Below are positions 1-64,000 of a stretch of 64,000 nucleotides of DNA, one piece after another (the stretch's first letter is position 1; the number at the start of each line of letters is the position of its first letter). The position numbers and the translations under genes are program-made. Source of the stretch: Sphingobacteriaceae bacterium GW460-11-11-14-LB5. Lineage in GTDB: Bacteria; Bacteroidota; Bacteroidia; Sphingobacteriales; Sphingobacteriaceae. The DNA lies in NCBI GenBank assembly GCA_002151545.1, contig CP021237.1, positions 2,294,001-2,358,000 of the forward strand. Direction: 5' to 3'. The notes below the pieces were generated by a model. The model was given only the letters and a program-made list of their open reading frames with translations, was not told the origin of the DNA and searched no databases.

Positions 1-461
1 CGGTTAAAGGCATCGTTATCACTGGTAAGCAAAATCTTTTTAACATAGTGCGCTATGGATGGAAGCCCGTTTTTAGCACTCGAGTCTTTTAATACTTTCG
101 TTTGTCCTTTAAATGCACTATCGGTAATCATGGCGCTGTTAGCCGTTAAGCCTGTATTTCTTAAACGATTTACTTTTTCTAGAGCAAAAATGACTGCAGC
201 CAGTTTAACCGTACTGGCCGGATAAAAATAGTGGTGCGGATCTAAGTTGTAACTAAATGTTTTAAACGTGGGTTTATTTTTCGCATCGCGGTTAACCTGC
301 GTATAAAGAACCTGGATCTGGTTTTGACCAGGATGATTGAGTACGGTAGAAAAAAGTTCTGGCCTGGTTTCCATCAGTTTCTTCAGAAAAACAGTATCGG
401 TTTTTTGCGCCATAACAGATAGGCTGATTAATGAAAAAGCAACAATTAATATTTTTTTCAT
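1..461 (-). CDS. Serine hydrolase, class A beta-lactamase-like fold (partial, C-terminus outside window)
   Basis: The reading frame starts at the ATG on the minus strand at 461 (MKKILIVAFSLISLSVMAQ, a Sec signal peptide) and runs off the left edge of the window. About 153 residues are visible. A serine-x-x-lysine motif (PASTVKLA) is followed by an SDN motif (LLTSDNDAFNR) about 70 residues later, the order seen in class A beta-lactamases and related penicillin-binding serine hydrolases. The protein is probably periplasmic. Whether it hydrolyses beta-lactams or acts on peptidoglycan cannot be told without the C-terminal KTG region. It is transcribed divergently from the riboswitch operon to its right. 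Confidence 0.75.
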   Translation of the reverse strand, partial: MKKILIVAFSLISLSVMAQKTDTVFLKKLMETRPELFSTVLNHPGQNQIQVLYTQVNRDAKNKPTFKTFSYNLDPHHYFYPASTVKLAAVIFALEKVNRLRNTGLTANSAMITDSAFKGQTKVLKDSSAKNGLPSIAHYVKKILLTSDNDAFN

Positions 462-545
462 AGGTAAAAAATTGATTCCTAATTTAGTCTTTTCTGTTAA
501 AACCACCATTTTCCATCATCCATTTTACAAGTTGTTTAATTTTAT

Positions 546-553
546 TACTTTTG
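546..553 (+). promoter_or_regulatory. Bacteroidota -7 promoter box upstream of riboswitch 1
   Basis: TACTTTTG fits the Bacteroidota -7 consensus TAnnTTTG. It lies just upstream of the cobalamin riboswitch, so transcription would start close to the first base of the aptamer. The same arrangement is present before the second riboswitch (TACATTTG at 8688-8695). No convincing -33 TTG is visible. Confidence 0.5.
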
Positions 554-556
554 CAG

Positions 557-724
557 CGCTTTTGGTTTCCGGCTTTACACCCGGAATTAAAAGGGAATAC
601 AGTGTAAATCTGTAACTGTCCCGCAGCTGTAAGCTCCTTAACGGATTTCCAATCAATCTGCCACTGTTCCGACTCGTCGGGATGGGAAGGCCGGAAACCC
701 GGGAGTAAGTCAGAAGACCTGCCT
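557..724 (+). promoter_or_regulatory. Cobalamin riboswitch 1
   Basis: The aptamer shows the conserved cobalamin-riboswitch blocks in order: TTTTGGTTTCCGG at the 5' side, AAAAGGGAATACAGTG, the core CTGTCCCGCAGCTGTAAG, the B12 box GCCACTG (659-665), and GGGAGTAAGTCAGAAGACC at the 3' side. It precedes a TonB-dependent receptor operon and should shut the operon off when adenosylcobalamin or a related corrinoid is plentiful. Confidence 0.96.
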
Positions 725-740
725 TAGCATTATATTTCAT

Positions 741-829
741 AGCTTTCGGGGATTGAAGCTAAGGGGTGATGTACTTACGTATTCGTATTTCATTTCTTTT
801 CCATCTGTTGGCTGTGGGTTAAACTCACA
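741..829 (+). promoter_or_regulatory. Riboswitch 1 leader: conserved hairpins before the receptor start codon
   Basis: Downstream of the aptamer are a hairpin with arms AGCTT/AAGCT (741-760) and a second hairpin TGTG-n-CACA (813-829) that ends 6 bases before the ATG at 836. Both are repeated in the leader of the second riboswitch, the first one base for base. No Shine-Dalgarno sequence is present. The conserved start-proximal hairpin may be the expression platform controlling translation; this is inferred. Confidence 0.55.
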
Positions 830-835
830 ATCAAA

Positions 836-2872
836 ATGACACATAAACATTCTGCCTATGCGGGCACAATGCAGTTTTTTCTATTTTCTTCCATTTTATG
901 GACAGGATTTCTATTGCCTTTAAATACAAGGGCACAAAGCGATAGTACCCTAAAAAGCACACAACTGAAAGAAGTTCAGATTAGGGAATACCGGTTAACC
1001 GAACAAAGTAAATCGCCAACACCGGTACAAATCCTATCGGCTGATGAGCTTAAAAGGATAAACAGCCTGTCTGTTGCCGATGCCATCCGCTACCTTTCAG
1101 GTGTGCAGTTGAAAGATTATGGTGGAATAGGCGGGATGAAAACGGTTAATGTACGTAGTTTGGGCACTAATCATACTGCAGTTTTTTTAGATGGCATCCA
1201 GATTGGCAATGCGCAGAACGGCCAGGTAGATTTAGGTAAATTCTCATTGAACAATCTCGAAGAAATTGCTTTGTATAGTGGTCAAAAGCCAGAATTATTG
1301 ATTCCAGCGAAAGGTTATGCCTCAGCAAGCAGCATTTACCTCAAAACCAAAGATCCTGATTTCGAAAAAAGCCAAAAGCAAAAGATCGAGCTCGGATTAA
1401 AAAACGGATCATTCGGACTCATTAATCCATCATTAGTTTATTTGTACAAGATTAACGAAAAGCTAAAGGCCAGTATCAATACCGAATATATCCATGCAGA
1501 CGGGAAATATAAATTCAGGTACACCAACGGGGTTTTCGATACCACAGCGGTAAGAAACAATGGAAACGTGGAGCGTTTCCGTTTACAGGCTGCATTATTT
1601 GGTAAATTTAATGGCGGTAAATGGCATGCACAGGCCTATTCATTTTTATCAGACAGGGGATTACCCGGAGCAATTGTAGCCAATAGATTCGATTTTACAC
1701 AAAGAATATGGGACCGCGATTTCTTTATCCAGGGAAATGCAGAAAAAAACTTATCGAATAAATTTACCATTCTGGTGAATGGTAAATATGCCTATGTATA
1801 TCAACGCTACCTCGATCCTGATTATGTAACCACCACAGGTTTTTTAGATAACCGGTTTAAAGAACAGGAAGCATACCTGTCGGTTGCTGCAAAATATAAG
1901 ATCAGTTCAGTTTGGGAGGCTGCTTACGCATCTGATTACACCTTCCAGACTTTAGATGCCAACATATACAGGTTTCCTTATCCCACTCGCAATACCTTCT
2001 TAAATGTTTTAAGTTCATCCTTCATCTTTAAGCAGCTTAATATCCAGGCAAACCTGTTAAGCACAACCGTAGTCGATCGGGTAAAACTGTATTCTTCAAC
2101 CGGAAATAAACAGGTTTTTAGTCCAACCGTAATGCTTTCCTGGAAACTATTAAAAGATCAGGATATCAGAGTCCGTGCATTCTATAAAGACATATTCAGA
2201 ATGCCAACCTTTAACGATTTGTATTATACGTTTATCGGTAATACCCTGTTAAATCCCGAATACACCAAACAGTACGATGTTGGTGTAACCTATTTCAAGA
2301 ACTTCAAAAACCAGGAGATCAAATTTATCGATATCCAATCGGATGTATATTATAACCGGATAAAAGATAAAATTGTGGCACAACCCGGTGCAAACCTGTA
2401 CCGTTGGATAATGTACAATATCGGCCTGGTTGATATCCGTGGTTTAGAACTTAATGCAAAAACAGCATTCGAGCCACTTAGCAATTTCATCATCAACATT
2501 GGCATTAATTATACTTATCAGAAAGCGGTTGATGTTACATCAAAACTTGAAGAAACTTATCAAGATCAGATTCCTTATATCCCTGAAAATAGTGGATCAT
2601 TTCTTACCTGGTTAGATTATCATCAATGGCACGCCAACTACGGATTCATTTATACAGGATTCCGTTACAACCAGAAAGCTAACAATATTTACAACTACAT
2701 GGAGCCATGGTACACTCATGATGCAGCTATTGGTTATGAATTTAAGTTGAAAAATGGGAGCATAGGTATAAACGGAGAAGTAAATAACCTGCTTAACCAG
2801 TATTACGATATCATCCCAAATTTTCCTATGCCTGGTAGAAATTACAGGTTAACCTTAAACTATAAATTATGA
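836..2872 (+). CDS. TonB-dependent outer-membrane receptor, cobalamin-riboswitch controlled
   Basis: This 678-residue protein has an N-terminal hydrophobic export signal ending near TRAQ and then a plug domain. The TonB-box region may lie around STQLKEVQIREYRL. Plug motifs include SVADAIRYLSGVQLKDYGGIGGMKTVNVRSLG near residues 80-115. The rest is a beta-barrel ending in an aromatic/hydrophobic C-terminus (RLTLNYKL). It would import a large ligand across the outer membrane using TonB energy. The cobalamin riboswitch directly upstream and the BtuG-like lipoproteins downstream point to corrinoids as ligand. The stop overlaps the next gene by 4 bases (ATGA), so the two are translationally coupled. 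It differs clearly from the second receptor at 8978. Confidence 0.88.
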   Translation: MTHKHSAYAGTMQFFLFSSILWTGFLLPLNTRAQSDSTLKSTQLKEVQIREYRLTEQSKSPTPVQILSADELKRINSLSVADAIRYLSGVQLKDYGGIGGMKTVNVRSLGTNHTAVFLDGIQIGNAQNGQVDLGKFSLNNLEEIALYSGQKPELLIPAKGYASASSIYLKTKDPDFEKSQKQKIELGLKNGSFGLINPSLVYLYKINEKLKASINTEYIHADGKYKFRYTNGVFDTTAVRNNGNVERFRLQAALFGKFNGGKWHAQAYSFLSDRGLPGAIVANRFDFTQRIWDRDFFIQGNAEKNLSNKFTILVNGKYAYVYQRYLDPDYVTTTGFLDNRFKEQEAYLSVAAKYKISSVWEAAYASDYTFQTLDANIYRFPYPTRNTFLNVLSSSFIFKQLNIQANLLSTTVVDRVKLYSSTGNKQVFSPTVMLSWKLLKDQDIRVRAFYKDIFRMPTFNDLYYTFIGNTLLNPEYTKQYDVGVTYFKNFKNQEIKFIDIQSDVYYNRIKDKIVAQPGANLYRWIMYNIGLVDIRGLELNAKTAFEPLSNFIINIGINYTYQKAVDVTSKLEETYQDQIPYIPENSGSFLTWLDYHQWHANYGFIYTGFRYNQKANNIYNYMEPWYTHDAAIGYEFKLKNGSIGINGEVNNLLNQYYDIIPNFPMPGRNYRLTLNYKL

Positions 2873-4002
2873 GGTATTTAAAATTTTTAATATTCGTTTT
2901 GGCTTTTCCAGTAGTGATTATCAGTGCCTGTAGAAAAGATCCGCAGCCGCTACCATCCGAAATAACCAAAGTAGAACCTGAGCCAACATCAGTCATTAAA
3001 GGTTTTTATCTGGTGAATGAAGGCAATATGAACATGAATAAAGCTTCGCTCGATTATATGGACCTGGTAAACGGTATTTACACCCGTAACCTGTACAATC
3101 AGGTAAACCCCGAAGTAACCAAAGGTTTGGGCGATGTGGGGAATGATATTGGTAGGTATGGCAGTAAACTTTATGTGGTGGTTAACATATCAAACAAGGT
3201 TGAGGTACTGAACATTAAAACCGGTAAAAAAATCGGACAGATCAATATCAACAACTGCCGTTACATCACATTCAGTAATGGAAAAGCGTATGTAAGTGCT
3301 TATTTAGGCAAAGTTGGCGATCCGAAGGCCCCTAATGGGATAGTGGCTGAAATTGATACCACGGCACTAAGGGTAAATCGAACTATTGAAGTGGGCAGGC
3401 AACCGGAGGAAATGGCCATTATTGGCACCAAACTTTATGTAGCCAATTCCGGAGGATACAGTCCGCCCGACTACGAACATACGCTTTCCGTAATCGATCT
3501 TTCCAGTTTTACTGAAATTAAAAGAATCGAAGTGGCCATTAATCTCAGCCGCGTAAAAGCCGACAGTTATGGCGACCTGTACGTCAGCTCGAGAGGAGAT
3601 TATTATACCATTCCAGCTAAACTTTTTGTAATCGATACCCAAACCGACCAGGTTAAAAAGGTATTCAATATCGCGGCCAGCAACCTCGTGATAGATGATG
3701 ATTACGCCTATATCTACAGCACCGAATGGAACTACATCGAAGGCAAGAACAAGATTACCTACAACATGATCAATACGAAAGATGAAACCCTGATGGATCG
3801 CAAATTCATTAGTGATGGCACTGAAAAAGACATTAAAATCCCTTACGGAATCGCCGTTAACCCAGCCAGCAAAGATGTTTACGTAACCGATGCCAAAGAT
3901 TATGTTAGCCCTGGCAAATTACATTGTTATAGTCCCGAAGGGCGATTAAAATGGTCGGTTACCACAGGCGATATTCCAGCACACATCACATTCACAAATT
4001 AA
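2869..4002 (+). CDS. BtuG-like surface lipoprotein, YncE/DUF5074-type beta-propeller
   Basis: This 377-residue lipoprotein has a signal with lipobox cysteine (VIISACRKD, Cys about 21). It is followed by repeated strands of the YVTN/YncE propeller type, such as KLYVVVNISNKVEVLNIKTGK and KLYVANSGGY...LSVIDLSSF. In Bacteroides, BtuG is a propeller lipoprotein that sits on BtuB and captures B12. Here the gene overlaps the TonB receptor by 4 bases behind a cobalamin riboswitch, which supports the same role. It is one of three such paralogues in this operon. Corrinoid binding itself is inferred. Confidence 0.75.
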   Translation: MRYLKFLIFVLAFPVVIISACRKDPQPLPSEITKVEPEPTSVIKGFYLVNEGNMNMNKASLDYMDLVNGIYTRNLYNQVNPEVTKGLGDVGNDIGRYGSKLYVVVNISNKVEVLNIKTGKKIGQININNCRYITFSNGKAYVSAYLGKVGDPKAPNGIVAEIDTTALRVNRTIEVGRQPEEMAIIGTKLYVANSGGYSPPDYEHTLSVIDLSSFTEIKRIEVAINLSRVKADSYGDLYVSSRGDYYTIPAKLFVIDTQTDQVKKVFNIAASNLVIDDDYAYIYSTEWNYIEGKNKITYNMINTKDETLMDRKFISDGTEKDIKIPYGIAVNPASKDVYVTDAKDYVSPGKLHCYSPEGRLKWSVTTGDIPAHITFTN

Positions 4003-4011
4003 ATATATACC

Positions 4012-5127
4012 ATGAGCAAACTTTACCAAAAACACATTTTAATTATACTGGCCGCAACGGCCATATGTATTTCTGCCTGTAAAAAGGATAGAACTGAAAT
4101 AGCGGAGAAAAAACAAATCATTACAGGCACTAAAGGCATTTACATGCTTTGTGAAGGATTGATGGGAGGTGGTAACAGTGCCATTTCTTACTATGATATA
4201 GCTACAAAATTAACAGTTAAAGATTATTACAAACAGGTAAATGGTACATCGCTCGGCGAAACCGCAAACGATTTAGAGCAATACGGCAGTAAAATGTATT
4301 GTGTTGTGGCTGGTATTCAGGGTACGAAACAGTCATTTCTGGACATTATCGATATCAATACCTGCAAATCGCTAAAGAGGATTTCATTCAATTCAGCAAC
4401 AGATGGTTACCTGCCAAGGTTTGTTGCCTTTTATAAAGACAAAGCTTATGTATCGCGTTATGATGGTAAAGTGAGCCGCATCGATACGGCTACAATGGCT
4501 ATTGATGGTGAAATAATGCTTTCAGAAGGCCTTGAGCAGCTGGCGGTAGCAAACGGAAAGTTATATGCATGCAATTCATCGCACCCTTTTTATCAGAACG
4601 GAGCTAAAAATAAGGTATCAGTTATTGATCTCGCCACCTTTACCAAAACAAAAGACATTACCGTAAACAATAATCCGGTAAGAATACAAACAGCAGATAA
4701 CGGCGATTTATTCGTGGTATGCTGGAACGATTATATCATCAATAACGACCCATCGCTCGATCGAATCAGTAGTGCCAGCGATACCAAAACAGGCTCTTAC
4801 AGTTACGATCTGGGCATAATTGCGATCAATGGCTCAACAGCTTATGTAGCCAAAGATATTTATTCCAACCCTGAAATTAAATCGCTTAATACAGCAACTG
4901 GTGCCATTGGTACAGGTTTAATCACAAGCGGACAGGCCATAAATATACCTTACGGATTAACGATCAATCCCTTCAATAAAGAAGTGATTGTTGCTGATGC
5001 CAATAGCTATGGCAGCACCTCAGGATCTGCTTATGGTGTTGGAACAGATGGTAAAGTAAAATTCAGTTTTGAAACTGGCGCATTGCCTCAGCACGCTGTA
5101 TTCAATTACAGCTACAGATACGAATAA
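4012..5127 (+). CDS. BtuG-like surface lipoprotein, second propeller paralogue
   Basis: This 371-residue lipoprotein (lipobox around CISACKKD) is built like its upstream neighbour. GIYMLCEG opens the mature part, and both proteins share a block reading roughly ND-x-YGSKMY followed by VVxGIQ-type strands. The C-terminal IPYGLTINPFNKEVIVADA block parallels IPYGIAVNPASKDVYVTDA in the first copy. The gap to the previous gene is 9 bases, so the pair is co-transcribed under riboswitch 1. The divergence between copies suggests different corrinoid preferences or partners, which is inference. Confidence 0.72.
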   Translation: MSKLYQKHILIILAATAICISACKKDRTEIAEKKQIITGTKGIYMLCEGLMGGGNSAISYYDIATKLTVKDYYKQVNGTSLGETANDLEQYGSKMYCVVAGIQGTKQSFLDIIDINTCKSLKRISFNSATDGYLPRFVAFYKDKAYVSRYDGKVSRIDTATMAIDGEIMLSEGLEQLAVANGKLYACNSSHPFYQNGAKNKVSVIDLATFTKTKDITVNNNPVRIQTADNGDLFVVCWNDYIINNDPSLDRISSASDTKTGSYSYDLGIIAINGSTAYVAKDIYSNPEIKSLNTATGAIGTGLITSGQAINIPYGLTINPFNKEVIVADANSYGSTSGSAYGVGTDGKVKFSFETGALPQHAVFNYSYRYE

Positions 5128-5187
5128 GGGAGCATCATTATTCCTATCAAATTACACACAGAATAAATAATTTAATAAAACACATAC

Positions 5188-6321
5188 ATGAAAAAAAGTT
5201 ATCTCATATTAATGCTTGGTATTGCTACGATGGTATACAGTTGCAAAAAAGACAATGAAGCCGTTCCTGATGTTAACCTCTTTATTAAAGGAGAAACCAT
5301 GACTGGAAAAGTGAATACCAAAACTGTTTTTGCCGCCGGAACAAATAATGGAAAAGGCTTTAATCACCAATGGAAACTCGATGGTAAAGTAGTAAGCAGT
5401 GCTTATAACTACGATTTTACACCCCTAAAAGCCGGTACTTATGTAATTGAATATACCGCGAGCAACAACGCCGGATCTTTTTCGCACAAATACACCGTAA
5501 CGGTGCCGATTCCGGTAGTGGAGATTACCGCAAACAGCACCAAATTTATCACGACCGTTTTTGAATATCTACCAGCGCCAGGCCAGTTTATCAATGAAGG
5601 TTTGGGAAGCCTTGCAGGTGCACAGAAAATTATTGGCGATGTTAGCAAAACCAGCATGGTTACCTTAGGCGGTTTTGGTGGTTATATCATTTTTGGTTTC
5701 GACCACTCGGTAGTAAACAATACCGGTGCCGACCTCGCCATTTATGGTAATCCGATTGGTGGTACAACTCCTTTTGCTGAGCCAGGGATCGTAATGGTGA
5801 GTCAGGATATAAATGGAAATGGCAAACCTGATGATGAATGGTATGAACTCGCCGGCAGCGAATACAACAATCCGCTGACCATTAAAAACTACGAAATCAC
5901 CTACACCAATCCGAAAGGTTTTGCCAATGTAAGCTGGACAGACAATCAAGGTGGCAGCGGAACTTACGATGTAAACAATTTCCACAAACACAATTTCTAT
6001 CCAGAATTTGCACCCGATCAGGAAAAACTAACCTTAAAAGGCACATTACTGCCTTCAACATGGGGTAAAAATGGCAGTATTTTCATTAACAATGCATTTC
6101 CATGGGGTTATACCGATAGTTGGTCGATAGAGGATGATTACGCCACTAAAAGATATAACAGTTTTGATCTTGATTGGGCCGTTGATCAAACCGGAAAGAA
6201 AATCGCTTTGAAAACCATCGATTTCCTAAAAGTTTATACCGGGCAAAGAGAAAAAGGAAATACACTTCTTGGAGAAGTCTCAACCGAAGTTAAAGGCGCA
6301 GTAGATCTGGGAATTAAATAA
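5188..6321 (+). CDS. Lipoprotein with PKD-like domain and GGFGG surface-protein domain
   Basis: This 377-residue lipoprotein (VYSCKKDNEA) begins with an Ig/PKD-like domain, roughly residues 30-110, containing HQWKLDGKVVSSAYNYDFTP and AGTYVIEYTASNNAG. A larger domain follows with LGGFGGYIIFGFDHSV and a polar stretch resembling a calcium loop (DINGNGKPDDEWYELAGSE). The second domain is shared with the next gene. The function is not established. Its place in a B12-riboswitch operon between BtuG-like genes suggests that it helps bind or hand over corrinoids at the cell surface. It may be related to reported accessory B12-binding lipoproteins, but I could not confirm family membership. Confidence 0.65.
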   Translation: MKKSYLILMLGIATMVYSCKKDNEAVPDVNLFIKGETMTGKVNTKTVFAAGTNNGKGFNHQWKLDGKVVSSAYNYDFTPLKAGTYVIEYTASNNAGSFSHKYTVTVPIPVVEITANSTKFITTVFEYLPAPGQFINEGLGSLAGAQKIIGDVSKTSMVTLGGFGGYIIFGFDHSVVNNTGADLAIYGNPIGGTTPFAEPGIVMVSQDINGNGKPDDEWYELAGSEYNNPLTIKNYEITYTNPKGFANVSWTDNQGGSGTYDVNNFHKHNFYPEFAPDQEKLTLKGTLLPSTWGKNGSIFINNAFPWGYTDSWSIEDDYATKRYNSFDLDWAVDQTGKKIALKTIDFLKVYTGQREKGNTLLGEVSTEVKGAVDLGIK

Positions 6322-6324
6322 AAC

Positions 6325-7266
6325 ATGCTGATGAAAATAAAATCAATTGTAAGCTTAGCACTTTTATCTGCCATACTTCTTTCCTGCAAAAAGGAAAATC
6401 CGGCAGAAAAAGAGGAGGAAGGAGATAAACCAACAACAAACCAATCGCCATACCTCCATAAAATATATGATTTTAAGCAAGCCCCCGGACAGTTTACCAA
6501 CGACCTTGTAAAGACCGATATCCTGATCGGCAGTGCGGGCAATGGACTGGTTTCACTGGGCGGTTTTGGGGGTTACATTATATTCGGCTTCGACCACAGT
6601 GTAACCAATAGCTCAGGAGCAGACCTTGGCATTTATGGCAATCCCCTTATTGGTATAGGTATGGAATTCTCTGAGCCTGGTATTGTTTGTGTAATGCAAG
6701 ACCAGAATAAAAACGGTTTGCCTGATGATATGTGGTACGAACTAGCTGGAAGTGAATATAACGATCAGGCTACCATCAAGAATTATAAAATCACCTATTA
6801 TAAACCCTCGAAATTGACGGATGATATCCGCTGGACGGATAACCAGGGCAAAGAAGGGCTGGTATTGAGAAATCAATTCCACACGCAGGATTATTTTCCT
6901 TCCTGGGCCACTACTAATGAAATTTCTTTCACCGGAACCTTGATTAAAAACACACTTGCTCCCGGAGAAATCATTACAAATAAACCATTCAATTTTGGTT
7001 ATGCCGATAATGGATCGAGCGAATATGTAAGCTTGCAGGAACAATTTGGCAGGGGATACAATACCTTCGATATCGATTGGGCTGTTGATGCTACAGGTAA
7101 AAAAGTAACGCTTGCCTCTATCGATTTTGTAAAGGTTTATACCGGGCAAAACAGCAACGGAAATCCTTTCAGTCCGGATAATGATAACGACCGTTCGCGC
7201 TATATCGGAGAGATTTCGACAGAATTTGGCGGAGCGGTTGATCTTAAACTTTTAAAAAATAAATAA
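6325..7266 (+). CDS. GGFGG-domain surface lipoprotein, second copy without the PKD-like domain
   Basis: This 313-residue lipoprotein (lipobox LLSCKKEN) corresponds to the C-terminal domain of its upstream neighbour. Shared blocks are SLGGFGGYIIFGFDHSV, DQNKNGLPDDMWYELAGSE and the C-terminal TFDIDWAVDATGKKV...VKVYTGQ. The gap to the previous stop is 3 bases. Translation could also begin at the second ATG, 6 bases in. The polar D/N-rich loop probably binds a metal ion. It presumably arose by duplication of the neighbour with loss or gain of the PKD-like module. Its role in corrinoid uptake is inferred from the operon only. Confidence 0.65.
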   Translation: MLMKIKSIVSLALLSAILLSCKKENPAEKEEEGDKPTTNQSPYLHKIYDFKQAPGQFTNDLVKTDILIGSAGNGLVSLGGFGGYIIFGFDHSVTNSSGADLGIYGNPLIGIGMEFSEPGIVCVMQDQNKNGLPDDMWYELAGSEYNDQATIKNYKITYYKPSKLTDDIRWTDNQGKEGLVLRNQFHTQDYFPSWATTNEISFTGTLIKNTLAPGEIITNKPFNFGYADNGSSEYVSLQEQFGRGYNTFDIDWAVDATGKKVTLASIDFVKVYTGQNSNGNPFSPDNDNDRSRYIGEISTEFGGAVDLKLLKNK

Positions 7267-7280
7267 CACCATATATCAGA

Positions 7281-8384
7281 ATGAAACAATTCAACTTTAA
7301 ACAAATATTTGTAGCTGCAGCAATTTTAACAACAGGTCTTTATGCCTGTAAAAAAGACAGTGTAAATGATATACAGATTGATCCACCCGCAGGAAAATAT
7401 GATAACGGCTTTTTTGTAATCGGCGAGGGATCTTACGGACAGAGTGCCGGTGCAGTAAGCTTTTACCATTATGGCGATGATACCCTTTCCATTAGGGCAT
7501 ATGAGAAGGAAAACCCGGGAAAAATCTTATCAAATGCTGCTAAAACGAGTACTTTGCAATTTGCTTCGATAATTAATGGCAGTATTTACCTCATGAGCAA
7601 AATAAATGGTCCGATTGTTAAAATAAATGAACAGACTTTAAAAGAAGAGGCCAGATACGTACAGGAAGCCAGCAACTGGAGAAGTATTATACAGGTTGAT
7701 GGGAGCAGGGGTTTGGTCAGTGCAAATGATGGTGTGTACCAGATCGACCTGAATACGCTTACCGTTCAAAATAAACTAACAACCGTAGGCGCGGTAAATA
7801 CGGGCGATATGTGGAAGAAAGGCGATTACGTTTACCTGCTACAGAGTAATGGTGCGAAGATTGTATCTTCCAGTAACTATTCGCTGGTCAAGAGTTTTTC
7901 AAACATCAACCGTGGATTCGCACAAACACCAAATGGAAAAATCTGGGCTTCAACAGGTAGCCGTTTAATTGCAATCGACAATAATTTAGACACTGCAGGT
8001 GTTGGCCTAGCCGTTGCTGTAGGATCATTCGGTCTTGATGCACCAACCCGTATTACGGCCTCAACTAAAGAAAATGCCGTTTTCTATCATTCAGGAAAAG
8101 CAATTTATAAATATATCGATGGCGATAAAACATCCTTAGCACAGCCATTTATCAATATCACCGAAGATCCTTTTATGGTATACGGTGCTATTCGTTACGA
8201 CAGGAATAAAGATTATATCGTTGTTAACGGAATCCAGGGTTACGGTGCAGCTTCTACAGTAAATTACCTGCTCATTTACAATGCATCAACGGGTGCTTTG
8301 GTGAAAAAAATTAAATACGGTGGTGATGGGGTAACCACAGATTTTACTAAAATCTATTTCCCTGATTTAGCCATATTCCATTAA
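7281..8384 (+). CDS. BtuG-like/DUF5074 surface lipoprotein, third propeller
   Basis: This 367-residue lipoprotein (TTGLYACKKDSVND) opens its mature part with NGFFVIGEGSYGQSAGAVSFY, matching the GIYMLCEG/GFYLVNEG openings of the two earlier propeller proteins. Strand repeats run to the C-terminus (YLLIYNASTGALVKKIKY). It is the last gene of the riboswitch 1 operon, followed by a terminator at 8414-8443. It is the most divergent of the three propellers. A role in surface capture of B12 or a B12 precursor is inferred. Confidence 0.68.
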   Translation: MKQFNFKQIFVAAAILTTGLYACKKDSVNDIQIDPPAGKYDNGFFVIGEGSYGQSAGAVSFYHYGDDTLSIRAYEKENPGKILSNAAKTSTLQFASIINGSIYLMSKINGPIVKINEQTLKEEARYVQEASNWRSIIQVDGSRGLVSANDGVYQIDLNTLTVQNKLTTVGAVNTGDMWKKGDYVYLLQSNGAKIVSSSNYSLVKSFSNINRGFAQTPNGKIWASTGSRLIAIDNNLDTAGVGLAVAVGSFGLDAPTRITASTKENAVFYHSGKAIYKYIDGDKTSLAQPFINITEDPFMVYGAIRYDRNKDYIVVNGIQGYGAASTVNYLLIYNASTGALVKKIKYGGDGVTTDFTKIYFPDLAIFH

Positions 8385-8413
8385 AATAACATTCAATAAT
8401 AACCTCTCAACCT

Positions 8414-8443
8414 AAAGGTCTGCATTTTTTTGCAGGCCTTTTT
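8414..8443 (+). terminator. Rho-independent terminator after the riboswitch 1 operon
   Basis: AAAGGTCTGCA and TGCAGGCCTTTTT form a stem (one G-U pair) around a T-rich loop and run into a T tract, 30 bases after the last lipoprotein gene. Confidence 0.8.
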
Positions 8444-8454
8444 CTATTTCTATG

Positions 8455-8600
8455 GTCTCTGTCTCCACAGACCGTCAAGAATTAATTCACGGATTCTAAT
8501 CTGAGGCCCTGATTTATAAACCCGGTAGGAGCGGCAGCCTCCGATTTTTCATCGGAGCTACAGCGGATAACGGGACTGCTGTTCCCGAAATCTAACTGAC
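8455..8600. repeat. Dispersed intergenic repeat-like stretch
   Basis: This gene-free DNA between the terminator and riboswitch 2 contains a GGTAGGAGCGGCAGCCTCCGAT block with a hairpin CTCCGAT-n-ATCGGAG and several C/G-rich words unlike the AT-rich flanks. This is typical of dispersed repeats in Sphingobacteriaceae intergenic regions. No coding frame is supported. Only one copy of this family is seen in the window. Confidence 0.4.
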
Positions 8601-8687
8601 ATTCCTTTCCAATTAAAGACCCTTATTATCATTTATTAATTTTCAGCGCTATTCTAGCACACACTTTCGGCTATCCGCTCTTTTTAC

Positions 8688-8695
8688 TACATTTG
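8688..8695 (+). promoter_or_regulatory. Bacteroidota -7 promoter box upstream of riboswitch 2
   Basis: TACATTTG matches TAnnTTTG, immediately before the aptamer. It sits in the same position, relative to GCGCT(G)CTTTTGG, as the box before riboswitch 1. Confidence 0.5.
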
Positions 8696-8863
8696 CGCTG
8701 CTTTTGGTTCCCGGTGTAAAATCGGGATTAAAAGGGAATACAGTGTAAATCTGTAACTGTCCCGCAGCTGTAAGCTCTGTAACGTTTTTCAATCTACAAG
8801 TCACTGTTCCGCTTAACCGGTACGGGAAGACAGAAAAACGGGAGTAAGTCAGAAGACCTGCCT
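8695..8863 (+). promoter_or_regulatory. Cobalamin riboswitch 2
   Basis: This is a second full aptamer with CTTTTGGTTCCCGGTG, AAAAGGGAATACAGTG, the core CTGTCCCGCAGCTGTAAG, a B12-box variant GTCACTG and the 3' block GGGAGTAAGTCAGAAGACC. It shares most conserved positions with riboswitch 1 but differs in the variable arms. It should repress the BtuB-type receptor operon when cobalamin is present. Confidence 0.96.
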
Positions 8864-8880
8864 TTAGCATTTAATTTCAT

Positions 8881-8972
8881 AGCTTTCGGGGATTGAAGCT
8901 AGGATTGAAATACTTAACGTTTTTCGTATTTTCATTTCCTTTCCTAATCTGTTGGCTGTGGGCAAAACCACA
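8881..8972 (+). promoter_or_regulatory. Riboswitch 2 leader: same two hairpins as riboswitch 1
   Basis: The 20 bases at 8881-8900 (AGCTT-n-AAGCT hairpin) are identical to those at 741-760. The TGTGG-n-CCACA hairpin at 8957-8972 ends 5 bases before the ATG at 8978, as in leader 1. The conservation outside the aptamer argues for a shared expression platform. Confidence 0.55.
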
Positions 8973-8977
8973 ATCAA

Positions 8978-10843
8978 ATGAACAAAAAAAGAATGCTAAC
9001 TGTAGCCAGTCTGGGGCTAGCACAGTTAATGATTAGCCAGGTGGCTAATGCTCAAAATCAAGACAGTTTACAACTTAAAGATGTTGTGATTTCTGCAACA
9101 AAAAACGATCAGAAACAATCGCAAACAGGTAAAGTAGTCAGCATTATTAGTCGCGAAGTGCTCGAACGCAGTAACGGCAAATCATTACCCGATTTACTTT
9201 CAGAACAGGCAGGTATTATTATTAGTGGTGGCAACAGCAGTCAGGGGAAAGATAAAAGTATCTTTTTCAGAGGATCAGGCAGTGGTTATACCTTAGTACT
9301 TATTGATGGAATTGTACAAAACGATCCAGCGAGTATCAGCGGTACATTCGATTTACGTCTGTTTTCAATTGATCAGATTGATCATATTGAGATTTTAAGG
9401 GGCGGTCAGTCTACCATTTACGGATCTGATGCGGTTGCAGGTGTAATCAACATTGTAACTAAAAAGGGCGGACCAAAAGGAAATACCATTTACGGTGTAG
9501 CCAGTGCAGGAAGTTTCGAAACCTATAAAGGTACGATCGGTTTAAATGGCGGTGTAGAAGGTTTTTCATACAACATTAACTACACACATTTAAAAACTGA
9601 TGGGATTTCTGAAGCTGTAGCTCCAGCTGGAAGTGCGGCTATATTTGATAAGGATGGCTTTAAAACTGATGGTTTAAATGCTAACTTCGGTATCAAACTC
9701 GACAAAAACTTCTCTGTTAATCCATTTTTACGCTATTTCTATGGCGATTACAAAATAGATGAGGGTGCTTTTGCCGATGGTTTACCTACCAATAATTCTA
9801 TTTTGAAACAGTTTAGTGCAGGTTTCAACTCAGAATATAAATTCAACACAGGTAAAATAACGCTTAACTACAGCCACGAGAGTAACTCAAACAATGTAAA
9901 TTCGAGTTATGCAGGTTTCGAAAGTAAATTTTTAAACTTCGGTAAACTGAATGTAGTTGATTTATTCTACAACCAGAAATTGGGCAATAAATTAGATTTA
10001 TTGGTAGGTATCGACAACAGAAAGATGAAGTTAATTACCGATAGCAAAAACCCGACAACCAACATCTTTGCCGCTTATGGTTCATTGTTTTTACACGATT
10101 TAAGCATTTTTAACCTTGAAGTAGGTGGACGTTACAACAAACATGATCAATATGGAGAAAACTATACTTATTCTGTTACCCCAAGCATCAACATTATTAA
10201 AGAAGTAAAACTTTTTGGAACAGTATCTACTGCATTCAAAATCCCTACGCTGAATATGTTGTTTGGTCAATATGGTGCCAATCTGGATCTGAAACCTGAA
10301 AAATCTCAGAATTATGAAGCCGGTGTAAATTTAAACATGGCTGATGAAGCCTTTACTTTAAGGGTTACCAGTTTCAAACGCGATTTAACTGATGCGATTG
10401 TTTACACCACAGGTTATATTAATCAGGGTAACCAAAAATATAAAGGTTTTGAAGTAGAGCCAGCGGCAAAATTTAGTGTTTTCAATATCAATGCTTACTA
10501 TGCTTTTGTAGAAGGAAATACAGGAACAACCAATTATTTAATCCGCAGGCCAAAGCATACCTTCGGCATTAATGCAGGTGCACAGGCCACAAGCCACTTA
10601 TATGCAAGTGTTAACTTACGTTATTTTGGTAAACGTTTCGATACCAATTTCATCTCTTATTTAGACGAAGAGATGCCATCATACAACCTGTTAAATGCAT
10701 ATGTAGAATATGCCCTGGCTAAAAAACGTGTGAAAATATTTTTTGATGCCAAAAACATCCTGAACAAAAAATACACTGAAATTATTGGCTACAATACACC
10801 TGGCTTCAACTTTAATACAGGTGTAAGTTTTAATATCCGCTAA
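8978..10843 (+). CDS. btuB: TonB-dependent vitamin B12 receptor, BtuB type
   Basis: This 621-residue protein is the length expected for BtuB. It has a signal peptide ending near VANAQ and a TonB-box-like DSLQLKDVVISATK. The plug domain includes GKSLPDLLSEQAGI, FRGSGSGYTLVLIDGI and IEILRGGQSTIYGSDAVAGVINIVTKKG, all classic for this family. A 22-strand barrel follows, ending GFNFNTGVSFNIR. It sits behind cobalamin riboswitch 2. Next to it is a small membrane protein gene (gap 39 bases), probably in the same transcript. Unlike the first receptor it has no BtuG-like partner in its own operon. Confidence 0.9.
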   Translation: MNKKRMLTVASLGLAQLMISQVANAQNQDSLQLKDVVISATKNDQKQSQTGKVVSIISREVLERSNGKSLPDLLSEQAGIIISGGNSSQGKDKSIFFRGSGSGYTLVLIDGIVQNDPASISGTFDLRLFSIDQIDHIEILRGGQSTIYGSDAVAGVINIVTKKGGPKGNTIYGVASAGSFETYKGTIGLNGGVEGFSYNINYTHLKTDGISEAVAPAGSAAIFDKDGFKTDGLNANFGIKLDKNFSVNPFLRYFYGDYKIDEGAFADGLPTNNSILKQFSAGFNSEYKFNTGKITLNYSHESNSNNVNSSYAGFESKFLNFGKLNVVDLFYNQKLGNKLDLLVGIDNRKMKLITDSKNPTTNIFAAYGSLFLHDLSIFNLEVGGRYNKHDQYGENYTYSVTPSINIIKEVKLFGTVSTAFKIPTLNMLFGQYGANLDLKPEKSQNYEAGVNLNMADEAFTLRVTSFKRDLTDAIVYTTGYINQGNQKYKGFEVEPAAKFSVFNINAYYAFVEGNTGTTNYLIRRPKHTFGINAGAQATSHLYASVNLRYFGKRFDTNFISYLDEEMPSYNLLNAYVEYALAKKRVKIFFDAKNILNKKYTEIIGYNTPGFNFNTGVSFNIR

Positions 10844-10882
10844 TAAAGATTTAACTTTGCTTAAATATTAACCAGAAATAGC

Positions 10883-11470
10883 ATGTCTCATTTAAAATTT
10901 AATCCACGCACTTTAATTTTGTTGTCAATAATATTGGCAATAACGGCTTTCCGTTTGCTGGTAACATTCAACTCAGATGAATTAAAGTTTGCCAATTTCT
11001 CATCAATCGGAGCGGTAGCTTTATTTGGAGGTGCATATTTTAAAGATCACCTTAAAGCATTTGCTTTTCCGCTATTGAGTTTATTTTTAAGCGATTTGGT
11101 ACTTTATACAACCATCTATAGAAAGTATGTAGATATGCTCTTGGTTCAAGAACTTTGGACATACCTTGCAATTGCACTAATGGTTTTAGCCGGTCGTTTC
11201 TTATTAAAAAAGGTAAATATTGCCAACTTATTCCTGTCTACAATTGTAATTGTATTTATCCACTGGATTGTAAGTGATATCGGTTCATGGTACGGAAACC
11301 CACTTTATACGCAAAACTTTAGTGGTTTTATAGATTGCTTAATTAAAGCCATTCCATTCGAGATCAGATTTTTAGAAGGAACAGTGATTTACGGCGCTTT
11401 ACTTTTCGGAGCATTCGAAATTTTAAAAGCAAAATACCCGGTATTAAAACTGCAAACACAAGAGTTGTAG
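10883..11470 (+). CDS. Small polytopic membrane protein, DUF6580-like candidate transport component
   Basis: This 195-residue protein has about five hydrophobic segments (roughly residues 10-30, 38-56, 58-76, 90-107, 118-134 and a C-terminal one). The family looks like the Bacteroidota DUF6580 group, often placed beside B12-riboswitch genes; this assignment is from memory. It follows btuB by 39 bases and precedes a terminator. It may be a substrate-binding membrane component (ECF S-like) or a permease for cobalamin or a precursor across the inner membrane, because no BtuC is present. That role is inference. Confidence 0.6.
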   Translation: MSHLKFNPRTLILLSIILAITAFRLLVTFNSDELKFANFSSIGAVALFGGAYFKDHLKAFAFPLLSLFLSDLVLYTTIYRKYVDMLLVQELWTYLAIALMVLAGRFLLKKVNIANLFLSTIVIVFIHWIVSDIGSWYGNPLYTQNFSGFIDCLIKAIPFEIRFLEGTVIYGALLFGAFEILKAKYPVLKLQTQEL

Positions 11471-11518
11471 AAATTTTAATTGGTTGGTGTTGCACCAAAC
11501 AAATGAAATGCAGTATAG

Positions 11519-11558
11519 AAATCCTCTTTTGATTCGATTCAAAAGAGGATTTTTTTTA
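11519..11558 (+). terminator. Rho-independent terminator after the btuB operon
   Basis: AATCCTCTTTTGA pairs with TCAAAAGAGGATT around a short loop and is followed by eight T residues. Confidence 0.88.
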
Positions 11559-11601
11559 ACTTAGAACATCATTACATTTTACCTATTACATCTTACATCC
11601 A

Positions 11602-12543
11602 ATGAAAGTTGTTTCCTTTTTACCTGCCGCTACAAAAATGATTTACGATATGGGCCTGCAGGAATACCTGCATGGTGTAACATTCGAATGTCCTAAAGAG
11701 GCGGCAGATCAACCCAAAGTGGTACGTTGCATATTAGAAGGCAAAAACTATTCGAGCATCGAAATCGACCGGATCTTTTCAGCATCAAAAGCACAGGGCA
11801 AAAGTTTGTATTGGGTAGATGATGCACTGCTGGAAAGCATCGCACCTGATGTGGTTTTCACGCAGGATATATGCGAAGTTTGCAATATCGATACCGTTTG
11901 TACCGAAACAGCGGTAATGAAGCTTAGCAAACAGCCAACACTGGTTCCCTTATCGCCAAATAACTTACAGGATGTTTTCGAATGTGCCATTACCATTGCC
12001 AGGGCTTTAGGGAAGGAAGAAGTGGCTTTAAATTACCTCGCAGGCCTGCAAAAGAAAACAGATCACATTTTAGATCAGCTTAGGGCAAACCGTGCACCAC
12101 TAAAAAGGATCATGCTGATGGAGTGGATCGAACCGATCTACAACTGCGGGCATTGGATTCCTTTTCAGATTGCGGCAGCTGGTGGTGTAGATATGTTGTC
12201 TAATCCCGGAGGCGACTCTATCGTAACCCAATGGGATAAAATCCTGAAATATAATCCAGAGGTACTGGTTATTGCACCATGTGGTTTTGATATGAACAGG
12301 AGTATGGAAGAAATGGAGCTGTTAACCTCAAAACCAGGTTGGAAAGATCTGGAGGCCGTAAAAAACAACCAGGTTTACATTGCCGATTTTGATATGTTTA
12401 CCCAACCGAGTGTAGGTACCCTGGTTGAAGGTATCCAGGCCTTAGCCTGTATGTTCCACCCGGAGATATTTAAGGCAGACGAAAATATAGCCAAAAAATT
12501 CATCAACCACAGCCAGTCTGTGAAATCATTTAAATCTGTGTAA
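11602..12543 (+). CDS. BtuF-like cobalamin-binding protein lacking a signal peptide
   Basis: This 313-residue protein resembles the BtuF/FepB periplasmic-binding fold: VVSFLPAATKMIYDMGL at the start, then DVVFTQDICEVC and LVPLSPNNLQDVFE. The two lobes are joined by a helix near residues 155-170, and EVLVIAPCGFD lies in the C-lobe. The first residues form beta-strand 1 of the fold. There is no leader and no upstream in-frame extension, so the product should stay in the cytoplasm. Cysteines (ICEVCNIDTVC) are clustered near residues 93-101. It may bind corrinoids inside the cell. The next gene starts 8 bases downstream. Confidence 0.72.
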   Translation: MKVVSFLPAATKMIYDMGLQEYLHGVTFECPKEAADQPKVVRCILEGKNYSSIEIDRIFSASKAQGKSLYWVDDALLESIAPDVVFTQDICEVCNIDTVCTETAVMKLSKQPTLVPLSPNNLQDVFECAITIARALGKEEVALNYLAGLQKKTDHILDQLRANRAPLKRIMLMEWIEPIYNCGHWIPFQIAAAGGVDMLSNPGGDSIVTQWDKILKYNPEVLVIAPCGFDMNRSMEEMELLTSKPGWKDLEAVKNNQVYIADFDMFTQPSVGTLVEGIQALACMFHPEIFKADENIAKKFINHSQSVKSFKSV

Positions 12544-12551
12544 CCATATCT

Positions 12552-13238
12552 ATGAAATTAGTCGTTTTAACAGGAGCAGGGATCAGTGCCGAAAGTGGGT
12601 TAAAAACATTTAGGGATTCTGATGGATTATGGGAGGGCTATAATGTTTACGATGTGGCTACCCCCGAAGCCTGGGAGAGAAATCCCGAATTGGTACAGGA
12701 ATTTTATAACGAAAGGAGAAGACAGGTTTTAGCTGCAAAACCCAATCTGGCCCACCAGTTACTGGCCGAATTGGAAAAAGACTTCGACGTTGAGATTATT
12801 ACCCAAAACATTGATGATTTGCACGAAAGGGCAGGCTCAACCAAAGTGACACACCTTCATGGTGTAATTACCAAATCTCAATCTGATAGAAAACCGGAAT
12901 TAACCTATCCCATTGCAGGGTCGGAGATTAAAATGGGCGAGCTTTGCGCGCTGGGTTCCCAACTTCGTCCGCATGTAGTGTGGTTTGGCGAGGCAGTACC
13001 CATGATTGAAGTAGCCGCTAAACTCTGCAAACAGGCCGATTTGTTCGTACTCATCGGAACTTCATTAGCCGTTTACCCGGCAGCAGGTTTAATTGATTTT
13101 GTTCCTTCCTTTGTTGACAAATACATTATCGATCCAAAAACACCTGATGTAAAACGTTATAAAAACGTGATCAACATTGAGAAAAACGCGGTAGAAGGTG
13201 TTGCCACTTTAAAAGATATCTTAGCCAATGCCAGATAA
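12552..13238 (+). CDS. Sir2-family NAD-dependent protein deacylase, CobB-like, without zinc cysteines
   Basis: This 228-residue sirtuin shows the NAD motif GAGISAESGLKTFRD, TQNIDDLHERAG, the catalytic His in LHG, and GTSLAVYPAAG. The class III signature Y-x-x-R (EFYNERRR, near residues 55-62) is present, which in SIRT5 and CobB marks desuccinylase/demalonylase activity. The four zinc-binding cysteines usually found between the catalytic His and RPHVVWFGE are missing; only one Cys remains there. It overlaps the next gene by 11 bases and is 8 bases after the BtuF-like gene, so these three form one operon. The reason for linkage with B12 genes is unknown. Confidence 0.88.
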   Translation: MKLVVLTGAGISAESGLKTFRDSDGLWEGYNVYDVATPEAWERNPELVQEFYNERRRQVLAAKPNLAHQLLAELEKDFDVEIITQNIDDLHERAGSTKVTHLHGVITKSQSDRKPELTYPIAGSEIKMGELCALGSQLRPHVVWFGEAVPMIEVAAKLCKQADLFVLIGTSLAVYPAAGLIDFVPSFVDKYIIDPKTPDVKRYKNVINIEKNAVEGVATLKDILANAR

Positions 13239-13953
13239 AAAGATTTGCATTTTTAACTGGAGTGGTGGTAAAGACAGTACATTGGCTTTACATTATGTTT
13301 TACAAGACCCTACAATCGAAATCCGTTACCTGATTACGACAGTCACTGAAAAATACAATCGTGTTTCGATGCATGGTGTTAGGGAAGCTTTACTCATTAA
13401 ACAAGCCGAAAGTATTGGGATTCCGCTGTATCAGATCCGTTTGGGCGAAATGCCGGATATGGAAACCTACGACCGTACCATGAAGCATCATCTTTCTAAG
13501 TTTAAAGAGGAGGGCATTACGCATTCTATTTTCGGTGATATTTTTTTAGAAGACTTACGTAGCTATCGGGAGAACAAATTGGCCGAAATTGGGCTTAAGG
13601 CTCTTTTTCCGCTCTGGAAAAAAAACACGAAAGATTTGATTGGTGAATTTTTAAACCTGAACTATAAAACCATCATTGTTTGCACGCAGCAAAATCTCGA
13701 AAATTTCTGTGGAAAAGTAATCAGTCATGATTTAATTGATCAGTTACCTGCAGATATTGATCCTTGCGGAGAAAACGGAGAGTTTCATACTTTCGCATTT
13801 GAAGGCCCAATTTTCAAGGATAAAATCACCTTCACCACCGGAGAGAAGGTATTCAGAACTTATAATGCCCCAGGCAAAACCAGCACAGATGATGATTCAC
13901 CATGTTCAACCACAGCACTTTCGGGCTTCTGGTATATGGATTTGTTAGAATAA
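13228..13953 (+). CDS. PP-loop ATP pyrophosphatase, Dph6/DUF71 family
   Basis: This 241-residue protein begins with the PP-loop signature FNWSGGKDSTLAL, which binds ATP for adenylation of a substrate. It then shows the family blocks MHGVREALL, SIFGDIFLEDLRSYRE and DPCGENGEFHTFAFEGPIF. The eukaryotic relative makes diphthamide, but bacteria lack that modification, so the substrate here is unknown. The family recurs next to B12-transport genes in Bacteroidota, suggesting an amidation step in corrinoid salvage; this is inference. The start overlaps the sirtuin gene by 11 bases. Confidence 0.85.
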   Translation: MPDKKICIFNWSGGKDSTLALHYVLQDPTIEIRYLITTVTEKYNRVSMHGVREALLIKQAESIGIPLYQIRLGEMPDMETYDRTMKHHLSKFKEEGITHSIFGDIFLEDLRSYRENKLAEIGLKALFPLWKKNTKDLIGEFLNLNYKTIIVCTQQNLENFCGKVISHDLIDQLPADIDPCGENGEFHTFAFEGPIFKDKITFTTGEKVFRTYNAPGKTSTDDDSPCSTTALSGFWYMDLLE

Positions 13954-14082
13954 TTTTTCTATTTAAAACATTTTGGCATCATTTTTTCTTTAGTAGTTAT
14001 AATTAACTAAATCACACATCCATTTGAAACCTGTTTAGCGAGGTTAGGTAACTAAACAAGTATCATATTAAAATTAAGAGTT

Positions 14083-14577
14083 ATGAAAAAGATATTGGTA
14101 GTAATCGCATTAAGTTCTTCAGTTTTATTTGCTTGTAACAATAAGGCAAAAGAAGAAGCTGCATTAAAACAACAACAGGCTGAAAAACAACTGGCCATTA
14201 AAGCCGTTAAAGATAGTTTAAGGTTAGATAGCTTTAAAAAAGCCGAAGTAGCCAAAGCAGAGCAGGAAAAAGAAGCTAAACACCAGGCAGAATTAGCCGC
14301 AGCTAGGAGATCAGGTTCATCCAGATCTTATGCAAGTTCTGGCGGTGGTTCTAGCAGTGCTTACGGTGGCACACAACCAACAGCTAAGAAAAAAGGTTGG
14401 AGCGATGCAGCTAAAGGCGCAGTTATTGGTGGTGCAGCAGGAGCCGTTGGTGGTGCTTTAATTGATAAGAAAAAAGGTAGAGGTGCGATCATTGGTGGCC
14501 TAGTTGGCGCTGGTGGCGGTTATTTAATTGGTAGAGGCGAAGATAGAAAATCTGGCCGTGTGCAACCTAAAAACTAA
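14083..14577 (+). CDS. Lipoprotein with coiled coil and glycine-zipper domain
   Basis: This 164-residue protein has a lipoprotein signal (LFACNNKAKEE). An Ala/Lys/Glu/Gln-rich coiled coil follows (about residues 22-72), then a Ser/Gly-rich linker and a glycine-zipper region (AAKGAVIGGAAGAVGGALI and IIGGLVGAGGGYLIG, about 107-150). Such zippers form membrane-embedded helical hairpins in outer-membrane lipoproteins of the YMGG/Rick_17kDa type. It stands alone with a strong terminator at 14600-14627. A role in envelope stabilisation is plausible but not shown. Confidence 0.8.
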   Translation: MKKILVVIALSSSVLFACNNKAKEEAALKQQQAEKQLAIKAVKDSLRLDSFKKAEVAKAEQEKEAKHQAELAAARRSGSSRSYASSGGGSSSAYGGTQPTAKKKGWSDAAKGAVIGGAAGAVGGALIDKKKGRGAIIGGLVGAGGGYLIGRGEDRKSGRVQPKN

Positions 14578-14599
14578 AAATCCTTATAAAATAATAGGA

Positions 14600-14627
14600 A
14601 GTCCCGATTTACATCGGGACTTTTTTT
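14600..14627 (+). terminator. Rho-independent terminator
   Basis: AGTCCCGAT-n4-ATCGGGACT followed by seven T residues, 23 bases after the glycine-zipper lipoprotein gene. Confidence 0.9.
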
Positions 14628-14671
14628 GTGCCCTATAAAATGATTTATATATTTAACAAAAAAAAGAAGCG

Positions 14672-15011
14672 ATGACAGAAATTAATACGGCTGCAGATAA
14701 AGGACAGATCCAACACTTCGTTATGTTCTGGTTAAAACCTCAACTAACCAAAACCGAAATCGCAGATTTCGCCAATTTCTTTCGAAAGTTTAAAACCCAT
14801 AAAATATATCAAAACATTAAGTTACGGCTTAGCGGCTAATACACCTGTCCGCCCTGTAACCGATAATTCTTTTACTTATTCGCTTACCATTACTTTTGCC
14901 AACATCGCAGACCATAATGCTTATCAGGAAGATCAAGTGCATTTAGATGCCGTAGAAAAATTCTCTAAGAACTGGTACAGGGTAGTAGTACACGATACAG
15001 TGATTGCTTAA
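14672..15011 (+). pseudogene. Frameshifted Dabb-family (stress-responsive alpha/beta barrel) protein
   Basis: Frame 1 from the ATG at 14672 reads MTEINTAADKGQIQHFVMFW and on to DFANFF. It then degenerates and stops near 14839. Skipping one base at 14783 restores a reading frame continuing ESLKPIKYIKTLSYGLAANT, then FTYSLTITFANIADHNAYQE and HLDAVEKFSKNWYRVVVHD, to a stop at 15011. HFVMFWLK and Y(Q)EDQVHLDAV are typical Dabb-domain ends. The total length of 340 bases is one more than a multiple of three, which fits a single inserted base. Either the gene is inactivated or this is an assembly error. Confidence 0.82.
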
Positions 15012-15446
15012 TCAATTTTGAAGCTGTTTCGCCAACTCAGGGCAGCAGTAGCAGGCAAACGAAACACTTCTCGACTCCGTCATCCTGAACTTGTTTCAGG
15101 ATCTTTCAAACAAGCTGATAAGCATGCAATAATTTTAAGCTACCGAACCCGTGATTGCTTAATCAATTTTGCAGCCCAGTCTTGCCAATTCAAGGCAGCA
15201 GTAGCAGGCAAACGAAACACTCCTCGATTCGCGTCATCCTGACCTTGTTTCAGGATCTTTCAAACAAGCTGATAAGCATGCAATAATTTTAAGCTACCGA
15301 ACCCGTGATTGCTTAATCAATTTTGCAGCCCAGTCTTGCCAATTCAAGGCAGCAGTAGCAGACAAGCGAAACACTCTTCGATTAGTCATCCTGAACATGT
15401 TTCAGGATCTTTCAAGAAAGCTGATAAGCATGCGATAATTTTAAGC
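15000..15446 (+). repeat. Three-copy tandem repeat, period 151-154 bp
   Basis: Copies start with GTGATTGCTTAATCAATTTT at 15000, 15151 and 15305. The first copy begins inside the last codons of the Dabb pseudogene, so the gene's tail is carried in every copy. Each unit contains GGCAGCAGTAGCAG, a CATCCTGAAC/GTTTCAGGATC palindrome and AAGCTGATAAGCATGC. The third copy ends early, lacking TACCGAACCC. The short open frames across it (reading HPELVSGSF) are by-products of the repeat. Confidence 0.9.
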
Positions 15447-15790
15447 CAGACGTCGGAGATTCATATAAACTCAATAGCCTTATATTTTCTTAAATCTCTT
15501 ATATGGTAAAGACGTTTAACATAAAACCTTGGCTAGATCTCCAAAGTAATTAAGATTAACTTTCCTGATAAAACCACCAAACTTCCCATTTATTTGGCAA
15601 AATAAGTACTAAGAATTATATTTTGTAAAGATATTTAAAAATCAATATATCAATTAGTTAAAACCACATACTTAAACAAAAAGTCATATTCAGCATCTCA
15701 ATTTAATGCCAAAACGCCCTTAAATTCAGAATATAATTTCGAAACACAACAAAAAACACTAATAATCAATCAGTTACACCAACAACATAA
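15447..15790. other. AT-rich gene-free stretch
   Basis: I see no coding frame, RNA fold or repeat that I can support here. The stretch is strongly AT-rich and lies between the tandem repeat and a minus-strand operon ending at 15791. Confidence 0.5.
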
Positions 15791-16042
15791 CTAATATTGA
15801 TGCCTGTTATATGCAGTAGTAAAATCAGAACGCATGAGCTTAAACCGCGCGACAACGGTTTGAATAAATTCTTCATCGATAATTTCGAACACATCATTAA
15901 CACCACCTCCACTCAGGTCAAGTTCTGCAAGTTTATAACTTTGCTCAAAGGTACCCTGCTCAAACTTTACGATGTATTTCTGGTTCATCGAAAAAATGGT
16001 AATCTTACATTCCGGATGTGGAAGTTCTGCTACTACTCTCAT
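15791..16042 (-). CDS. Hypothetical 83-residue protein
   Basis: This is a small soluble protein (MRVVAELPHPECKITIF at the start) with strand-rich N-terminus (KYIVKFEQGTFEQSYKLAEL) and a helical acidic C-terminal half. I recognise no domain, though it reads like a conserved Bacteroidota family. It starts 16 bases after the stop of the CrtA-like gene on the same strand, so the two are probably co-transcribed. Confidence comes from codon pattern and spacing only. Confidence 0.6.
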   Translation of the reverse strand: MRVVAELPHPECKITIFSMNQKYIVKFEQGTFEQSYKLAELDLSGGGVNDVFEIIDEEFIQTVVARFKLMRSDFTTAYNRHQY

Positions 16043-16058
16043 TTATTTATATTTTTAT

Positions 16059-16748
16059 TTACAATTCAACAGCTACACCGTTAAGCGTACCCCAGCTATC
16101 TACAATTGAGAAGCGGGCAAACAGTTCTTCTTTATACCATTCGCGCTCCCTGGTGAGCTTAATCACATCAGCATGATCAACAGATTTGTACGCATAGTTT
16201 TTCATACTATCCGCATCCGTCCAGATCGAAAAGGTGGCCTGGTCGAAAAATGGATTTTCGCCAATGCCTGCTGACAAGATAAATCCCGGTGCAATACGCA
16301 TGGCTTCAGCTGCCCTTTTAATATTCTGTCTAAATTCTTTTAACCTGTTTAATTTAATCGCCGCCCGGGTGATCACCGCAATTTTCCCAGCATGACTATT
16401 GTTTACTTTTTCAAATTTAAATGGCTGTACTGCTGACCATAAACCATGACTAGATAAAGGGCTTAGTAAGATCGTAAAACTTTCAATACCAAAGAAACTA
16501 AACCACCTCACTACAAAAGAATCACGATAAAAATGATCACAATCATTCCGGTTATCCCAAGTAGTCAGTACTGCCCAGTGCCTGTAATCAGGCGCTAAAT
16601 CTACCTGAGCATTTTTTCCGCTGCCCATTAACTTCCAAAACCTACACCTTTTATTTAACCATAACGGCAACCTTAAAATCGCCATGCCCATAAAGGCAAA
16701 AGGTATAGTAAGGCCACGGAATCTGGTAATGGTTAAGGCTACGATCAT
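16059..16748 (-). CDS. Spheroidene monooxygenase (CrtA)-like protein
   Basis: This 229-residue protein resembles the CrtA/spheroidene monooxygenase family, a heme-binding carotenoid oxygenase family in phototrophs that also has many members of unknown role. Visible features are FWKLMGSGKNAQVDLAPDYRHWAVLTTWDN near residues 38-66, GLWSAVQPF, and a C-terminal GENPFFDQATFSIW...REREWYKEELFARF block. An N-terminal hydrophobic stretch precedes this; translation could start at a later ATG (residue 20 or 22). No carotenoid genes lie nearby, so the substrate is unknown. The assignment is from motif memory. Confidence 0.6.
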   Translation of the reverse strand: MIVALTITRFRGLTIPFAFMGMAILRLPLWLNKRCRFWKLMGSGKNAQVDLAPDYRHWAVLTTWDNRNDCDHFYRDSFVVRWFSFFGIESFTILLSPLSSHGLWSAVQPFKFEKVNNSHAGKIAVITRAAIKLNRLKEFRQNIKRAAEAMRIAPGFILSAGIGENPFFDQATFSIWTDADSMKNYAYKSVDHADVIKLTREREWYKEELFARFSIVDSWGTLNGVAVEL

Positions 16749-16879
16749 AAACTCACGATTAATGATGCCAAAACTAAGGATTTTAAGAATAGGTTATCAT
16801 TCAAATTTTCGTCATTAAAAACCACCTTTAGCCTACATCTCATAAATCATAATTAACTTTGATTATAGAAACACTCAAA

Positions 16880-17359
16880 ATGGCAGAAGATTTAACCATC
16901 ACCAGAAATACATCAAAAGAAGAACAATATCAATCCATCATCCCACAAATTGATGCGTTACTTCACGGAGAAACAGATTTCATTGCAAACCTTGCAAATG
17001 TTGCAGCAGCACTTAAAGAACAATTTAACTGGTTCTGGGTAGGTTTTTACCTGGTGAAAGACAACGAATTGGTGTTAGGTCCATTTCAAGGTCCGGTAGC
17101 CTGTACGCGGATAAAAAAAGGAAAAGGGGTGTGTGGCGCATCCTGGCAACAAGCAGAAACCATTATTGTTCCCGACGTGGAAGAATTCCCCGGCCACATT
17201 GCTTGTGCATCAGCATCCAGATCAGAAATTGTTTTACCCTTAATTGTTAAAGGTGAAGTGATAGGAGTTTTAGATGTAGACAGCGAGGTTTTAAATAAAT
17301 TTGATGAAACAGATAAAACTTATTTAGAGCAAGTTATATCAATTTTATTAAACAGATAG
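16880..17359 (+). CDS. GAF-domain free methionine-(R)-sulfoxide reductase (fRMsr/YebR type)
   Basis: The start at ATG 16880 gives a 159-residue single GAF domain, the usual length. The frame is open to a TTG at 16859 but the ATG is preferred. The three cysteines used by fRMsr enzymes are present at about residues 75, 85 and 109 (PVACTRIKKGKGVCG and HIACASASRSEIV). The enzyme reduces free methionine-R-sulfoxide in the cytosol, drawing electrons from thioredoxin. The next gene starts 13 bases downstream, so they may be co-transcribed. Confidence 0.9.
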   Translation: MAEDLTITRNTSKEEQYQSIIPQIDALLHGETDFIANLANVAAALKEQFNWFWVGFYLVKDNELVLGPFQGPVACTRIKKGKGVCGASWQQAETIIVPDVEEFPGHIACASASRSEIVLPLIVKGEVIGVLDVDSEVLNKFDETDKTYLEQVISILLNR

Positions 17360-17372
17360 TTAAGATAAAATA

Positions 17373-17978
17373 TTGAAGTTAAAAGAAGAATACTACCAGA
17401 ATGAAGATGTAGTTAGCTTAGCTAAAGACCTGTTAGGCAAGATACTGTACACTAAAATTGATAATGAAATCACTGCAGGCATCATCGTCGAAACCGAAGC
17501 TTATTTCGGCATAAAAGATAAAGCTTCGCATGCCTATGGCGGCCGCAGAACCAATCGAACAGAAACCATGTACGGTAGCGGAGGCATTGCTTACGTATAC
17601 CTCTGTTACGGCATGCATAACCTCTTCAACATTGTCAGTTCGAAAGAAAACGATCCTCATGCGGTTTTAATTAGGGGTATCCAGCCTTTAGTAGGTATCG
17701 ATATTATTGAACAAAGAAGAAATATGTCCCACTCTAAAGGCGCCATTTCAGCTGGTCCGGGCTCTGCAGCAAAAGCATTGGGGATAGACAAAACTTTTAA
17801 TGCCAAAAACCTCACCGGAGATGAGATCTGGATTGAAGATCACTCCATTCAATATAAAGATGAAGATATCGCCGCTACACCGCGCGTAGGCATCGCATAT
17901 GCCAAAGAACATGCGTTGTTACCCTGGCGGTTCTTCGTAAAAGGCAATAAATATGTCAGTAAACCAAATAAGGTTTAA
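17373..17978 (+). CDS. DNA-3-methyladenine glycosylase (AAG/MPG family)
   Basis: This 201-residue protein removes alkylated purines from DNA. The family motifs VETEAYFGIKDKASHAYGGR (containing the active-site Glu), NRTETMYGSGGIAYVYLCYGMH and SAGPGSAAKALGI are all present and the length is normal. The start is a TTG at 17373, because no in-frame ATG occurs before the conserved N-terminus. It lies 13 bases after the GAF protein gene, in a small repair/oxidation-damage cluster. Confidence 0.92.
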   Translation: MKLKEEYYQNEDVVSLAKDLLGKILYTKIDNEITAGIIVETEAYFGIKDKASHAYGGRRTNRTETMYGSGGIAYVYLCYGMHNLFNIVSSKENDPHAVLIRGIQPLVGIDIIEQRRNMSHSKGAISAGPGSAAKALGIDKTFNAKNLTGDEIWIEDHSIQYKDEDIAATPRVGIAYAKEHALLPWRFFVKGNKYVSKPNKV

Positions 17979-18032
17979 TTAACGTAAACCTTTTCGCGTA
18001 CTTCCTGTTTTTCTTTATAAACAATTGAAAAG

Positions 18033-18521
18033 ATGAAAAACGAGAAAAACATAGCCATCCTTAAAGAAATGGCAGAAAGCGTACGTACCTGTATGTTTAC
18101 CACATTTTCGTCAGGAGACGAATTCGGAAGCAGACCGATGGGTACCGCAAAAATTGAAGATGACGGGAGTTTATGGTTTTACACCAATGAATATTCACCT
18201 AAATCAAAAGAAATTTCTAAAGAGAACAATGTCCTGTTAGCCTATAGTGACCCTTCTAAAAACACCTATCTTACTGTAAAAGGCAAAGCCGAACTGGTAG
18301 ATGACAAAGTGCGTAAAGAAGCTTATTTTTCTCCATTCATTAAGGCATGGTTTCCGGATGGAATAGAAGACCCAAGATTAATCCTGATTAAAGTTACGCC
18401 AGAAGAAGCTGAATACTGGGATGCTTCAGCCTCTAAAATAGTCGTACTATTCAGCATATTAAAAGCAGTGGTAACCGGTGATACACCCGATTTAGGTAAA
18501 CACGATACCATAAAATTTTAA
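18033..18521 (+). CDS. Pyridoxamine 5'-phosphate oxidase-like FMN-binding stress protein
   Basis: This 162-residue protein has a split-barrel flavin-binding fold of the general-stress-protein-26 type. Motifs are VRTCMFTTFSSGDEFGSRPM, GSLWFYTNEYSPKSKEI and VLLAYSDPSKNTYLTVKGKAEL. Members bind FMN or related flavins; the physiological substrate is unknown. A terminator lies just after the stop (18539-18573), so it is the last gene of its unit. Confidence 0.85.
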   Translation: MKNEKNIAILKEMAESVRTCMFTTFSSGDEFGSRPMGTAKIEDDGSLWFYTNEYSPKSKEISKENNVLLAYSDPSKNTYLTVKGKAELVDDKVRKEAYFSPFIKAWFPDGIEDPRLILIKVTPEEAEYWDASASKIVVLFSILKAVVTGDTPDLGKHDTIKF

Positions 18522-18538
18522 TTTCATTGCACAAATTG

Positions 18539-18573
18539 AAAAGCAGGTTTGGGAACAATACCTGCTTTTTTTG
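18539..18573 (+). terminator. Rho-independent terminator
   Basis: AAAAGCAGGT pairs with ACCTGCTTTT, followed by further T residues. Because it lies upstream of ATG 18587, it excludes the earlier TTG start for kynureninase. Confidence 0.85.
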
Positions 18574-18586
18574 TAATATTGAGGCA

Positions 18587-19876
18587 ATGAATTTTGAAAA
18601 CAACTTATTATTCGCACAAACACAAGACGAAACTGATCAGCTTCGTGATTTCAGGTCGCAGTTCTTATTCCCAAACCACAATGGAAAAGATCTTATTTAC
18701 CTGTGTGGCAATTCATTAGGACTTCAACCTAAAGTAGCTGGTGAAGTTTTAAAAAACCAGCTTAATAACTGGGCCAACTATGCTGTAGAGGGCTGGTTTG
18801 ATGGAAATGAACCCTGGATATTCTACCATAAAGCACTTAAAAAGTTAATGGCCCCGATTGTAGGCGCACTACCATCAGAGGTGTGCCCAATGAATACCCT
18901 AACCGTAAACCTCCATTTGTTAATGGTGAGTTTCTATCAGCCCAAAGGCAAGCGCTTCAAAATCATTATGGAAGGTGGTGCGTTCCCATCTGACCAATAC
19001 GCAATAGAAAGCCAGGTAAGATTTCATGGATTTGACCCAAAAGAAGCGATTATAGAGGTTTTCCCAAAAGAGGGAGAAGAAATACTACACACAGCAGATA
19101 TTATAGCTCAGATCAAAGAAAACGCAGATGAAATTGCACTTGTATTATTTGGCGGAATCAATTATTACACCGGCCAATGGTACGATATGGAAACTATTAC
19201 AAAGGCAGGGCACGAAATTGGGGCAATTGTGGGCTGGGATCTGGCACATGCTGCCGGTAATGTCCCGGTAAAACTTCACGATTGGGATGTAGATTTTGCC
19301 TGCTGGTGCTCATACAAATACCAAAACTCAGGTCCGGGAGGAATAAGCGGGATTTTTGTCCATGAAAAACATTTTAACAATACCGGATTAAATCGCTTTG
19401 CAGGATGGTGGGGCTACCAGGAGCACAAACGTTTTAAAATGGAAAAGGGCTTTATTCCAGAGACTGGCGCTGACGGCTGGCAGGTAAGTTGTACGCAGGT
19501 AATGCCTATGGCTTTATACCATGCATCGCTTCAGATTTTCGAACAGGCAGGCTTTATCGAACCATTAAGAAATAAAAGTATTACTTTAACTGCTTATCTG
19601 GAATATATTATAAATGAAATAAATAAAGAATTAGGCGTATTACAATATAAAATCATCACCCCTAAGGTGGCTAAAGATAGAGGGGCACAACTATCCATCA
19701 TTGCGGAACGTAATGGCAAACAAATTTTCGACGGTTTAATGGCTAACCACGTACTTGGTGATTGGCGCGAACCTGATGTAATCCGCTTAAGCGCCGTCCC
19801 GCTTTACAATTCTTTCGAAGATGTTTATTTAGCCGGTCAGGCACTTTTAAAAGTAAGTAAAGAAGTTTTACGATAA
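18587..19876 (+). CDS. kynU: Kynureninase
   Basis: This 429-residue PLP enzyme cleaves kynurenine or 3-hydroxykynurenine to (hydroxy)anthranilate and alanine in tryptophan breakdown or NAD synthesis. The family blocks seen are LIYLCGNSLGLQPK, MNTLTVNLHLLMVSFY, VGWDLAHAAGNVPVKLHDWD (PLP-binding Asp) and CWCSYKYQNSGPGG (Schiff-base Lys). The start chosen is the ATG at 18587 because a terminator lies just upstream. No other kynurenine-pathway gene is in the window. Confidence 0.93.
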   Translation: MNFENNLLFAQTQDETDQLRDFRSQFLFPNHNGKDLIYLCGNSLGLQPKVAGEVLKNQLNNWANYAVEGWFDGNEPWIFYHKALKKLMAPIVGALPSEVCPMNTLTVNLHLLMVSFYQPKGKRFKIIMEGGAFPSDQYAIESQVRFHGFDPKEAIIEVFPKEGEEILHTADIIAQIKENADEIALVLFGGINYYTGQWYDMETITKAGHEIGAIVGWDLAHAAGNVPVKLHDWDVDFACWCSYKYQNSGPGGISGIFVHEKHFNNTGLNRFAGWWGYQEHKRFKMEKGFIPETGADGWQVSCTQVMPMALYHASLQIFEQAGFIEPLRNKSITLTAYLEYIINEINKELGVLQYKIITPKVAKDRGAQLSIIAERNGKQIFDGLMANHVLGDWREPDVIRLSAVPLYNSFEDVYLAGQALLKVSKEVLR

Positions 19877-19913
19877 CAAAGAACAAAGGCTCATCAGATA
19901 AAAAATCAAGAAA

Positions 19914-20774
19914 ATGATCAATTACAACCCTAAAGACTGGAGTACCTTCATTTTTCATATCCACAAAAGCGACACTTTCAGAAAGCTTTGGCCTTTAATG
20001 CTTGGCGTAGCTGTATTTTCTGGTCTGGTTGCATTTGCAGAGCTCAATTTTTTTCAACTTTCTAAAAGCAGCTACGTCACCAACATCGGCATGATGCATA
20101 GTCTGTTGGGCTTTGTATTATCAATGTTATTGGTTTTCAGAACCAACACTGCATACGACAGGTGGTGGGAAGGCAGAAAGTTACTGGGCTCGTTAACCAA
20201 TGTGAGCCGCAACCTGGCGATGAAGATCAAAGCACTTAAATTGACAGAAGAAGACCTTCGCTTTTTCGAGTATGGCATTCCAAAATATGCTTTTGCCTTA
20301 AAAGAACATTTACGCGAAAGAATGTATTTTGGAAAAAACAGTGTTTTGATAGAGGTTGAAGAAGGTAAACACATTCCAAATCAGATCGCAGGAAGCTTAA
20401 TTAACAGGCTATACGAATTACTCGAAAAGGGCGCGATCTCGCAGGAACAATTCATTGTACTTTCAGGTGATTTTAATCAATTCACCGATATCTGCGGTGC
20501 TTGCGAGCGCATCAAAAATACACCGATTCCATATTCGTACAGTGCTTTTATTAAGAAGTTTATCTTCATCTATGTGATTACTTTACCATTCGGATGGGTG
20601 TTCAGTCTGGGCTATTTTGTAATTCCGATTGTTCCCTTTATACTCTATGTATTAGCGAGTTTGGAGCTAATAGCTGAAGAAATAGAGAACCCATTTGGGG
20701 AAGATGCAAATGACCTTCCGGTAGATCAGATTTGCACAAACATCGAAAAACATGTGGAGGAGATATTAGGCTAA
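19914..20774 (+). CDS. Bestrophin-family ion channel
   Basis: This 286-residue membrane protein has the bestrophin-like N-terminus with LWPLMLGVAVFSGLVAF (TM1), then SLLGFVLSMLLVFRTNTAYDRWWEGRK (TM2 and the family signature) and a C-terminal pair of membrane helices near residues 215-255. Bacterial homologues form pentameric cation- or anion-selective channels in the inner membrane. The stop overlaps the next start by one base (TAATG), indicating translational coupling with the deacetylase-family gene. Confidence 0.88.
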   Translation: MINYNPKDWSTFIFHIHKSDTFRKLWPLMLGVAVFSGLVAFAELNFFQLSKSSYVTNIGMMHSLLGFVLSMLLVFRTNTAYDRWWEGRKLLGSLTNVSRNLAMKIKALKLTEEDLRFFEYGIPKYAFALKEHLRERMYFGKNSVLIEVEEGKHIPNQIAGSLINRLYELLEKGAISQEQFIVLSGDFNQFTDICGACERIKNTPIPYSYSAFIKKFIFIYVITLPFGWVFSLGYFVIPIVPFILYVLASLELIAEEIENPFGEDANDLPVDQICTNIEKHVEEILG

Positions 20775-21676
20775 TGATTAAAATTGCCTGGCACCCCCTG
20801 TACGCACACCCTTTACCTGAGGGGCACCGTTTTCCAATGCTTAAATATGAGTTGATACCTGAACAGCTTCTGCATGAAGGAACGATAGCGCAGCAGAACT
20901 TGTTTAGTCCGGGGCCGGTTTCAGAAGATATTATTCTCTTAACGCACGAAAAAACATATTGGGAACAGCTTAGGGATTTGACACTTTCAGCGAAAGACCA
21001 AAGACGGATAGGTTTTCCCTTAAACGCGCAACTTTTAGAACGGGAGTTGAGGATTACCCAAGGCACAATTGATGCTGCCCATTTTGCAATAAGTAACGGA
21101 ATTGCCTTTAATGTTGCGGGAGGCACACACCATGCGGGTAGCAATTGGGGCGAAGGTTTCTGTTTATTAAACGATCAGGCTGTTTCCGCTAATTACCTGT
21201 TAAATAAAAACTTAGCTAAACGAATCTTAATTATCGATTTAGATGTACACCAGGGCAACGGAACGGCAGAAATCTTTCAACAGGAGCCCAGGGTGTTTAC
21301 TTTTTCGATGCATGGTGATAAAAATTTTCCATTCAGAAAAGAAATTTCAAGTCTGGATGTTCCTTTAGATGACGGCGTTCAGGATGAAGAATACCTGTCA
21401 GCCCTAAACCTGAATTTAAAAAGGGCATTCGAAAGGGCTAAGCCTGATTTTGTATTTTATCTATCAGGAGTAGATGTGCTTTCTACTGATAAGCTGGGCA
21501 AACTGGCGTTAAGCAAGTCAGCGTGTAAAGAACGCGACAGCATAGTACTGCAGGCCTGTAAAGATAAAAACCTACCGGTGCAAGTGAGTATGGGTGGCGG
21601 CTATTCCACCGATATCAGAGATATTGTAGAGGCACACTGCAACACCTTCCGCCTCGCTTTTGATTTATTTGAATAA
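20774..21676 (+). CDS. Histone deacetylase-family protein (class II/AcuC-like)
   Basis: This 300-residue protein starts at the ATG overlapping the bestrophin stop (MIKIAWHPLYAHPLPEGH). It has the zinc hydrolase motifs GGTHHAGSNWGEGFCLLND (tandem catalytic His), IIDLDVHQGNGTAEIF (zinc Asp and His) and GGGYS near the C-terminus. Bacterial members deacetylate acetyl-lysine proteins, acetylpolyamines or small molecules; the substrate here is unknown. An upstream in-frame ATG at 20732 inside the bestrophin gene is less likely. Confidence 0.9.
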   Translation: MIKIAWHPLYAHPLPEGHRFPMLKYELIPEQLLHEGTIAQQNLFSPGPVSEDIILLTHEKTYWEQLRDLTLSAKDQRRIGFPLNAQLLERELRITQGTIDAAHFAISNGIAFNVAGGTHHAGSNWGEGFCLLNDQAVSANYLLNKNLAKRILIIDLDVHQGNGTAEIFQQEPRVFTFSMHGDKNFPFRKEISSLDVPLDDGVQDEEYLSALNLNLKRAFERAKPDFVFYLSGVDVLSTDKLGKLALSKSACKERDSIVLQACKDKNLPVQVSMGGGYSTDIRDIVEAHCNTFRLAFDLFE

Positions 21677-21717
21677 GCCCACGCACAAAAACATAATATC
21701 CTTATCTTCGCGGCAAT

Positions 21718-22401
21718 ATGTTGGAGATTATTTATCAGGACGAAAACCTAATTGCAATTAACAAACCCCATGGGTTATTGGTTCATCAATCTTCAATTGC
21801 AAGAGATGCAACTGAGTTCGCACTTCAATTACTAAGAGACCAGGTTGGCAAGCACGTGAACCCGGTACACAGGCTGGATCGGAAGACAAGCGGAATCTTA
21901 CTATTCGCTTTTGATAAAACATCAGAAATTGCTATGCATCAGCAATTTATGAATACCGAAACCAACAAAAAATACCTGGCCATTCTTCGTGGTTTCACAC
22001 CTGACACTATGGATATTGATTATCCCTTAGCTAAAGAAAACGGAACGATGCAGGATGCTTTCACTTCGTTTAGAACCCTTCAAAGGGCAGAAGTAGCCGT
22101 AGCTTTTGGTAAACATCCAACCTCACGTTATTCATTGGTAGAGGCTACACCTAAAACCGGGAGGATGCATCAGTTAAGAAGGCACTTTAGCCATATTTTA
22201 CATCCCATTATTGGCGATAGGACACATGGCTGTAACAAACAGAACAAATTCTTTAAAGAACAATGGAATATGACCACCATGCTGCTTCACGCTTCTGAAC
22301 TGGAATTTTCCCATCCCATCACAAAAGAAAGAATCCACTTAAAAGCGGACTTACACGATGAGTTTAAAAGAGTGATGGATTTCATGAAAATGGAACGCTA
22401 G
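21718..22401 (+). CDS. truC: tRNA pseudouridine(65) synthase, TruC-like
   Basis: This 227-residue RluA-family pseudouridine synthase has the catalytic-Asp motif VHRLDRKTSGILLFAF and no S4 domain. Other motifs are INKPHGLLVHQSS and PKTGRMHQLRRHFSHI. Length and the HINKPxGLLVH opening fit TruC, which modifies tRNA-Asp/Ile position 65, rather than RluC or RluD. A promoter is likely in the 41-base gap after the deacetylase gene. Confidence 0.85.
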   Translation: MLEIIYQDENLIAINKPHGLLVHQSSIARDATEFALQLLRDQVGKHVNPVHRLDRKTSGILLFAFDKTSEIAMHQQFMNTETNKKYLAILRGFTPDTMDIDYPLAKENGTMQDAFTSFRTLQRAEVAVAFGKHPTSRYSLVEATPKTGRMHQLRRHFSHILHPIIGDRTHGCNKQNKFFKEQWNMTTMLLHASELEFSHPITKERIHLKADLHDEFKRVMDFMKMER

Positions 22402-22439
22402 CACAATTTTTGACCTTAAAATCTGTTTATATAGCATCT

Positions 22440-23174
22440 ATGATTAAATACTTACGTTTTACACTCCCATTTTTAGCGCTTTTCGCAGCCAGTTGTTCTT
22501 CTGTTTATATGCCAAACGTTCCAAATACGCCCATGTTAAGTAAGCAGGGTGAATTTAGTGGTGGCGCGCACATTTCTTTAAAAGGCAATGCCAGTGTTAA
22601 TGGCGCTTATGCCGTTTCTGATCATATTGGTGTACTTTTTAGCGGATCGAGAATGAATAGCGAAAGAAAAAGTAAAGATTTCGGACACAAGCTTATTGAA
22701 ATTGGCGGAGGGTATTTTGATACCTTTGGTCCGGACAACAACCGGATTATTGAAGTTTATGCAGGCGTAGGAAAAGGCTGGAGTGATATCACTTTCCGCG
22801 ATTATAAAAACGATATCCTTGTCAGCTCCGAATTGCAGGAGGTGGATTACCGGAAAACATTCTTACAGGTGAATTACAGTTCGAAAAAGAAAAACAACCT
22901 GCGTTTATTCGGAACCGATTTCCCAATTAACTATGGTACGGCATTAAGGATTAGCCATATTAAGATGGACAGGTTCTTTTTAAACGGTGTTGTTCAGCCT
23001 AAAGAAGACAACATTTTCTTTGAGCCTGTATTCTTTACACGTATGGCACTCAGTAAAACTTTTCAACTCCAATATACCACAAGCAGTAATATCGGCTTAA
23101 AGAGCCGCAAATACATGTCTGCAGGCAATTCTATCTTTACCATTGGTGTTGTGGTTAATGTTGGAGGTAAATAA
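22440..23174 (+). CDS. Outer-membrane beta-barrel-like lipoprotein, function unknown
   Basis: The preferred start at 22440 gives MIKYLRFTLPFLALFAASCSS, a lipoprotein signal with lipobox ASC. The remaining 225 residues form alternating strands with an FSGGAHISLKGNASVNGAYAV opening, typical of small outer-membrane barrels of Bacteroidota. The C-terminus (FTIGVVVNVGGK) is strand-like. The function is unknown. The gene stands alone after truC; no terminator is obvious before the repeat at 23230. Confidence 0.72.
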   Translation: MIKYLRFTLPFLALFAASCSSVYMPNVPNTPMLSKQGEFSGGAHISLKGNASVNGAYAVSDHIGVLFSGSRMNSERKSKDFGHKLIEIGGGYFDTFGPDNNRIIEVYAGVGKGWSDITFRDYKNDILVSSELQEVDYRKTFLQVNYSSKKKNNLRLFGTDFPINYGTALRISHIKMDRFFLNGVVQPKEDNIFFEPVFFTRMALSKTFQLQYTTSSNIGLKSRKYMSAGNSIFTIGVVVNVGGK

Positions 23175-23229
23175 GCAATCTCCGATTGCGAATACAATAG
23201 AGAAAAGGTAAGTATTGGTCTTTCAACAG

Positions 23230-23390
23230 GCCACCTGTTCACAAATTGCAAAGAACGGTCGTCTTTCCCCGCAGGCGGGAATCTTAAAGCTCATGGCATT
23301 ACGATTATCTTCGATGAGCAATCTAAGATTCCCAATCCAGTTGAGAATGACGATCCCCCGAGGATTATCGTCTCTTAAAAATCCTTTGTC
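23230..23390. repeat. Dispersed intergenic repeat, CGTCTTTCCC...GAGAATGACG family
   Basis: The DNA contains TCGTCTTTCCCCGCAGGCGG, GAATCTTAAAG and TTGAGAATGACGATCCCC, words that recur in inverted or variant form at 63140-63235. It is non-coding. It lies between convergent genes. Confidence 0.6.
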
Positions 23391-23406
23391 ATTAGTATTA
23401 ATCAAC

Positions 23407-24768
23407 TTAAAGATCAACCTTCAGCGCCCTCGTTTTATTCTGAAACCTTAAAAACAATAGGATAGAGGCTGTTAACAATCCTAAGGTTAATCCATACCAG
23501 ATTCCGTTAACCCCCAAGCCGAAGTGAAAACCCAACACATAACCAATGGGAATACCCACTACCCAATAGGCCAGAAAGGTAATAAATGTCGGAATATTTA
23601 CGTCACCAATACCACGCAGCACACCTAAACCCACTACCTGAGTACCATCAAAGAGCTGAAAAAAGCCAGCGATGATCAACAATTGGGCGGCAATGGGAAT
23701 AACAGCAGCATCTTCCGTATAAATAAAGGGCATCACGTTATTGGCCAACACAAAAATCACTGCGGTAACAGACATAAACAACAAAATTACATGATAGCTG
23801 GCTATGGCAGATTTACGTAAATCGTCGAAATTATTCTTGCCAAAGTTATTTCCTGTTTTAATGGTAGCTGCCGAAGCTACACCACTCGCAATCATATAGG
23901 TCATGGCGGCCAAACTAATCGCAATTTGATGCGCAGCTTGTTCTACCGCGCCAATGGTACCAATCAGTACGGCTGCACCGCTAAAAGCACTGATTTCGAA
24001 AGAATATTGCATCGCTACCGGCATTCCAATTTTAGCAATCTTAATGGCCCTTATTTTATCAAAAAAAGTTGCCTTAAAACTGATCAGGTATTTTTTAAAG
24101 TGCTGAGATCGCAATACATAAAAACACATCACTGTTGCCATTAAAATCCTGTCGATTAATGTACTTAAACCCACACCACTAACACCCATCGATTTAATGC
24201 CGAACATTCCTTTCACGAAAATGATTCCTAAAATAATATTAATGGCATTACCCCAAATGGAAACAAACATGGCCTGTTTGGTAAATCCTAAACCTTCAGC
24301 AAACTGTTTAAACGTCTGGAAAATCAGTAAGGGGATGATCGACACCGATAACAGGTTTAAATAAGGTTTTGCGTAACGTACTACCTCGGGCGTTTGCTCC
24401 AGGTGATCGATCACAAAAAATATCCCCAACTGAACCAGTACATATAAAAATATGCCGACACAGATATTAATAATCAAACTGTTTGATAAGAGCTTTCCGC
24501 ATTCATCATAATGCTGGCGACCGTTTTCTTGTGCAATAAGTGGTGTTAAACCGTAAGAGATACCCAATCCAATAACCAGAATAAGCATAAATATGCTGTT
24601 CACTAACGAAACAGCAGCCAATTGAATGGTATCAGTAAAATGGCCCACAATAATACTATCGGCCATGTGTACCAAAGTATGACCAACCTGGGAACCAACA
24701 ATTGGCAATGCCAAATGAAGATTTTCTTTGTAATAGGGTTTATATTTGGTATAAATTTTAGAAAACAT
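23407..24768 (-). CDS. MATE-family multidrug/Na+ antiporter
   Basis: This 453-residue inner-membrane protein has twelve predicted helices in two six-helix repeats. It carries the NorM-like N-terminus (ALPIVGSQVGHTLVHMADSIIVG) and central blocks such as GVSGVGLSTLIDRI and VLRGIGDVNIPTF. Such transporters expel cationic compounds in exchange for H+ or Na+. It is a single gene converging on the lipoprotein at 22440. Confidence 0.9.
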   Translation of the reverse strand: MFSKIYTKYKPYYKENLHLALPIVGSQVGHTLVHMADSIIVGHFTDTIQLAAVSLVNSIFMLILVIGLGISYGLTPLIAQENGRQHYDECGKLLSNSLIINICVGIFLYVLVQLGIFFVIDHLEQTPEVVRYAKPYLNLLSVSIIPLLIFQTFKQFAEGLGFTKQAMFVSIWGNAINIILGIIFVKGMFGIKSMGVSGVGLSTLIDRILMATVMCFYVLRSQHFKKYLISFKATFFDKIRAIKIAKIGMPVAMQYSFEISAFSGAAVLIGTIGAVEQAAHQIAISLAAMTYMIASGVASAATIKTGNNFGKNNFDDLRKSAIASYHVILLFMSVTAVIFVLANNVMPFIYTEDAAVIPIAAQLLIIAGFFQLFDGTQVVGLGVLRGIGDVNIPTFITFLAYWVVGIPIGYVLGFHFGLGVNGIWYGLTLGLLTASILLFLRFQNKTRALKVDL

Positions 24769-24799
24769 AGGTTTACAAAGGTCGGATTTTTAAACCTCA

Positions 24800-24930
24800 A
24801 AAAATAATGATGTAGAAAAGTTAATGTTCGGTTTTACAAAGGTAACCGTCATGCTGACCTGTAATGAAGTAGAAGCTACATAGGTAAAATAGATCCTGAA
24901 ACAAGTTCAGGATGACGAATGAGACAGGAC
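24800..24930. repeat. Dispersed repeat carrying the AGATCCTGAAACAAGTTCAG palindrome
   Basis: GATCCTGAAACAAGTTCAGG followed by ATGACG is the reverse complement of the palindrome found in each copy of the 15000-15446 tandem repeat. This shows a shared dispersed family. It is non-coding. Confidence 0.65.
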
Positions 24931-24936
24931 AGTGTT

Positions 24937-25566
24937 TTATTTCACCGCCGTAAAGTACTCTTCTTTTTCAGAAGTGTGCGATTTGATAACATTGGTTAGA
25001 ATTAAATTCACCAGTACTTTCTGTGCCTTGCGATATGAGCTTCGCAACAGTTTGCTAAACTCTTTCAAGGTAATCTTTTCATGTTGCTCCAGGTATTCGA
25101 GCAGTTTTTTCTCGTTCTCAGAGTAAGAAATCAGCACGCCATCATTTTTATATTCCTGTTTAAGTACTTCAAGAATAATCCGGCTCGCTAAAACGCTTTT
25201 ATCATCAATGCGGATATAAGCCCACCATTTTTTTTGATCATCAAGCGCATAATGCGGCTTAGTATCGCTTTCAGGAATATTAACGACCAAAACCAATTTA
25301 TCATCTACGTAAATTTCCTCAAAATAAGGTTCAATGGCAGGTTTGCAGCACTGATGGGCCGAAGTTAAAATCATATATTTTTCTTCTTCTTCCGATTTTA
25401 CGCCTTTGATAGATCCATCATCGGCCACACCAATTAATAGCTTACCGCCTTTGTTATTGGCAAAAGCAACCAGGCTCTTGGCAATTTTCTCGGTACTGGT
25501 AATGGTTTTCTTAAAATCGAGCATTACGCCCTCACCCTGCAAAATTAAACTCTTAATACTCGGCAT
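24937..25566 (-). CDS. AlbA_2 (Schlafen-type) putative nucleic-acid-binding protein with winged helix
   Basis: This 209-residue protein has an AlbA_2 domain (about residues 10-125) with LDFKKTITSTEKIAKSLVAFANNKGGKLLIGVADDGSIKGV and a C-terminal winged-helix segment (about 150-200; LEYLEQHEKITLKEFSKLLRSSYRKAQKVL). Such proteins are usually transcription regulators or RNA-binding factors. The next gene upstream, a DUF4442 protein, ends 11 bases before it on the same strand, so they form an operon. Confidence 0.82.
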   Translation of the reverse strand: MPSIKSLILQGEGVMLDFKKTITSTEKIAKSLVAFANNKGGKLLIGVADDGSIKGVKSEEEEKYMILTSAHQCCKPAIEPYFEEIYVDDKLVLVVNIPESDTKPHYALDDQKKWWAYIRIDDKSVLASRIILEVLKQEYKNDGVLISYSENEKKLLEYLEQHEKITLKEFSKLLRSSYRKAQKVLVNLILTNVIKSHTSEKEEYFTAVK

Positions 25567-25576
25567 AATCTAAAAA

Positions 25577-26068
25577 TTAATAAGCAACTCTAGGCGTTTC
25601 GCCCTGATGCAGGTTTCGGATATATACTTCATTCATTACTGTTGCACACAGTTCGCCATGTTTATTGGTAATTTCCATCGGGTAGGCTTTTACAAACTTG
25701 CCAACGGTTTTTAATGCATGTTCTGCTTCGCTCAACATCTCATCAGTAACGGTTATGGTAAAATATAATGTAGAACGACCGGGTTTTAAATATTGTATCG
25801 AGGCACTCTTTAACCACACCCTCACTTTAAAGCCGCGGCGCTGCATCAACTGATCAAACAACAAGGCATAAAATGGATCGGTTGCTGCATAAATAGTACC
25901 ACCAAAAATAGAGCCGTTATAATTTTTATTCAGAAAACTCTTGCTCAGCTTAACCGTACAGCTTTTAAATTCATTTTCAAATCTCTGAACCCAAATGCGT
26001 TGAAAAAACAGGGGTGGATAAAAACGCATCACCCATTTAAGGGTATTTTGAGAAATAATCATACTCAC
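25577..26068 (-). CDS. DUF4442 hotdog-fold protein
   Basis: This 163-residue protein resembles DUF4442, a hotdog-fold (thioesterase-like) family: LKWVMRFYPPLFFQRI, NYNGSIFGGTIYAATDPFYALLF and KSASIQYLKPGRSTLYF. The usual role is not known, but acyl-CoA thioester chemistry is suspected from the fold. It is the first gene of a two-gene unit with the AlbA_2 protein. Confidence 0.82.
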   Translation of the reverse strand: MSMIISQNTLKWVMRFYPPLFFQRIWVQRFENEFKSCTVKLSKSFLNKNYNGSIFGGTIYAATDPFYALLFDQLMQRRGFKVRVWLKSASIQYLKPGRSTLYFTITVTDEMLSEAEHALKTVGKFVKAYPMEITNKHGELCATVMNEVYIRNLHQGETPRVAY

Positions 26069-26142
26069 TAATATCAGAAAGTTTTATCACCTTTTAAAGT
26101 TTTGCAGCGCTTGTTTTAGTAATATTTCCGTAATTTAGAACT

Positions 26143-26451
26143 ATGCATGTTTATGATACCATTACCGCCGCTTTAAGTGATTTAGATAGCCGGGGCTATC
26201 ATTTAGATTTCAATTTAACTGCCGATGGTTTAGCTAGTAAATCAGCCGATCTGTTTCTAATGCCTGAAGAATTTGAAATTGAAGAAATATAATGTTTTGA
26301 AGGCATGACCGATCTGGCCGATAGCTCGGTTGTTTACGCCATTTCATCAAATATTGGAAATTTAAAAGGTGTATTGGTAGATGGTTATGGCGTATATGCC
26401 GAAAATGTATCGCCGGATTTACTCAATAAATTAAAAATTCACCACGGATAA
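26143..26451 (+). pseudogene. Small 'phosphoribosylpyrophosphate synthetase'-annotated family, interrupted by a stop
   Basis: From ATG 26143 the frame reads MHVYDTITAALSDLDSRGYH and on to EEFEIEEI. It then meets TAA at 26290-26292 and resumes in the same frame as CFEGMTDLADSSVVYAISSN, VLVDGYGVYAENVSPDLL, to a stop at 26451 (103 codons). Intact relatives, as I recall them, carry a Tyr (then Arg) at the interruption, so TAT to TAA and CGT to TGT would explain the change. The name is a traditional annotation; no PRPP synthetase domain is present. No frameshift is needed. Confidence 0.75.
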
Positions 26452-26579
26452 GCGTTTTATTTCTCATTTACAACCATTTAATAATCAGCACCATACACAC
26501 AAAACAACAACTATAATGTAAAAAAAAATAAAACCAAATGATTATTAGGTTGTTAGGTTGATAGATAACAATAATAACT

Positions 26580-26801
26580 ATGAAAAAAATAATCTTAAGT
26601 CTTGCTTTTGCGGGTTCTCTTATGATAGCCACTTCAGCATGCAATTCGTCCAAAAATATGGCTGGTTCTTCAGACAGTACTGCGACGGATTCTACAAAAG
26701 TACTGGATACGACTAAAACGGCACCAGATACGACATCGAAAAAAGTGCCTGACACTACTAAAATGCCACCTGATACGACGAAAAAAAATCCTCCAATGTA
26801 G
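26580..26801 (+). CDS. Short lipoprotein with PDTT repeats
   Basis: This 73-residue lipoprotein (TSACNSSKN) has a low-complexity tail with repeated DTT(K/S) and PDTT units (TAPDTTSKKVPDTTKMPPDT). It is probably a surface or periplasmic structural peptide of unknown function. It has its own terminator at 26808-26839. Confidence 0.68.
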   Translation: MKKIILSLAFAGSLMIATSACNSSKNMAGSSDSTATDSTKVLDTTKTAPDTTSKKVPDTTKMPPDTTKKNPPM

Positions 26802-26807
26802 GAAAGT

Positions 26808-26839
26808 AAAAGCCACTCTTGTTTTAGAGTGGCTTTTAT
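26808..26839 (+). terminator. Rho-independent terminator
   Basis: AAAAGCCACTCT pairs with AGAGTGGCTTTT, then a short T-rich run. It lies 7 bases after the PDTT lipoprotein gene. Confidence 0.82.
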
Positions 26840-26903
26840 TTTAAAATCTATTTTAAATATTTTGTGTTATTGCGTACTTTCAGCGTTTAAACCAAATAAT
26901 TAA

Positions 26904-28136
26904 ATGGATCTTCAAGCAAAAGCACACAACCGTAATGTAATTTTCTTAGTCATTGTAGCTGCCCTGGGCTATTTCGTCGACATTTACGATCTTGTTCTAT
27001 TCTCTGTTGTTCGTGTTCAAAGTTTAACTGAAATCGGTGTTTCGCAGGCCGACATGCAGTCTGATGGTTTCCTGATCATCAATTCTCAAATGTTCGGTTT
27101 ACTTTTAGGTGGAATTTTATGGGGCGTACTCGGCGATAAACTTGGAAGGATAAAAGTTCTTTTTGGTTCGATCCTTTTATATTCACTGGCCAATATTGCC
27201 AATGGTTTTGTTACCTCGGTTAACAGTTATGCCATCATCAGGTTTATTGCCGGTATAGGTTTAGCGGGAGAGCTTGGTGCAGGGATTACTTTGGTTGCAG
27301 AAACCATGGATAAAGAAAAGCGAGGTTATGGAACCATGATTGTTGGTGCTGTAGGCTTATTGGGTGCAGCGGTTGCCGCAACAGTAGCAGCCGAATTTAC
27401 CTGGCAAACCTCTTACTTTGTTGGTGGTGGTATGGGCTTGGTTCTGCTTTTATTGCGTGTAGGCACATTCGAATCGGGCATGTTTAAACATGCGGCTAAC
27501 CAAACCGAAGTATCAAAAGGAAATATTTTTATGCTGTTTAACAACTGGAAACGTTTTTCGAAATACCTCTATTGCATTTTAATCGGTATTCCATTATGGT
27601 TTGTGGTGGGGATCCTGGTTACCTTAGCACCCGAATTTGGGAAGGCTTTAGGCGCAACCGAACCCCTAAAAGCAGGTACCGGAATTATGTTTACTTATTT
27701 TGGAATTGCCATAGGCGATGTAGTTACCGGTTTACTCTCTCAGGTATTAAAATCGAGAAAAAAAACAGTTTTTATTTTTCACTTGCTTTCTGTGGCGAGT
27801 GTGGTGGTTTATTTAACCAGTTTCGGTTTAACCAGTAGCAATTTTATTTGGATCTGTTTGTTTATGGGCTTCTCTGTAGGTTACTGGGCTACCTTTGTTA
27901 CCATAGCCTCAGAACAATTTGGCACCAACATCAGGGCTACCGTAACGACAACCGCACCTAATTTTGTTCGAGGCGCATTAATCCCGATTACATTCTTATT
28001 CGAATTTTTAACCCATAAATACGGATTAATTACAGCCGGTTATTTAGTAATGGGAATCTTAACCCTGATTGCCATGTTTGGTTTGAGCCAGTTAAAAGAA
28101 AGTTTTAACAAAGATTTGGATTATCTGGAAGATTAA
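26904..28136 (+). CDS. MFS transporter, sugar/metabolite-porter type
   Basis: This 410-residue inner-membrane protein has about twelve helices. The MFS signature GILWGVLGDKLGRIKVLFGS lies after helix 2, and GIGLAGELGAGITLVAETMDKEKRGYG resembles the helix 4-5 region of the metabolite/H+ and sugar-porter groups. The substrate cannot be assigned. The N-terminal QAKAHNRNVIFLVIVAALGYFVDIYDLVLF is typical of the family in Bacteroidota. It stands alone before hemF. Confidence 0.88.
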   Translation: MDLQAKAHNRNVIFLVIVAALGYFVDIYDLVLFSVVRVQSLTEIGVSQADMQSDGFLIINSQMFGLLLGGILWGVLGDKLGRIKVLFGSILLYSLANIANGFVTSVNSYAIIRFIAGIGLAGELGAGITLVAETMDKEKRGYGTMIVGAVGLLGAAVAATVAAEFTWQTSYFVGGGMGLVLLLLRVGTFESGMFKHAANQTEVSKGNIFMLFNNWKRFSKYLYCILIGIPLWFVVGILVTLAPEFGKALGATEPLKAGTGIMFTYFGIAIGDVVTGLLSQVLKSRKKTVFIFHLLSVASVVVYLTSFGLTSSNFIWICLFMGFSVGYWATFVTIASEQFGTNIRATVTTTAPNFVRGALIPITFLFEFLTHKYGLITAGYLVMGILTLIAMFGLSQLKESFNKDLDYLED

Positions 28137-28234
28137 CAAACTCTTGACTTCAGACTCAGGACTAAAACCAATGTCAATAAAATGTACTATCTAAACATAA
28201 ATCAATATAGCTACCTGAATAGCTTTAAATTTGT

Positions 28235-29149
28235 ATGGAAATAGAAAATGTCATCATGTTTAAAGAAGAAGTAGCAGCACGGTATAAGCAAATACAGGAT
28301 GAAATTTGCAGGGGATTGGAAATTGCCGATGGCAAAGGAAAATTTGAAGAGGAGCTTTGGGAACGAAACGGTGGGGGAGGCGGACGTACCCGGATTATGC
28401 AAAATGGTGCAATTATCGAAAAAGGTGGTGTAAATTTCTCTGCGGTGCACGGTAAATTGCCAGAAGCGGTAAAAAAAGCCTTTAATGTAAGTGAAGATGA
28501 TTTTTTTGCCACCGGCGTTTCAATTGTGATTCACCCAAATCATCCTTTGGTTCCGATTATCCATATGAATATCCGCTACTTTGAACTAAACGAAGAAACA
28601 CGTTGGTTTGGCGGTGGTATTGATTTAACGCCGCATTATGTATTCGAAAACGATGCCCGTTTTTTTCACCATAAGCTAAAACAGGCTTGTGATGATTTCA
28701 GCGCTGAATTTTATCCAAAATTCAAAACACATGCCGATGATTATTTCTTTATTAAACACCGTGAAGAAACCCGTGGTATTGGCGGTATTTTTTACGATCG
28801 GTTAAAGCCTGAAAACACCAATTTATCATGGGAACAAATTTTAGATTTCTCCATTAATATTGGCGAAACATTTTTGCCAATTTATACTGAATTGATCGAC
28901 CGTAACCGCGATAAAGCCTTTACCGAAGCGCACAAACAATGGCAATACCAGCGCCGTAGCCGTTATGTAGAGTTTAATTTAGTTTACGATTCCGGAACAA
29001 AATTTGGCCTGGAAACCAATGGCCGTATCGAGTCTATTTTAATGAGTTTACCGCCACAGGCAAACTGGGGTTATAATGTACAGCCAGAAATTGATTCTGA
29101 CGAGTATAAAACCGTACAGCAGCTTAAAAAAGGAATTAACTGGATTTAG
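28235..29149 (+). CDS. hemF: Oxygen-dependent coproporphyrinogen III oxidase
   Basis: This 304-residue enzyme converts coproporphyrinogen III to protoporphyrinogen IX in heme synthesis. Family blocks are GGGGGRTRIMQNGAIIEKGGVNFSAVHG, ATGVSIVIHPNHPLVPIIHMNIRYFE, WFGGGIDLTPHYVFENDARFFHHKLK and YVEFNLVYDSGTKFGLETNGRIESILMSLPP. The frame opens at 28235, but the ATG at 28256 (MFKEEVAARYK) is equally plausible, because TAAATTTG at 28226-28233 looks like a -7 box directly before it. Confidence 0.94.
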   Translation: MEIENVIMFKEEVAARYKQIQDEICRGLEIADGKGKFEEELWERNGGGGGRTRIMQNGAIIEKGGVNFSAVHGKLPEAVKKAFNVSEDDFFATGVSIVIHPNHPLVPIIHMNIRYFELNEETRWFGGGIDLTPHYVFENDARFFHHKLKQACDDFSAEFYPKFKTHADDYFFIKHREETRGIGGIFYDRLKPENTNLSWEQILDFSINIGETFLPIYTELIDRNRDKAFTEAHKQWQYQRRSRYVEFNLVYDSGTKFGLETNGRIESILMSLPPQANWGYNVQPEIDSDEYKTVQQLKKGINWI

Positions 29150-29154
29150 TAATT

Positions 29155-29245
29155 TTCGTCATCTCGACTGGAACGCAGTGCCATGGAGAGATCTATATTG
29201 AGACAGATTTAGTTTCCTTGAGCACTTCGCTCGAAATGACGGTAA
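29155..29245. repeat. Dispersed intergenic repeat, CGTCATCTCGACTGGAAC family
   Basis: CGTCATCTCGACTGGAACGC ... GGAGAGATCT ... CTTCGCTCGAAATGACGG has the inverted ends (CGTCAT-TCGA and TCGA-ATGACG) of a common Bacteroidota intergenic repeat that can fold into a long hairpin. It is non-coding and sits between convergent hemF and nfi. Confidence 0.65.
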
Positions 29246-29256
29246 TTTTTGAGGAG

Positions 29257-29958
29257 TTAAAACAAAGTTAACGGCGCCGATACTTTGTGAAAGCCGGCTT
29301 TTAGTTTACCCGTCCTGAAATCGTTTACAATATTGTGGGCTAGACGTGTAGGCTCAGGAATACGGTAATTTCCAATAGATTTTTTAATTATCTCCAGACT
29401 TTGGTCTTGCGTAATTAAATGTCCGGCCGAAACGTAAACAGATTCGCAGTTGATTTTTGTTCTCAGCGCGAAGCCAAGCATTTCACCAGAGTTATTTTTA
29501 ATTTCTGCGGTGCTGTATCTGGTATTTTCTGGCTGATGATTTTTTCCATGCAAAAGACTTTTAGCACAGCCAATTGTGCTTTGATTGGCTAATATTCCAA
29601 AATGCGAAGCCACACCCATGCGGCGTGGATGTAAAATTCCATTACCATCAAGTACCACAACATCGGGTTTGTCGACAATCAATTCCCAAACTTTTAATAA
29701 TGCCGGAACTTCTTTAAAGCCTAAGAACCCTGCTTTATATGGAAAACTGGTTTCGTAAGTTTCTAATGCGAATGATTTTAAAACCATTTCTGGATAAGTT
29801 AAAATTACAATTCCAGCGTACATGGTTGTGCTGTTTTTATTAAAAGAAATATCTGCACCGGCAATGGTTTCAATTTTAGTAAGTGGCTTAAATCTTAGTT
29901 GCCTGGCAAGCTCAATTTGATAAGCCGCTGCATCTTCAAAGCTATAATGGTCGTACAT
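29257..29958 (-). CDS. nfi: Endonuclease V (deoxyinosine 3'-endonuclease)
   Basis: This 233-residue enzyme cuts DNA near deoxyinosine and other deaminated bases. The conserved blocks are IAGADISF (first metal Asp), FPYKAGFLGFKEVPALL (PYxxGFLxFRE motif) and VVLDGNGILHPRRMGVASHFG (DGxGxxHPRxxGxASH motif). The length is normal. It follows the esterase gene (29967) with 8 bases between them on the same strand, so it is probably read from the esterase promoter. Confidence 0.93.
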   Translation of the reverse strand: MYDHYSFEDAAAYQIELARQLRFKPLTKIETIAGADISFNKNSTTMYAGIVILTYPEMVLKSFALETYETSFPYKAGFLGFKEVPALLKVWELIVDKPDVVVLDGNGILHPRRMGVASHFGILANQSTIGCAKSLLHGKNHQPENTRYSTAEIKNNSGEMLGFALRTKINCESVYVSAGHLITQDQSLEIIKKSIGNYRIPEPTRLAHNIVNDFRTGKLKAGFHKVSAPLTLF

Positions 29959-29966
29959 GGGATATC

Positions 29967-31205
29967 TTATTTCTGTAACTCGTTCAAGCGTAATTTAATT
30001 TCACTTGAAGTGGGATTCAATTGACTGGCCTTTTTGTACGCAGCAATGGCATTTTGTTTTTCTCCCTTCATCAAATATCCTGCACCTAGTGCCATGAATG
30101 CTTTTGAAGAAGATGGATAATTAACTGTATTCATTTCCAGTATCTTAATAGCATTGTTTAAGGTTGCCGGATTCTTGATCAGCCACTGCGCCCATCCGTT
30201 GAAAAATGATTCGTCGGGCAAGATCGGATAGCCAAAGCTTTGCGATAATTTTTTATAGTGGTTCATTATAACCTCTGAATTCATCTTTTCGTCGCTTACT
30301 GGCGGAAGTACCCATTGGCGATAAATAAACCTAAGTCCATCATAATACGATTTAACGGTAACTGTCATGTGGCTCTCTAGCGGATAGCTTCTGTATTCAA
30401 AATCTAAACCTTTCATATTGCGCTTTTTAAGCAGCGAATCAAACTTTAAAACATCGGCATGAAAAGGGGATTTAGGTTGAGGCCCTTCATTTCCATCACT
30501 AAAAAAGAATGTTTTCGATAAAGTTGAGCCTGTTTTTAGCTTTTTATCGGCGAGTTTCAATAAAAATTTCTGATCCCACCAAAAAGATGGACTTGCTGCA
30601 ATATAGGCATTAAACATGTCCGGATGATTAATCAGACAATTAGTGGTTGTAAGCGCTCCAAACGAGTGTCCTGCAAGAATGCGATAAGGTTGGGTTTTAT
30701 AATTAGAATTAACATAGGGCAGGAGCTCCTGCTGAATGAACTGAAAAAAACGTTCGTTTCCTCCGCTATTTTTGTATGGAGATTTGGCGCTGGTATCTGA
30801 TTTTCCAAAATAATCCAAAGTGCTGTTAGATGGCGTGAGATCGCGGTTTCGGTCTGTATTTGTGATCCCCACAACAATTAATGGCGGAATAACATTCACA
30901 TCTTGCCGGCTGAGATATTTTGAATATTCTACCATTTGACTGAAATGATTATCAGCATCCAAAACGTAAATTACAGGATATCTTTTCTCCGGAGATTCAG
31001 GATCATTTGGTGTGTATATTAATATCTTTCGGTCTTCATTTAAAACATCAGAATGCATCGTAACCATTTCACCCTGGTAAGATTTAATGGGTTCTGATTT
31101 TTGAGCTTTTGTTTCAACGGAAAAAAGTGAAATTATAAAAACACACACGAATTTAAAATAATTCCAATTTCTTAAGGAGTTCTCCTTTAGCATGAAGTTT
31201 TTCAT
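29967..31205 (-). CDS. Esterase-D-type alpha/beta hydrolase with C-terminal TPR
   Basis: From ATG 31205 the product is 412 residues, with a hydrophobic signal (FKFVCVFIISLFSVETKAQ). The esterase domain shows YPVIYVLDADNHFSQMVEYS, the nucleophile elbow ILAGHSFGALTT, and a late His (YPLESHMTV). A TPR-like pair follows near the C-terminus (GAGYLMKGEKQNAIAAYKKASQLNP). Such periplasmic or extracellular enzymes hydrolyse ferric-siderophore or other esters. The left dif-like site at 31287-31314 lies 80-110 bases upstream of the start, so the prophage has cut into this gene's promoter region. Confidence 0.84.
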   Translation of the reverse strand: MKNFMLKENSLRNWNYFKFVCVFIISLFSVETKAQKSEPIKSYQGEMVTMHSDVLNEDRKILIYTPNDPESPEKRYPVIYVLDADNHFSQMVEYSKYLSRQDVNVIPPLIVVGITNTDRNRDLTPSNSTLDYFGKSDTSAKSPYKNSGGNERFFQFIQQELLPYVNSNYKTQPYRILAGHSFGALTTTNCLINHPDMFNAYIAASPSFWWDQKFLLKLADKKLKTGSTLSKTFFFSDGNEGPQPKSPFHADVLKFDSLLKKRNMKGLDFEYRSYPLESHMTVTVKSYYDGLRFIYRQWVLPPVSDEKMNSEVIMNHYKKLSQSFGYPILPDESFFNGWAQWLIKNPATLNNAIKILEMNTVNYPSSSKAFMALGAGYLMKGEKQNAIAAYKKASQLNPTSSEIKLRLNELQK

Positions 31206-31286
31206 AGCAGAAAGCATTATTTTAGAATAAACAACAATTAAATATACAAATAACCCTATAAACAAAGGAAAACGTTAATTATAATA

Positions 31287-31314
31287 TGTCTTATAATTAA
31301 TAGTAAGATAACTG
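31287..31314. other. Left attachment site: dif-like XerC/XerD recombination site
   Basis: XerC-side arm ATGTCTTATAA (31287-31297), core TTAATA (31298-31303), and XerD-side arm GTAAGATAACT (31304-31314). It matches the right-hand site (40617-40644) at 22 of 28 positions, with identical core and most of the XerC arm. The distance between the two cores is 9,330 bp. The sequence resembles bacterial dif but its XerD arm is degenerate, as expected for an arm contributed by a phage. Confidence 0.72.
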
Positions 31315-31320
31315 GCAAAT

Positions 31321-31369
31321 GTCTCTAGGACGAGACGAAGAATGATCAAAAGTACTCAATAATGAGACT
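31321..31369. promoter_or_regulatory. Operator-like inverted repeats beside the left end of the prophage
   Basis: AGTACTCA-n-ATGAGACT occurs at 31351-31369 and GTCTC-n6-GAGAC at 31321-31336. The first is a near match to the perfect palindrome at 39102-39119 and the site at 33428-33445. In the circular phage these sites would face the intergenic region that leads into the early genes at 40468. Confidence 0.5.
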
Positions 31370-31423
31370 TTTCCAAATTGTTTTATTTTTCATGACAAAT
31401 AAATGACAATTAAATATTTGCCC

Positions 31424-31451
31424 AAAAAAAAACCTGCTCTGGGGCAGGTTT
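31424..31451 (-). terminator. Rho-independent terminator, minus strand
   Basis: On the minus strand AACCTGCC-n-GCAGGTT runs into a stretch of eight or more T residues. It lies just after the stop of the 127-residue secreted protein and closes the phage transcript. Confidence 0.85.
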
Positions 31452-31457
31452 AAAGAG

Positions 31458-31841
31458 TCATAATGCTTTTAATATAAGTGGCTTTTGCCGTTCTCCATCA
31501 GTTTCAAATATTAGTTGAGGGTCTCCAACCTTATTATTTGTTCCGGTCTCTTGCTCAATGAATATTTTCAAACCCTTTACTTCAACATTAGATGGAAGTA
31601 TCGCCGTATAAGCCATTGAAGTTATACCCATATTGTGATGAGAACCTAAATAATTCAATTTATAATCAATTTGGCGTTTCCCATCTCTAAAAGTAAGATA
31701 AAAAGAATCACCATAATTAACATAGATAACAGCAGGCTTATTATTAACCTGCTGAACGCTAACAAGGACGTGGTTAAAATCCTGTGCTTTTAAAATAAAG
31801 ACCGCTAATATAAGCGAGAGAGTAAAAAAGATCTTTTTCAT
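31458..31841 (-). CDS. Secreted 127-residue protein, last gene inside the prophage
   Basis: A clear signal peptide (FFTLSLILAVFILKAQ) is followed by a small strand-rich domain (AVIYVNYGDSFYLTFRDGKRQI, GLKIFIEQETGT). It is not recognisable as a known family. It lies between the left dif-like site and rep, after the rep terminator-like hairpin at 31970-31985, so it is inside the element but set apart from the structural operon. A host-derived passenger gene that alters the lysogen's surface would fit this position, as would a late phage protein. Confidence 0.6.
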   Translation of the reverse strand: MKKIFFTLSLILAVFILKAQDFNHVLVSVQQVNNKPAVIYVNYGDSFYLTFRDGKRQIDYKLNYLGSHHNMGITSMAYTAILPSNVEVKGLKIFIEQETGTNNKVGDPQLIFETDGERQKPLILKAL

Positions 31842-32015
31842 AATGTGTATTTTTTCTGTGAAAATAATAAAATTCCTGAAACATAGGGGTAGGGGCTAAA
31901 AATTTGAGTGTCAAATATTTGAACCCTCCCCCATCAATGAGCAAAAAAGCCCCCACACAAAAATGGCTTATCGGCTTCGCCCGATTTTAAAAAAAGCATT
32001 TAAGGTTTAAATTTC

Positions 32016-33407
32016 CTAATTAAAAGTTTGATGATACTTACCAAAATAAAAGAAATACATATCAAAATCCAACGGAGGTGGAACTACAGCAATATCAGGG
32101 CTGTGTCTAGGTATCCCAAGTTCTTTTAACTTCTTTTCGTAACGGTAATAGGTAGCTTTAGGTATAATGCCCTTTAAATCGCTTATATCTGTGTATTGGC
32201 TTAGTGTAGCCAAAAGCAACATTTGACCTATACGACTGTCCTTTTCTTTAACTTCAAAAAACTTCTTTTTAACCTTGTTATCCTCATGCTGTTGCATAAT
32301 CTTATCGTGTATCTCTTTAATTCCCATTTTAACACCCAACTGATAGCGCTGAACACGTTTCCAAAAGAAAGCATGCAACTCAACAAAAAGTTCTCTGTTA
32401 AAACAAAGATTAAAGCACTCCAACAGATCAATAGGCTTAGAATAAAGGTTTTCCCAAGGGCTGTTTAAGTGAAAACTAAAAGACTTATTTTCAATTGTTT
32501 TATGAATAAACAATTCCGCTTTTTGTGTCGAATTAACATATACAGGATTCTTGGTTGCACCAACAAAAGTATTAGAACGCTTATTTTTGAGTTTGGAGAT
32601 CAATCCAAAATGATGGTTAAATACCGTGTTTTCATCATCCTTTACCTTTTGTTTAAAAATATAATTTAACAAGCCTTTACGGCAGGTTATCTCATATCTT
32701 AATATTCGATCAGCTTTTTCAGCTAAATCATGAACATCGATATCCTTAGGATTGTTCTTAAGAAGCTTATTCATATCGTTTTTCCTAAACTCAGTTCCCT
32801 TGTGATAAATCTTAAACATGTAATTATCCGTAAGATATTGAACAGTAGTTGTTCCATAGGACTGAAAACGATTAGTATCTGTTCTTGCATGTTGAACATT
32901 CAAGGTTCGCTGTTCGTCCAGGTAACGCAAAGCATCAGCTTTAGATAAGAAAAATTGATTATAACATAAATCTATACGGTTTACCTCTACATCCAACCAA
33001 TCAGGAGGATAAGCAAAGTAATAATTAAAAAAACGATCTAAAGTTGCAGTCATCTTATCAAAGCAATGAGATGGTGTCAAATTGTTCTGATCAACAAATT
33101 GTAAAACATTTGTGGAATGCTCAAACTTGGGAATACTAAAATTTATCTCGATAAAATCTCTTGACGGATTCGGTGTAATGAGTATAGAATAGTGAGAGGA
33201 GGGAACGTTAATATTAGCGCGCAACTGAACATCGAGAACGCGACCAGTATCACCAAACAATACACTAGTCTTACTAGTATTCTCAAGGCCTTCGTGAATA
33301 AATTTTTTAACATAATTATCATGATCCATTAAATTATTTTGAACATCTTTTACAATGTGTTTGTATTTTTCGTATCCATGGATACGAAGTATAATCGTAT
33401 CAATCAT
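32016..33407 (-). CDS. Phage replication initiation protein, gene II/X-like
   Basis: This 463-residue protein has a fold order like rolling-circle initiators of filamentous and related phages. WLDVEVNRIDLCYNQFF is followed by a Tyr/Lys motif MFKIYHKGTEFRK (near residue 200), ILRYEITCRKGLLNYIFK, and a C-terminal helix-turn-helix (ISDLKGIIPKATYYRYEKKLKELG, about 405-430). The Y-x-K is the likely nicking Tyr; no HUH pair is obvious. A candidate origin palindrome lies just upstream (33469-33508). The start at ATG 33407 follows an operator-like site. Confidence 0.75.
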   Translation of the reverse strand: MIDTIILRIHGYEKYKHIVKDVQNNLMDHDNYVKKFIHEGLENTSKTSVLFGDTGRVLDVQLRANINVPSSHYSILITPNPSRDFIEINFSIPKFEHSTNVLQFVDQNNLTPSHCFDKMTATLDRFFNYYFAYPPDWLDVEVNRIDLCYNQFFLSKADALRYLDEQRTLNVQHARTDTNRFQSYGTTTVQYLTDNYMFKIYHKGTEFRKNDMNKLLKNNPKDIDVHDLAEKADRILRYEITCRKGLLNYIFKQKVKDDENTVFNHHFGLISKLKNKRSNTFVGATKNPVYVNSTQKAELFIHKTIENKSFSFHLNSPWENLYSKPIDLLECFNLCFNRELFVELHAFFWKRVQRYQLGVKMGIKEIHDKIMQQHEDNKVKKKFFEVKEKDSRIGQMLLLATLSQYTDISDLKGIIPKATYYRYEKKLKELGIPRHSPDIAVVPPPLDFDMYFFYFGKYHQTFN

Positions 33408-33427
33408 ACATTAGAGAGTTGGTTAAA

Positions 33428-33445
33428 AGTATCATAAATGAGACT
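33428..33445. promoter_or_regulatory. Operator-like palindrome upstream of rep
   Basis: AGTATCAT-AA-ATGAGACT differs from the perfect 18-bp palindrome at 39102-39119 by one base in the left arm and one in the spacer. It lies 21-38 bases before the rep start codon, where a repressor would block rep transcription. Confidence 0.55.
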
Positions 33446-33468
33446 TTTAAGGTAAATCAAATAGCCCT

Positions 33469-33508
33469 AGTATCGGACATTATTACTGCAGTAAATTTGT
33501 CCGATACT
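33469..33508. promoter_or_regulatory. 40-bp palindrome, candidate replication origin
   Basis: Arms AGTATCGGACA (33469-33479) and TGTCCGATACT (33498-33508) are perfect inverted repeats. The centre TTACTGCAGTAA (33483-33494) is itself palindromic; 17 of 20 base pairs match. TATCGGACAT recurs in direct orientation at 33686-33695. A structured site with repeated words beside rep fits a nicking origin or a Rep-binding site; a terminator is less likely because no T tract follows. Confidence 0.5.
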
Positions 33509-33695
33509 TAACCGAACAGATAACAGTCTTATTTATAGGATATAAATTATAGTGCGCTGATGACTTATTTATACAAGCCCATTGCGATTTCCCTGTATGG
33601 CAATGATCTTTTACTATTTCCATGTGCTGTTTATTCCTTTTACGTCCACACACAACACAAGTGTGACGTGATTCTTTTTGTGACATATCGGACAT
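33483..33695 (-). CDS. Small zinc-ribbon/HNH-like protein upstream of rep
   Basis: This 70-residue protein has CVVCGRKRNKQHM at residues 13-25 and DHCHTGKSQWAC near 31-42, giving two Cys-x2-Cys/His-type clusters. The spacing resembles treble-clef (recombination endonuclease VII or HNH) starts, but the protein is too short for a full nuclease. It may be a DNA-binding regulator or a nuclease remnant. It lies between the lytic transglycosylase and rep, and its two ends carry copies of the TGTCCGATA word of the candidate origin. Confidence 0.6.
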   Translation of the reverse strand: MSDMSQKESRHTCVVCGRKRNKQHMEIVKDHCHTGKSQWACINKSSAHYNLYPINKTVICSVKYRTNLLQ

Positions 33696-33710
33696 TTTTA
33701 ATATGATCGT

Positions 33711-33742
33711 AAAAAAAAGGGGAGAAGATCCCCCCCCTTTAA
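33711..33742 (-). terminator. Terminator-like stem after the structural operon, minus strand
   Basis: Read on the minus strand, AAAGGGG-n-CCCC is followed by eight T residues. It lies between the lytic transglycosylase gene (stop 33786) and the zinc-ribbon protein, separating late from replication genes. Confidence 0.65.
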
Positions 33743-33785
33743 GAATTGTATTTAAATAAAAAATAACCGGCTAATAGTAATCCTA

Positions 33786-34340
33786 CTATTGGAACGGCGG
33801 CTTTTTTATGGTTTCAATTGCACCCCCTGGCAATTGCTTATTAGCCCAAGTGCGAAACTCACCTTTAGTGAGAAACCCATCCTTATTTAAATCGATGTAC
33901 CTATTACCCTCATAACCTCCACCCTTATAAGCAGTTGAATTACCTTTAAGAGGTGTAGATTCGGCCTTTCCAACCCAAAACGGGTGAAATACAAGTAAGT
34001 AAGTCTCAAACCAATCTTTAGGCTTTCCAGCTGAAAGAATTTGATTTCTAAAATACTTCTCAACATAAACCAATTGTTGAATATTGGTCATTGACCTTAA
34101 AGCGGTCGTTGTAGTGCCTACACCGATCGCACTAGATGGAACAAATTGGATTAAACCAGTTGCACCATAAGCAGAATTAACAGCCTTATGGTTGAATTGG
34201 CACTCTATCCACATAACATTAGCTATCCAAAGAACTGGAATACCCAAACGCTTTGCCATAGCATCTAAAGCGTTAAAAAAAGCAGTAGGATTGCCACCGT
34301 GCTTTTGCACGGCAGCAATATATTTAGAATTAATTTCCAT
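33786..34340 (-). CDS. Lytic transglycosylase-like protein with EF-hand
   Basis: This 184-residue protein has an SLT-like fold at residues 15-120: the catalytic Glu in WIECQFNHKAVNSAYGATGLIQF is followed by the usual AxGLxQF block. A calcium-binding EF-hand loop (DLNKDGFLTKGEF) lies near residue 155. There is no signal peptide, so export or delivery would rely on the virion. FLiP carries a peptidoglycan-cutting virion enzyme, so a role in host entry or exit fits. It starts 2 bases after the stop of the 424-residue protein. Confidence 0.82.
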   Translation of the reverse strand: MEINSKYIAAVQKHGGNPTAFFNALDAMAKRLGIPVLWIANVMWIECQFNHKAVNSAYGATGLIQFVPSSAIGVGTTTTALRSMTNIQQLVYVEKYFRNQILSAGKPKDWFETYLLVFHPFWVGKAESTPLKGNSTAYKGGGYEGNRYIDLNKDGFLTKGEFRTWANKQLPGGAIETIKKPPFQ

Positions 34341-34342
34341 AA

Positions 34343-35617
34343 TTATATTAATGTAGTTGTAAGCAAATAACCACGATGCCTATAAGGAAGTGTAAAATCA
34401 AAACTCCCATCTCCCAAAGCTGTGGTAAAAACTATATTACCATCAACGTCCGTAAACCTCATAGTTTCAGCAGGAGATAACAAAGCACTACCAATTACAT
34501 GAAAATCCGATCGAGGAGTAAGGCCTGTCCAATTAGCAAAGGAACCTTCAGCAATATCCGCCTCAAATGGAGGGTTAGTGAAAAGCATATGCCTATCAGG
34601 TAAACCGTTAACGGTCAACTCCCACAAAGGAATTTGAGAAAAAGTTATCTGTGCCGAGGCCGGAAAAGTAATAACGCCTTTTTCATTAGGTTCTAACAAA
34701 TAATCAACTGACCCAGGTTGACCAGTTTCATTAACCAACATAATGATTGGAGTAGAAGATTTATTTTTAATGTATTGCGTCTTAACATCATCAATATTGA
34801 TAATATTAAGACCATTAGCAATATCTACTTGATCAGCACCATCAACATAAGCGCTGACAGTTTCGCCGTTAGTTACGGATAATTCCCTACGGAAAACCTT
34901 TACATCCGTATCAACTGGTAAAGACACATTACCATCACCATCTGTAACAACTAAACGTATAACATAGTTACCATTACCATCAGGAACAAAAACAACATTA
35001 GGATTAGTAGGATTCACAAAAGTACCTGAGCCAGTTGTAACACTCCAAACATAAGTATAACCTAAATTTGTAAGGTCAGAAACAGATAAATGTACTTTAC
35101 CATCATTATCAACGTTCATATTAACGTTAGGAGTTGGAGGTGTAAAATCAGCCTGATTAGTAACTTTATAGCCAATAAAAGACACCTGTACACCATGTTG
35201 CGGTTGATCATCTTCCTCCAACTTGTGAACATGTAATGATGTTGCCGATCCAAGGTGTTTACCTATAGCAGTTTTCCAAACTAAAATGTCATCACCATGA
35301 ATTAAAATCATTGTTCTAACGACAACCTTATCACCAAACTTTAGAAAGGACTGAGAACGCTTACGGCTATTATCAGTATCGCCAACATCCTGAGAATTAT
35401 GATTGACGACCCACTTTCCAAAATAGAGACCGCCTAAAGCCAGGTCATTTTGTGGATTCTCATTTATACCGATCTCCCAAGATTCCTGAAACGGAATTAA
35501 CACAGCAGTAGGATAATGCTCTCTAGCAAGTTTATATAAATCGCTTCTTTTCGCCCAATCGAGCGTTTGGCCGTCAACGGTTCCCTCACCTTGACGCCTT
35601 TGATGACTAATACTCAT
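34343..35617 (-). CDS. Large virion protein, candidate penton or spike with Ig/PKD-like module
   Basis: This 424-residue protein has no signal or TM segment. It starts with MSISHQRRQGEGTVDG and an N-terminal part typical of a capsid protein. A PKD/Ig-like module (about residues 160-245) follows with YTYVWSVTTGSGTFVNPTNP, VVTDGDGNVSLP. Three more strand-rich blocks end in LPYRHRGYLLTTTLI. This layout, with a base domain, an Ig stalk and a distal domain, fits a vertex spike of a tailless icosahedral phage, but the role is inferred from size and place. It overlaps a 51-residue gene just upstream. Confidence 0.6.
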   Translation of the reverse strand: MSISHQRRQGEGTVDGQTLDWAKRSDLYKLAREHYPTAVLIPFQESWEIGINENPQNDLALGGLYFGKWVVNHNSQDVGDTDNSRKRSQSFLKFGDKVVVRTMILIHGDDILVWKTAIGKHLGSATSLHVHKLEEDDQPQHGVQVSFIGYKVTNQADFTPPTPNVNMNVDNDGKVHLSVSDLTNLGYTYVWSVTTGSGTFVNPTNPNVVFVPDGNGNYVIRLVVTDGDGNVSLPVDTDVKVFRRELSVTNGETVSAYVDGADQVDIANGLNIINIDDVKTQYIKNKSSTPIIMLVNETGQPGSVDYLLEPNEKGVITFPASAQITFSQIPLWELTVNGLPDRHMLFTNPPFEADIAEGSFANWTGLTPRSDFHVIGSALLSPAETMRFTDVDGNIVFTTALGDGSFDFTLPYRHRGYLLTTTLI

Positions 35618-35762
35618 GTTTTACCAATTGTTGTTGATGTGAAAAAGGAATCGATCTGTTTTTTTCGAACCAATTATCATCAGTGTGAGAAAATTTTTGC
35701 AATCCTAAAAGACCGAACATCATACCGATGCGGTTCTTTGGTTTTTTGGTTTTCGCTGCCAT
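35607..35762 (-). CDS. 51-residue phage protein
   Basis: The frame starts at ATG 35762, whose first base is the last base read from the previous gene's stop (TAATG overlap). It ends at TAG 35607-35609, overlapping the start of the 424-residue gene by 11 bases. The start is MAAKTKKPKNRIGMMFGLLG: a basic N-terminus followed by a short hydrophobic stretch. Exact fit between neighbours on both sides supports translation. The function is unknown; a minor virion or scaffolding peptide is possible. Confidence 0.6.
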   Translation of the reverse strand: MAAKTKKPKNRIGMMFGLLGLQKFSHTDDNWFEKNRSIPFSHQQQLVKHEY

Positions 35763-36211
35763 TAGTTAACGTCAATTTTAAAACCTATAAAAGTCAAATA
35801 GGTATCGTAAAGGGTAGAGGTAGAAGTAATTTCCAACCTATCGAATAACTCAATCCTTTCAGTCTGTTCATTCAGATAATTCTGAATCTCTATGATTCTG
35901 TTTAGATGACGTGTATAAGGAGTAGGGTTTAATAAAGAATTGATAAGCATTGTAATGTTATCAGCAGCGAACGCATTACCGTTGGGATTAACATCCAACT
36001 GTAAACGCCCGAAAAAGATAGAATTTTCAATCTCTAAAACTGATTCCAAACCCTCTCCATGATTATTACTACCAATCGTATAACTGGCAGGGGTAACAGC
36101 TTTAACCTGATAAACAGGCATATTAACCTGTATATAATTAAGAACCCAATCTAATGATAAAATATCTTTGCTCGCTTGAGCATTGATATCTTTTAATGCG
36201 GTTATAGCCAT
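35762..36211 (-). CDS. 149-residue phage structural candidate
   Basis: This soluble protein (MAITALKDINAQASKDILSL) has a strand-rich middle (SILFGRLQLDV-like block) and C-terminal strands (LTFIGFKIDVN). It has no TM helix. The stop overlaps the next start by one base and its own start overlaps the upstream stop by one base, so it is tightly coupled. It may be a minor capsid or vertex protein; there is no recognisable domain. Confidence 0.6.
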   Translation of the reverse strand: MAITALKDINAQASKDILSLDWVLNYIQVNMPVYQVKAVTPASYTIGSNNHGEGLESVLEIENSIFFGRLQLDVNPNGNAFAADNITMLINSLLNPTPYTRHLNRIIEIQNYLNEQTERIELFDRLEITSTSTLYDTYLTFIGFKIDVN

Positions 36212-36741
36212 TATTTAATCCAATTAAGAAGTGTACGGATAGAATACTTTACGTCAGGCGTACCAAGATTCTTATTAAACTGGCTATCTGTCAAACGCCA
36301 ACGAAGCATAGCCGATAGATTACCAGTAAAATTATAAAAAGGAACTATGGTAACAGTACGTTGACCATAAGCCAGGTAAATAGCTTTCATTTGATTTGGG
36401 CCGCTAATGTTTTTAAAAGCATTATAGAGCGCTTTATCATCAATACCGAAGCCATTAACGGCATTATAAATGTTATCAGCAATTTGGCGAGTACCCAAGG
36501 TCATTTGGGTCTGTACAGCAACATCCTTTTCAAGAACCTTTTTTATTTCATCCTGATTGATCTGTACATCCTCATCACCACCAAGCCCAAGCATTGATTT
36601 TATTTTTCTCCAAGCATTGGAAAAAATGTTGCCAACCTTGATTACAAGCAAGACAACTACAGCCAAAACAGCGTAAAGAACAACGTTAGGAACGCTGAAA
36701 CCGAAAACACTTGTTTTTGCTTTTGGATTTGTGATATTCAT
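36211..36741 (-). CDS. Single-TM phage membrane protein
   Basis: Starting at ATG 36741 (MNITNPKAKTSVFGF) the product is 176 residues. The upstream ATG at 36771 lies inside a terminator stem and is disfavoured. It has one strong TM helix near residues 20-37 (VVLYAVLAVVVLLVIKVG), then an amphipathic segment and a soluble C-terminal domain ending in a basic stretch (DSQFNKNLGTPDVKYSIRTLLNWIK). It is probably an internal-membrane virion protein. Confidence 0.65.
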   Translation of the reverse strand: MNITNPKAKTSVFGFSVPNVVLYAVLAVVVLLVIKVGNIFSNAWRKIKSMLGLGGDEDVQINQDEIKKVLEKDVAVQTQMTLGTRQIADNIYNAVNGFGIDDKALYNAFKNISGPNQMKAIYLAYGQRTVTIVPFYNFTGNLSAMLRWRLTDSQFNKNLGTPDVKYSIRTLLNWIK

Positions 36742-36753
36742 AAATTTTTGTTT

Positions 36754-36788
36754 AAAAAAAAGGGTAGTCAAAATTTGCTACCCTTTTT
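36754..36788 (-). terminator. Terminator or attenuator between structural genes
   Basis: AAAAAGGGTAG and CTACCCTTTTT form a stem around a nine-base A/T loop; on the minus strand a T run follows. It lies between the 177-residue gene and the single-TM gene and could lower expression of the distal genes. Confidence 0.7.
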
Positions 36789-36798
36789 AGATTAATAA

Positions 36799-37332
36799 TT
36801 ATTTCCGTGACTGAGGGGGAAACCCATAGCCATTTTGTTGTTGTGGAGGATAACCGTAACCCTGTCCAAACGGTTGCCAGTTTGGAGGCTGTTGGTAATA
36901 CTGCTGTTGAAAATTAGGCTGTTCAGCCATTTCCTCATCTAAAGATTTATCCTCTTTTTTTTCAGTAATCTTTTTAGCTATCCAACGGCTAGCAACGATA
37001 AAAAGAACCATAATAACCAAACGTGTCATTGGTTTTTCAAGGAAACTAACAACTTTTTCCATAACAGTTTTGCTTTCAAGTTCGTCATGTAATTTCTCAA
37101 ACTCAATAACCTTTTTTTCATATTCGGGGCTGTGAACATCTAGTTCATCCAACTCTTTACTGATTTTTTCGGCTTTCTGCTCGATAGTTCTGTTTTTGTT
37201 TTCTTTTGTTTCCATTTCACTTAAGATTTTTTGGTAATTACTGCCCAGTGCTAATTTTAGTTCTCCCATTGAATCGGATGCAACTGGGGCATACCGTTGG
37301 AATAAGTTAATTGCAAATTCTGTGATTCTCAC
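36799..37332 (-). CDS. Coiled-coil, single-TM, Pro/Gln-rich phage protein
   Basis: This 177-residue protein has a charged coiled coil at residues 30-92 (KENKNRTIEQKAEKISKELD), one TM helix near 100-118 (MTRLVIMVLFIVASRWIA), a KKEDKSLDEE region, and a tail of QQ, PP, Tyr and Gly residues (QQYYQQPPNWQPFGQGYGYP). The topology, a coiled coil on one side and a flexible tail on the other, suits a membrane-spanning virion component. No homologous domain is recognised. Confidence 0.65.
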   Translation of the reverse strand: MRITEFAINLFQRYAPVASDSMGELKLALGSNYQKILSEMETKENKNRTIEQKAEKISKELDELDVHSPEYEKKVIEFEKLHDELESKTVMEKVVSFLEKPMTRLVIMVLFIVASRWIAKKITEKKEDKSLDEEMAEQPNFQQQYYQQPPNWQPFGQGYGYPPQQQNGYGFPPQSRK

Positions 37333-37361
37333 TTGTTTGGTTTATTAGAATTTTTAACGAT

Positions 37362-37808
37362 TTACTTTTTTTGTGTTGCCAACATAACGACCACAACAGC
37401 GGCAATACCACCACCGATAAGCCACATCATTTTATCGTCAACACCAACTTTTGTTTGTTCAGTAGCACGGCCACCTAGATAAGAAATCTTATCACCAATC
37501 ATTTTTAACAGGCCGCTATCTTCAATAGACTTTTTTTCTGCTGAAATCTTGATTTCATCAAGTTGCTTCTGCATAGTGTAAGTCTGAGAATTAGGATCGT
37601 AAGTAGCGGGATCACCTGCGAAAGTGGTTTTATATTCTGTGAAAGCCTTGCTTTCAGTTTTCGCAAGCGGATTAATTGCCGCTAAATTACCTGCCTCTAA
37701 TGCTTGGGTACGCTTTCCGCCTAAGATGCCGCCAGTTGCTGAACTGGCAACTTTTGCAAGGAGGTTACCAAAAAAGGTACCGCCTTTCTTTTTAGAAAAT
37801 AATCCCAT
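37362..37808 (-). CDS. Phage protein with C-terminal TM helix
   Basis: The preferred start at 37808 gives MGLFSKKKGGTFFGNLLAKV (148 residues); an upstream in-frame ATG at 37841 lies inside a hairpin (37823-37839) and is less likely. The N-terminus is basic with a Gly-rich stretch. A soluble middle follows (EYKTTFAGDPATYDPNSQTY), and one TM helix near the end (WLIGGGIAAVVVVMLATQKK). It is likely a tail-anchored membrane protein of the virion and sits directly after the capsid gene. Confidence 0.65.
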   Translation of the reverse strand: MGLFSKKKGGTFFGNLLAKVASSATGGILGGKRTQALEAGNLAAINPLAKTESKAFTEYKTTFAGDPATYDPNSQTYTMQKQLDEIKISAEKKSIEDSGLLKMIGDKISYLGGRATEQTKVGVDDKMMWLIGGGIAAVVVVMLATQKK

Positions 37809-37822
37809 GTTTGTAAAATTAA

Positions 37823-37839
37823 GGGGCGATAAACGCCCC
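37823..37839 (-). promoter_or_regulatory. Hairpin between capsid gene and downstream gene
   Basis: GGGGCG-ATAAA-CGCCCC is a perfect six-pair stem, 6 bases after the capsid stop codon. On the minus strand TTAATTTT follows, so it could partly terminate or protect the abundant capsid mRNA end. Confidence 0.55.
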
Positions 37840-37844
37840 ATTGA

Positions 37845-38804
37845 TTAAGACGTTTTTAAATTCAAAGGCACTTTTGCGTCATCCTTGATCGCATGTTTCT
37901 CTTTCAGATTTCTTGCCTTAGCTAAAATCCTATCGGAAGTAACATAAGTGGTGTAACACACATAGTTCTTAGTATTAAGAACATTTGCAGGCTGCATTGT
38001 GAATTTAACCTTTGCCTTATCAATCTCGTCACGATCATGGATCATACGAGAATGAGGGTAGTAAAGCGGATTAGCTGTAATAGCTAAAGAATCCAAATAT
38101 TTCTCAGACGCATTGTAAGCGAAATTATCGAAATGCTTTAACATTAATTCCTGTTCGTTTTTAGTCCAATCTAAACGATCAGAAGAAAGCGAACAACTTG
38201 TAAAAATCGTTTTAACCGGATTTGTCTCAAACGACATTAACGCCAAACGCAAACAGTTATCACCGATCTGAACAGTATCCTCACCTGATGAAGCTTGAAT
38301 TGAAAACTGTCTGAACTGCGGAACACCAACCTCAATGCCAATACTCTGATTGGTTTCCAACTGGATCATTGAATCACTAACATCAACCTGAGCGCCAAAA
38401 GTTGTTTTAGTTGGAGTAATGGTAATCAACAATTCATCATTACCAGCCACATTAATATGGCCACCAAACCAAATAAACACAGAACGTGCGCACTCATGTT
38501 TAACGTCAGCGGCAGGCTGAACACTTGTAATACCTCTGCGCCATAAAGCGCCATTCTTTACTAAAGTGTTATAAGCAGCAAGCAAACCAAGGTTTGTGTT
38601 TAAGATGTTTACATCACCCTCGTCACGTTTAAGTTCAACTGAAATGTTAATGGCAGATGGATCAAAATCAGCATCGTCGCCATAACCAGTATCGTCAATA
38701 GTGATATTAGGATCAGCAGCCTTTAAAAAGGCAACAATGTTAATACCGTTAATAGTCTCGTTCTGCACCTTGTGCGTACGAGTTTCTCTAAGTTTAATAA
38801 TCAT
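37845..38804 (-). CDS. Putative major capsid protein (double jelly-roll candidate)
   Basis: This 319-residue soluble protein has no signal or TM and a strand-rich profile throughout: TINGINIVAFLKAADPN, SINGVELKRDEGD-like and DELLITITPTKTTFGAQVDV blocks. A long acidic/polar C-terminal part ends in IKDDAKVPLNLKTS. Length, place at the head of the structural operon after the Arg-rich peptide, and lack of any domain hit I recognise suggest the capsid subunit; FLiP's capsid protein is close to this size. The fold is not proven. Its 5' end follows an Arg-rich gene by 14 bases. Confidence 0.62.
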   Translation of the reverse strand: MIIKLRETRTHKVQNETINGINIVAFLKAADPNITIDDTGYGDDADFDPSAINISVELKRDEGDVNILNTNLGLLAAYNTLVKNGALWRRGITSVQPAADVKHECARSVFIWFGGHINVAGNDELLITITPTKTTFGAQVDVSDSMIQLETNQSIGIEVGVPQFRQFSIQASSGEDTVQIGDNCLRLALMSFETNPVKTIFTSCSLSSDRLDWTKNEQELMLKHFDNFAYNASEKYLDSLAITANPLYYPHSRMIHDRDEIDKAKVKFTMQPANVLNTKNYVCYTTYVTSDRILAKARNLKEKHAIKDDAKVPLNLKTS

Positions 38805-38818
38805 TTAAATGATAAAGG

Positions 38819-39004
38819 TTATTTCTTTGCTAATAAGGCACTTATCTTATCTTTAAATAAGAATCCTGCTACAGCGAGGGCACCAACGATTAAAAGGGTT
38901 TTGTTTTTCTTCGAACGTGGTCTAAAAGACCTCGCTCTACGGTACACTACACGTGCACGGTTACGATAGCCACTAAAGCGGCTTCTCATGCTTCTACGAG
39001 CCAT
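38819..39004 (-). CDS. Arg-rich 61-residue DNA-binding/membrane peptide
   Basis: The N-terminal half is a dense Arg/Lys/Ser/Tyr region (MARRSMRSRFSGYRNRARVV, then RRARSFRPRSKKNK) and the C-terminal half is one TM helix (TLLIVGALAVAGFLFKD). Such peptides could tether the genome to the virion's internal membrane. It is the first gene of the late operon: the start follows a 150-base gap carrying a perfect operator-like palindrome. Confidence 0.7.
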   Translation of the reverse strand: MARRSMRSRFSGYRNRARVVYRRARSFRPRSKKNKTLLIVGALAVAGFLFKDKISALLAKK

Positions 39005-39101
39005 AAAGAACGAATTTTAAAGGGTTGAAAAATAAATAGTTAAGATTGTTTAGTTATAGTTTAAAAGCACATATAACAAGGTGCAGGAGGGGAGTAACGC
39101 C

Positions 39102-39119
39102 AGTCTCATTAATGAGACT
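39102..39119. promoter_or_regulatory. Perfect 18-bp palindrome upstream of the structural operon
   Basis: AGTCTCATTAATGAGACT is its own reverse complement. Close relatives lie at 33428-33445 (upstream of rep) and 31351-31369 (left end). It sits about 100 bases before the first structural gene and is the best candidate for a repressor-binding site. Confidence 0.62.
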
Positions 39120-39121
39120 AA

Positions 39122-39148
39122 TTGCGGTATGTTATAGGCTTACCGCAA
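39122..39148 (-). promoter_or_regulatory. Hairpin between early cluster and late operon
   Basis: TTGCGGTA and TACCGCAA form an eight-pair stem around an 11-base loop, 4 bases after the stop of the 60-residue gene. It is probably a terminator or mRNA-end structure of the early gene cluster, but without a long T tract. Confidence 0.5.
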
Positions 39149-39151
39149 GGA

Positions 39152-39334
39152 TTAAAAAAAATGAATGCCAAAATAAATACACGACCAAAAAATACAGCCT
39201 AGCAAGAAGAATAACAATAAATAAAATTTGTGTTTTAAAAAGCGAAGTTCCTCCTTGACATGGTCAAGCCTTTGTTTGAGAATAAAGTTTTCATCACAAA
39301 CTTTACGATACTGATCAAAATTATTAAAGCCCAT
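39152..39334 (-). CDS. 60-residue phage protein with C-terminal TM
   Basis: The N-terminal half is charged and helical (FDQYRKVCDENFILKQRLDH, KEELRFLKHK). The C-terminal half is one hydrophobic helix rich in Phe and Cys (FYLLLFFLLGCIFWSCIYF). Topology is that of a small tail-anchored membrane protein. Two bases separate it from the previous stop at 39337. Function unknown. Confidence 0.55.
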   Translation of the reverse strand: MGFNNFDQYRKVCDENFILKQRLDHVKEELRFLKHKFYLLLFFLLGCIFWSCIYFGIHFF

Positions 39335-39336
39335 AA

Positions 39337-39600
39337 CTAAAAAATTTTAAGCTTCTTATCAAACAACAAACAGTCATCGTCAGGACTTAAATAAAATCTC
39401 GGCGAATCCTTAGAACTTACACTAAAAACCAAGAAAGATTCTTCATCAGCTAATTGATAAACATCCCTTGAATAAGAGAGCATAAAAAGATCAGTAGACT
39501 TTAAATCACCAACTTTTATGCTTGTAAAATGCTGATTTACCTTACGGACAACAATAGACCTTAAAAGGCTTCCAAAATAAGTTTCTTTCATATTACACAA
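39337..39600 (-). CDS. 87-residue phage protein
   Basis: This soluble protein (MCNMKETYFGSLLRSIVVRK) has strands such as ESFLVFSVSSKDSPRFYLSP and an acidic stretch (DDDCLLFDKKLKIF) at the end. The start overlaps the end of the upstream gene by 8 bases; translation could instead begin at the second Met (39591), which removes the overlap. No domain recognised. Confidence 0.55.
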   Translation of the reverse strand: MCNMKETYFGSLLRSIVVRKVNQHFTSIKVGDLKSTDLFMLSYSRDVYQLADEESFLVFSVSSKDSPRFYLSPDDDCLLFDKKLKIF

Positions 39601-39796
39601 GTTTTAAGTTTTTGTAATTAAGCTTTTTTGGTATTGGGTGTACCTGACGGTACTGTTGAAGCAACTTCAAACCTTTATCGGCGTTATCAAAAGCACTATA
39701 AAGCTGCCAATAGATTTTTGACAAAGTTGGATTGAAAGTTTCGCCGTTAAATTTCTCCAAATAATAATCGGCTTTTTGTCGACTTGTATAGGCCAT
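39593..39796 (-). CDS. 67-residue phage protein
   Basis: This is a basic, helical protein (MAYTSRQKADYYLEKFNGET; QLYSAFDNADKGLKLLQQYR) with no TM. Its start lies 2 bases after the 49-residue gene's stop. No family recognised. It may be a small DNA-binding or accessory protein of the early cluster. Confidence 0.55.
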   Translation of the reverse strand: MAYTSRQKADYYLEKFNGETFNPTLSKIYWQLYSAFDNADKGLKLLQQYRQVHPIPKKLNYKNLKLV

Positions 39797-39798
39797 AA

Positions 39799-39948
39799 CT
39801 ACGATTTATGAAGAATGGTTAACAAGTCGTTAAATTTTCCCTGTAATCTTAAATTTCTCTGTAATTGAGAAATAGACCGACAACGGTCGGCTCCGTGCGT
39901 TAAGCAAAGCAATCGCATGCTATAACGGTTAATTAAAACTGCTTTCAT
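39799..39948 (-). CDS. 49-residue phage protein
   Basis: The frame runs from ATG 39948 (MKAVLINRYSMRLLCLTHGA) to TAG at 39799-39801. It fits between the 29-residue gene (stop 39951-39953, 2-base gap) and the 67-residue gene (start 39796, 2-base gap). It is Arg/Leu-rich with a CxT-type and Cys-x-Arg segment, so a basic nucleic-acid binder is possible. The fit on both sides is the main support. Confidence 0.5.
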   Translation of the reverse strand: MKAVLINRYSMRLLCLTHGADRCRSISQLQRNLRLQGKFNDLLTILHKS

Positions 39949-39950
39949 GT

Positions 39951-40040
39951 TTAAGATTTTTTGAAATAATTATAAATTTCTAATGATGAACCGATAAAGC
40001 CGATGACTGCAAGGGCTAAACGGAGTTGTTTACTATCCAT
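39951..40040 (-). CDS. 29-residue single-TM phage peptide
   Basis: The ATG at 40040 starts MDSKQLRLALAVIGFIGSSL, a hydrophobic helix, and the frame ends in TAA at 39951-39953 after a short aromatic/Lys tail. It overlaps the upstream gene's stop by 8 bases and ends 2 bases before the next start. A micro-protein of this type could be a virion membrane peptide or a holin-like lysis helper. Confidence 0.5.
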   Translation of the reverse strand: MDSKQLRLALAVIGFIGSSLEIYNYFKKS

Positions 40041-40233
40041 CAATGTAAAAGGCTGTTTGCTTCCCAGAACGAGCAAAGCCGACTTTCTTTTTAAGTTCAC
40101 CAACACGATGCTCTAAAGCATCCATCTGATAATAATTTAAAGTTTGAAATTCGTCTATAATCCGTTTTCGGGTTGTAGCTAATAAATCCTGATAATGCTG
40201 AATGTAAACTTCTTGAGTTACAAACTGTCCCAT
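40033..40233 (-). CDS. 66-residue phage protein
   Basis: This helical, charged protein (QEVYIQHYQDLLATTRKRII; MDALEHRVGELKKKVGFARS) has no TM and a possible coiled coil at residues 30-48. It starts 4 bases after the stop of the 76-residue gene. Function unknown; it may be a small regulator or an accessory to replication. Confidence 0.55.
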   Translation of the reverse strand: MGQFVTQEVYIQHYQDLLATTRKRIIDEFQTLNYYQMDALEHRVGELKKKVGFARSGKQTAFYIDG

Positions 40234-40237
40234 AACT

Positions 40238-40468
40238 CTAAGCTTGGGGCGCTAGTGGTGCGCTTGGTGTTTGTGGTTTGTCGTTCTTTGCTGAAATCCA
40301 TTTAAAGAATTTCGAAACGCCGTAAATTAAAGTTTGAACGAGAACGGCAGATGCGAGAGCAATAAACTCGCCTTTTGATTTCGGAAGTTCTGGAACCTGA
40401 TCAGAGACAACCTGCGCGGTTGTTACAAAACCAAGCCCAACACTAGCGATGTGTTGAGGTAAATTCAT
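40238..40468 (-). CDS. 76-residue phage membrane protein, holin candidate
   Basis: The first gene of the phage transcript as read from the right end. It has an N-terminal weakly hydrophobic part, one clear TM helix near residues 34-53 (GEFIALASAVLVQTLIYGVS), then Lys/Trp residues and a Pro/Ala-rich tail (PQTPSAPLAPQA). The size and layout would suit a small holin or a membrane regulator, but no family is recognised. Confidence 0.55.
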   Translation of the reverse strand: MNLPQHIASVGLGFVTTAQVVSDQVPELPKSKGEFIALASAVLVQTLIYGVSKFFKWISAKNDKPQTPSAPLAPQA

Positions 40469-40616
40469 AAAAGTAATTTGGTAAACAATACTGAATAGTT
40501 AAATCGTTTCAACTTTCACGAAACGACAACAAAGTGATCTAATGGTTTACACCCAAAAGAAAAATGGCCAGAATTCAAAGAACAATTACTTATTCTTCGT
40601 TTCTGGCCTAGTTTAC
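40469..40616. promoter_or_regulatory. Prophage right-end intergenic region with two hairpins
   Basis: CGTTTC-n9-GAAACG (40505-40525) and GGCCAGAA-n-TTCTGGCC (40566-40608, with an inner AAGAA/TTCTT pairing) lie between the first phage gene and the right att site. The early promoter should be here. I could not find a clear TAnnTTTG box on the minus strand. Confidence 0.5.
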
Positions 40617-40644
40617 CTGTCCTATAATTAATATTATGTTAAGT
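40617..40644. other. Right attachment site: dif-like XerC/XerD recombination site
   Basis: XerC-side arm CTGTCCTATAA (40617-40627), core TTAATA (40628-40633), and XerD-side arm TTATGTTAAGT (40634-40644). The XerD arm matches 10 of 11 bases of the Escherichia coli dif XerD arm, TTATGTTAAAT. It is the better conserved of the two ends, consistent with the host's original dif arm being here. Core and flanks match the left site at 31287-31314. Confidence 0.76.
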
Positions 40645-40688
40645 TGTATTTTCTAACACCTACCTATCGACTCAAATGGCCAAATAAT

Positions 40689-41834
40689 TTACAATTCCTG
40701 AAGTTTACGGTTAAGTTCCTGTACTTTATTGGTTGCGCCCTTTTTGGTATAGATATCAATCAGCAGCTGCACAGTTTTTTTGTCGTTTGGATTAATTTCG
40801 TTAGCACGTTGTAAAGCGAATTGTGCACGGTTAATTAATCCTTTATATTTTTCTGTTTTGTCTGCATCGCTTTTACGCAAAGTTTCGTTGGCCGTATTGA
40901 TATAAGCTAAACTCAGTTGATACAAGGCATCGAAATAATTCTGATCAGTTGATAAAGCTTTATCGTAAGCAAGTATGGCTGTAGCATTATTTCCACCAAC
41001 TTGCTGCAGATAACCATAAAGAAAATAAAGCAATTTACTTCCTTTCTCTACTTTTAAGTTATTTTCGATTAATCCCTGCGCCTTGCTGTAATTCTCGGTA
41101 TCGAGTAAAAGATTGATATAATCGTTTGTTAAAAAACGGTTAAATGGATTAAGTGCAAGTCCGTCTTCTAAGGTTTTAATGGCGGTTTCATTTTCTGATT
41201 TAACCACATACATTTGCGCCATTTTCTGAAAAACAGAAGGATTTTTAATTCCATTTTCTTTTGCGCGTTTAAAATAAGTCAAAGACTCATCATAAGCCTG
41301 GATATTTAAGGCGCATATAGCTGTATTTAAGGCTAAAGTGGTATCTGCAGGAAAATTGTCACCCACTTCTTTCAAATCAGCAAATGCTTCCTTGAAATCA
41401 TTATTAAAAAAAGCTTCGTTGCCTTTTTCTTGTTTTTTGATCAGGATATTGTGGTTGGAAGCCTTAATTAAACCCGAATTGTCATCATACCGATCAAGTG
41501 ATTTTGCTTTGGCAACAGCCTCAATGGCATTATCGTAAAATTTGTTGGCATTGTTAGGATCGGTATCAATTAATGCAGCAAATGAAGTCAGGTAAGATTT
41601 TATTGACCAGGTTTCGGCCCAGTTTTTTGTTTTATTATCTTTTTCTGCTGATTCAATTGACTTTAAACCTTCATTTATAATAGCAAGCTGCTTTTTCTCA
41701 TCTTCTTTATTGGCAATAGATGCCTGCAGTTTACCCACCGCATTTCTGGCAATAAGGATTTGAGTTTTTTGTGCCACAGCATTAAAAGAGACGAAAATTA
41801 AAGCGATTAATGATATTTTAAAGCAATTCTGCAT
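40689..41834 (-). CDS. Secreted tetratricopeptide-repeat protein
   Basis: This 381-residue protein has a signal peptide (SLIALIFVSFNAVAQ) and TPR-like helical pairs across residues 50-370 (AFADLKEVGDNFPADTTLAL; YDESLTYFKRAKENGIKN; ILAYDKALSTDQNYFDALYQL). It is likely periplasmic and probably a protein-interaction scaffold. It is paralogous in layout to the next upstream gene and lies downstream of gyrA; a terminator at 41882-41918 separates it from the other TPR gene. Confidence 0.8.
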   Translation of the reverse strand: MQNCFKISLIALIFVSFNAVAQKTQILIARNAVGKLQASIANKEDEKKQLAIINEGLKSIESAEKDNKTKNWAETWSIKSYLTSFAALIDTDPNNANKFYDNAIEAVAKAKSLDRYDDNSGLIKASNHNILIKKQEKGNEAFFNNDFKEAFADLKEVGDNFPADTTLALNTAICALNIQAYDESLTYFKRAKENGIKNPSVFQKMAQMYVVKSENETAIKTLEDGLALNPFNRFLTNDYINLLLDTENYSKAQGLIENNLKVEKGSKLLYFLYGYLQQVGGNNATAILAYDKALSTDQNYFDALYQLSLAYINTANETLRKSDADKTEKYKGLINRAQFALQRANEINPNDKKTVQLLIDIYTKKGATNKVQELNRKLQEL

Positions 41835-41881
41835 AAGATAAATAATGTGGTAAAATCGTAATAAACCATAAAAATAAACAT

Positions 41882-41918
41882 AAAAAAAAGAGCCCCGAAA
41901 TTTCAGCGCTCTTTTTTT
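41882..41918 (-). terminator. Terminator between two TPR genes, minus strand
   Basis: AAAAGAGC and GCTCTTTT arms enclose a 13-base loop; the minus-strand copy ends in a T run. It closes the gyrA-TPR transcript, so the second TPR gene needs its own promoter. Confidence 0.75.
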
Positions 41919-41933
41919 AAATCGGTATCAGAA

Positions 41934-43022
41934 TTATTGTTTAGGCAATGCGTCTAAACGTTTTTTGATCTCGTCGTAATTTTTAGTGTCATTTCTAAAA
42001 GCATAGATCGTTTTCAAGGTCTCTAATGCTCCTGCATTTTTATCGTCCACCTCTAGTGCTTTTTTGTAAAAAGGAAGAGATTTATCTAACAAAGCATTCA
42101 TTTTGCCTGTTACTTCGTTAAATTCTTTCACTTTTTTAGGATCGATTTTATTTCTGTCGGCCTGTAATTTTAAAGCCTGTGTAAAATAAATATTCCCCAA
42201 TAACACCTGATAGTTCGCATTGTTAGGCTCTTTTGTAGCTAATGCGATAAGCATCTGCTCAGATTTTGCGGCATCACCCCTATCAATATAAATCTGCGTT
42301 TCTGTCTTGATCCATTCTGTATTATCAGGGAATTTAGCAGATGCTTCTTTGATAGTCGCCAAAGCCGCTGTTGTATCTTTTTGTTTGCTTAAAATAGTCG
42401 TAAGAATCTCGTTATATAAATCTTTAGACTGAGGAGAATTCAAAGCAATTGCCTTTTTGAATTGGGTAATCATACCTGGATAATCTTCCACATTTCTGGC
42501 CGCAATACCTGCATTTAGATACATGGCGGTATCGTTTGGATTGATTACTGTAGCGGCCACGAATTTTGCGTAAGCTGTTTTGTAATCTTTCTTATTGTAA
42601 GCAATTACACCACCATTTCTAACGGCGTTACTGATATTGGTTTCAGCTAAACTGATATTATCTTTTTCACTTCCTTTTGTATCTAACTTTTTAGCTTCAA
42701 CAATTGCATCCTGAGCGATTTTCAAATTTGCATCTGCATTTGCTGTGCTTACTGAATCCAAAATAGCCGCAGAAGAAGCAAATAAAGCACGATAAGACCA
42801 TGCTTCAGGCATCACTTTAGATTTTTCATCTGCAATAGCTTTATCTGTATGAGCCAATCCTTTCGCTAAAGATTCTAGCTTCTTCGCTAATGGAGTTGAT
42901 GCACTTGAAGAAGTTAACTGGAATAAACCCCAATCATTTTTTGCGGCGTTAACTTCACTTTTCTGAGCAAATGCAGAGCTTACCGCACCTGCTAGAACTA
43001 TACTTAGAAATACTCTTTTCAT
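41934..43022 (-). CDS. Secreted tetratricopeptide-repeat protein, gyrA-proximal paralogue
   Basis: This 362-residue protein has a signal peptide (VFLSIVLAGAVSSAFAQ) and TPR repeats (AYAKFVAATVINPNDTAMYL; YPGMITQFKKAIALNSPQSK; LLDKSLPFYKKALEVDDKNA). It resembles its neighbour at 40689, including an AW(S/T)..YRALFASSAAILD-type N-terminal segment, so the two arose by duplication. It lies 26 bases after gyrA on the same strand, so it shares the gyrA transcript. Function unknown. Confidence 0.82.
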   Translation of the reverse strand: MKRVFLSIVLAGAVSSAFAQKSEVNAAKNDWGLFQLTSSSASTPLAKKLESLAKGLAHTDKAIADEKSKVMPEAWSYRALFASSAAILDSVSTANADANLKIAQDAIVEAKKLDTKGSEKDNISLAETNISNAVRNGGVIAYNKKDYKTAYAKFVAATVINPNDTAMYLNAGIAARNVEDYPGMITQFKKAIALNSPQSKDLYNEILTTILSKQKDTTAALATIKEASAKFPDNTEWIKTETQIYIDRGDAAKSEQMLIALATKEPNNANYQVLLGNIYFTQALKLQADRNKIDPKKVKEFNEVTGKMNALLDKSLPFYKKALEVDDKNAGALETLKTIYAFRNDTKNYDEIKKRLDALPKQ

Positions 43023-43048
43023 AATTTTTATTCTAATCTTATTTTTAG

Positions 43049-45640
43049 TTAATTTTCTTCTTCCGTTTCGTTATCTGAATCTGCCTCTTCTTCAGTATCA
43101 TCTGTTTCGGGAGTAGTATCTGCTTCTACTTCTTCGCCGTCTGTAACTACAACATCTGTTAAATCTACTGTTTCTTCTTCGTCCTCTTCGTGATCAATTT
43201 TAGTTACCGATGCAATCTCGTCATCACCTTTTAATGAGATCAAACGAACCCCTTGCGTGGCACGGCCCATTACCCTCAATGCTGATACCGGAATTCTGAT
43301 TACAATACCCGAACGGTTAATGATCATTAGATCTTCGCTATCTGTAACGTCTTTAATCGAAACTAATTGTCCGGTTTTTTCAGTAACATTAATTGTTTTT
43401 ACCCCTTTACCACCACGGTTAGTTACACGGTAATCTTCAATATCGGTACGTTTTCCATAACCTTTTTCTGATACTACTAACACGGTAACTTCAGGATTGT
43501 TTACAGCAATCATGCCAACAACTTCATCCTGATCGTGTGCAAGCCTAACACCGCGTACACCAGTAGCTGTTCTACCCATCGGACGAACTGTGCTTTCGTT
43601 GAAACGAATGGCTCTACCTGAACGCAATGCCATCACAATTTCGCTTTCACCATTGGTTAAACAAGCTTCCAATAATACATCACCATCATTAATATTGATG
43701 GCATTGATACCATTTACACGCGGACGTGAATAGGCTTCAAGAGAAGTTTTCTTAATGGTACCTTTTTTAGTACACATGATAATGAAATTGTTCTCTAAAT
43801 ATTCCTGATCCTTTAGGTTTTTAACCTTAATATAGGCCTTGATTTTTTCTTCTTTCGGAATATTGATAATGTTCTGGATCGCTCTTCCTTTACTGGTTCG
43901 CGAACCTTCAGGAATTTCGTAAACCCTCAGCCAGAAACACCTTCCGGCTTCGGTAAAGAACAACATATAATTGTGAGCAGTAGCCACCAGCATATGCTCA
44001 ATAAAATCTTCATTTCTTGAGGTACTGCCTTTTGAACCTTTACCACCTCTACCCTGTGCCTTAAATTCGGTTGCCGGCGTACGTTTTACGTAACCTTCAT
44101 GTGAGATGGTGATCACCACTTCTTCATCGTCGATGAAATCTTCCATGCTCATATCTTCGGCTGAGTGAACAATAGTTGTTCTGCGCTCATCACCAAATTT
44201 CTGACGTATTTCTGCTAACTCATCTTTAATGATCTGCATACGCAAACCTTCATCTGCAAGGATAGATTTTAAATGTTCGATGGTTTTCATCAACTCTGCA
44301 TACTCTTCTTTAATCTTATCACGCTCTAGTCCTGTTAAACGACGAAGCGTCATATCCAAAATCGCACGTGCCTGAATATCGCTCAGTCCGAATTTTTCCA
44401 TCAAGCCTAAACGGGCATCTTCAGGGGTTTCTGACGCACGGATTAATTTAATTACTTCATCTAAATGATCTAAAGCAATTAAATAACCTTCTAAAATGTG
44501 TGCACGTTTTTCGGCTTCTGCCAGCTCGTAGCGGGTACGGCGAACAATTACATCATGGCGGTGATCTACAAAATGCACAATTAAATCTTTAAGATTTAGC
44601 ATTTGCGGACGGCCTTTTACCAATGCAATGTTATTTACACTGAAAGAAGTTTGTAAAGCGGTATACTTATATAGGTTGTTTAAAACGATAGAGGCATTTG
44701 CATCACGTTTAATTTCGTAAACGATACGGATACCATCTTTGTTCGATTCGTCTTTGATGTTCGATATACCTTCCAGTTTTTTCTCGCCAACCAATTCAGC
44801 AGTACGCTCAATCATTTGTGCTTTGTTCACCTGGTAAGGAATTTCGGTTACAATGATTACCTCACGGTCTTTAATGCTTTCAATTTCGGCTTTTGCACGC
44901 ATTACAATACGTCCACGACCGGTTTCGAAAGCTTCTTTTACACCTGTATAACCATAAATAATACCACCGGTAGGGAAATCGGGCGCTTTTACAAACTTCA
45001 TCAATTCCTCAATGGTAATATCCCTGTTGTCGATATAGTTTACCACACCATCAATTACCTCGGTTAAATTATGAGGTGCCATGTTAGTGGCCATACCTAC
45101 TGCAATACCAGAAGATCCGTTAACCAATAAGTTAGGGATTTTTGCAGGTAAAACCGTTGGTTCCTGTAAGGTATCATCAAAGTTTAACTGGAAATCTACC
45201 GTATCTTTATTGATATCGGCAAGCATTTCTTCAGCAATTTTCGAAAAACGTGCCTCCGTATAACGCATTGCTGCCGGCGAGTCACCATCAATGTGACCAA
45301 AGTTTCCTTGTCCATCAACCATTGGGTAACGTAAGCTCCAATCCTGAGCCATACGAACCATGGTGAAATATACTGATGCATCACCATGTGGGTGATACTT
45401 ACCTAATACCTCCCCTACAATACGGGCAGATTTTTTATGTGGTTTATTACTGGTTACACCAAGATCGAGCATACCATATAAAACACGGCGGTGTACCGGT
45501 TTCAATCCATCACGTACATCAGGCAAAGCCCTGGATACGATTACCGACATTGAGTAATCAATGTAGGCCGATTTCATCTGCTCCTCTATATTAATTTGAA
45601 TGATTTTGTCGTTCTGCTGATTTTCTAAATCTTCTGCCAT
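43049..45640 (-). CDS. gyrA: DNA gyrase subunit A
   Basis: This 863-residue protein cuts and religates DNA as part of the gyrase heterotetramer. The active-site Tyr region ([15 protein letters not shown]), the N-terminal domain, and C-terminal beta-pinwheel repeats are all present. The GyrA box (QGRGGKG) near residue 535 identifies it as gyrase rather than ParC. The C-terminus carries an acidic tail ([20 protein letters not shown]). In the quinolone region the segment [13 protein letters not shown] has Ala and Phe where E. coli has Ser83 and Asp87. It is followed by two TPR genes. Confidence 0.95.
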
Positions 45641-46214
45641 AAATTATTATTCTCGCTACTTAAAACGATATTAAAAAAGGGTATTACTATAACCTTGCGA
45701 ATTTAACAAAATTTAGCCGAATTAAGGCATTGTGGAAAAGTTTTGACCCTGGATATAGGTTTTTTATTCCTGACGAAATTTTAATTTACTGAAGGCCAGT
45801 TTAAGGCGTTTCATGCTGTAATAAATAAACTGGGCTGGTAAGGTTTTTTAGAAATGTAAGGTTTGTGTTAGTGGCGGCCTGCAGTCCTGCTACCGCTGCA
45901 AGTCCTCGCTCGTACCTCGCTGTGGGCTTTCCGCTATATCAGGTTTATTGAAAACAAATAGTCGCACTGTGGCGGCCGCCTAAACCCTACCATAGCGGGA
46001 TGCCGATTGAAGCCATATTTTTACTGTTTCGTATTGGTTTATCGGCAGAAGCGAGGGCGGGATTACATTTACCTATAAAATGCAGCAACTGCTTTCCAAA
46101 ACCCTATCCATAACAATTGTAATGGAATGTTTTTTAAAGCCTGACAGGTTTGTAGAGAACTAAAATTTACAATATTAAGTAATTCTGATACTTTTGCGTT
46201 TCAAATTACATATA
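45641..46214. repeat. Gene-free region with a C/G-rich dispersed repeat
   Basis: Positions 45877-46010 contain GGCGGCCTGCAGTCCTGCTA, a long CTCGCTCGTACCTCGCTGTG block, and GTGGCGGCCGCCTAAACC, much richer in C and G than the surroundings and with inverted GGCGGCC/GGCGGCCGCC words. No coding frame is supported. The flanking 240 bases on the left hold only gyrA's upstream region, and TACTTTTG at 46189-46196 is a likely -7 box for the MFS gene. Confidence 0.5.
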
Positions 46215-47426
46215 ATGGCAAACGGAAAGAAATCTGCAATGAGTTTTATTATGGTTACCCTCCTGATCGATTTTACAGGATTTGGGCTAATCATTCCGGT
46301 TTTACCTAAACTTATACAGGATTTTACCGGAGGCGGCTTCGGTTTAGCCGCAGAATATGGTGGCTGGCTCACACTAGCCTATGCATCGGTACAATTTATT
46401 TTTTCGCCAATTATAGGTGCAATGAGTGATCGGTATGGCCGCAGACCCGTATTGTTAAGCTCTTTATTTGGCCTTGGTATTGATTATATCTTTTTAGCCT
46501 TCGCTCCTTCCATTGTTTGGTTATTTGTAGGGCGGATTATTGCCGGTATTACAGGTGCTAGTTTTACAACTGCACAAGCCTACATTGCAGATGTTTCCCC
46601 TCCAGAGAAAAGAGCACAGAATTTTGGTTTGGTTGGCGCAGCTTTTGGTGTCGGATTTATTTTAGGACCAGTTTTAGGTGGTGCTTTTAGCCATTTTGGT
46701 ACCCGGGTTCCATTTATGATTGCAGCAGGTTTATCATTAGTTAACTGGCTATATGGTTATTTTATATTACCAGAATCGTTACCTGTTGAAAAACGCAGGG
46801 CTTTTGACTGGAAAAGAGCAAATCCAATTGGTTCGTTAGTCAGCATTGGAAAATACCCTGCATTGTTAGGGCTAATGGCTACCCTTTTCTTGTTATACTT
46901 TGCCAGTCACTCTGTTCAATCCAACTGGACATTTTACACCATGGAAAAATTTAAATGGGATGCCGCGTGGGTAGGTTATTCATTAGGTTTTGTAGGCCTG
47001 GTAGTGGGCCTCGTGCAAGGTGGTTTAATCAGGGTAATCCTGCCCAAAATTGGAGAAAAGAAAGCCGTTTATTTTGGTCTCATTTTATACATCATCGGTT
47101 TCATTGCTTTCGCTTTTGCCACCAAAGGCTGGATGATGTTTGCCTTTATGCTGCCTTATGGTTTAGCCGGAATCTGCGGACCAGCCATGCAGGGCTTGAT
47201 TTCGAACCAGGTACCTTCGAATGCGCAAGGCGAAATGCAAGGTGTTTTAACGGGATTACAAAGTTTAGCAGCCATATTTGCGCCCTGGGTAATGACCCAT
47301 ATTTTTGCCTATTTTATTGAAGGAAAAGCGCCGGTTTATTTCCCAGGTGCACCATTTATATTGAGTGCAGTTTTAACTTTAATTGGTTTGTTTATCTGTT
47401 TAAGGAGTTTGAAAAAATATCACTAG
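46215..47426 (+). CDS. MFS transporter, TetA-like drug/proton antiporter
   Basis: This 403-residue protein from ATG 46215 has twelve helices. It has the N-terminal DFTGFGLIIPVLPKLIQDF, the MFS loop GAMSDRYGRRPVLLSS, and GAAFGVGFILGPVLGGAF typical of the DHA1/TetA family. It is probably an efflux pump for tetracycline-like or other small compounds, but the substrate is unknown. No tetR-type regulator lies beside it. Confidence 0.87.
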   Translation: MANGKKSAMSFIMVTLLIDFTGFGLIIPVLPKLIQDFTGGGFGLAAEYGGWLTLAYASVQFIFSPIIGAMSDRYGRRPVLLSSLFGLGIDYIFLAFAPSIVWLFVGRIIAGITGASFTTAQAYIADVSPPEKRAQNFGLVGAAFGVGFILGPVLGGAFSHFGTRVPFMIAAGLSLVNWLYGYFILPESLPVEKRRAFDWKRANPIGSLVSIGKYPALLGLMATLFLLYFASHSVQSNWTFYTMEKFKWDAAWVGYSLGFVGLVVGLVQGGLIRVILPKIGEKKAVYFGLILYIIGFIAFAFATKGWMMFAFMLPYGLAGICGPAMQGLISNQVPSNAQGEMQGVLTGLQSLAAIFAPWVMTHIFAYFIEGKAPVYFPGAPFILSAVLTLIGLFICLRSLKKYH

Positions 47427-47439
47427 TGATAAGTTAATT

Positions 47440-47698
47440 GTATAATGGCTATTAATTTCCCGCTGATCACACAGATTACCGCAGATTAAAATTACAAATC
47501 AGCGCTTTCGGCGAAATTTGCGGGAGAATTATATCCGCCCTCGTTGCTGAACATTACGCTAGGTTTTCCCGCAGATCTAAAAAGATAAAAAACGCAGATC
47601 GGACAGATATTGAAATGTAAATGTGTTAATCGAAAAGCTATCAAATCCGTTTAAATCTGCGGCCCTTTTTTGCTAAATCTGCAGGAAACGTACAGCAT
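47440..47698. repeat. Dispersed repeats, CGCTGATnACACAGATTnnCGCAGATT and AAATCTGCGGC families
   Basis: CGCTGATCACACAGATTACC and GCAGATTAAAATTACAAATC near the left and CAAATCCGTTTAAATCTGCGG near the right are variants of one repeat family. No gene is present. It lies between the convergent MFS and phoH genes. Confidence 0.6.
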
Positions 47699-49051
47699 TT
47701 ACAATAACTCGTTAGCCAAATTAGCCAACTCGCTCCTTTCGCCTTTATGCAAAGTAATGTGTGCGTAAAGCGGATGATTCTTTGCGTTTTCAATCAAATA
47801 CGATAAACCATTACTTTCCGAATCAAGATAAGGCGTATCAATCTGGTAAATATCGCCGGTAAAAACAATTTTCGTATGCTCACCTGCCCTCGAAATAATC
47901 GTTTTCACCTCATGCGGCGTTAAATTCTGTGCCTCATCAATAATAAAGAAAATCTTGGTGAGGGTTCTTCCTCTGATGAAAGCCAAAGGTGCAATCGCTA
48001 TCTTTTCGGTTACTATCAGTTCATCAATTTTTTCCGACATTTTATCGTCGCCGATAAACTGCTCTTTAATAAAACGCAGATTGTCCCAAATGGGTGCCAT
48101 AAAAGGATCAGTTTTCGATTTTGCATCGCCTGGCAAAAAACCGATGTCTTTATTACTTAACGAAACAATTGGGCGGGTAACATAAATCTGTCTAAAGTTT
48201 TTACGTTGTTCTAAAGCACTCGCCAAAGCCAATAATGTTTTTCCTGTACCGGCATTCCCTTGGATACTTACCAATTTAATTTCGGGATCTAAAAGTGCGT
48301 GGATGGCAAATGCCTGTTCGATATTTTTAGGTTTGATTTTAAATATCGGATCTGTAGATACTGCAGAAATGGTTTTTAAACTATTGTTATAAAATACGTT
48401 GGCAATTTTTCTCTTGTTTTTTAAAATGTAAAAGTGATTGGCATTTTTAGGTGGCAATTCTACTTCACTCGCATTTATAAAAGGTTGTTTTTTGACTTCC
48501 TCAATAATGTCAACCGGAAAATCTATAAGTTCTGTTTTACCGGCGTAAAGCTCATCTACATTTTTAATTTTGCCTGTTTCGTAATCTTCTGCATTTAAAT
48601 CTAAGGCTTTCGCTTTTAACCTCAGGCAGATATCCTTCGATACCAGCACCACTCTCTTATCAGGATATTCTTCTTTTAAACTTAAAGCGGCGTTTAAAAT
48701 TTTGTGATCTGTTTTACCTTTGCCGTAAACTTCTTCCGCATTGATGGTTAAAGGCTTTTCATTTAAAACGACCTTGAATTTTCCTGAGCCGGGACTTTTT
48801 AGCGAAATCCAATCGCTGATCAGTTTTTGTTTTGAAGTTTCATCAATGAGGCGGATAAAACTTCTGGCCTCAAAGTTACGGGTATCGTTACCGCTTTTAA
48901 AATTATCGAGCTCTTCTAAAACCTGAATGGGAATGGCTACATCGTGCTCATGAAAGTTATTTATCGCATCATGATCGTATAAAATAACCGAGGTATCTAA
49001 AACGAATATCTTTTTTGATGGATTGGAGATTGATTTACCTTTTTTGGCCAT
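47699..49051 (-). CDS. phoH: PIN-PhoH family ATPase/ribonuclease (PhoH2-like)
   Basis: This 450-residue protein has an N-terminal PIN nuclease domain (LDTSVILYDHDAINNFHEHD, acidic metal residues) and a C-terminal PhoH helicase-like ATPase. The Walker A is GNAGTGKTLLA near residue 265, with Walker B FFIIDEAQN and a sensor SRAGEHTKIVFTGDIYQID. The family couples RNA cleavage to ATP-driven unwinding. The start at 49051 lies 85 bases after a terminator at 49136-49175. Confidence 0.9.
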   Translation of the reverse strand: MAKKGKSISNPSKKIFVLDTSVILYDHDAINNFHEHDVAIPIQVLEELDNFKSGNDTRNFEARSFIRLIDETSKQKLISDWISLKSPGSGKFKVVLNEKPLTINAEEVYGKGKTDHKILNAALSLKEEYPDKRVVLVSKDICLRLKAKALDLNAEDYETGKIKNVDELYAGKTELIDFPVDIIEEVKKQPFINASEVELPPKNANHFYILKNKRKIANVFYNNSLKTISAVSTDPIFKIKPKNIEQAFAIHALLDPEIKLVSIQGNAGTGKTLLALASALEQRKNFRQIYVTRPIVSLSNKDIGFLPGDAKSKTDPFMAPIWDNLRFIKEQFIGDDKMSEKIDELIVTEKIAIAPLAFIRGRTLTKIFFIIDEAQNLTPHEVKTIISRAGEHTKIVFTGDIYQIDTPYLDSESNGLSYLIENAKNHPLYAHITLHKGERSELANLANELL

Positions 49052-49804
49052 TTGGTAAATTTAATATTTTAGGGATAATATGCGGAAGGATTCGCTATTC
49101 TTTTTTAATCGAAAACCTAAATTTTAGGCAAAATAAAAACGGGGTCCTTCTTCTTTCGATTCAGTTCCCCGTTTTAACTCTAAAAACAACCGTAGTCGTA
49201 TTTTAAAGCATCTAATTCTTGTTACTTTGATTTTTCCGGTATCGTTAGGTTTTGCAACTTTTGCGACTCGTGAAAATTTATTTCCAACTCGCCCGTCCGT
49301 AAACTTCGTAGTTTTCCATAATCTCTGTTTGGGCCTGTGCGATTTTCTTATCGTCCAATCTTTCGATGGTTATATATATCCTTACTTGGTTTAACCCTTT
49401 CAGAAATTAATCGTTTTCCCTGTAAACGCTCCGAAACAATTTCCCTTTCGGTTCCTTATCTCTTTTGGCTCGTTTTATCAGAATTCAAAGTACTTCGTAT
49501 TTGATATAAACTAATTTAGGGCGAAAACATCAATTTGTCAAGAGAAAAAGCAACGTTTTTATAAACAAAGTTATCCACCTAAAAACACTGGTTACCAACA
49601 AATTAAATCCATAAAATCATTGTTTTCATGCAGCATTACAGGTTTACTTCAGCTTTATTAACATTTTAAAAAATACACTTACAAACAATTTATAATATTT
49701 TGTTAATCAACACCTTACCTGTTTTCTGCTTAAAAGTTAAAAAAAAGCAAAAAACTTAATTTTAATCGCAACAAAAAACTTCGCTATTATGTTATTTTTG
49801 TAAC
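49052..49804. other. 750-bp region without a gene; possible minus-strand RNA
   Basis: On the minus strand, TTG-n20-TAAATTAG (about 49527-49557) resembles the Bacteroidota promoter. The following 370 bases end in a strong terminator at 49136-49175 and contain only short open frames, one with DDKKIAQAQTEIMENYEV. This fits a stable RNA, a leader of phoH with an attenuator, or a decayed gene. The part right of about 49560 is AT-rich and holds nothing I can support. Confidence 0.4.
49136..49175. terminator. Bidirectional terminator upstream of phoH
   Basis: AAAACGGGG-n22-CCCCGTTTT forms a nine-pair stem with A/T tracts on both sides, so it can stop transcription from either direction. It sits 85 bases before the phoH start codon. 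Confidence 0.8.
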
Positions 49805-51964
49805 ATGCAGATTAGGCAACCCATTAGAAATATACAAGACTTTTTATTGAGTACGTATTTTGCCGACGGTCTCCGCATTACCATTGGTGTACTGCTCCCC
49901 TCTTTAATTTTCGCCCAGTTTGGCATGTTAAAGTATGGCATGACGCTATCTTTAGGTGCTTTATGTGTTAGTGTGGTAGATAGTCCGGGGCCTATGGTAC
50001 ACCGAAGAAATGCGATGCTAATTACCACCGCGCTTATCTTTACCTTTTCCATCATAACAGGTTTAACCAACAAGAACCATTATTTTATTGGCTTTTTACT
50101 GGCGGTATCGAGTTTTGTATTTTCGATGTTTTACATCTACGGTCTCAGGGCAGCATCAGTTGGTACCGCAGTTTTACTAATCATGGTATTGAGTATTGAT
50201 GATGTTCGCCCATGGCAAGAAGTATTGTTACATGCTGTCCTGATCCTGGCGGGTAGCCTTTGGTACACCGGTTTAAGCTATTTTGTGTACCGCTTACGTC
50301 CCTTCCGTTTGGTACAGCAATCGTTAAGCGATTCTATTTTAGAGGTTGCCGAGTTTCTACGCGAGAAGGCCAAGTTTTACCATCAAAATAACAATTACGA
50401 TAAAACCTATTCTGATCTGTTACAGCTTCAGGTTGCTGTCCACGAAAAACAGGATGCAGTAAGGGAATTACTGTTTAGAACCCGCGAAATTGTGAGAGAT
50501 TCTACCCCCGAGGGTAGATTCCTTTTACTCGTATTTGTAGATATGGTCGATCTGTTCGAGCAGGTCATGTCTACTTATTATAATTACCAGCAGCTGCATG
50601 ATCAGTTTGATAAAGCAGGGATATTATCAGATTATGAGATGGCCATTAAACGGATTTCTTACGCCCTTGACGATATTGCTTTTGCTTTAAAAAGTGGAGG
50701 AACTCCCGTTGTTTCGAAACGTTTGCTGATTGAGATCGAGAGGTTAAAGATCAAAATCAACGATCTGGAAAAGAATAATCAAAATCAGGAGTACAATACC
50801 CTGGGCATTATTGCTTTGAAAAACATCGAAGTGAATATCGAAAACATACTGGCCAGGGTTAAAACCATTTTCAGCTATTTTAAAATCAGAAACAGCAAAG
50901 ACATCAGGCAGGCTGAGGTAGATACAGAGAAATTTATCACCAGGCAAAAATTCGATTTTAAACTGTTTACCGAGAATTTAACCTACACCTCTTCTACCTT
51001 CAGGCATTCGTTACGGGTTACCGTGGTGATGTTACTGGGTTTTATAGTTGCTCAAATCCTCAATTTTTCACATAGTTACTGGATTCTACTCACCATCCTG
51101 GTGATTTCGAAACCTGGATTTAGTTTAACCAAAGAACGTAATTATCAACGTTTAATCGGCACCACGGCTGGGGCGTTTATTGGTATGGGTGTGATTACTT
51201 ACATCCACGATCGGAATACTTTATTTATAATCCTATTGATTTGCATGATAGGTTGTTATAGTTTTCAAAGGAAAAATTACGTCGTGAGTGTGTTATTTAT
51301 GACGCCCTATATCTTAATTCTATTCGATTTTCTGGGCATGGGATCGATAGCACTTGCCCGTGAAAGGATTTACGATACTTTTATAGGCTCTGGCATTGCG
51401 TTATTGGCAAGTTATTCCTTATTTCCGACATGGGAGCACGAAAAGCTCAAAGAGGCGATGGTTGACATTCTAAAAGCAAACAAGGCTTATTATGACCAGG
51501 TCATTAAACTGTATTTTGAAAAAAACTACAATAGAACGGAATATAAACTGGCCCGTAAAGAAGTGTATGTAAGTACGGCAAATTTGGCTTCGCTGTTTCA
51601 AAGAATGTTTTCTGAACCAAAAAGCAAACAGTTGTTTATTAAAGAAGTGCATCAGTTTACAGCACTTAGCCATTTATTGTCTTCTTATGTTGCAACCCTT
51701 TCGCTCTACAATAAAGAGCATCAATTTATCTTCGAAAGCTTCGAGTCCTTAAAACCTATTGCCAATAACACCAATTATTTATTGGATACTTCTATTGATA
51801 ACCTGGAAAAGGGAACCAGTACCATTGATAATGTGCCATTAATCAGGCTAAATGATACGGGTTTAACCATAAAAAAAGGTGAAGACCTGGTTCCGGAGCA
51901 ATTCGACCTTATCCAGAAAGTAGCTTACGATATTTACAAACTATCGGTAAAAATTAAGCTTTAG
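49805..51964 (+). CDS. FUSC-family membrane protein (YccS/YhfK-like)
   Basis: This 719-residue protein has two hydrophobic bundles: residues 18-165 (LRITIGVLLPSLIFAQFGML; VGTAVLLIMVLSIDDV) and 400-530 (VTVVMLLGFIVAQILNF; YIHDRNTLFIILLICMIGCY). A cytoplasmic helical region between them includes LIEIERLKIKINDLEKNN. This is the FUSC/aromatic acid exporter-like layout. The substrate is unknown. A TAnnTTTG-like box (TATTTTTG, 49793-49800) sits directly before the ATG. Confidence 0.83.
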   Translation: MQIRQPIRNIQDFLLSTYFADGLRITIGVLLPSLIFAQFGMLKYGMTLSLGALCVSVVDSPGPMVHRRNAMLITTALIFTFSIITGLTNKNHYFIGFLLAVSSFVFSMFYIYGLRAASVGTAVLLIMVLSIDDVRPWQEVLLHAVLILAGSLWYTGLSYFVYRLRPFRLVQQSLSDSILEVAEFLREKAKFYHQNNNYDKTYSDLLQLQVAVHEKQDAVRELLFRTREIVRDSTPEGRFLLLVFVDMVDLFEQVMSTYYNYQQLHDQFDKAGILSDYEMAIKRISYALDDIAFALKSGGTPVVSKRLLIEIERLKIKINDLEKNNQNQEYNTLGIIALKNIEVNIENILARVKTIFSYFKIRNSKDIRQAEVDTEKFITRQKFDFKLFTENLTYTSSTFRHSLRVTVVMLLGFIVAQILNFSHSYWILLTILVISKPGFSLTKERNYQRLIGTTAGAFIGMGVITYIHDRNTLFIILLICMIGCYSFQRKNYVVSVLFMTPYILILFDFLGMGSIALARERIYDTFIGSGIALLASYSLFPTWEHEKLKEAMVDILKANKAYYDQVIKLYFEKNYNRTEYKLARKEVYVSTANLASLFQRMFSEPKSKQLFIKEVHQFTALSHLLSSYVATLSLYNKEHQFIFESFESLKPIANNTNYLLDTSIDNLEKGTSTIDNVPLIRLNDTGLTIKKGEDLVPEQFDLIQKVAYDIYKLSVKIKL

Positions 51965-51986
51965 TTAACGAGAAAGCATTTCAGAA

Positions 51987-52985
51987 TTAAAACTTAGGAC
52001 AAGGCACTTTAAAGCCTTTAAAATTGTTATGCCTATAGATAAAAGACAGCTCGTAGGTACGCGGTGTAGCACTCATTAATTTACTTCCATAAACCGTGTA
52101 ATTAATACCAGCACTGATATTACCCATGGCTACGCCAACATAAGGATAAAATGAAGCTTCGTTAAATTTAAACCACATGCCAAAATTCAGTTTCATTTTA
52201 GTTTCATCGCCGGGCTTTAAACCTAAAACAGTACCAAAAATAACATCCTTGTTATTTTTCTGTGCATTATAAACACCTGTAAAATTTAAATCGACATTAT
52301 TGTTAAGCAGGTAAAGCAAACCTAAATTAACGGTTTTACGAGCCGAAACCACATCGCTGCTGTTGCTTAACATGGCCTCCTGAGGTTTTGTTAAATGATA
52401 TTGTGCATAACCTACAGCCACACTCCAATAATCGAAATTAGCCGCGAAATTAGCGCCAATATTTAAATCGAAATAGGAGGTTTTATCGTTCTTTAAATCG
52501 AGGTAGTTTGGCATCGAACTATCAAAACCACCCCCGCCATTATATTGAGAGGCAAAGGTAAGTTTATTGTAATCTAAATACTTCGAAACATAAGAAAGCT
52601 GTGGGGCTAAACCAAATTTAAAACGATGCTCTTCATCCATGTATTGATAGTATGAAACACTGGCACTGATGTATTGTGATTTTAAGGCTTTATTTAAAGA
52701 TTCGTCAAACAAACCACTTAAGCCTAAACTGAAATAGCTGTTGATGAAATTTTCGTCGTCCACCAGCTTTACATCGCCAGATACACTGTAGGTATTATAA
52801 GGATCGCCTAAGTTGCCCCACTGTTGCCTTGTATTGGCTGCAATTCTATAATCGCCATCAAAAAAACCTGTAAATGCAGGATTTAGACTTAAAGGTGCAG
52901 CGAAGTATTGCGAAAACTTCGGGTCTTGTGCCCAACAACATATTGTAGTGAGGCTTAAACATAAAATGAGAAGCGATCTGTACAT
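51987..52985 (-). CDS. PorP/SprF-family type IX secretion-associated outer-membrane protein
   Basis: This 332-residue protein has a signal peptide (LLILCLSLTTICCWAQ), the PorP/SprF opening DPKFSQYFAAPLSLNPAFTGFFDGDYR, and a beta-barrel ending in ELSFIYRHNNFKGFKVPCPKF. SprF-type proteins partner with a specific large surface adhesin during type IX secretion. Its start overlaps the stop of the 805-residue cargo gene by one base, so the two are coupled. Confidence 0.9.
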   Translation of the reverse strand: MYRSLLILCLSLTTICCWAQDPKFSQYFAAPLSLNPAFTGFFDGDYRIAANTRQQWGNLGDPYNTYSVSGDVKLVDDENFINSYFSLGLSGLFDESLNKALKSQYISASVSYYQYMDEEHRFKFGLAPQLSYVSKYLDYNKLTFASQYNGGGGFDSSMPNYLDLKNDKTSYFDLNIGANFAANFDYWSVAVGYAQYHLTKPQEAMLSNSSDVVSARKTVNLGLLYLLNNNVDLNFTGVYNAQKNNKDVIFGTVLGLKPGDETKMKLNFGMWFKFNEASFYPYVGVAMGNISAGINYTVYGSKLMSATPRTYELSFIYRHNNFKGFKVPCPKF

Positions 52986-55402
52986 TATAATATGAGTATA
53001 GTTTTTCCTTTTGATTGAATTTTACCACCGAAGATATCAATGCCTTCTGCAAACCAGGAAAATGTTTCCAGCGGCTGCATTTTACTTTTAAACTGTCCAT
53101 CCCAGCCTCCATTGGCCAAATCGGCACTCTGATAAACTAAAATTCCCCATTTGTTGTATACCTTAAAACTGATTAACTTCTGAATACCCACTAAAAAGGG
53201 ATACAAACGGTTATTGGTTTCTTTCTGTGGTGTAAACGCCGTTGGAACAACGATTTTCGGCTGTGGCAAAATCTCCACTTCGATTGAAGCAGACGCTGTA
53301 CAGCCTTTTTCGTTCTGTACAGAGATGTAATAAATCCCAGCCCTGTTCACTTTTGTAGGATCAGGTAAAGGTCTTTTTAAATTGGCATCTTCGAAATACC
53401 CAGCCTTTACAAACTCGCTACTTCCTTTGGTAATTTCTTTTGCCGTTAAATCGACAAATCCATTATCAAAAACAGCCTTGGGCTTATTGAGTACAATGGT
53501 TGGTGCGGTATTGAAGCTTACCTCTATTTTACCAGAAGTAAAGCAGCCACCATCATTCGAAGCTTTAACATAATAAGTTCCTGCCTTTGCAATGGCTTTA
53601 GGAGAATTGATCTGATTAGTTAGTGCTTCGTCGTAGAAATACGAATAACTCAAATGATCTCCTGATCCAACGTAAAGCGCTGGATTAGAAATGTCTATTT
53701 TGTCTGGATAACATGCTGTTTCAGGATTTTTGATATGGAGCACCGGCATGTCACTAATCGTGATTTCAATCTGATCACTCACCGTACATCCGTCCGCATT
53801 GGTTGCTTTTACATAATATGTACCAGATTTATCAACCTGCCTAGGATCTGTTAAGAGATGAGTTAATTCTTTATCTGTATAAAAGCTGTATTTAAAGGTA
53901 ACATCACTCCCTGAGAAATAATTTGCTGCAGTAATATCCACTTTCGCGCTAATGCATACAGGTTTCGGATTACTTATTTTTAAAACAGGTTTATCTTTAA
54001 TGGTAACATCAATTGAAACAATTTTGCTGCAACCAAATTCATTGGAAAGTTTAACAAAGTACCGGCCAGATACAGCAATATGCTGTGGATCGGCAATCGA
54101 ATTTGTGGCGGCCTCATCGCTAAAATAAGACTTCGTAATCCCACTTAATTCACCAAGGTATAATTCGGGTTTTGTAATATCTACGCTTTCTGTGTAACAA
54201 ACCGCACCAGGATTTTTAACGGTAATATTCGCTGCATTAAATACCGAAATATGAATGGGAACTACACTTTCACAACCTTTATTATTGGCAGCCTTGATGT
54301 AGAAAGTTTTATCCGTTAGTATTTTTATCGGTCCACTGATCTGTTTGGTTAAATCTTTGTCCTCGTAAACCTGATAGGTAAAATCATCGGATTTATTTAA
54401 GATGTATTTGGCGCTTAAAAGATCAATTTCAGCATTTTGGCAAACTACATCCTTTGCTAAAACTTTAAGTTCGTAATCTATACCATGAATTAAGGTGCTA
54501 ATGGTGCTTGGGCAGCCAAAACCTGTATAAGGCACCAAATCCAGCACTACCTTGGAACCATTAACAGGTTTGGGTTTTATACTAATAGATTGACCTGAAC
54601 CGTATTTAACCGATCGGTCTTCGTTATACCAGTTGTAAGTCTGAAAACCGCTTGGCCCTGAAAGATCAAGTGCATTGGCACTCGCACAGTAAGTATTTCC
54701 TGTGATCGGATCTCCGCAAACATTATTGATATCAACATAAGCATAACCAAAATGCGCTCCCCGCGAACAATCGGTACTCACAAATTCTATTAACAGCTGT
54801 TTGCCCTGATAGCCAGATAAATTTATGGTTACCGGCGACCAATCTTTGTAAATTACGCCTTCATAATCGGCGGATTTTTTAAAACCAGGCAGCGATGAGG
54901 TAGAAACATATTCGAAAGATGCGCAAGGGATATATTCATTTTTCGCTACATCTTTTATTCTTGCGATAAAACGGGGTTGCTCAAAGGGTTCATGTATAGG
55001 ATCTTCCAGTACCACCGCATATTGATAGGTTAAGGTAAATTCTGGTCGGTCTGTCGGGACTGTCATCAGGTATGAAATTCCATCAATCTGACCGCCCGTT
55101 ACGTTATTCCCTAATTTAACGGAGAAGTTTCCTCCTGAAGGTGGAATTAAAGGAAAACCACCATACGGATCCGTTAAATTTTTGTTGTTGATAATAGTAT
55201 GCCTTCCGGAAACTGGTTTGGCCACCTCATTCATGGTTACCACATTCTGATTATTCTCGATTGCAATTGAACCCGCATAAATCTTCCAGTTCTGAAAATT
55301 TCCATTCTCAAATCCAATATTCTCCGGACAGGATTGTGCACATAATTTGGCTGACCAGGTAAAACTTACTACGATCAGCATCAAAAGCAATCTACTAATC
55401 AA
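52985..55402 (-). CDS. Type IX secretion cargo, gliding-motility-associated C-terminal domain
   Basis: This 805-residue surface protein starts with a signal peptide and an N-terminal MAM/laminin-like region (CPENIGFENGNFQNWKIYAG). It continues through about five 75-80 residue repeats (for example YFYDEALTNQINSPKAIAKA then GTYYVKASNDGGC). It ends in a type-B sorting domain (VPTAFTPQKETNNRLYP; SFKVYNKWGILVYQSADLAN; WDGQFKSKMQPLETFSW). The repeat Cys pairs suggest disulfides. The protein should be exported by T9SS and anchored with the help of the SprF protein encoded next to it. Confidence 0.88.
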   Translation of the reverse strand: MISRLLLMLIVVSFTWSAKLCAQSCPENIGFENGNFQNWKIYAGSIAIENNQNVVTMNEVAKPVSGRHTIINNKNLTDPYGGFPLIPPSGGNFSVKLGNNVTGGQIDGISYLMTVPTDRPEFTLTYQYAVVLEDPIHEPFEQPRFIARIKDVAKNEYIPCASFEYVSTSSLPGFKKSADYEGVIYKDWSPVTINLSGYQGKQLLIEFVSTDCSRGAHFGYAYVDINNVCGDPITGNTYCASANALDLSGPSGFQTYNWYNEDRSVKYGSGQSISIKPKPVNGSKVVLDLVPYTGFGCPSTISTLIHGIDYELKVLAKDVVCQNAEIDLLSAKYILNKSDDFTYQVYEDKDLTKQISGPIKILTDKTFYIKAANNKGCESVVPIHISVFNAANITVKNPGAVCYTESVDITKPELYLGELSGITKSYFSDEAATNSIADPQHIAVSGRYFVKLSNEFGCSKIVSIDVTIKDKPVLKISNPKPVCISAKVDITAANYFSGSDVTFKYSFYTDKELTHLLTDPRQVDKSGTYYVKATNADGCTVSDQIEITISDMPVLHIKNPETACYPDKIDISNPALYVGSGDHLSYSYFYDEALTNQINSPKAIAKAGTYYVKASNDGGCFTSGKIEVSFNTAPTIVLNKPKAVFDNGFVDLTAKEITKGSSEFVKAGYFEDANLKRPLPDPTKVNRAGIYYISVQNEKGCTASASIEVEILPQPKIVVPTAFTPQKETNNRLYPFLVGIQKLISFKVYNKWGILVYQSADLANGGWDGQFKSKMQPLETFSWFAEGIDIFGGKIQSKGKTILIL

Positions 55403-55804
55403 AGTTGGGACGATTTAAATAGTTACGAAGTAAAAATATTGTTTTAGTGTATCCACAGTTATAGTGTCAGCTTAAAGTCATGGTTTTTTACACGAAACGG
55501 TTGCGTTATAAAAAAGTGTTTACAAATACTATACTTTATCGATCAAAGAAACAAAGAACGCAACAGGCTGATAATAAGAAACATACAATCATCCTGTAAC
55601 TATTTATAAATTACAAAACAATACTTTTACTAAACTTTGATGCAGGCATAAAATCAGATGAAATACTTATTTTTTACATGAAATGGGCATTAAATGTTTA
55701 CACTAAGTCCATTTACGCCTTTAATGGTATGTTTAGGCAGTCTTTTAGCTGACTAAAAACAAAGACAGGTGTAGTTTGTTAGAGTAATCAAATAAGAAAA
55801 AATT
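55403..55804. other. 400-bp AT-rich region without a gene
   Basis: No coding frame, RNA gene or repeat is supported. The region must hold the divergent promoters for the T9SS cargo gene (minus) and the Ohr/OsmC gene (plus). No clear -7 box was identified. Confidence 0.45.
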
Positions 55805-56215
55805 ATGGAAAAGCTATATACAGCTGAAGTTACAGCTACTGGAGGAAGAGACGGGCACATTAAATCGAGCGATGGAATTTTAGATTTTGATTTAAGAAAA
55901 CCAAAAGAACTGGGCGGACAAGGTGGCGCAACCAACCCTGAAGAACTATTTGCTGCAGCATGGGGGCCTTGTTATTTAGGTGCACTAGGCTCGGTTGCAG
56001 AACGTGAGGGTGTTGACATTAGTGAGGCCAATGTGAAAGTATTAGTTTCGTTTAATAAAGATGGAAACTCCTTTGTGCTATCAGCAGACCTGGATGTTCA
56101 CATTCCTGGAATTTCGCATGAGGAAGCACAGGCTTTGGCTGATAAAGCACATAGGGCTTGTCCTTATTCTAAAGCGACAAAGGGAAATATTGAGGTAAGA
56201 GTTACTGCGGTATAG
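55805..56215 (+). CDS. Organic hydroperoxide resistance protein, OsmC/Ohr family
   Basis: This 136-residue protein reduces organic peroxides with two active-site cysteines. These are visible in AAAWGPCYLGAL (Cys about 56) and HRACPYSKAT (Cys about 119). GGRDGHIKSSDGILDFDLRKPKELGGQGGATNPEELFAAAW is the typical Ohr N-terminal block. It probably works as a dimer in the cytosol with lipoylated or thiol reductants. No regulator (OhrR) is next to it. Confidence 0.91.
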   Translation: MEKLYTAEVTATGGRDGHIKSSDGILDFDLRKPKELGGQGGATNPEELFAAAWGPCYLGALGSVAEREGVDISEANVKVLVSFNKDGNSFVLSADLDVHIPGISHEEAQALADKAHRACPYSKATKGNIEVRVTAV

Positions 56216-56306
56216 TGTAAGTCGGGTGTTAACCTCTGAATGACTAAATGCTAAAATTTCAAATTGTATGAGATAGAAATATCTGACCTTAGGAATAACC
56301 AGAAAC

Positions 56307-56338
56307 AAAAAAGTCCCGATCAAAATCGGGACTTTTTT
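56307..56338. terminator. Shared bidirectional terminator of ohr and bioB
   Basis: AAAAAAGTCCCGAT and ATCGGGACTTTTTT form a stem with A and T tracts on the two sides. It sits between convergent ohr (+) and bioB (-). Confidence 0.9.
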
Positions 56339-56354
56339 ATTACTTTATATTTAA

Positions 56355-57356
56355 TTAAACAGCTTCCTGTTCGATCCTTGTATTTGCTGGTCTGCCATTT
56401 TTAAAGGCATCGCGGGTTTTCAGGCCCAGCAATTCAAACATTGCCATATCATCTATAAATGCCGGATTTGGCGTCGTTAATAATTTATCGCCTGCGAAAA
56501 TAGAACTTGCACCAGCCATAAAGCAAAAAGCTTGTTCCAGCGTACTCATTTCATTTCTACCCGCCGATAAACGTACCACCGAATTTGGCATGACGATACG
56601 TGCGGTAGCAATCATCCTTACCATATCCCAGATTGGAACACGTGGCTGATTTTCTAAAGGAGTACCTTTTACGGGTACCAAAGCATTAACCGGAACTGAT
56701 TCAGGGTGCTTTTCCATGTTTGATAAAGTCTGTAACATCGAAACACGGTCTTCTACCGTTTCACCTAAACCGATAATACCACCACTACATACGGTTAATT
56801 TAGCTTTACGCACATTTTTAATGGTATTTAAGCGATCATCGTAAGTTCTGGTCGAAATAATACGTTTGTAATCATCTTCAGAAGTATCGATGTTATGGTT
56901 ATATGCATATAAACCAGCATCAGCCAAACGTTGTGCCTGATTTTCGGTTAGCATGCCTAAAGTACAGCAAACTTCCATATCCATATCATTCACAGCTTTA
57001 ACCATTTCAATCACTCGGTCAAAATCACGGTTATCGCGTACTTCGCGCCATGCAGCTCCCATACATAAACGTGATGCTCCACCCTCTTTTGCTTTAACGG
57101 CAGCACTAACAACCTGGCCAACCTGCATGAGCGGTTGCACTTCTAAATCGGTATGGTAACGGGCTGCCTGGGGGCAATAGCTACAATCTTCAGCACAGCC
57201 ACCGGTTTTAATCGAAATTAATGAACTTACCTGAACTTCATTATAATCTTTATTTTCTCTGTGAATGGTTGCGGCTTCATAAACCAGATCTAAAAATGGT
57301 CTATTATAAATTTCGTGTATTTCTTCTTTTGTCCAATCGTGTCTTGTTTTTTGCAT
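56355..57356 (-). CDS. bioB: Biotin synthase
   Basis: This 333-residue radical-SAM enzyme inserts sulfur into dethiobiotin as the last step of biotin synthesis. The SAM iron-sulfur motif Cys-x3-Cys-x2-Cys is seen in [19 protein letters not shown], and the protein ends normally with the NTRIEQEAV tail. The N-terminal ITRxDWTxEEIxEIY form is normal for bacterial BioB. It stands alone; no other bio gene is in the window. Confidence 0.95.
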
Positions 57357-57468
57357 CGGGATCAGATTTTACAGATTTTAATTTATGTAGTCTTAGTTAA
57401 ATTAACAGGTGCTCAATTTAGTTTTGCAAGCATTCAATCTTGAAATCCTAAAATCAAGTAAATCCTGA

Positions 57469-58818
57469 TTATAGTAAAAGTTTACTGGCCAATCCTAAAA
57501 TTAATAGGAAACCAAAAACATCGGTAAAAGTAGTAATAATTATAGATGATGCAATGGCAGGATCGATACCTACCCGTTTTAAAATAAGCGGAATACCTGC
57601 CCCTGTGATGCCCGCGATTACCAAATTACCCGTCATAGCCAGGAAGATAACCAAACCGAGCATCGGATTTCCGTCAAAAAAGAAAGCAAAAATAAATACA
57701 ATCAATCCGTTAGCTGCACCGTTAATTAAGCCCACGGTAAACTCTTTCAAAACGGTTCTGTAAGCTTGCTTATCTGTTAAATCGTATAGCGAAATACGCC
57801 TCACGGTTACCGCAAGTGCCTGGGTAGCAGCATTTCCACCCATCCCGGCAATAATGGTCATATAAGCGGCTAAAGAAGGGATGAGTTTAATAGTAGGATC
57901 GAAATAACGTACCACCGATGATGCTAAAAAAGCCGTACCCAGGTTGATGATTAACCATGGTAAACGCGATTTTACCGCTTCAACCCAGTTACCGCTCAAT
58001 TCCTCATCTTCCGATACCCCCGAAATTTTCAAGATATCTTCTGTACTTTCGGCCTCCATTACATCGATCACATCATCGAAAGTTACCCTACCCAGCAATT
58101 TCTGGTGATCATCTATTACCGGAATACTGGTTAAGTTATATTGCGAAATCAGGTTGGCCACTTCTTCCTGATCGGTATCAGGGTGCACATAAACGGCATC
58201 TATTTTAACCAACTCTGTTATCTTGGCATTGTGTTTGGCTTTAATGATATCTTTTAACGAAACTATACCTTTAAAAATTTCCTCGTCATCAACTACGTAA
58301 ATGGTATAAAACTCCTCCATTTCTTCGCTTTGGCGGATAATCTCATCAATCGCATCCTTTTTAGTGAGGTTAATGTTTACACAGATCAATTCTGTGTTCA
58401 TCAAACCACCCGCGGTTTTTTCGTCGTAAGTTAAAAGGTTTCGGATTTCTGAAGCGTGATCTTCGGTCAGGTCTTCTAAAATCTCGTTCTGTTCGTGGTC
58501 TTCTAACTGGGAGATAATGTCGGTCGCATCATCATAATCCAGTTCCTCAACAATCTCGGTACGTTTATCGGGGTGTAGCTGAAAAAGTAAATCTTCAGGA
58601 TGGGATTCTTCATCCATCTCAGAAATAATCTCGGAAGCTATTTCTGCGGGAAGCAGGTTGATAATATGCTGTTGTTCGGATTTATCCAAACGCTCAAACA
58701 AAATCGCGATTTCTGAGGCATGATATTCCTCTAAAACTACTTTTAAAGTTTCATCACCAGCTAAAATTGCATTTTTAACCTTGAGTACGTCGCTTTTATC
58801 TATTTCGAATGACTGCAT
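57469..58818 (-). CDS. mgtE: Magnesium transporter MgtE
   Basis: This 449-residue protein has a cytosolic N domain with repeated helical units (EIAILFERLDKSEQQHIINLL; ASEIISEMDEESHPEDLLFQL), two CBS domains (TIYVVDDEEIFKGIVSL; VIDDHQKLLGRVTFDDVIDV), and five membrane helices (residues about 290-449). MgtE conducts Mg2+ and closes when its cytosolic part binds Mg2+. No Mg-sensing leader is visible. It starts at 58818, 53 bases left of the parDE stop. Confidence 0.93.
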   Translation of the reverse strand: MQSFEIDKSDVLKVKNAILAGDETLKVVLEEYHASEIAILFERLDKSEQQHIINLLPAEIASEIISEMDEESHPEDLLFQLHPDKRTEIVEELDYDDATDIISQLEDHEQNEILEDLTEDHASEIRNLLTYDEKTAGGLMNTELICVNINLTKKDAIDEIIRQSEEMEEFYTIYVVDDEEIFKGIVSLKDIIKAKHNAKITELVKIDAVYVHPDTDQEEVANLISQYNLTSIPVIDDHQKLLGRVTFDDVIDVMEAESTEDILKISGVSEDEELSGNWVEAVKSRLPWLIINLGTAFLASSVVRYFDPTIKLIPSLAAYMTIIAGMGGNAATQALAVTVRRISLYDLTDKQAYRTVLKEFTVGLINGAANGLIVFIFAFFFDGNPMLGLVIFLAMTGNLVIAGITGAGIPLILKRVGIDPAIASSIIITTFTDVFGFLLILGLASKLLL

Positions 58819-58870
58819 CTATAACCTAACCAAAAACGCCCTAAAGCTACAAATATTAAAAATTGATTTT

Positions 58871-59167
58871 TTACAATAAGTGACTTTTAATATTAGTCAT
58901 TTGATGCAAAACCCTAATTATTTCTACTGTACCATCCTCACCCAGTTTGTAGAATATTAAGTGTGATTTAACCAATGAACATCTATATCCCTTTAATATA
59001 TGATCCATTATCTTTCCATGTTCAAAATGGTTTGATAGATATTCACACTCATCGAGCAATAAACTGTAATATCGATCTGCCTGATCTTTAGACCAGTTTT
59101 TAAACGTATATAACCAAATATCTTCTAAATCTACCTGCGCAGCTTCACTAATACGGTAATTAACCAT
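58871..59167 (-). CDS. parE: RelE/ParE-family toxin
   Basis: This 98-residue protein is of the RelE/ParE type (VNYRISEAAQVDLEDIWLYT; YRCSLVKSHLIFYKLGEDGT; IIRVLHQMTNIKSHL), the toxin of a type II pair. ParE-like proteins poison gyrase; RelE-like ones cut mRNA. The helix-turn start and DLEDIWLYT favour ParE. It overlaps the end of parD by one base (TAATG), as expected for toxin/antitoxin pairs. Confidence 0.85.
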   Translation of the reverse strand: MVNYRISEAAQVDLEDIWLYTFKNWSKDQADRYYSLLLDECEYLSNHFEHGKIMDHILKGYRCSLVKSHLIFYKLGEDGTVEIIRVLHQMTNIKSHLL

Positions 59168-59409
59168 TATAAATGTTTGCGGTGTAACTTTTCCAAGTGC
59201 TTTACAGGATCGAAATCTTTAACGAACCCACTTTCCTCGCCTATTTTTAAAGCCGCGCGCAACAGTTCAATTTGCTTCTCCTCTTCCTCTAACAGCCTTA
59301 AACTTGTTCTAATTACCTCACTGGCAGAATTAAATTTCCCAGACGCTATTTTTTCACTGATAAAATTATCGAAATGATCGCCTAATAATATTGATGTATT
59401 TCGCCCCAT
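59167..59409 (-). CDS. parD: ParD-like antitoxin
   Basis: This 80-residue protein has an N-terminal ribbon-helix-helix DNA-binding fold (MGRNTSILLGDHFDNFISEK, then GKFNSASEVIRTSLRLLEEE) and a C-terminal toxin-binding region (DPVKHLEKLHRKHL). It likely represses its own promoter with ParE as co-repressor. It is encoded first in the operon, as usual. Confidence 0.85.
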   Translation of the reverse strand: MGRNTSILLGDHFDNFISEKIASGKFNSASEVIRTSLRLLEEEEKQIELLRAALKIGEESGFVKDFDPVKHLEKLHRKHL

Positions 59410-59460
59410 GATTACTTATTTATTTCTAAATATACCAATAATTGGTACAAACACAAAACC

Positions 59461-60582
59461 TTATTTAAACCAGCCTTTACGCCAAAAATAAATTACCTGC
59501 AAAACCGCAATGACAGCCATTACAATCCAGGTATACAAGTAACCATGTTCCGCGTATAATTCGGGCATATTATCTTTCAGTATTTTTCCGGTTGTAGGAT
59601 CTTCCCTGCTAAAATTCATTCCATAAATCCCTGCAATAAAGGTTAAAGGAATAAAAATGGATGAAATGATGGTTAGAACCTTCATAATTTCGTTCATCCG
59701 GTTGCTGATAATCGATAAATTCATATCGATATTGGCAGAAGCAATCTCTTTGAGTGATTCTATAAAATCAATAATCTGGATACAGTGATCATAAGCATCC
59801 TTCATGTAAGTTTTGGTCAGATCGGATATTAAGGGACTATCGGTACGGATAATATCATTCAGTTTATCCCGCTCCGGCCAGGCTACTTTCCTAATCGTGA
59901 TTAAAGACCTTTTAATAGCTTGTGTATCGTACATGATTCTCCGGTCAGGATGATCGTATAAACGGTCTTCAATTGTATCCAGCTCTTCACCCCAGAAATT
60001 TAATAAGGCAAAATAATTATCTACGATAACATCCATAATGGCATACATCAGGTAACTAATGCCGCCAATACGAATGTTGCCCTTCCCTATTTCCAAACGT
60101 TTCCTTACAGGTTCAAAACAATCAGCATAAGTTTCCTGAAAGGTGATCATTGTACGTTCTGATAAGATAAAAGAGATCTGATCATTATTTAAAGTATTCT
60201 CCTCGTTTAAAAACAGATGCCTGCTTACCGCAAAAATGTACTTATCGTTATCATATTCATCCAGCTTCGGGCGCTGGTAAGAACTGGTAATATCTTCCAG
60301 TACCAGCCTGCTGATATCTAACTTTGAATAGAGCGTTTCAAATATATTCGGATCACCCAATCCTTTTATATCAAACCAATAACAAAAATCTTTATTTTCA
60401 ATCAGTTTATCAATATTATTGATGTTCTCCAGTTCCACTTTTTTATAACTCTTTTCGTTATAAGTATGAAGTACAATAATTGGTTTTAATGCATCTTCGT
60501 CAATAGTATATAAACCCGGACTGGTACCTGGTGCTGGAACTTTATAGTGCTTATGGCGGTTACGCGGCTTGTTTTTTCCCAT
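59461..60582 (-). CDS. corA: Magnesium/cobalt transporter CorA
   Basis: This 373-residue protein has a long cytosolic domain with SYQRPKLDEYDNDKYIFAVSRHLF and two C-terminal helices linked by the signature GMN loop (FIAGIYGMNFSRE). CorA takes up Mg2+ and in some species Co2+ or Ni2+. Two Mg transporters of different families (MgtE at 57469) are therefore encoded here, separated only by a toxin-antitoxin pair. It starts at 60582, and WbqC ends 4 bases away on the same strand. Confidence 0.93.
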   Translation of the reverse strand: MGKNKPRNRHKHYKVPAPGTSPGLYTIDEDALKPIIVLHTYNEKSYKKVELENINNIDKLIENKDFCYWFDIKGLGDPNIFETLYSKLDISRLVLEDITSSYQRPKLDEYDNDKYIFAVSRHLFLNEENTLNNDQISFILSERTMITFQETYADCFEPVRKRLEIGKGNIRIGGISYLMYAIMDVIVDNYFALLNFWGEELDTIEDRLYDHPDRRIMYDTQAIKRSLITIRKVAWPERDKLNDIIRTDSPLISDLTKTYMKDAYDHCIQIIDFIESLKEIASANIDMNLSIISNRMNEIMKVLTIISSIFIPLTFIAGIYGMNFSREDPTTGKILKDNMPELYAEHGYLYTWIVMAVIAVLQVIYFWRKGWFK

Positions 60583-60585
60583 ACA

Positions 60586-61197
60586 TTATAAATATAGCCG
60601 GGCTTGCGGGCCCTGGTTAAACAACAAATCAACAATACTTAAGTTGGGCAAAAATTGATGTCTATCTTCAAAAACCTGATAATATGGCTTATTGTTTACA
60701 ATATCTTCCTCTTTTTTAGGATTCATGATGGTACGATAATCCAGCTCCGGCGCTATATCATCAAAATACTCGGTGGTCACCTCGAAGGTTTTATTTAGTT
60801 TTAGCTTTTTGCTCAGCCACTCTACCAGTTCGAGGTTATAATCGAACAAAAATTCGAATTTATTGGTATAAAAACGTGAAAGTTCGTCTTCATAAAACTC
60901 GAAATAGGCCGAACTTCTGTAACAGCTTTCCAGGCTTAACCAATGTAAACGTTGCCATTTAAAATCATAACTAATCCGCACATCTTTCATTTGCGTGTGT
61001 GTTTTTGAGCCTTTAACCACAGGAACGGTAATATCCAGTTTTCCATTGGGCGAATAGATACTGGCCCTGTTGCGGTAAGTCTGCTTAGCTAAATGTTCAT
61101 GTTTTTCGATTAAAAAATCTGTCCCAAGCTTTTGTAATAAAGTAAAATAGCCCACTGGTGGAAGATAAAATAATGGAAGTATAGCTGTATTCTGCAT
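60586..61197 (-). CDS. WbqC-like family protein
   Basis: This 203-residue cytosolic protein opens NTAILPLFYLPPVGYFTLLQ, with the family blocks NRASIYSPNGKLDITVPVVKG and DYKWQRLHWLSLESCYRSSAYFEFYEDEL. In some species WbqC relatives act in sugar-nucleotide or O-antigen pathways, but here no glycan genes lie on the same strand; the glycosyltransferase at 62116 is divergent. The role is unknown. Its stop is 3 bases before the corA start, so the two are co-transcribed. Confidence 0.8.
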   Translation of the reverse strand: MQNTAILPLFYLPPVGYFTLLQKLGTDFLIEKHEHLAKQTYRNRASIYSPNGKLDITVPVVKGSKTHTQMKDVRISYDFKWQRLHWLSLESCYRSSAYFEFYEDELSRFYTNKFEFLFDYNLELVEWLSKKLKLNKTFEVTTEYFDDIAPELDYRTIMNPKKEEDIVNNKPYYQVFEDRHQFLPNLSIVDLLFNQGPQARLYL

Positions 61198-61236
61198 TTG
61201 AAAATTTATGTTTGTAGTTGAAACGTTTTAAAAATA

Positions 61237-62109
61237 ATGATTAAAAGAGGGATTGCGCACGTTGGCGTATTTTTTTTATACCTGTTATCGCTGCTGCCTT
61301 TACCTTTGCTCTTTTTTTTTGCAAGATTACTATATTATCTGCTTTATTACGTAATAGGCTATAGAAAAAAAGTTGTCAGACAGAATTTAACCCACTCTTT
61401 TCCTGAAAAAGCTCCTCTCGAAATTAAGGCTATTGAGAAAAAATTCTTCCTGTATCTGGCCGAGCTTATTTTCGAAATCATTAAAATGACCAGCATTTCG
61501 AAAGCCGAAACGTTAAAACGCGTAAAATTTACGGGTTTGGAGCAACTAGAAGCTCATTTTAAGGCTGGAGAAAGTGTACTTGCCTGCACAGGCCATTATG
61601 GAAACTGGGAATTGGGTACTTTAGCTTTGGGCTTAAATATCTCTGCCAAAACCATGGTGATTTATAAACCCATTAGCAATAAAGTTTTCGGAAAGTGGTT
61701 TGATTATGCACGAACAAAATATGGGAATGTTTTTATCGCCATGCGACAAACTTTGCGGGGAATAGCCGCTTATAAAAACGAACCCACGCTTTTATGTTTT
61801 GCAAGCGATCAATCGCCTACCAGAGAAGAAACGAAATATTACGTAAATTTTCTGCATCAGCCCACTGCGGCACTTTTAGGTGTAGAAAAAATTGCGAAGT
61901 CTACTAAAAGACCGATATACTATTTTAAAGTTAACGTAGTAAAAAAAGGCTATTACCACATAGAAGTTTTGCCCATGTGCCTGGATCCGGAACGAATGCA
62001 TGAATTCGAGATTACCGATCTACACTTTAAGTTTTTAGAAAATATTATTAAAGAACAGCCGCAATACTGGCTTTGGAGCCATAAACGCTGGAAATTTAAA
62101 CCCGAATAA
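61237..62109 (+). CDS. LpxL/HtrB-family lysophospholipid or lipid A acyltransferase
   Basis: This 290-residue inner-membrane protein has one N-terminal TM helix (VFFLYLLSLLPLPLLFFFA) and the acyltransferase signature ACTGHYGNWELG (HX4E form). FASDQSPTREETKYYVNFLH and YWLWSHKRWKFKPE (the W-x-H-x-R-W C-terminus) follow. It transfers acyl chains from ACP or CoA to lipid A, with a related role in sphingolipid or lysophospholipid synthesis possible in Bacteroidota. The next gene starts 6 bases later, so it is part of a two-gene unit. Confidence 0.88.
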   Translation: MIKRGIAHVGVFFLYLLSLLPLPLLFFFARLLYYLLYYVIGYRKKVVRQNLTHSFPEKAPLEIKAIEKKFFLYLAELIFEIIKMTSISKAETLKRVKFTGLEQLEAHFKAGESVLACTGHYGNWELGTLALGLNISAKTMVIYKPISNKVFGKWFDYARTKYGNVFIAMRQTLRGIAAYKNEPTLLCFASDQSPTREETKYYVNFLHQPTAALLGVEKIAKSTKRPIYYFKVNVVKKGYYHIEVLPMCLDPERMHEFEITDLHFKFLENIIKEQPQYWLWSHKRWKFKPE

Positions 62110-62115
62110 AAAAGA

Positions 62116-63129
62116 ATGAACCCATCTGTAGCCGTTGTAATTTTAAACTGGAATGGAAAAGCATATTTAAAGCAATTTTTACCAGGAGTTTTGCTTTCTG
62201 AATATGATAATCTGCAAATTGTGGTGGGCGATAATGCCTCCACCGATGATTCTGTTTCATTTTTACAAGAAAACTTCCCTACCGTTAAAATTATCCAGAA
62301 CGATCAGAATTATGGTTTTGCAGGCGGCTACAATAAGGTTTTAGAACGTGTTGAGGCTGATTACTTTATCTTACTCAATTCGGATGTGGAGGTAACTCCC
62401 AACTGGATACAGCCAGTGATTGACCTGATGGAAAGTGATGCACAGATTGCCGCAGCGCAACCTAAGATTAAATGGCAGTTAAACAAAAAACAATTCGAAT
62501 ATGCAGGCGCTGCAGGAGGTTATCTGGATATCTACTCTTTCCCGTTCTGCAGAGGCAGATTGTTTAATGTATATGAGTTTGATCACGACCAATACAATGA
62601 TCAAACGGAAGTTTTTTGGGCAAGTGGGGCTGCATTTTTCATTAAAAGCAAATGTTGGGAAGAAGCGGGAGGTTTAGATGCAGATCTGTTTGCACATATG
62701 GAGGAAATTGATCTTTGCTGGCGTTTAAAGAACCTCAATTATAAGATTATGTATTGTCCGGATGCCGAAGTTTACCATGTAGGTGGCGGAACATTACAAA
62801 CGGAGAATCCCTTTAAAACCTATCTCAATTTCAGGAACAACCTCATCATCATGCAGAAAAACCTACCTGCTGGCGATGCCATTTTCCGAATTACGATCAG
62901 GATGTTTATTGATTTTGTTGCGTGGTGGCACTTTTTGCTAACCGGAAAACGTAAATTCACCATGGCAGTGACCAAAGGTCATTGGCATTTTCTTAAATCG
63001 CTTTCAAAAACGAACAAAAAGCGCAAAAGCGTTCAAAAAGCATATAGTGAACATACCGGAGTATACAATAACAGCGTTGTGTGGGCATTTTTTATTAAGA
63101 AAATCAAATATTTTTCGGAATTGAAGTAA
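62116..63129 (+). CDS. Family 2 glycosyltransferase
   Basis: This 337-residue protein has the GT-A fold: VAVVILNWNGKAYLKQFLPG, VVGDNASTDDSVSFLQENFP (UDP-sugar region), and the DxD-like LLNSDVEVTPN. The acceptor region ends EIDLCWRLKNLNYKI. A hydrophobic segment near residue 265 (IRMFIDFVAWWHFLL) may anchor it to the membrane. It probably adds sugars to an envelope glycolipid or polysaccharide and shares an operon with the acyltransferase upstream. Confidence 0.9.
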   Translation: MNPSVAVVILNWNGKAYLKQFLPGVLLSEYDNLQIVVGDNASTDDSVSFLQENFPTVKIIQNDQNYGFAGGYNKVLERVEADYFILLNSDVEVTPNWIQPVIDLMESDAQIAAAQPKIKWQLNKKQFEYAGAAGGYLDIYSFPFCRGRLFNVYEFDHDQYNDQTEVFWASGAAFFIKSKCWEEAGGLDADLFAHMEEIDLCWRLKNLNYKIMYCPDAEVYHVGGGTLQTENPFKTYLNFRNNLIIMQKNLPAGDAIFRITIRMFIDFVAWWHFLLTGKRKFTMAVTKGHWHFLKSLSKTNKKRKSVQKAYSEHTGVYNNSVVWAFFIKKIKYFSELK

Positions 63130-63139
63130 GAAGTAAGTC

Positions 63140-63238
63140 GTGAATCGTCATTCCCAGCCCGACTAGGAACAACGATTGCTAAGATAATTGCAATCCATAA
63201 GTTTTAAGATTCCCGCCTGCGCGAGAATGAGGACTCTT
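63140..63238. repeat. Dispersed intergenic repeat, CGTCATTCCC...GAGAATGA family
   Basis: CGTCATTCCCAGCCCGACTA, AAGATTCCCGCCTGCGCGAG and AATGAGGAC are variants of the words at 23230-23390. It lies between the convergent glycosyltransferase and aroQ and carries no coding frame. Confidence 0.6.
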
Positions 63239-63239
63239 T

Positions 63240-63656
63240 TTAAATCAACAAACTTTCAATAGCCAGACGATACCCCTTCATACCAAAGCCTGTTAAAACA
63301 CCCTGACAGTTTTTCCCGGTTAAAGAAACATGACGATATTCTTCACGGGCATAAATATTAGAGATGTGTACCTCAACCACAGGCGTTTTAATCGCTGCTA
63401 TTGCATCAGCAATCGCTACTGAGGTATGTGTGTAACCGCCGGCGTTGAGCACTACCCCATCATAACTAAAACCAACTTCATGCAGTTTATTAATAATCTC
63501 ACCCTCAACATTACTCTGATAATATTCAATTTCAATATCCGGATAAACCGTTTTTAATTCTTTAATATAATCTTCAATACTGGTGTTTCCGTAAATAGAT
63601 GGTTCGCGAACGCCTAATAAGTTTAAGTTTGGGCCGTTAATAATTTGTATTTTCAT
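63240..63656 (-). CDS. aroQ: 3-dehydroquinate dehydratase, type II
   Basis: From ATG 63656 (MKIQIINGPNLNLLGVREPS) this 138-residue protein has the normal length. Motifs include the active-site Tyr in SIYGN, EYYQSNVEGEIINKLHE, the His in VLNAGGYTHTSVAIADAI, VEVHISN and REEYRHVS. It dehydrates 3-dehydroquinate in the shikimate pathway. A longer frame to 63773 is unsupported by family length. It is divergent from the recombinase gene on its right. Confidence 0.93.
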   Translation of the reverse strand: MKIQIINGPNLNLLGVREPSIYGNTSIEDYIKELKTVYPDIEIEYYQSNVEGEIINKLHEVGFSYDGVVLNAGGYTHTSVAIADAIAAIKTPVVEVHISNIYAREEYRHVSLTGKNCQGVLTGFGMKGYRLAIESLLI

Positions 63657-63705
63657 AATATAATGTTGTAACGTTGCAATGTTATAAAAAATCTCAAATA
63701 AAAGC

Positions 63706-64000
63706 ATGCTTTGGCCATCATATATTAAAGGATTTAAATCGTATTTAAAGTTAGAGCGGTCGTTATCCAGCAATTCTGTTGATGCCTATCTGAGCGATAT
63801 TGATAAACTGATCCAGTTTTTTCAATCTTTAAATGAGGAACCCAAACTAACAGATATAACCATAACGCATTTAAAATCTTTTATCTCCTGGCTGAATGAC
63901 CTGGGTATGCAAGCCAGTACGCAGGCTCGGGTAATATCGGGTCTAAAAGCTTTTTTCTCCTATTTAATGCTCGAGGAGGTGATTTCGAACGATCCTACAG
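63706..64000 (+). CDS. xerD: Tyrosine recombinase XerC/XerD (partial, N-terminal part)
   Basis: The first 98 codons are in the window. MLWPSYIKGFKSYLKLERSL, then LSSNSVDAYLSDIDKLIQFF, ITHLKSFISWLNDLGMQAST and ARVISGLKAFFSYLMLEEVI match the SAM-like N-terminal DNA-binding domain of XerC and XerD; the catalytic domain lies beyond 64000. XerCD resolve chromosome dimers at dif and are the expected recombinases for the dif-like sites at 31287 and 40617. Whether it is the C or D subunit cannot be told from this part. Confidence 0.9.
   Translation, partial: MLWPSYIKGFKSYLKLERSLSSNSVDAYLSDIDKLIQFFQSLNEEPKLTDITITHLKSFISWLNDLGMQASTQARVISGLKAFFSYLMLEEVISNDPT

Follow-up and report, generated by a model that had tools for sequence, protein, structure and literature searches.

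A cobalamin riboswitch operon of Sphingobacteriaceae bacterium GW460-11-11-14-LB5 encodes one TonB-dependent receptor followed by five lipoproteins. We analysed the window, the whole 64,000-nucleotide stretch of contig CP021237.1 from which the operon was taken. The initial annotation had described the lipoproteins as three BtuG-like propellers and two GGFGG proteins. The features of the operon are as follows:

545..740, + strand: cobalamin riboswitch 1 (RF00174, 109.4 bits, E 1.7e-26; gathering score 31.5)
836..2872, + strand: P1, TonB-dependent receptor, predicted BtuB1 ortholog (8blw_A BtuB1, E 9.5e-142)
2869..4002, + strand: P2, predicted BtuG lipoprotein, lineage Ga, adjoining the receptor (8ptf/8ptd, E 2e-46; tree; pocket tyrosines)
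4012..5127, + strand: P3, predicted BtuG lipoprotein, lineage Gb (8blw_B, E 1.3e-43; tree 98/100)
5188..6321, + strand: P4, predicted BtuH lipoprotein, lineage Ha, whose N-terminal part is weakly PKD-like (8blw_B, E 3.2e-54; 7biz, E 4.9e-49)
6325..7266, + strand: P5, predicted BtuH lipoprotein, lineage Hb (8blw_B, E 1.8e-51; 7biz, E 8.6e-44)
7281..8384, + strand: P6, predicted BtuK-like propeller lipoprotein, DUF5074 (PF16819, 173.9 bits; 9s6c, E 1.5e-8)
8414..8441, + strand: hairpin resembling an intrinsic terminator, at the end of the operon (stem of 11 pairs, T tail)

Operon layout and protein families

The six reading frames follow each other with spacings between a 4-base overlap and a 60-base gap. 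The riboswitch control that had been proposed for them is consistent with the RF00174 match, but this element lies just outside the segment 836-8384 to which the proposal referred. The hairpin is located directly 3' of the last gene. Since 5 terminator-like sites were found in the whole stretch and 8.1 are expected by chance, it is the position of this hairpin and not the count that speaks. An alternative pairing between CUGUGGG in the leader and CCCGCAG in the aptamer seemed conceivable, but two related loci (L033, L037) carry an altered leader motif in their second leaders. Inspection by eye indicated a signal peptide and a lipobox, with [KR]-K-[DE] after its cysteine, in all five proteins P2-P6, and from the lipobox alone we infer that they may be exposed at the surface. 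All six genes had dN/dS values of 0.037-0.075 when compared with P. ginsenosidimutans, which indicates purifying selection; these values are quoted for locus L021 only, since comparison with L009, L010 and L011 gave dS above 1 throughout, except that the receptor dN/dS against L010 was undefined.

The closest solved chain to P1 was BtuB1 (8blw_A, 477 bits, residues 28-675), followed by BtuB3 (8p98_A, 81 bits). According to the accessible part of the structural literature, the EL8 aromatic residue contacting B12 is Tyr538 in BtuB3 and a tryptophan in BtuB1. A pairwise alignment placed Trp524 of P1 at this position, and tryptophan was present in 38/38 receptor rows. The BtuB3 chain as printed agrees with the paper at Tyr538 and Leu531, but position 524 is Ile where the paper says Ser. 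A G or GH gene was found at most 400 bases behind the receptor in 37 of the 38 receptor ORFs, the exception being the first half of a split gene.

Judged from their sequences, P2 and P3 are BtuG1-type proteins, since B12-bound BtuG1 (8ptf) was matched across the propeller by both of them (E 2e-46 and E 1.5e-43, respectively). Tyr239, Tyr316 and Tyr335 of BtuG2 are kept in P2 and P3 alike, and BtuG2 Trp194 and Trp272 fall into gap columns in 54/57 and 57/57 G rows. BtuG1, a proven binder, reads P, D, gap, F and Y at BtuG2 sites 194, 239, 272, 316 and 335, and thus the BtuG2 pocket sites do not decide binding.

The GGFGG proteins P4 and P5, the only ones in the whole genome at E 0.001, had been suspected to form a further B12-binding family. 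They do belong to a family with proven binders, but the matches to BtuH2 (7biz) listed above rule out a new one: BtuH was published in 2022 as a B12-binding family, with binding and structure reported in PMC8941943. The likeness to BtuH2 (BT_1956) concerns its B12-binding C-terminal domain, of which Gln333, Asn399 and His476 are kept in both proteins. BtuH2 has a row of three PKD domains, whereas P4 shows no more than a single weak PKD-like match (PKD_3, 22.2 bits, under the cut-off of 26.3) and P5 none. When the two Pedobacter BtuH lines were counted, setting aside two diverged rows of this genus and every row from another genus, Gln333 and Asn399 were present in 38/38 rows and His476 in 30/38; the two diverged rows keep Gln333 and Asn399, not His476. 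Unlike these residues, the corrin-amide contacts Tyr510 and Trp511 of BtuH2 are replaced (I and F in P4, I and I in P5) and so is Trp577 (Leu or Tyr), and therefore the affinity of P4 and P5 may be lower.

Compared with operon 1 of B. thetaiotaomicron, which in the accessible parts of PMC12751083 and PMC10404256 reads btuK1-btuK2-btuH1, second riboswitch, btuB1-btuGH-btuJ1, the BtuB1-type receptor, the BtuG1, BtuH and BtuK families and the riboswitch control are common to both. In contrast, the operon analysed here encodes G and H separately, each in two lines, and a single riboswitch precedes all of its genes; no BtuJ-type (DUF4465) match was obtained among the 10 proteins of the operon and its neighbour, and no BtuC was found in the genome. 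Bacteroides acidifaciens has the same order receptor-G-H-K behind a riboswitch-like box. A literature search for Pedobacter with cobalamin riboswitch found nothing, and among the matches listed for any two of Pedobacter, BtuB and BtuG none was by title on this system.

Taken together, at the sequence level the operon comprises a cobalamin riboswitch, a BtuB1-type receptor, two BtuG lines, two BtuH lines, a BtuK-like propeller and the hairpin. The family identity of the six proteins, the kept ligand residues, the EL8 tryptophan, the gene order, the purifying selection and the B12 regulon all count for a B12-repressed operon with which a soil-type Pedobacter would capture cobamides at its outer surface and import them, related to the BtuBG/BtuH/BtuK system of Bacteroides but larger, and we consider this reading highly probable. 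The expanded surface capture complex proposed earlier is thus supported, as an enlargement of a system already known. P2-P6 all belong to families with proven B12-binding members. By analogy with Bacteroides, scarcity of B12 would permit expression of the operon via the riboswitch, BtuH and BtuK would catch cobamides at the surface and hand them to the BtuG lid, and this lid would close on BtuB1. EL8 of the receptor, with its kept Trp524, would then displace the vitamin from the lid into the barrel, from where TonB would drive it into the periplasm.

The BtuK-like propeller and the paralogous lipoproteins

The layout of three propellers and two GGFGG proteins behind one receptor stood up to analysis, but the third propeller is BtuK-like by sequence and predicted fold. 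Chains of 9s6c (BtuK1) were the only PDB sequence matches of P6 up to E 1; no BtuG chain was among them, and single-sequence phmmer searches up to E 10 linked it to neither P2 nor P3. On these grounds assignment to BtuG was rejected. The BtuG profile scored 38 bits for P6, compared with 441 for P3 and 563 for P2, and this weak match makes P6 a distant cousin of the two, which are the only other DUF5074 proteins of the genome at E 0.001. The predicted structure aligned with 9s6c_A at Z 33.0 (rmsd 2.3, 304 aligned residues, about 20% identity); BtuG2 tied with it (Z 32.5), and BtuK2 (BT1487, 4r5o) matched by structure, not by sequence up to E 1. BtuL was considered as well, since it also adjoins BtuH2 in B. 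theta; BtuK was preferred because 9s6c is BtuK1 and 4r5o is BtuK2, in a comparison that contained no BtuL sequence. P6 resembles BtuK1 and BtuK2 in its propeller fold, its BtuK1 sequence match and its position beside BtuH, and differs in the low identity over the fold and in being encoded last in the operon. A literature search for DUF5074 gave a single paper, whose subject is vesicles of Elizabethkingia.

Adjacency and fusion of BtuK and BtuH are new observations: of the 45 congeneric genomes with BtuK, 43 encode it directly behind BtuH, and in 7 other loci the two are fused. The BtuK count comprises 45 matches above 400 bits, all others listed scoring 58.2 bits or less and being left out, and the adjacency count all 108 listed BtuH rows, weak ones included. 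The weaker match left out in this genome is P3.

P6 might bind no B12 and instead work in vesicle loading or in the handover of B12 from BtuH to BtuG, which we consider possible but the less probable reading. As far as the accessible part of PMC12751083 goes, BtuK1 of B. theta binds B12 and its paralogue BtuK2 does not, despite its likeness to BtuK1, so P6 may not bind either; the same part names BtuK1, BtuK2, BtuJ1 and BtuL as major contributors to vesicle protein composition, and the tie of P6-type genes to BtuH is in line with such a role. However, the sole PDB sequence match is the binding paralogue, and the predicted fold is that of the B12-binding propellers.

For the two G and two H genes, extra copies could just raise the amount of surface binder without any distinct role. 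The copy number across Pedobacter loci, none to three for G and one to three for H, fits such a dosage effect, but the copies are no recent duplicates. P3 falls into a clade with Bacteroides BtuG1 that excludes P2 (98/100), P4 into a clade without P5 (98/97), and hence recent tandem duplication was rejected for G and H alike. The lines Ga, Gb, Ha and Hb are each kept separately across Pedobacter, and the H lines keep their own residues at position 577 (L/S/I in 18/21 of Ha, Y/F/W in 15/17 of Hb). The deep root of the G tree was not used because BtuG2 forms a very long branch and the tree program warns of joined long branches. A dosage effect alone thus appears unlikely. Specialisation for different cobamides, which the initial annotation had suggested as tuning to different corrinoids, is less probable still: the separately maintained lines and the residues at 577 agree with it, but in the accessible papers the contacts of BtuG2 and BtuH2 are with the corrin ring and the nucleotide loop and hardly involve the lower ligand, in which cobamides differ from one another (the authors infer broad corrinoid binding), and some congeneric loci manage with one G and one H. 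The pocket differences between P4 and P5 concern corrin-amide contacts and could affect affinity. Either of the two BtuG proteins may serve as lid on the BtuB1-type receptor: P2 (Ga) adjoins the receptor here and in related Pedobacter loci, but the proven lid of B. theta BtuB1 is BtuG1, which groups with P3 (Gb).

The downstream B12 operon and DUF6580

A second B12 operon follows directly:

8688..8879, + strand: cobalamin riboswitch 2, start of the neighbouring operon (RF00174, 111.8 bits, like riboswitch 1 above the gathering score of 31.5)
8978..10843, + strand: second receptor, of the classical BtuB type and with no lipoprotein genes next to it (TIGR01779, 271.2 bits, below the cut-off of 599.7)
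10883..11470, + strand: DUF6580 membrane protein, proposed inner-membrane B12 carrier (PF20221, 167.4 bits)
11602..12543, + strand: BtuF-like binding-protein fold (PF01497, 61.2 bits); no signal peptide seen by eye at the N-terminus

A third cobalamin riboswitch of the genome precedes a MetE-like gene, MetH is present, and CbiC was not found. The complete genome also yielded no BtuC permease. B12 may cross the inner membrane via DUF6580 rather than BtuFCD and then feed MetH.

We consider DUF6580 a strong candidate for this inner-membrane step because of its complementarity with BtuC, its location in B12-riboswitch operons and its BtuM-like predicted fold. Exactly one of DUF6580 and BtuC was present in 118 of 119 congeneric genomes, both in one and neither in none; each of the 13 genomes without DUF6580 has BtuC. 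For BtuC calling, 86 of 87 FecCD matches were scored, the second of two neighbouring matches in genome G047 giving no match. No EcfT (PF02361) was detected above the cut-off in any of the 119 genomes (one sub-cut-off fragment with stops in G012). The best structural match of the predicted fold was BtuM (Z 13.7), and the 17 best rows were S-components or CbiM/NikM-type subunits at Z 8.9-13.7, values near the level that the comparison tool flags for helical proteins; the next row scored 6.6.

BtuM of Thiobacillus denitrificans is a solitary S-component-like B12 transporter, according to the accessible parts of PMC6072759 and PMC6977713. DUF6580 resembles it in size, predicted fold, B12 operon and hosts mostly without BtuC and EcfT, and differs in its phylum and sequence: BtuM was rejected as a sequence relative (no match up to E 10), and the invariant BtuM cysteine (Cys80, loop 3) is absent from the 15 DUF6580 rows. 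Their only cysteine column is Cys152 (14/15 rows), which in the model lies well away from the helix 3-4 region. DUF6580 could also have another B12-linked task while a different permease acts. The missing cysteine and sequence match would agree with this, as would Foldseek, which gave no significant match for the model (best E 0.49, an unrelated chain), and the swaps between DUF6580 and BtuFCD may be few independent events inside one genus. Against the near-perfect alternation with BtuC, the riboswitch operons and the S-component-like fold, however, we regard this alternative as unlikely. Thus, DUF6580 probably represents a new family of cobamide carriers that act alone in the inner membrane, have a predicted S-component-like fold without sequence relationship to BtuM, and take the place of ATP-driven BtuFCD in most Pedobacter. 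Together with BtuB, BtuG, BtuH and BtuK it would form a B12 route without an ABC importer, in whose surface part BtuH and BtuK would function as a pair, being inherited, relocated and in some cases fused together, separately from the BtuB-BtuG pair. Searching the literature for DUF6580 by name gave no match.

For three proteins that counted as unknown, our data suggest names, two BtuH and one BtuK. They also suggest that the surface B12 capture of gut Bacteroides belongs to a shared Bacteroidota kit, which other genera have enlarged in their own ways; scavenging beyond the gut has already been argued for DUF4465 proteins (PMC13398666, in its accessible part). The most novel lead, however, is not the surface operon but DUF6580 downstream of it. 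Many B12-requiring bacteria have the outer receptor and lack BtuCDF (accessible part of PMC6072759), and for this stated gap DUF6580 offers a specific candidate family, which we rank above the naming of the lipoproteins in importance.

Operon layout and encoded proteins

The B12-related features of the window are arranged as follows:

545-740, + strand, cobalamin riboswitch 1, upstream of the six-gene operon
836-8384, + strand, six genes P1-P6, spaced from a 4-base overlap to a 60-base gap
8414-8441, + strand, hairpin with T tail, end of the six-gene operon
8688-8879, + strand, cobalamin riboswitch 2, start of the second operon
12552-13953, Sir2-type and Dph6-like genes, end of the second B12 operon

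The TonB-dependent receptor P1 (836-2872) matched BtuB1 in the PDB (8blw_A, E 9.5e-142) and is, judged by sequence, its ortholog. For P2 (2869-4002) and P3 (4012-5127), sequence matches to BtuG1 were obtained, and P4 (5188-6321) and P5 (6325-7266) matched BtuH2 and the H domain of BtuG1. The initial annotation had suggested that P4 and P5, its GGFGG proteins, may constitute a further B12-binding family. They do match a B12-binding family, but this family is not new since it is BtuH, which was reported as B12-binding, together with a crystal structure, in 2022 (PMC8941943, in excerpt). P6 (7281-8384) scored 173.9 bits with DUF5074, and a PDB sequence search with an E limit of 1 returned only 9s6c, which is named 'B12 Binding protein - BtuK1' in the fold-search output. 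Its AlphaFold model (pLDDT 76.9) aligned best to BtuK1 (Z 33.0, 2.3 Å, 304 residues), but this value was tied with that for BtuG2 (Z 32.5), and BtuK2 (4r5o) scored lower (Z 29.7). Four BtuK-type proteins reached 174-248 bits with DUF5074 compared with 35-59 bits for three BtuG-type proteins, and because of this gap this Pfam entry appears to consist mainly of BtuK. Purifying selection acts on each of the six genes. The operon with its lipoproteins is a novel form of an already known system.

The second operon encodes a classical BtuB-type receptor, the membrane protein DUF6580 (10883-11470), a BtuF-like protein, a putative Sir2-type protein and a Dph6-like protein. Among the other loci, 16 carry a relative of the Sir2-type gene and 11 one of the Dph6-like gene. 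The BtuF-like protein (11602-12543) shows no visible signal peptide and measures 309-314 residues in 10 related loci; it is perhaps a cytosolic acceptor of B12. The leaders 741-838 and 8880-8980 have a common conserved stretch reaching the start codon, and both stretches end directly before the ATG with a small hairpin (TGTGGG...CTCACA or TGTGG...CCACA), which is visible in many of the Pedobacter leaders listed. Folding of the leaders was only mildly better than that of shuffles (z -2.1 and -1.5). The conserved stretch with its hairpin is probably the expression platform. The nearest relatives are from Pedobacter (BtuH domain up to 95% identical to P. ginsenosidimutans), and thus, the window was taken as Pedobacter. 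Its genome is a single contig, 99.95% complete.

Ligand residues, gene order and phylogeny

The B12-contacting residues named for BtuH2 are Gln333, Asn399, Phe401, His476, Tyr510, Trp511, Trp577, and Leu578 (PMC8941943, in excerpt), and all eight residue letters were in place in our numbering. Among 69 aligned BtuH rows, Gln333 and Asn399 are each found in 65 and His476 in 54. At the eight sites, P4 carries Q N I H I F L L and P5 carries Q N L H I I Y I. The letter at position 577 differs between the two Pedobacter BtuH lines, each of which keeps its own. For BtuG2 (11 of 11 named residues in place), P2 and P3 share Tyr239, Tyr316, and Tyr335, which are found in 49, 56, and 49 of the 57 rows, respectively. 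The alignment is gapped at Trp194 in 54 of these rows and at Trp272 in all 57, and BtuG1, a proven binder, keeps just Tyr335 among the five sites; the BtuG2 pocket is therefore weak evidence. In the receptor, an aromatic residue of loop EL8 contacts B12, and the EL8 tip of BtuB3 is needed for growth on B12 (PMC10404256, in excerpt). This position is Trp in all 38 BtuB1-type rows.

For operon comparison, the window was compared with 52 related loci, all found via BtuH, so that loci lacking BtuH were invisible. The order receptor-G-G-H-H-K (BtuG-, BtuH-, and BtuK-type lipoproteins) was found in the window and six loci, with a weak K match in one (L017); simpler Pedobacter loci read receptor-G-H. 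A first B. acidifaciens locus carries receptor-G-H-K after a riboswitch-like box and, in divergent orientation to this set, BtuF-, BtuC-, and BtuD-like genes; a second one has a G-H fusion followed by a small lipoprotein. Four BtuH-type genes, three of them far diverged, are present in one Phocaeicola abscessus locus (L046), and three congeneric genomes (G039, G063, G102) contain rows of three BtuH-type matches, two weaker.

In the G tree, P3 is one of 18 Pedobacter rows forming a line (100/100) that clusters with BtuG1 and a B. acidifaciens relative of it (98/100). P2 is not part of this clade; the group that it forms with Bacteroidales G proteins has weak support (92/54). Since the lid in the solved BtuB1 structure is BtuG1, these data argue against simply equating P2 with the lid. 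In the H tree, P4 falls into a clade of 25 rows including Chitinophagaceae (98/97). The group that holds P5 has 17 rows, all from Pedobacter (81/86); 14 of them form a 100/99 group.

Pairing of BtuH and BtuK

Across 29 Pedobacter loci including the window, BtuK and a P5-line BtuH occurred together in 16 (L017 included), each alone in one, and neither in 11. Of 119 congeneric genomes drawn separately, 45 contain BtuK (>400 bits), and all of these also carry BtuH; 23 genomes had BtuH without BtuK, and 51 had neither. A BtuH match directly precedes BtuK in the same orientation in 43 of the 45 (at a distance of up to 350 bases in 42 genomes and of 1255 in one), and in the remaining two the genes are on different contigs. 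Moreover, seven loci of uncultured Bacteroidales (L052-L056, L058, L060), several labelled rumen genomes, encode a BtuH-BtuK fusion of 855-872 residues, H first, after a riboswitch-like box; the one scanned (L054) ends with a dockerin-like domain. Similarly, btuK1-btuK2-btuH1 are consecutive in B. theta (PMC12751083, in excerpt). In the portions of the B12-uptake literature consulted, we found no statement that BtuH and BtuK form a pair.

DUF6580 and BtuC

The window's genome contains MetH and a third cobalamin riboswitch (C1:5197433-5197639, L071) upstream of a putative MetE-like gene. CbiC (cobamide synthesis) was not found in this genome, and at a threshold of E 0.001 it yielded no FecCD-type permease; the same search was positive in 13 of 14 control genomes. 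DUF6580 follows classical btuB by 35-41 bases in the window and 11 loci, BtuK or BtuH by 38-172 bases in seven, and lies 1545 bases downstream in one (20 cases overall).

DUF6580 was present in 106 of the 119 congeneric genomes and absent from 13. FecCD gave 87 matches in 52 genomes, 86 of which were scored against one BtuC: 14 proteins reached at least 519 bits (Bacteroides BtuC, 254) and the other 72 at most 156. In a tree with seven of these others, the 14 candidates joined Bacteroides BtuC (99% SH-aLRT). All six annotated BtuC loci carry a row of presumably BtuF-like, BtuC, and presumably BtuD-like genes, and five of seven scanned have a cobalamin riboswitch. The 14 BtuC genomes are the 13 lacking DUF6580 plus one with both; 105 had DUF6580 only and none had neither (Fisher 1.8e-16, kinship ignored). 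Judged by coordinates, two of these 13 genomes probably represent P. antarcticus and P. cryoconitis (L013, L014). Their BtuH falls inside the window's own line, yet their BtuC pair stands apart from the other BtuC, and thus, at least two swaps seem to have taken place, and perhaps not many more. The Pedobacter BtuFCD loci L093-L097 sit among genes resembling cobamide salvage genes (putative CobS, CobT, CbiB, and CobQ), and so salvage may also differ between DUF6580 and BtuFCD genomes.

Foldseek with the DUF6580 model (AlphaFold, pLDDT 79.5, 15 sequences) yielded no significant match. In VIA-align, the top two rows were BtuM with B12 (Z 13.7/13.6, 3.5/3.4 Å, 167/166 residues), and down to Z 8.9 each of the 17 best rows was an ECF S-component or a cobalt/nickel specificity subunit (4huq and 4m5b presumably so); the row after these scored 6.6. 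Since helical proteins can reach Z values below about 13 by chance, this match is support, not proof. EcfT exceeded the cut-off in none of the 119 genomes, and BtuM hosts likewise lack it (PMC6072759, in excerpt). The invariant cysteine of BtuM is absent from DUF6580, the invariant sites of which include His127-Trp128 among several. Taken together, DUF6580 does not belong to the BtuM family, although it may work like BtuM. As proposed inner-membrane B12 carrier, it is the part that would surprise specialists, and it is open to direct test.
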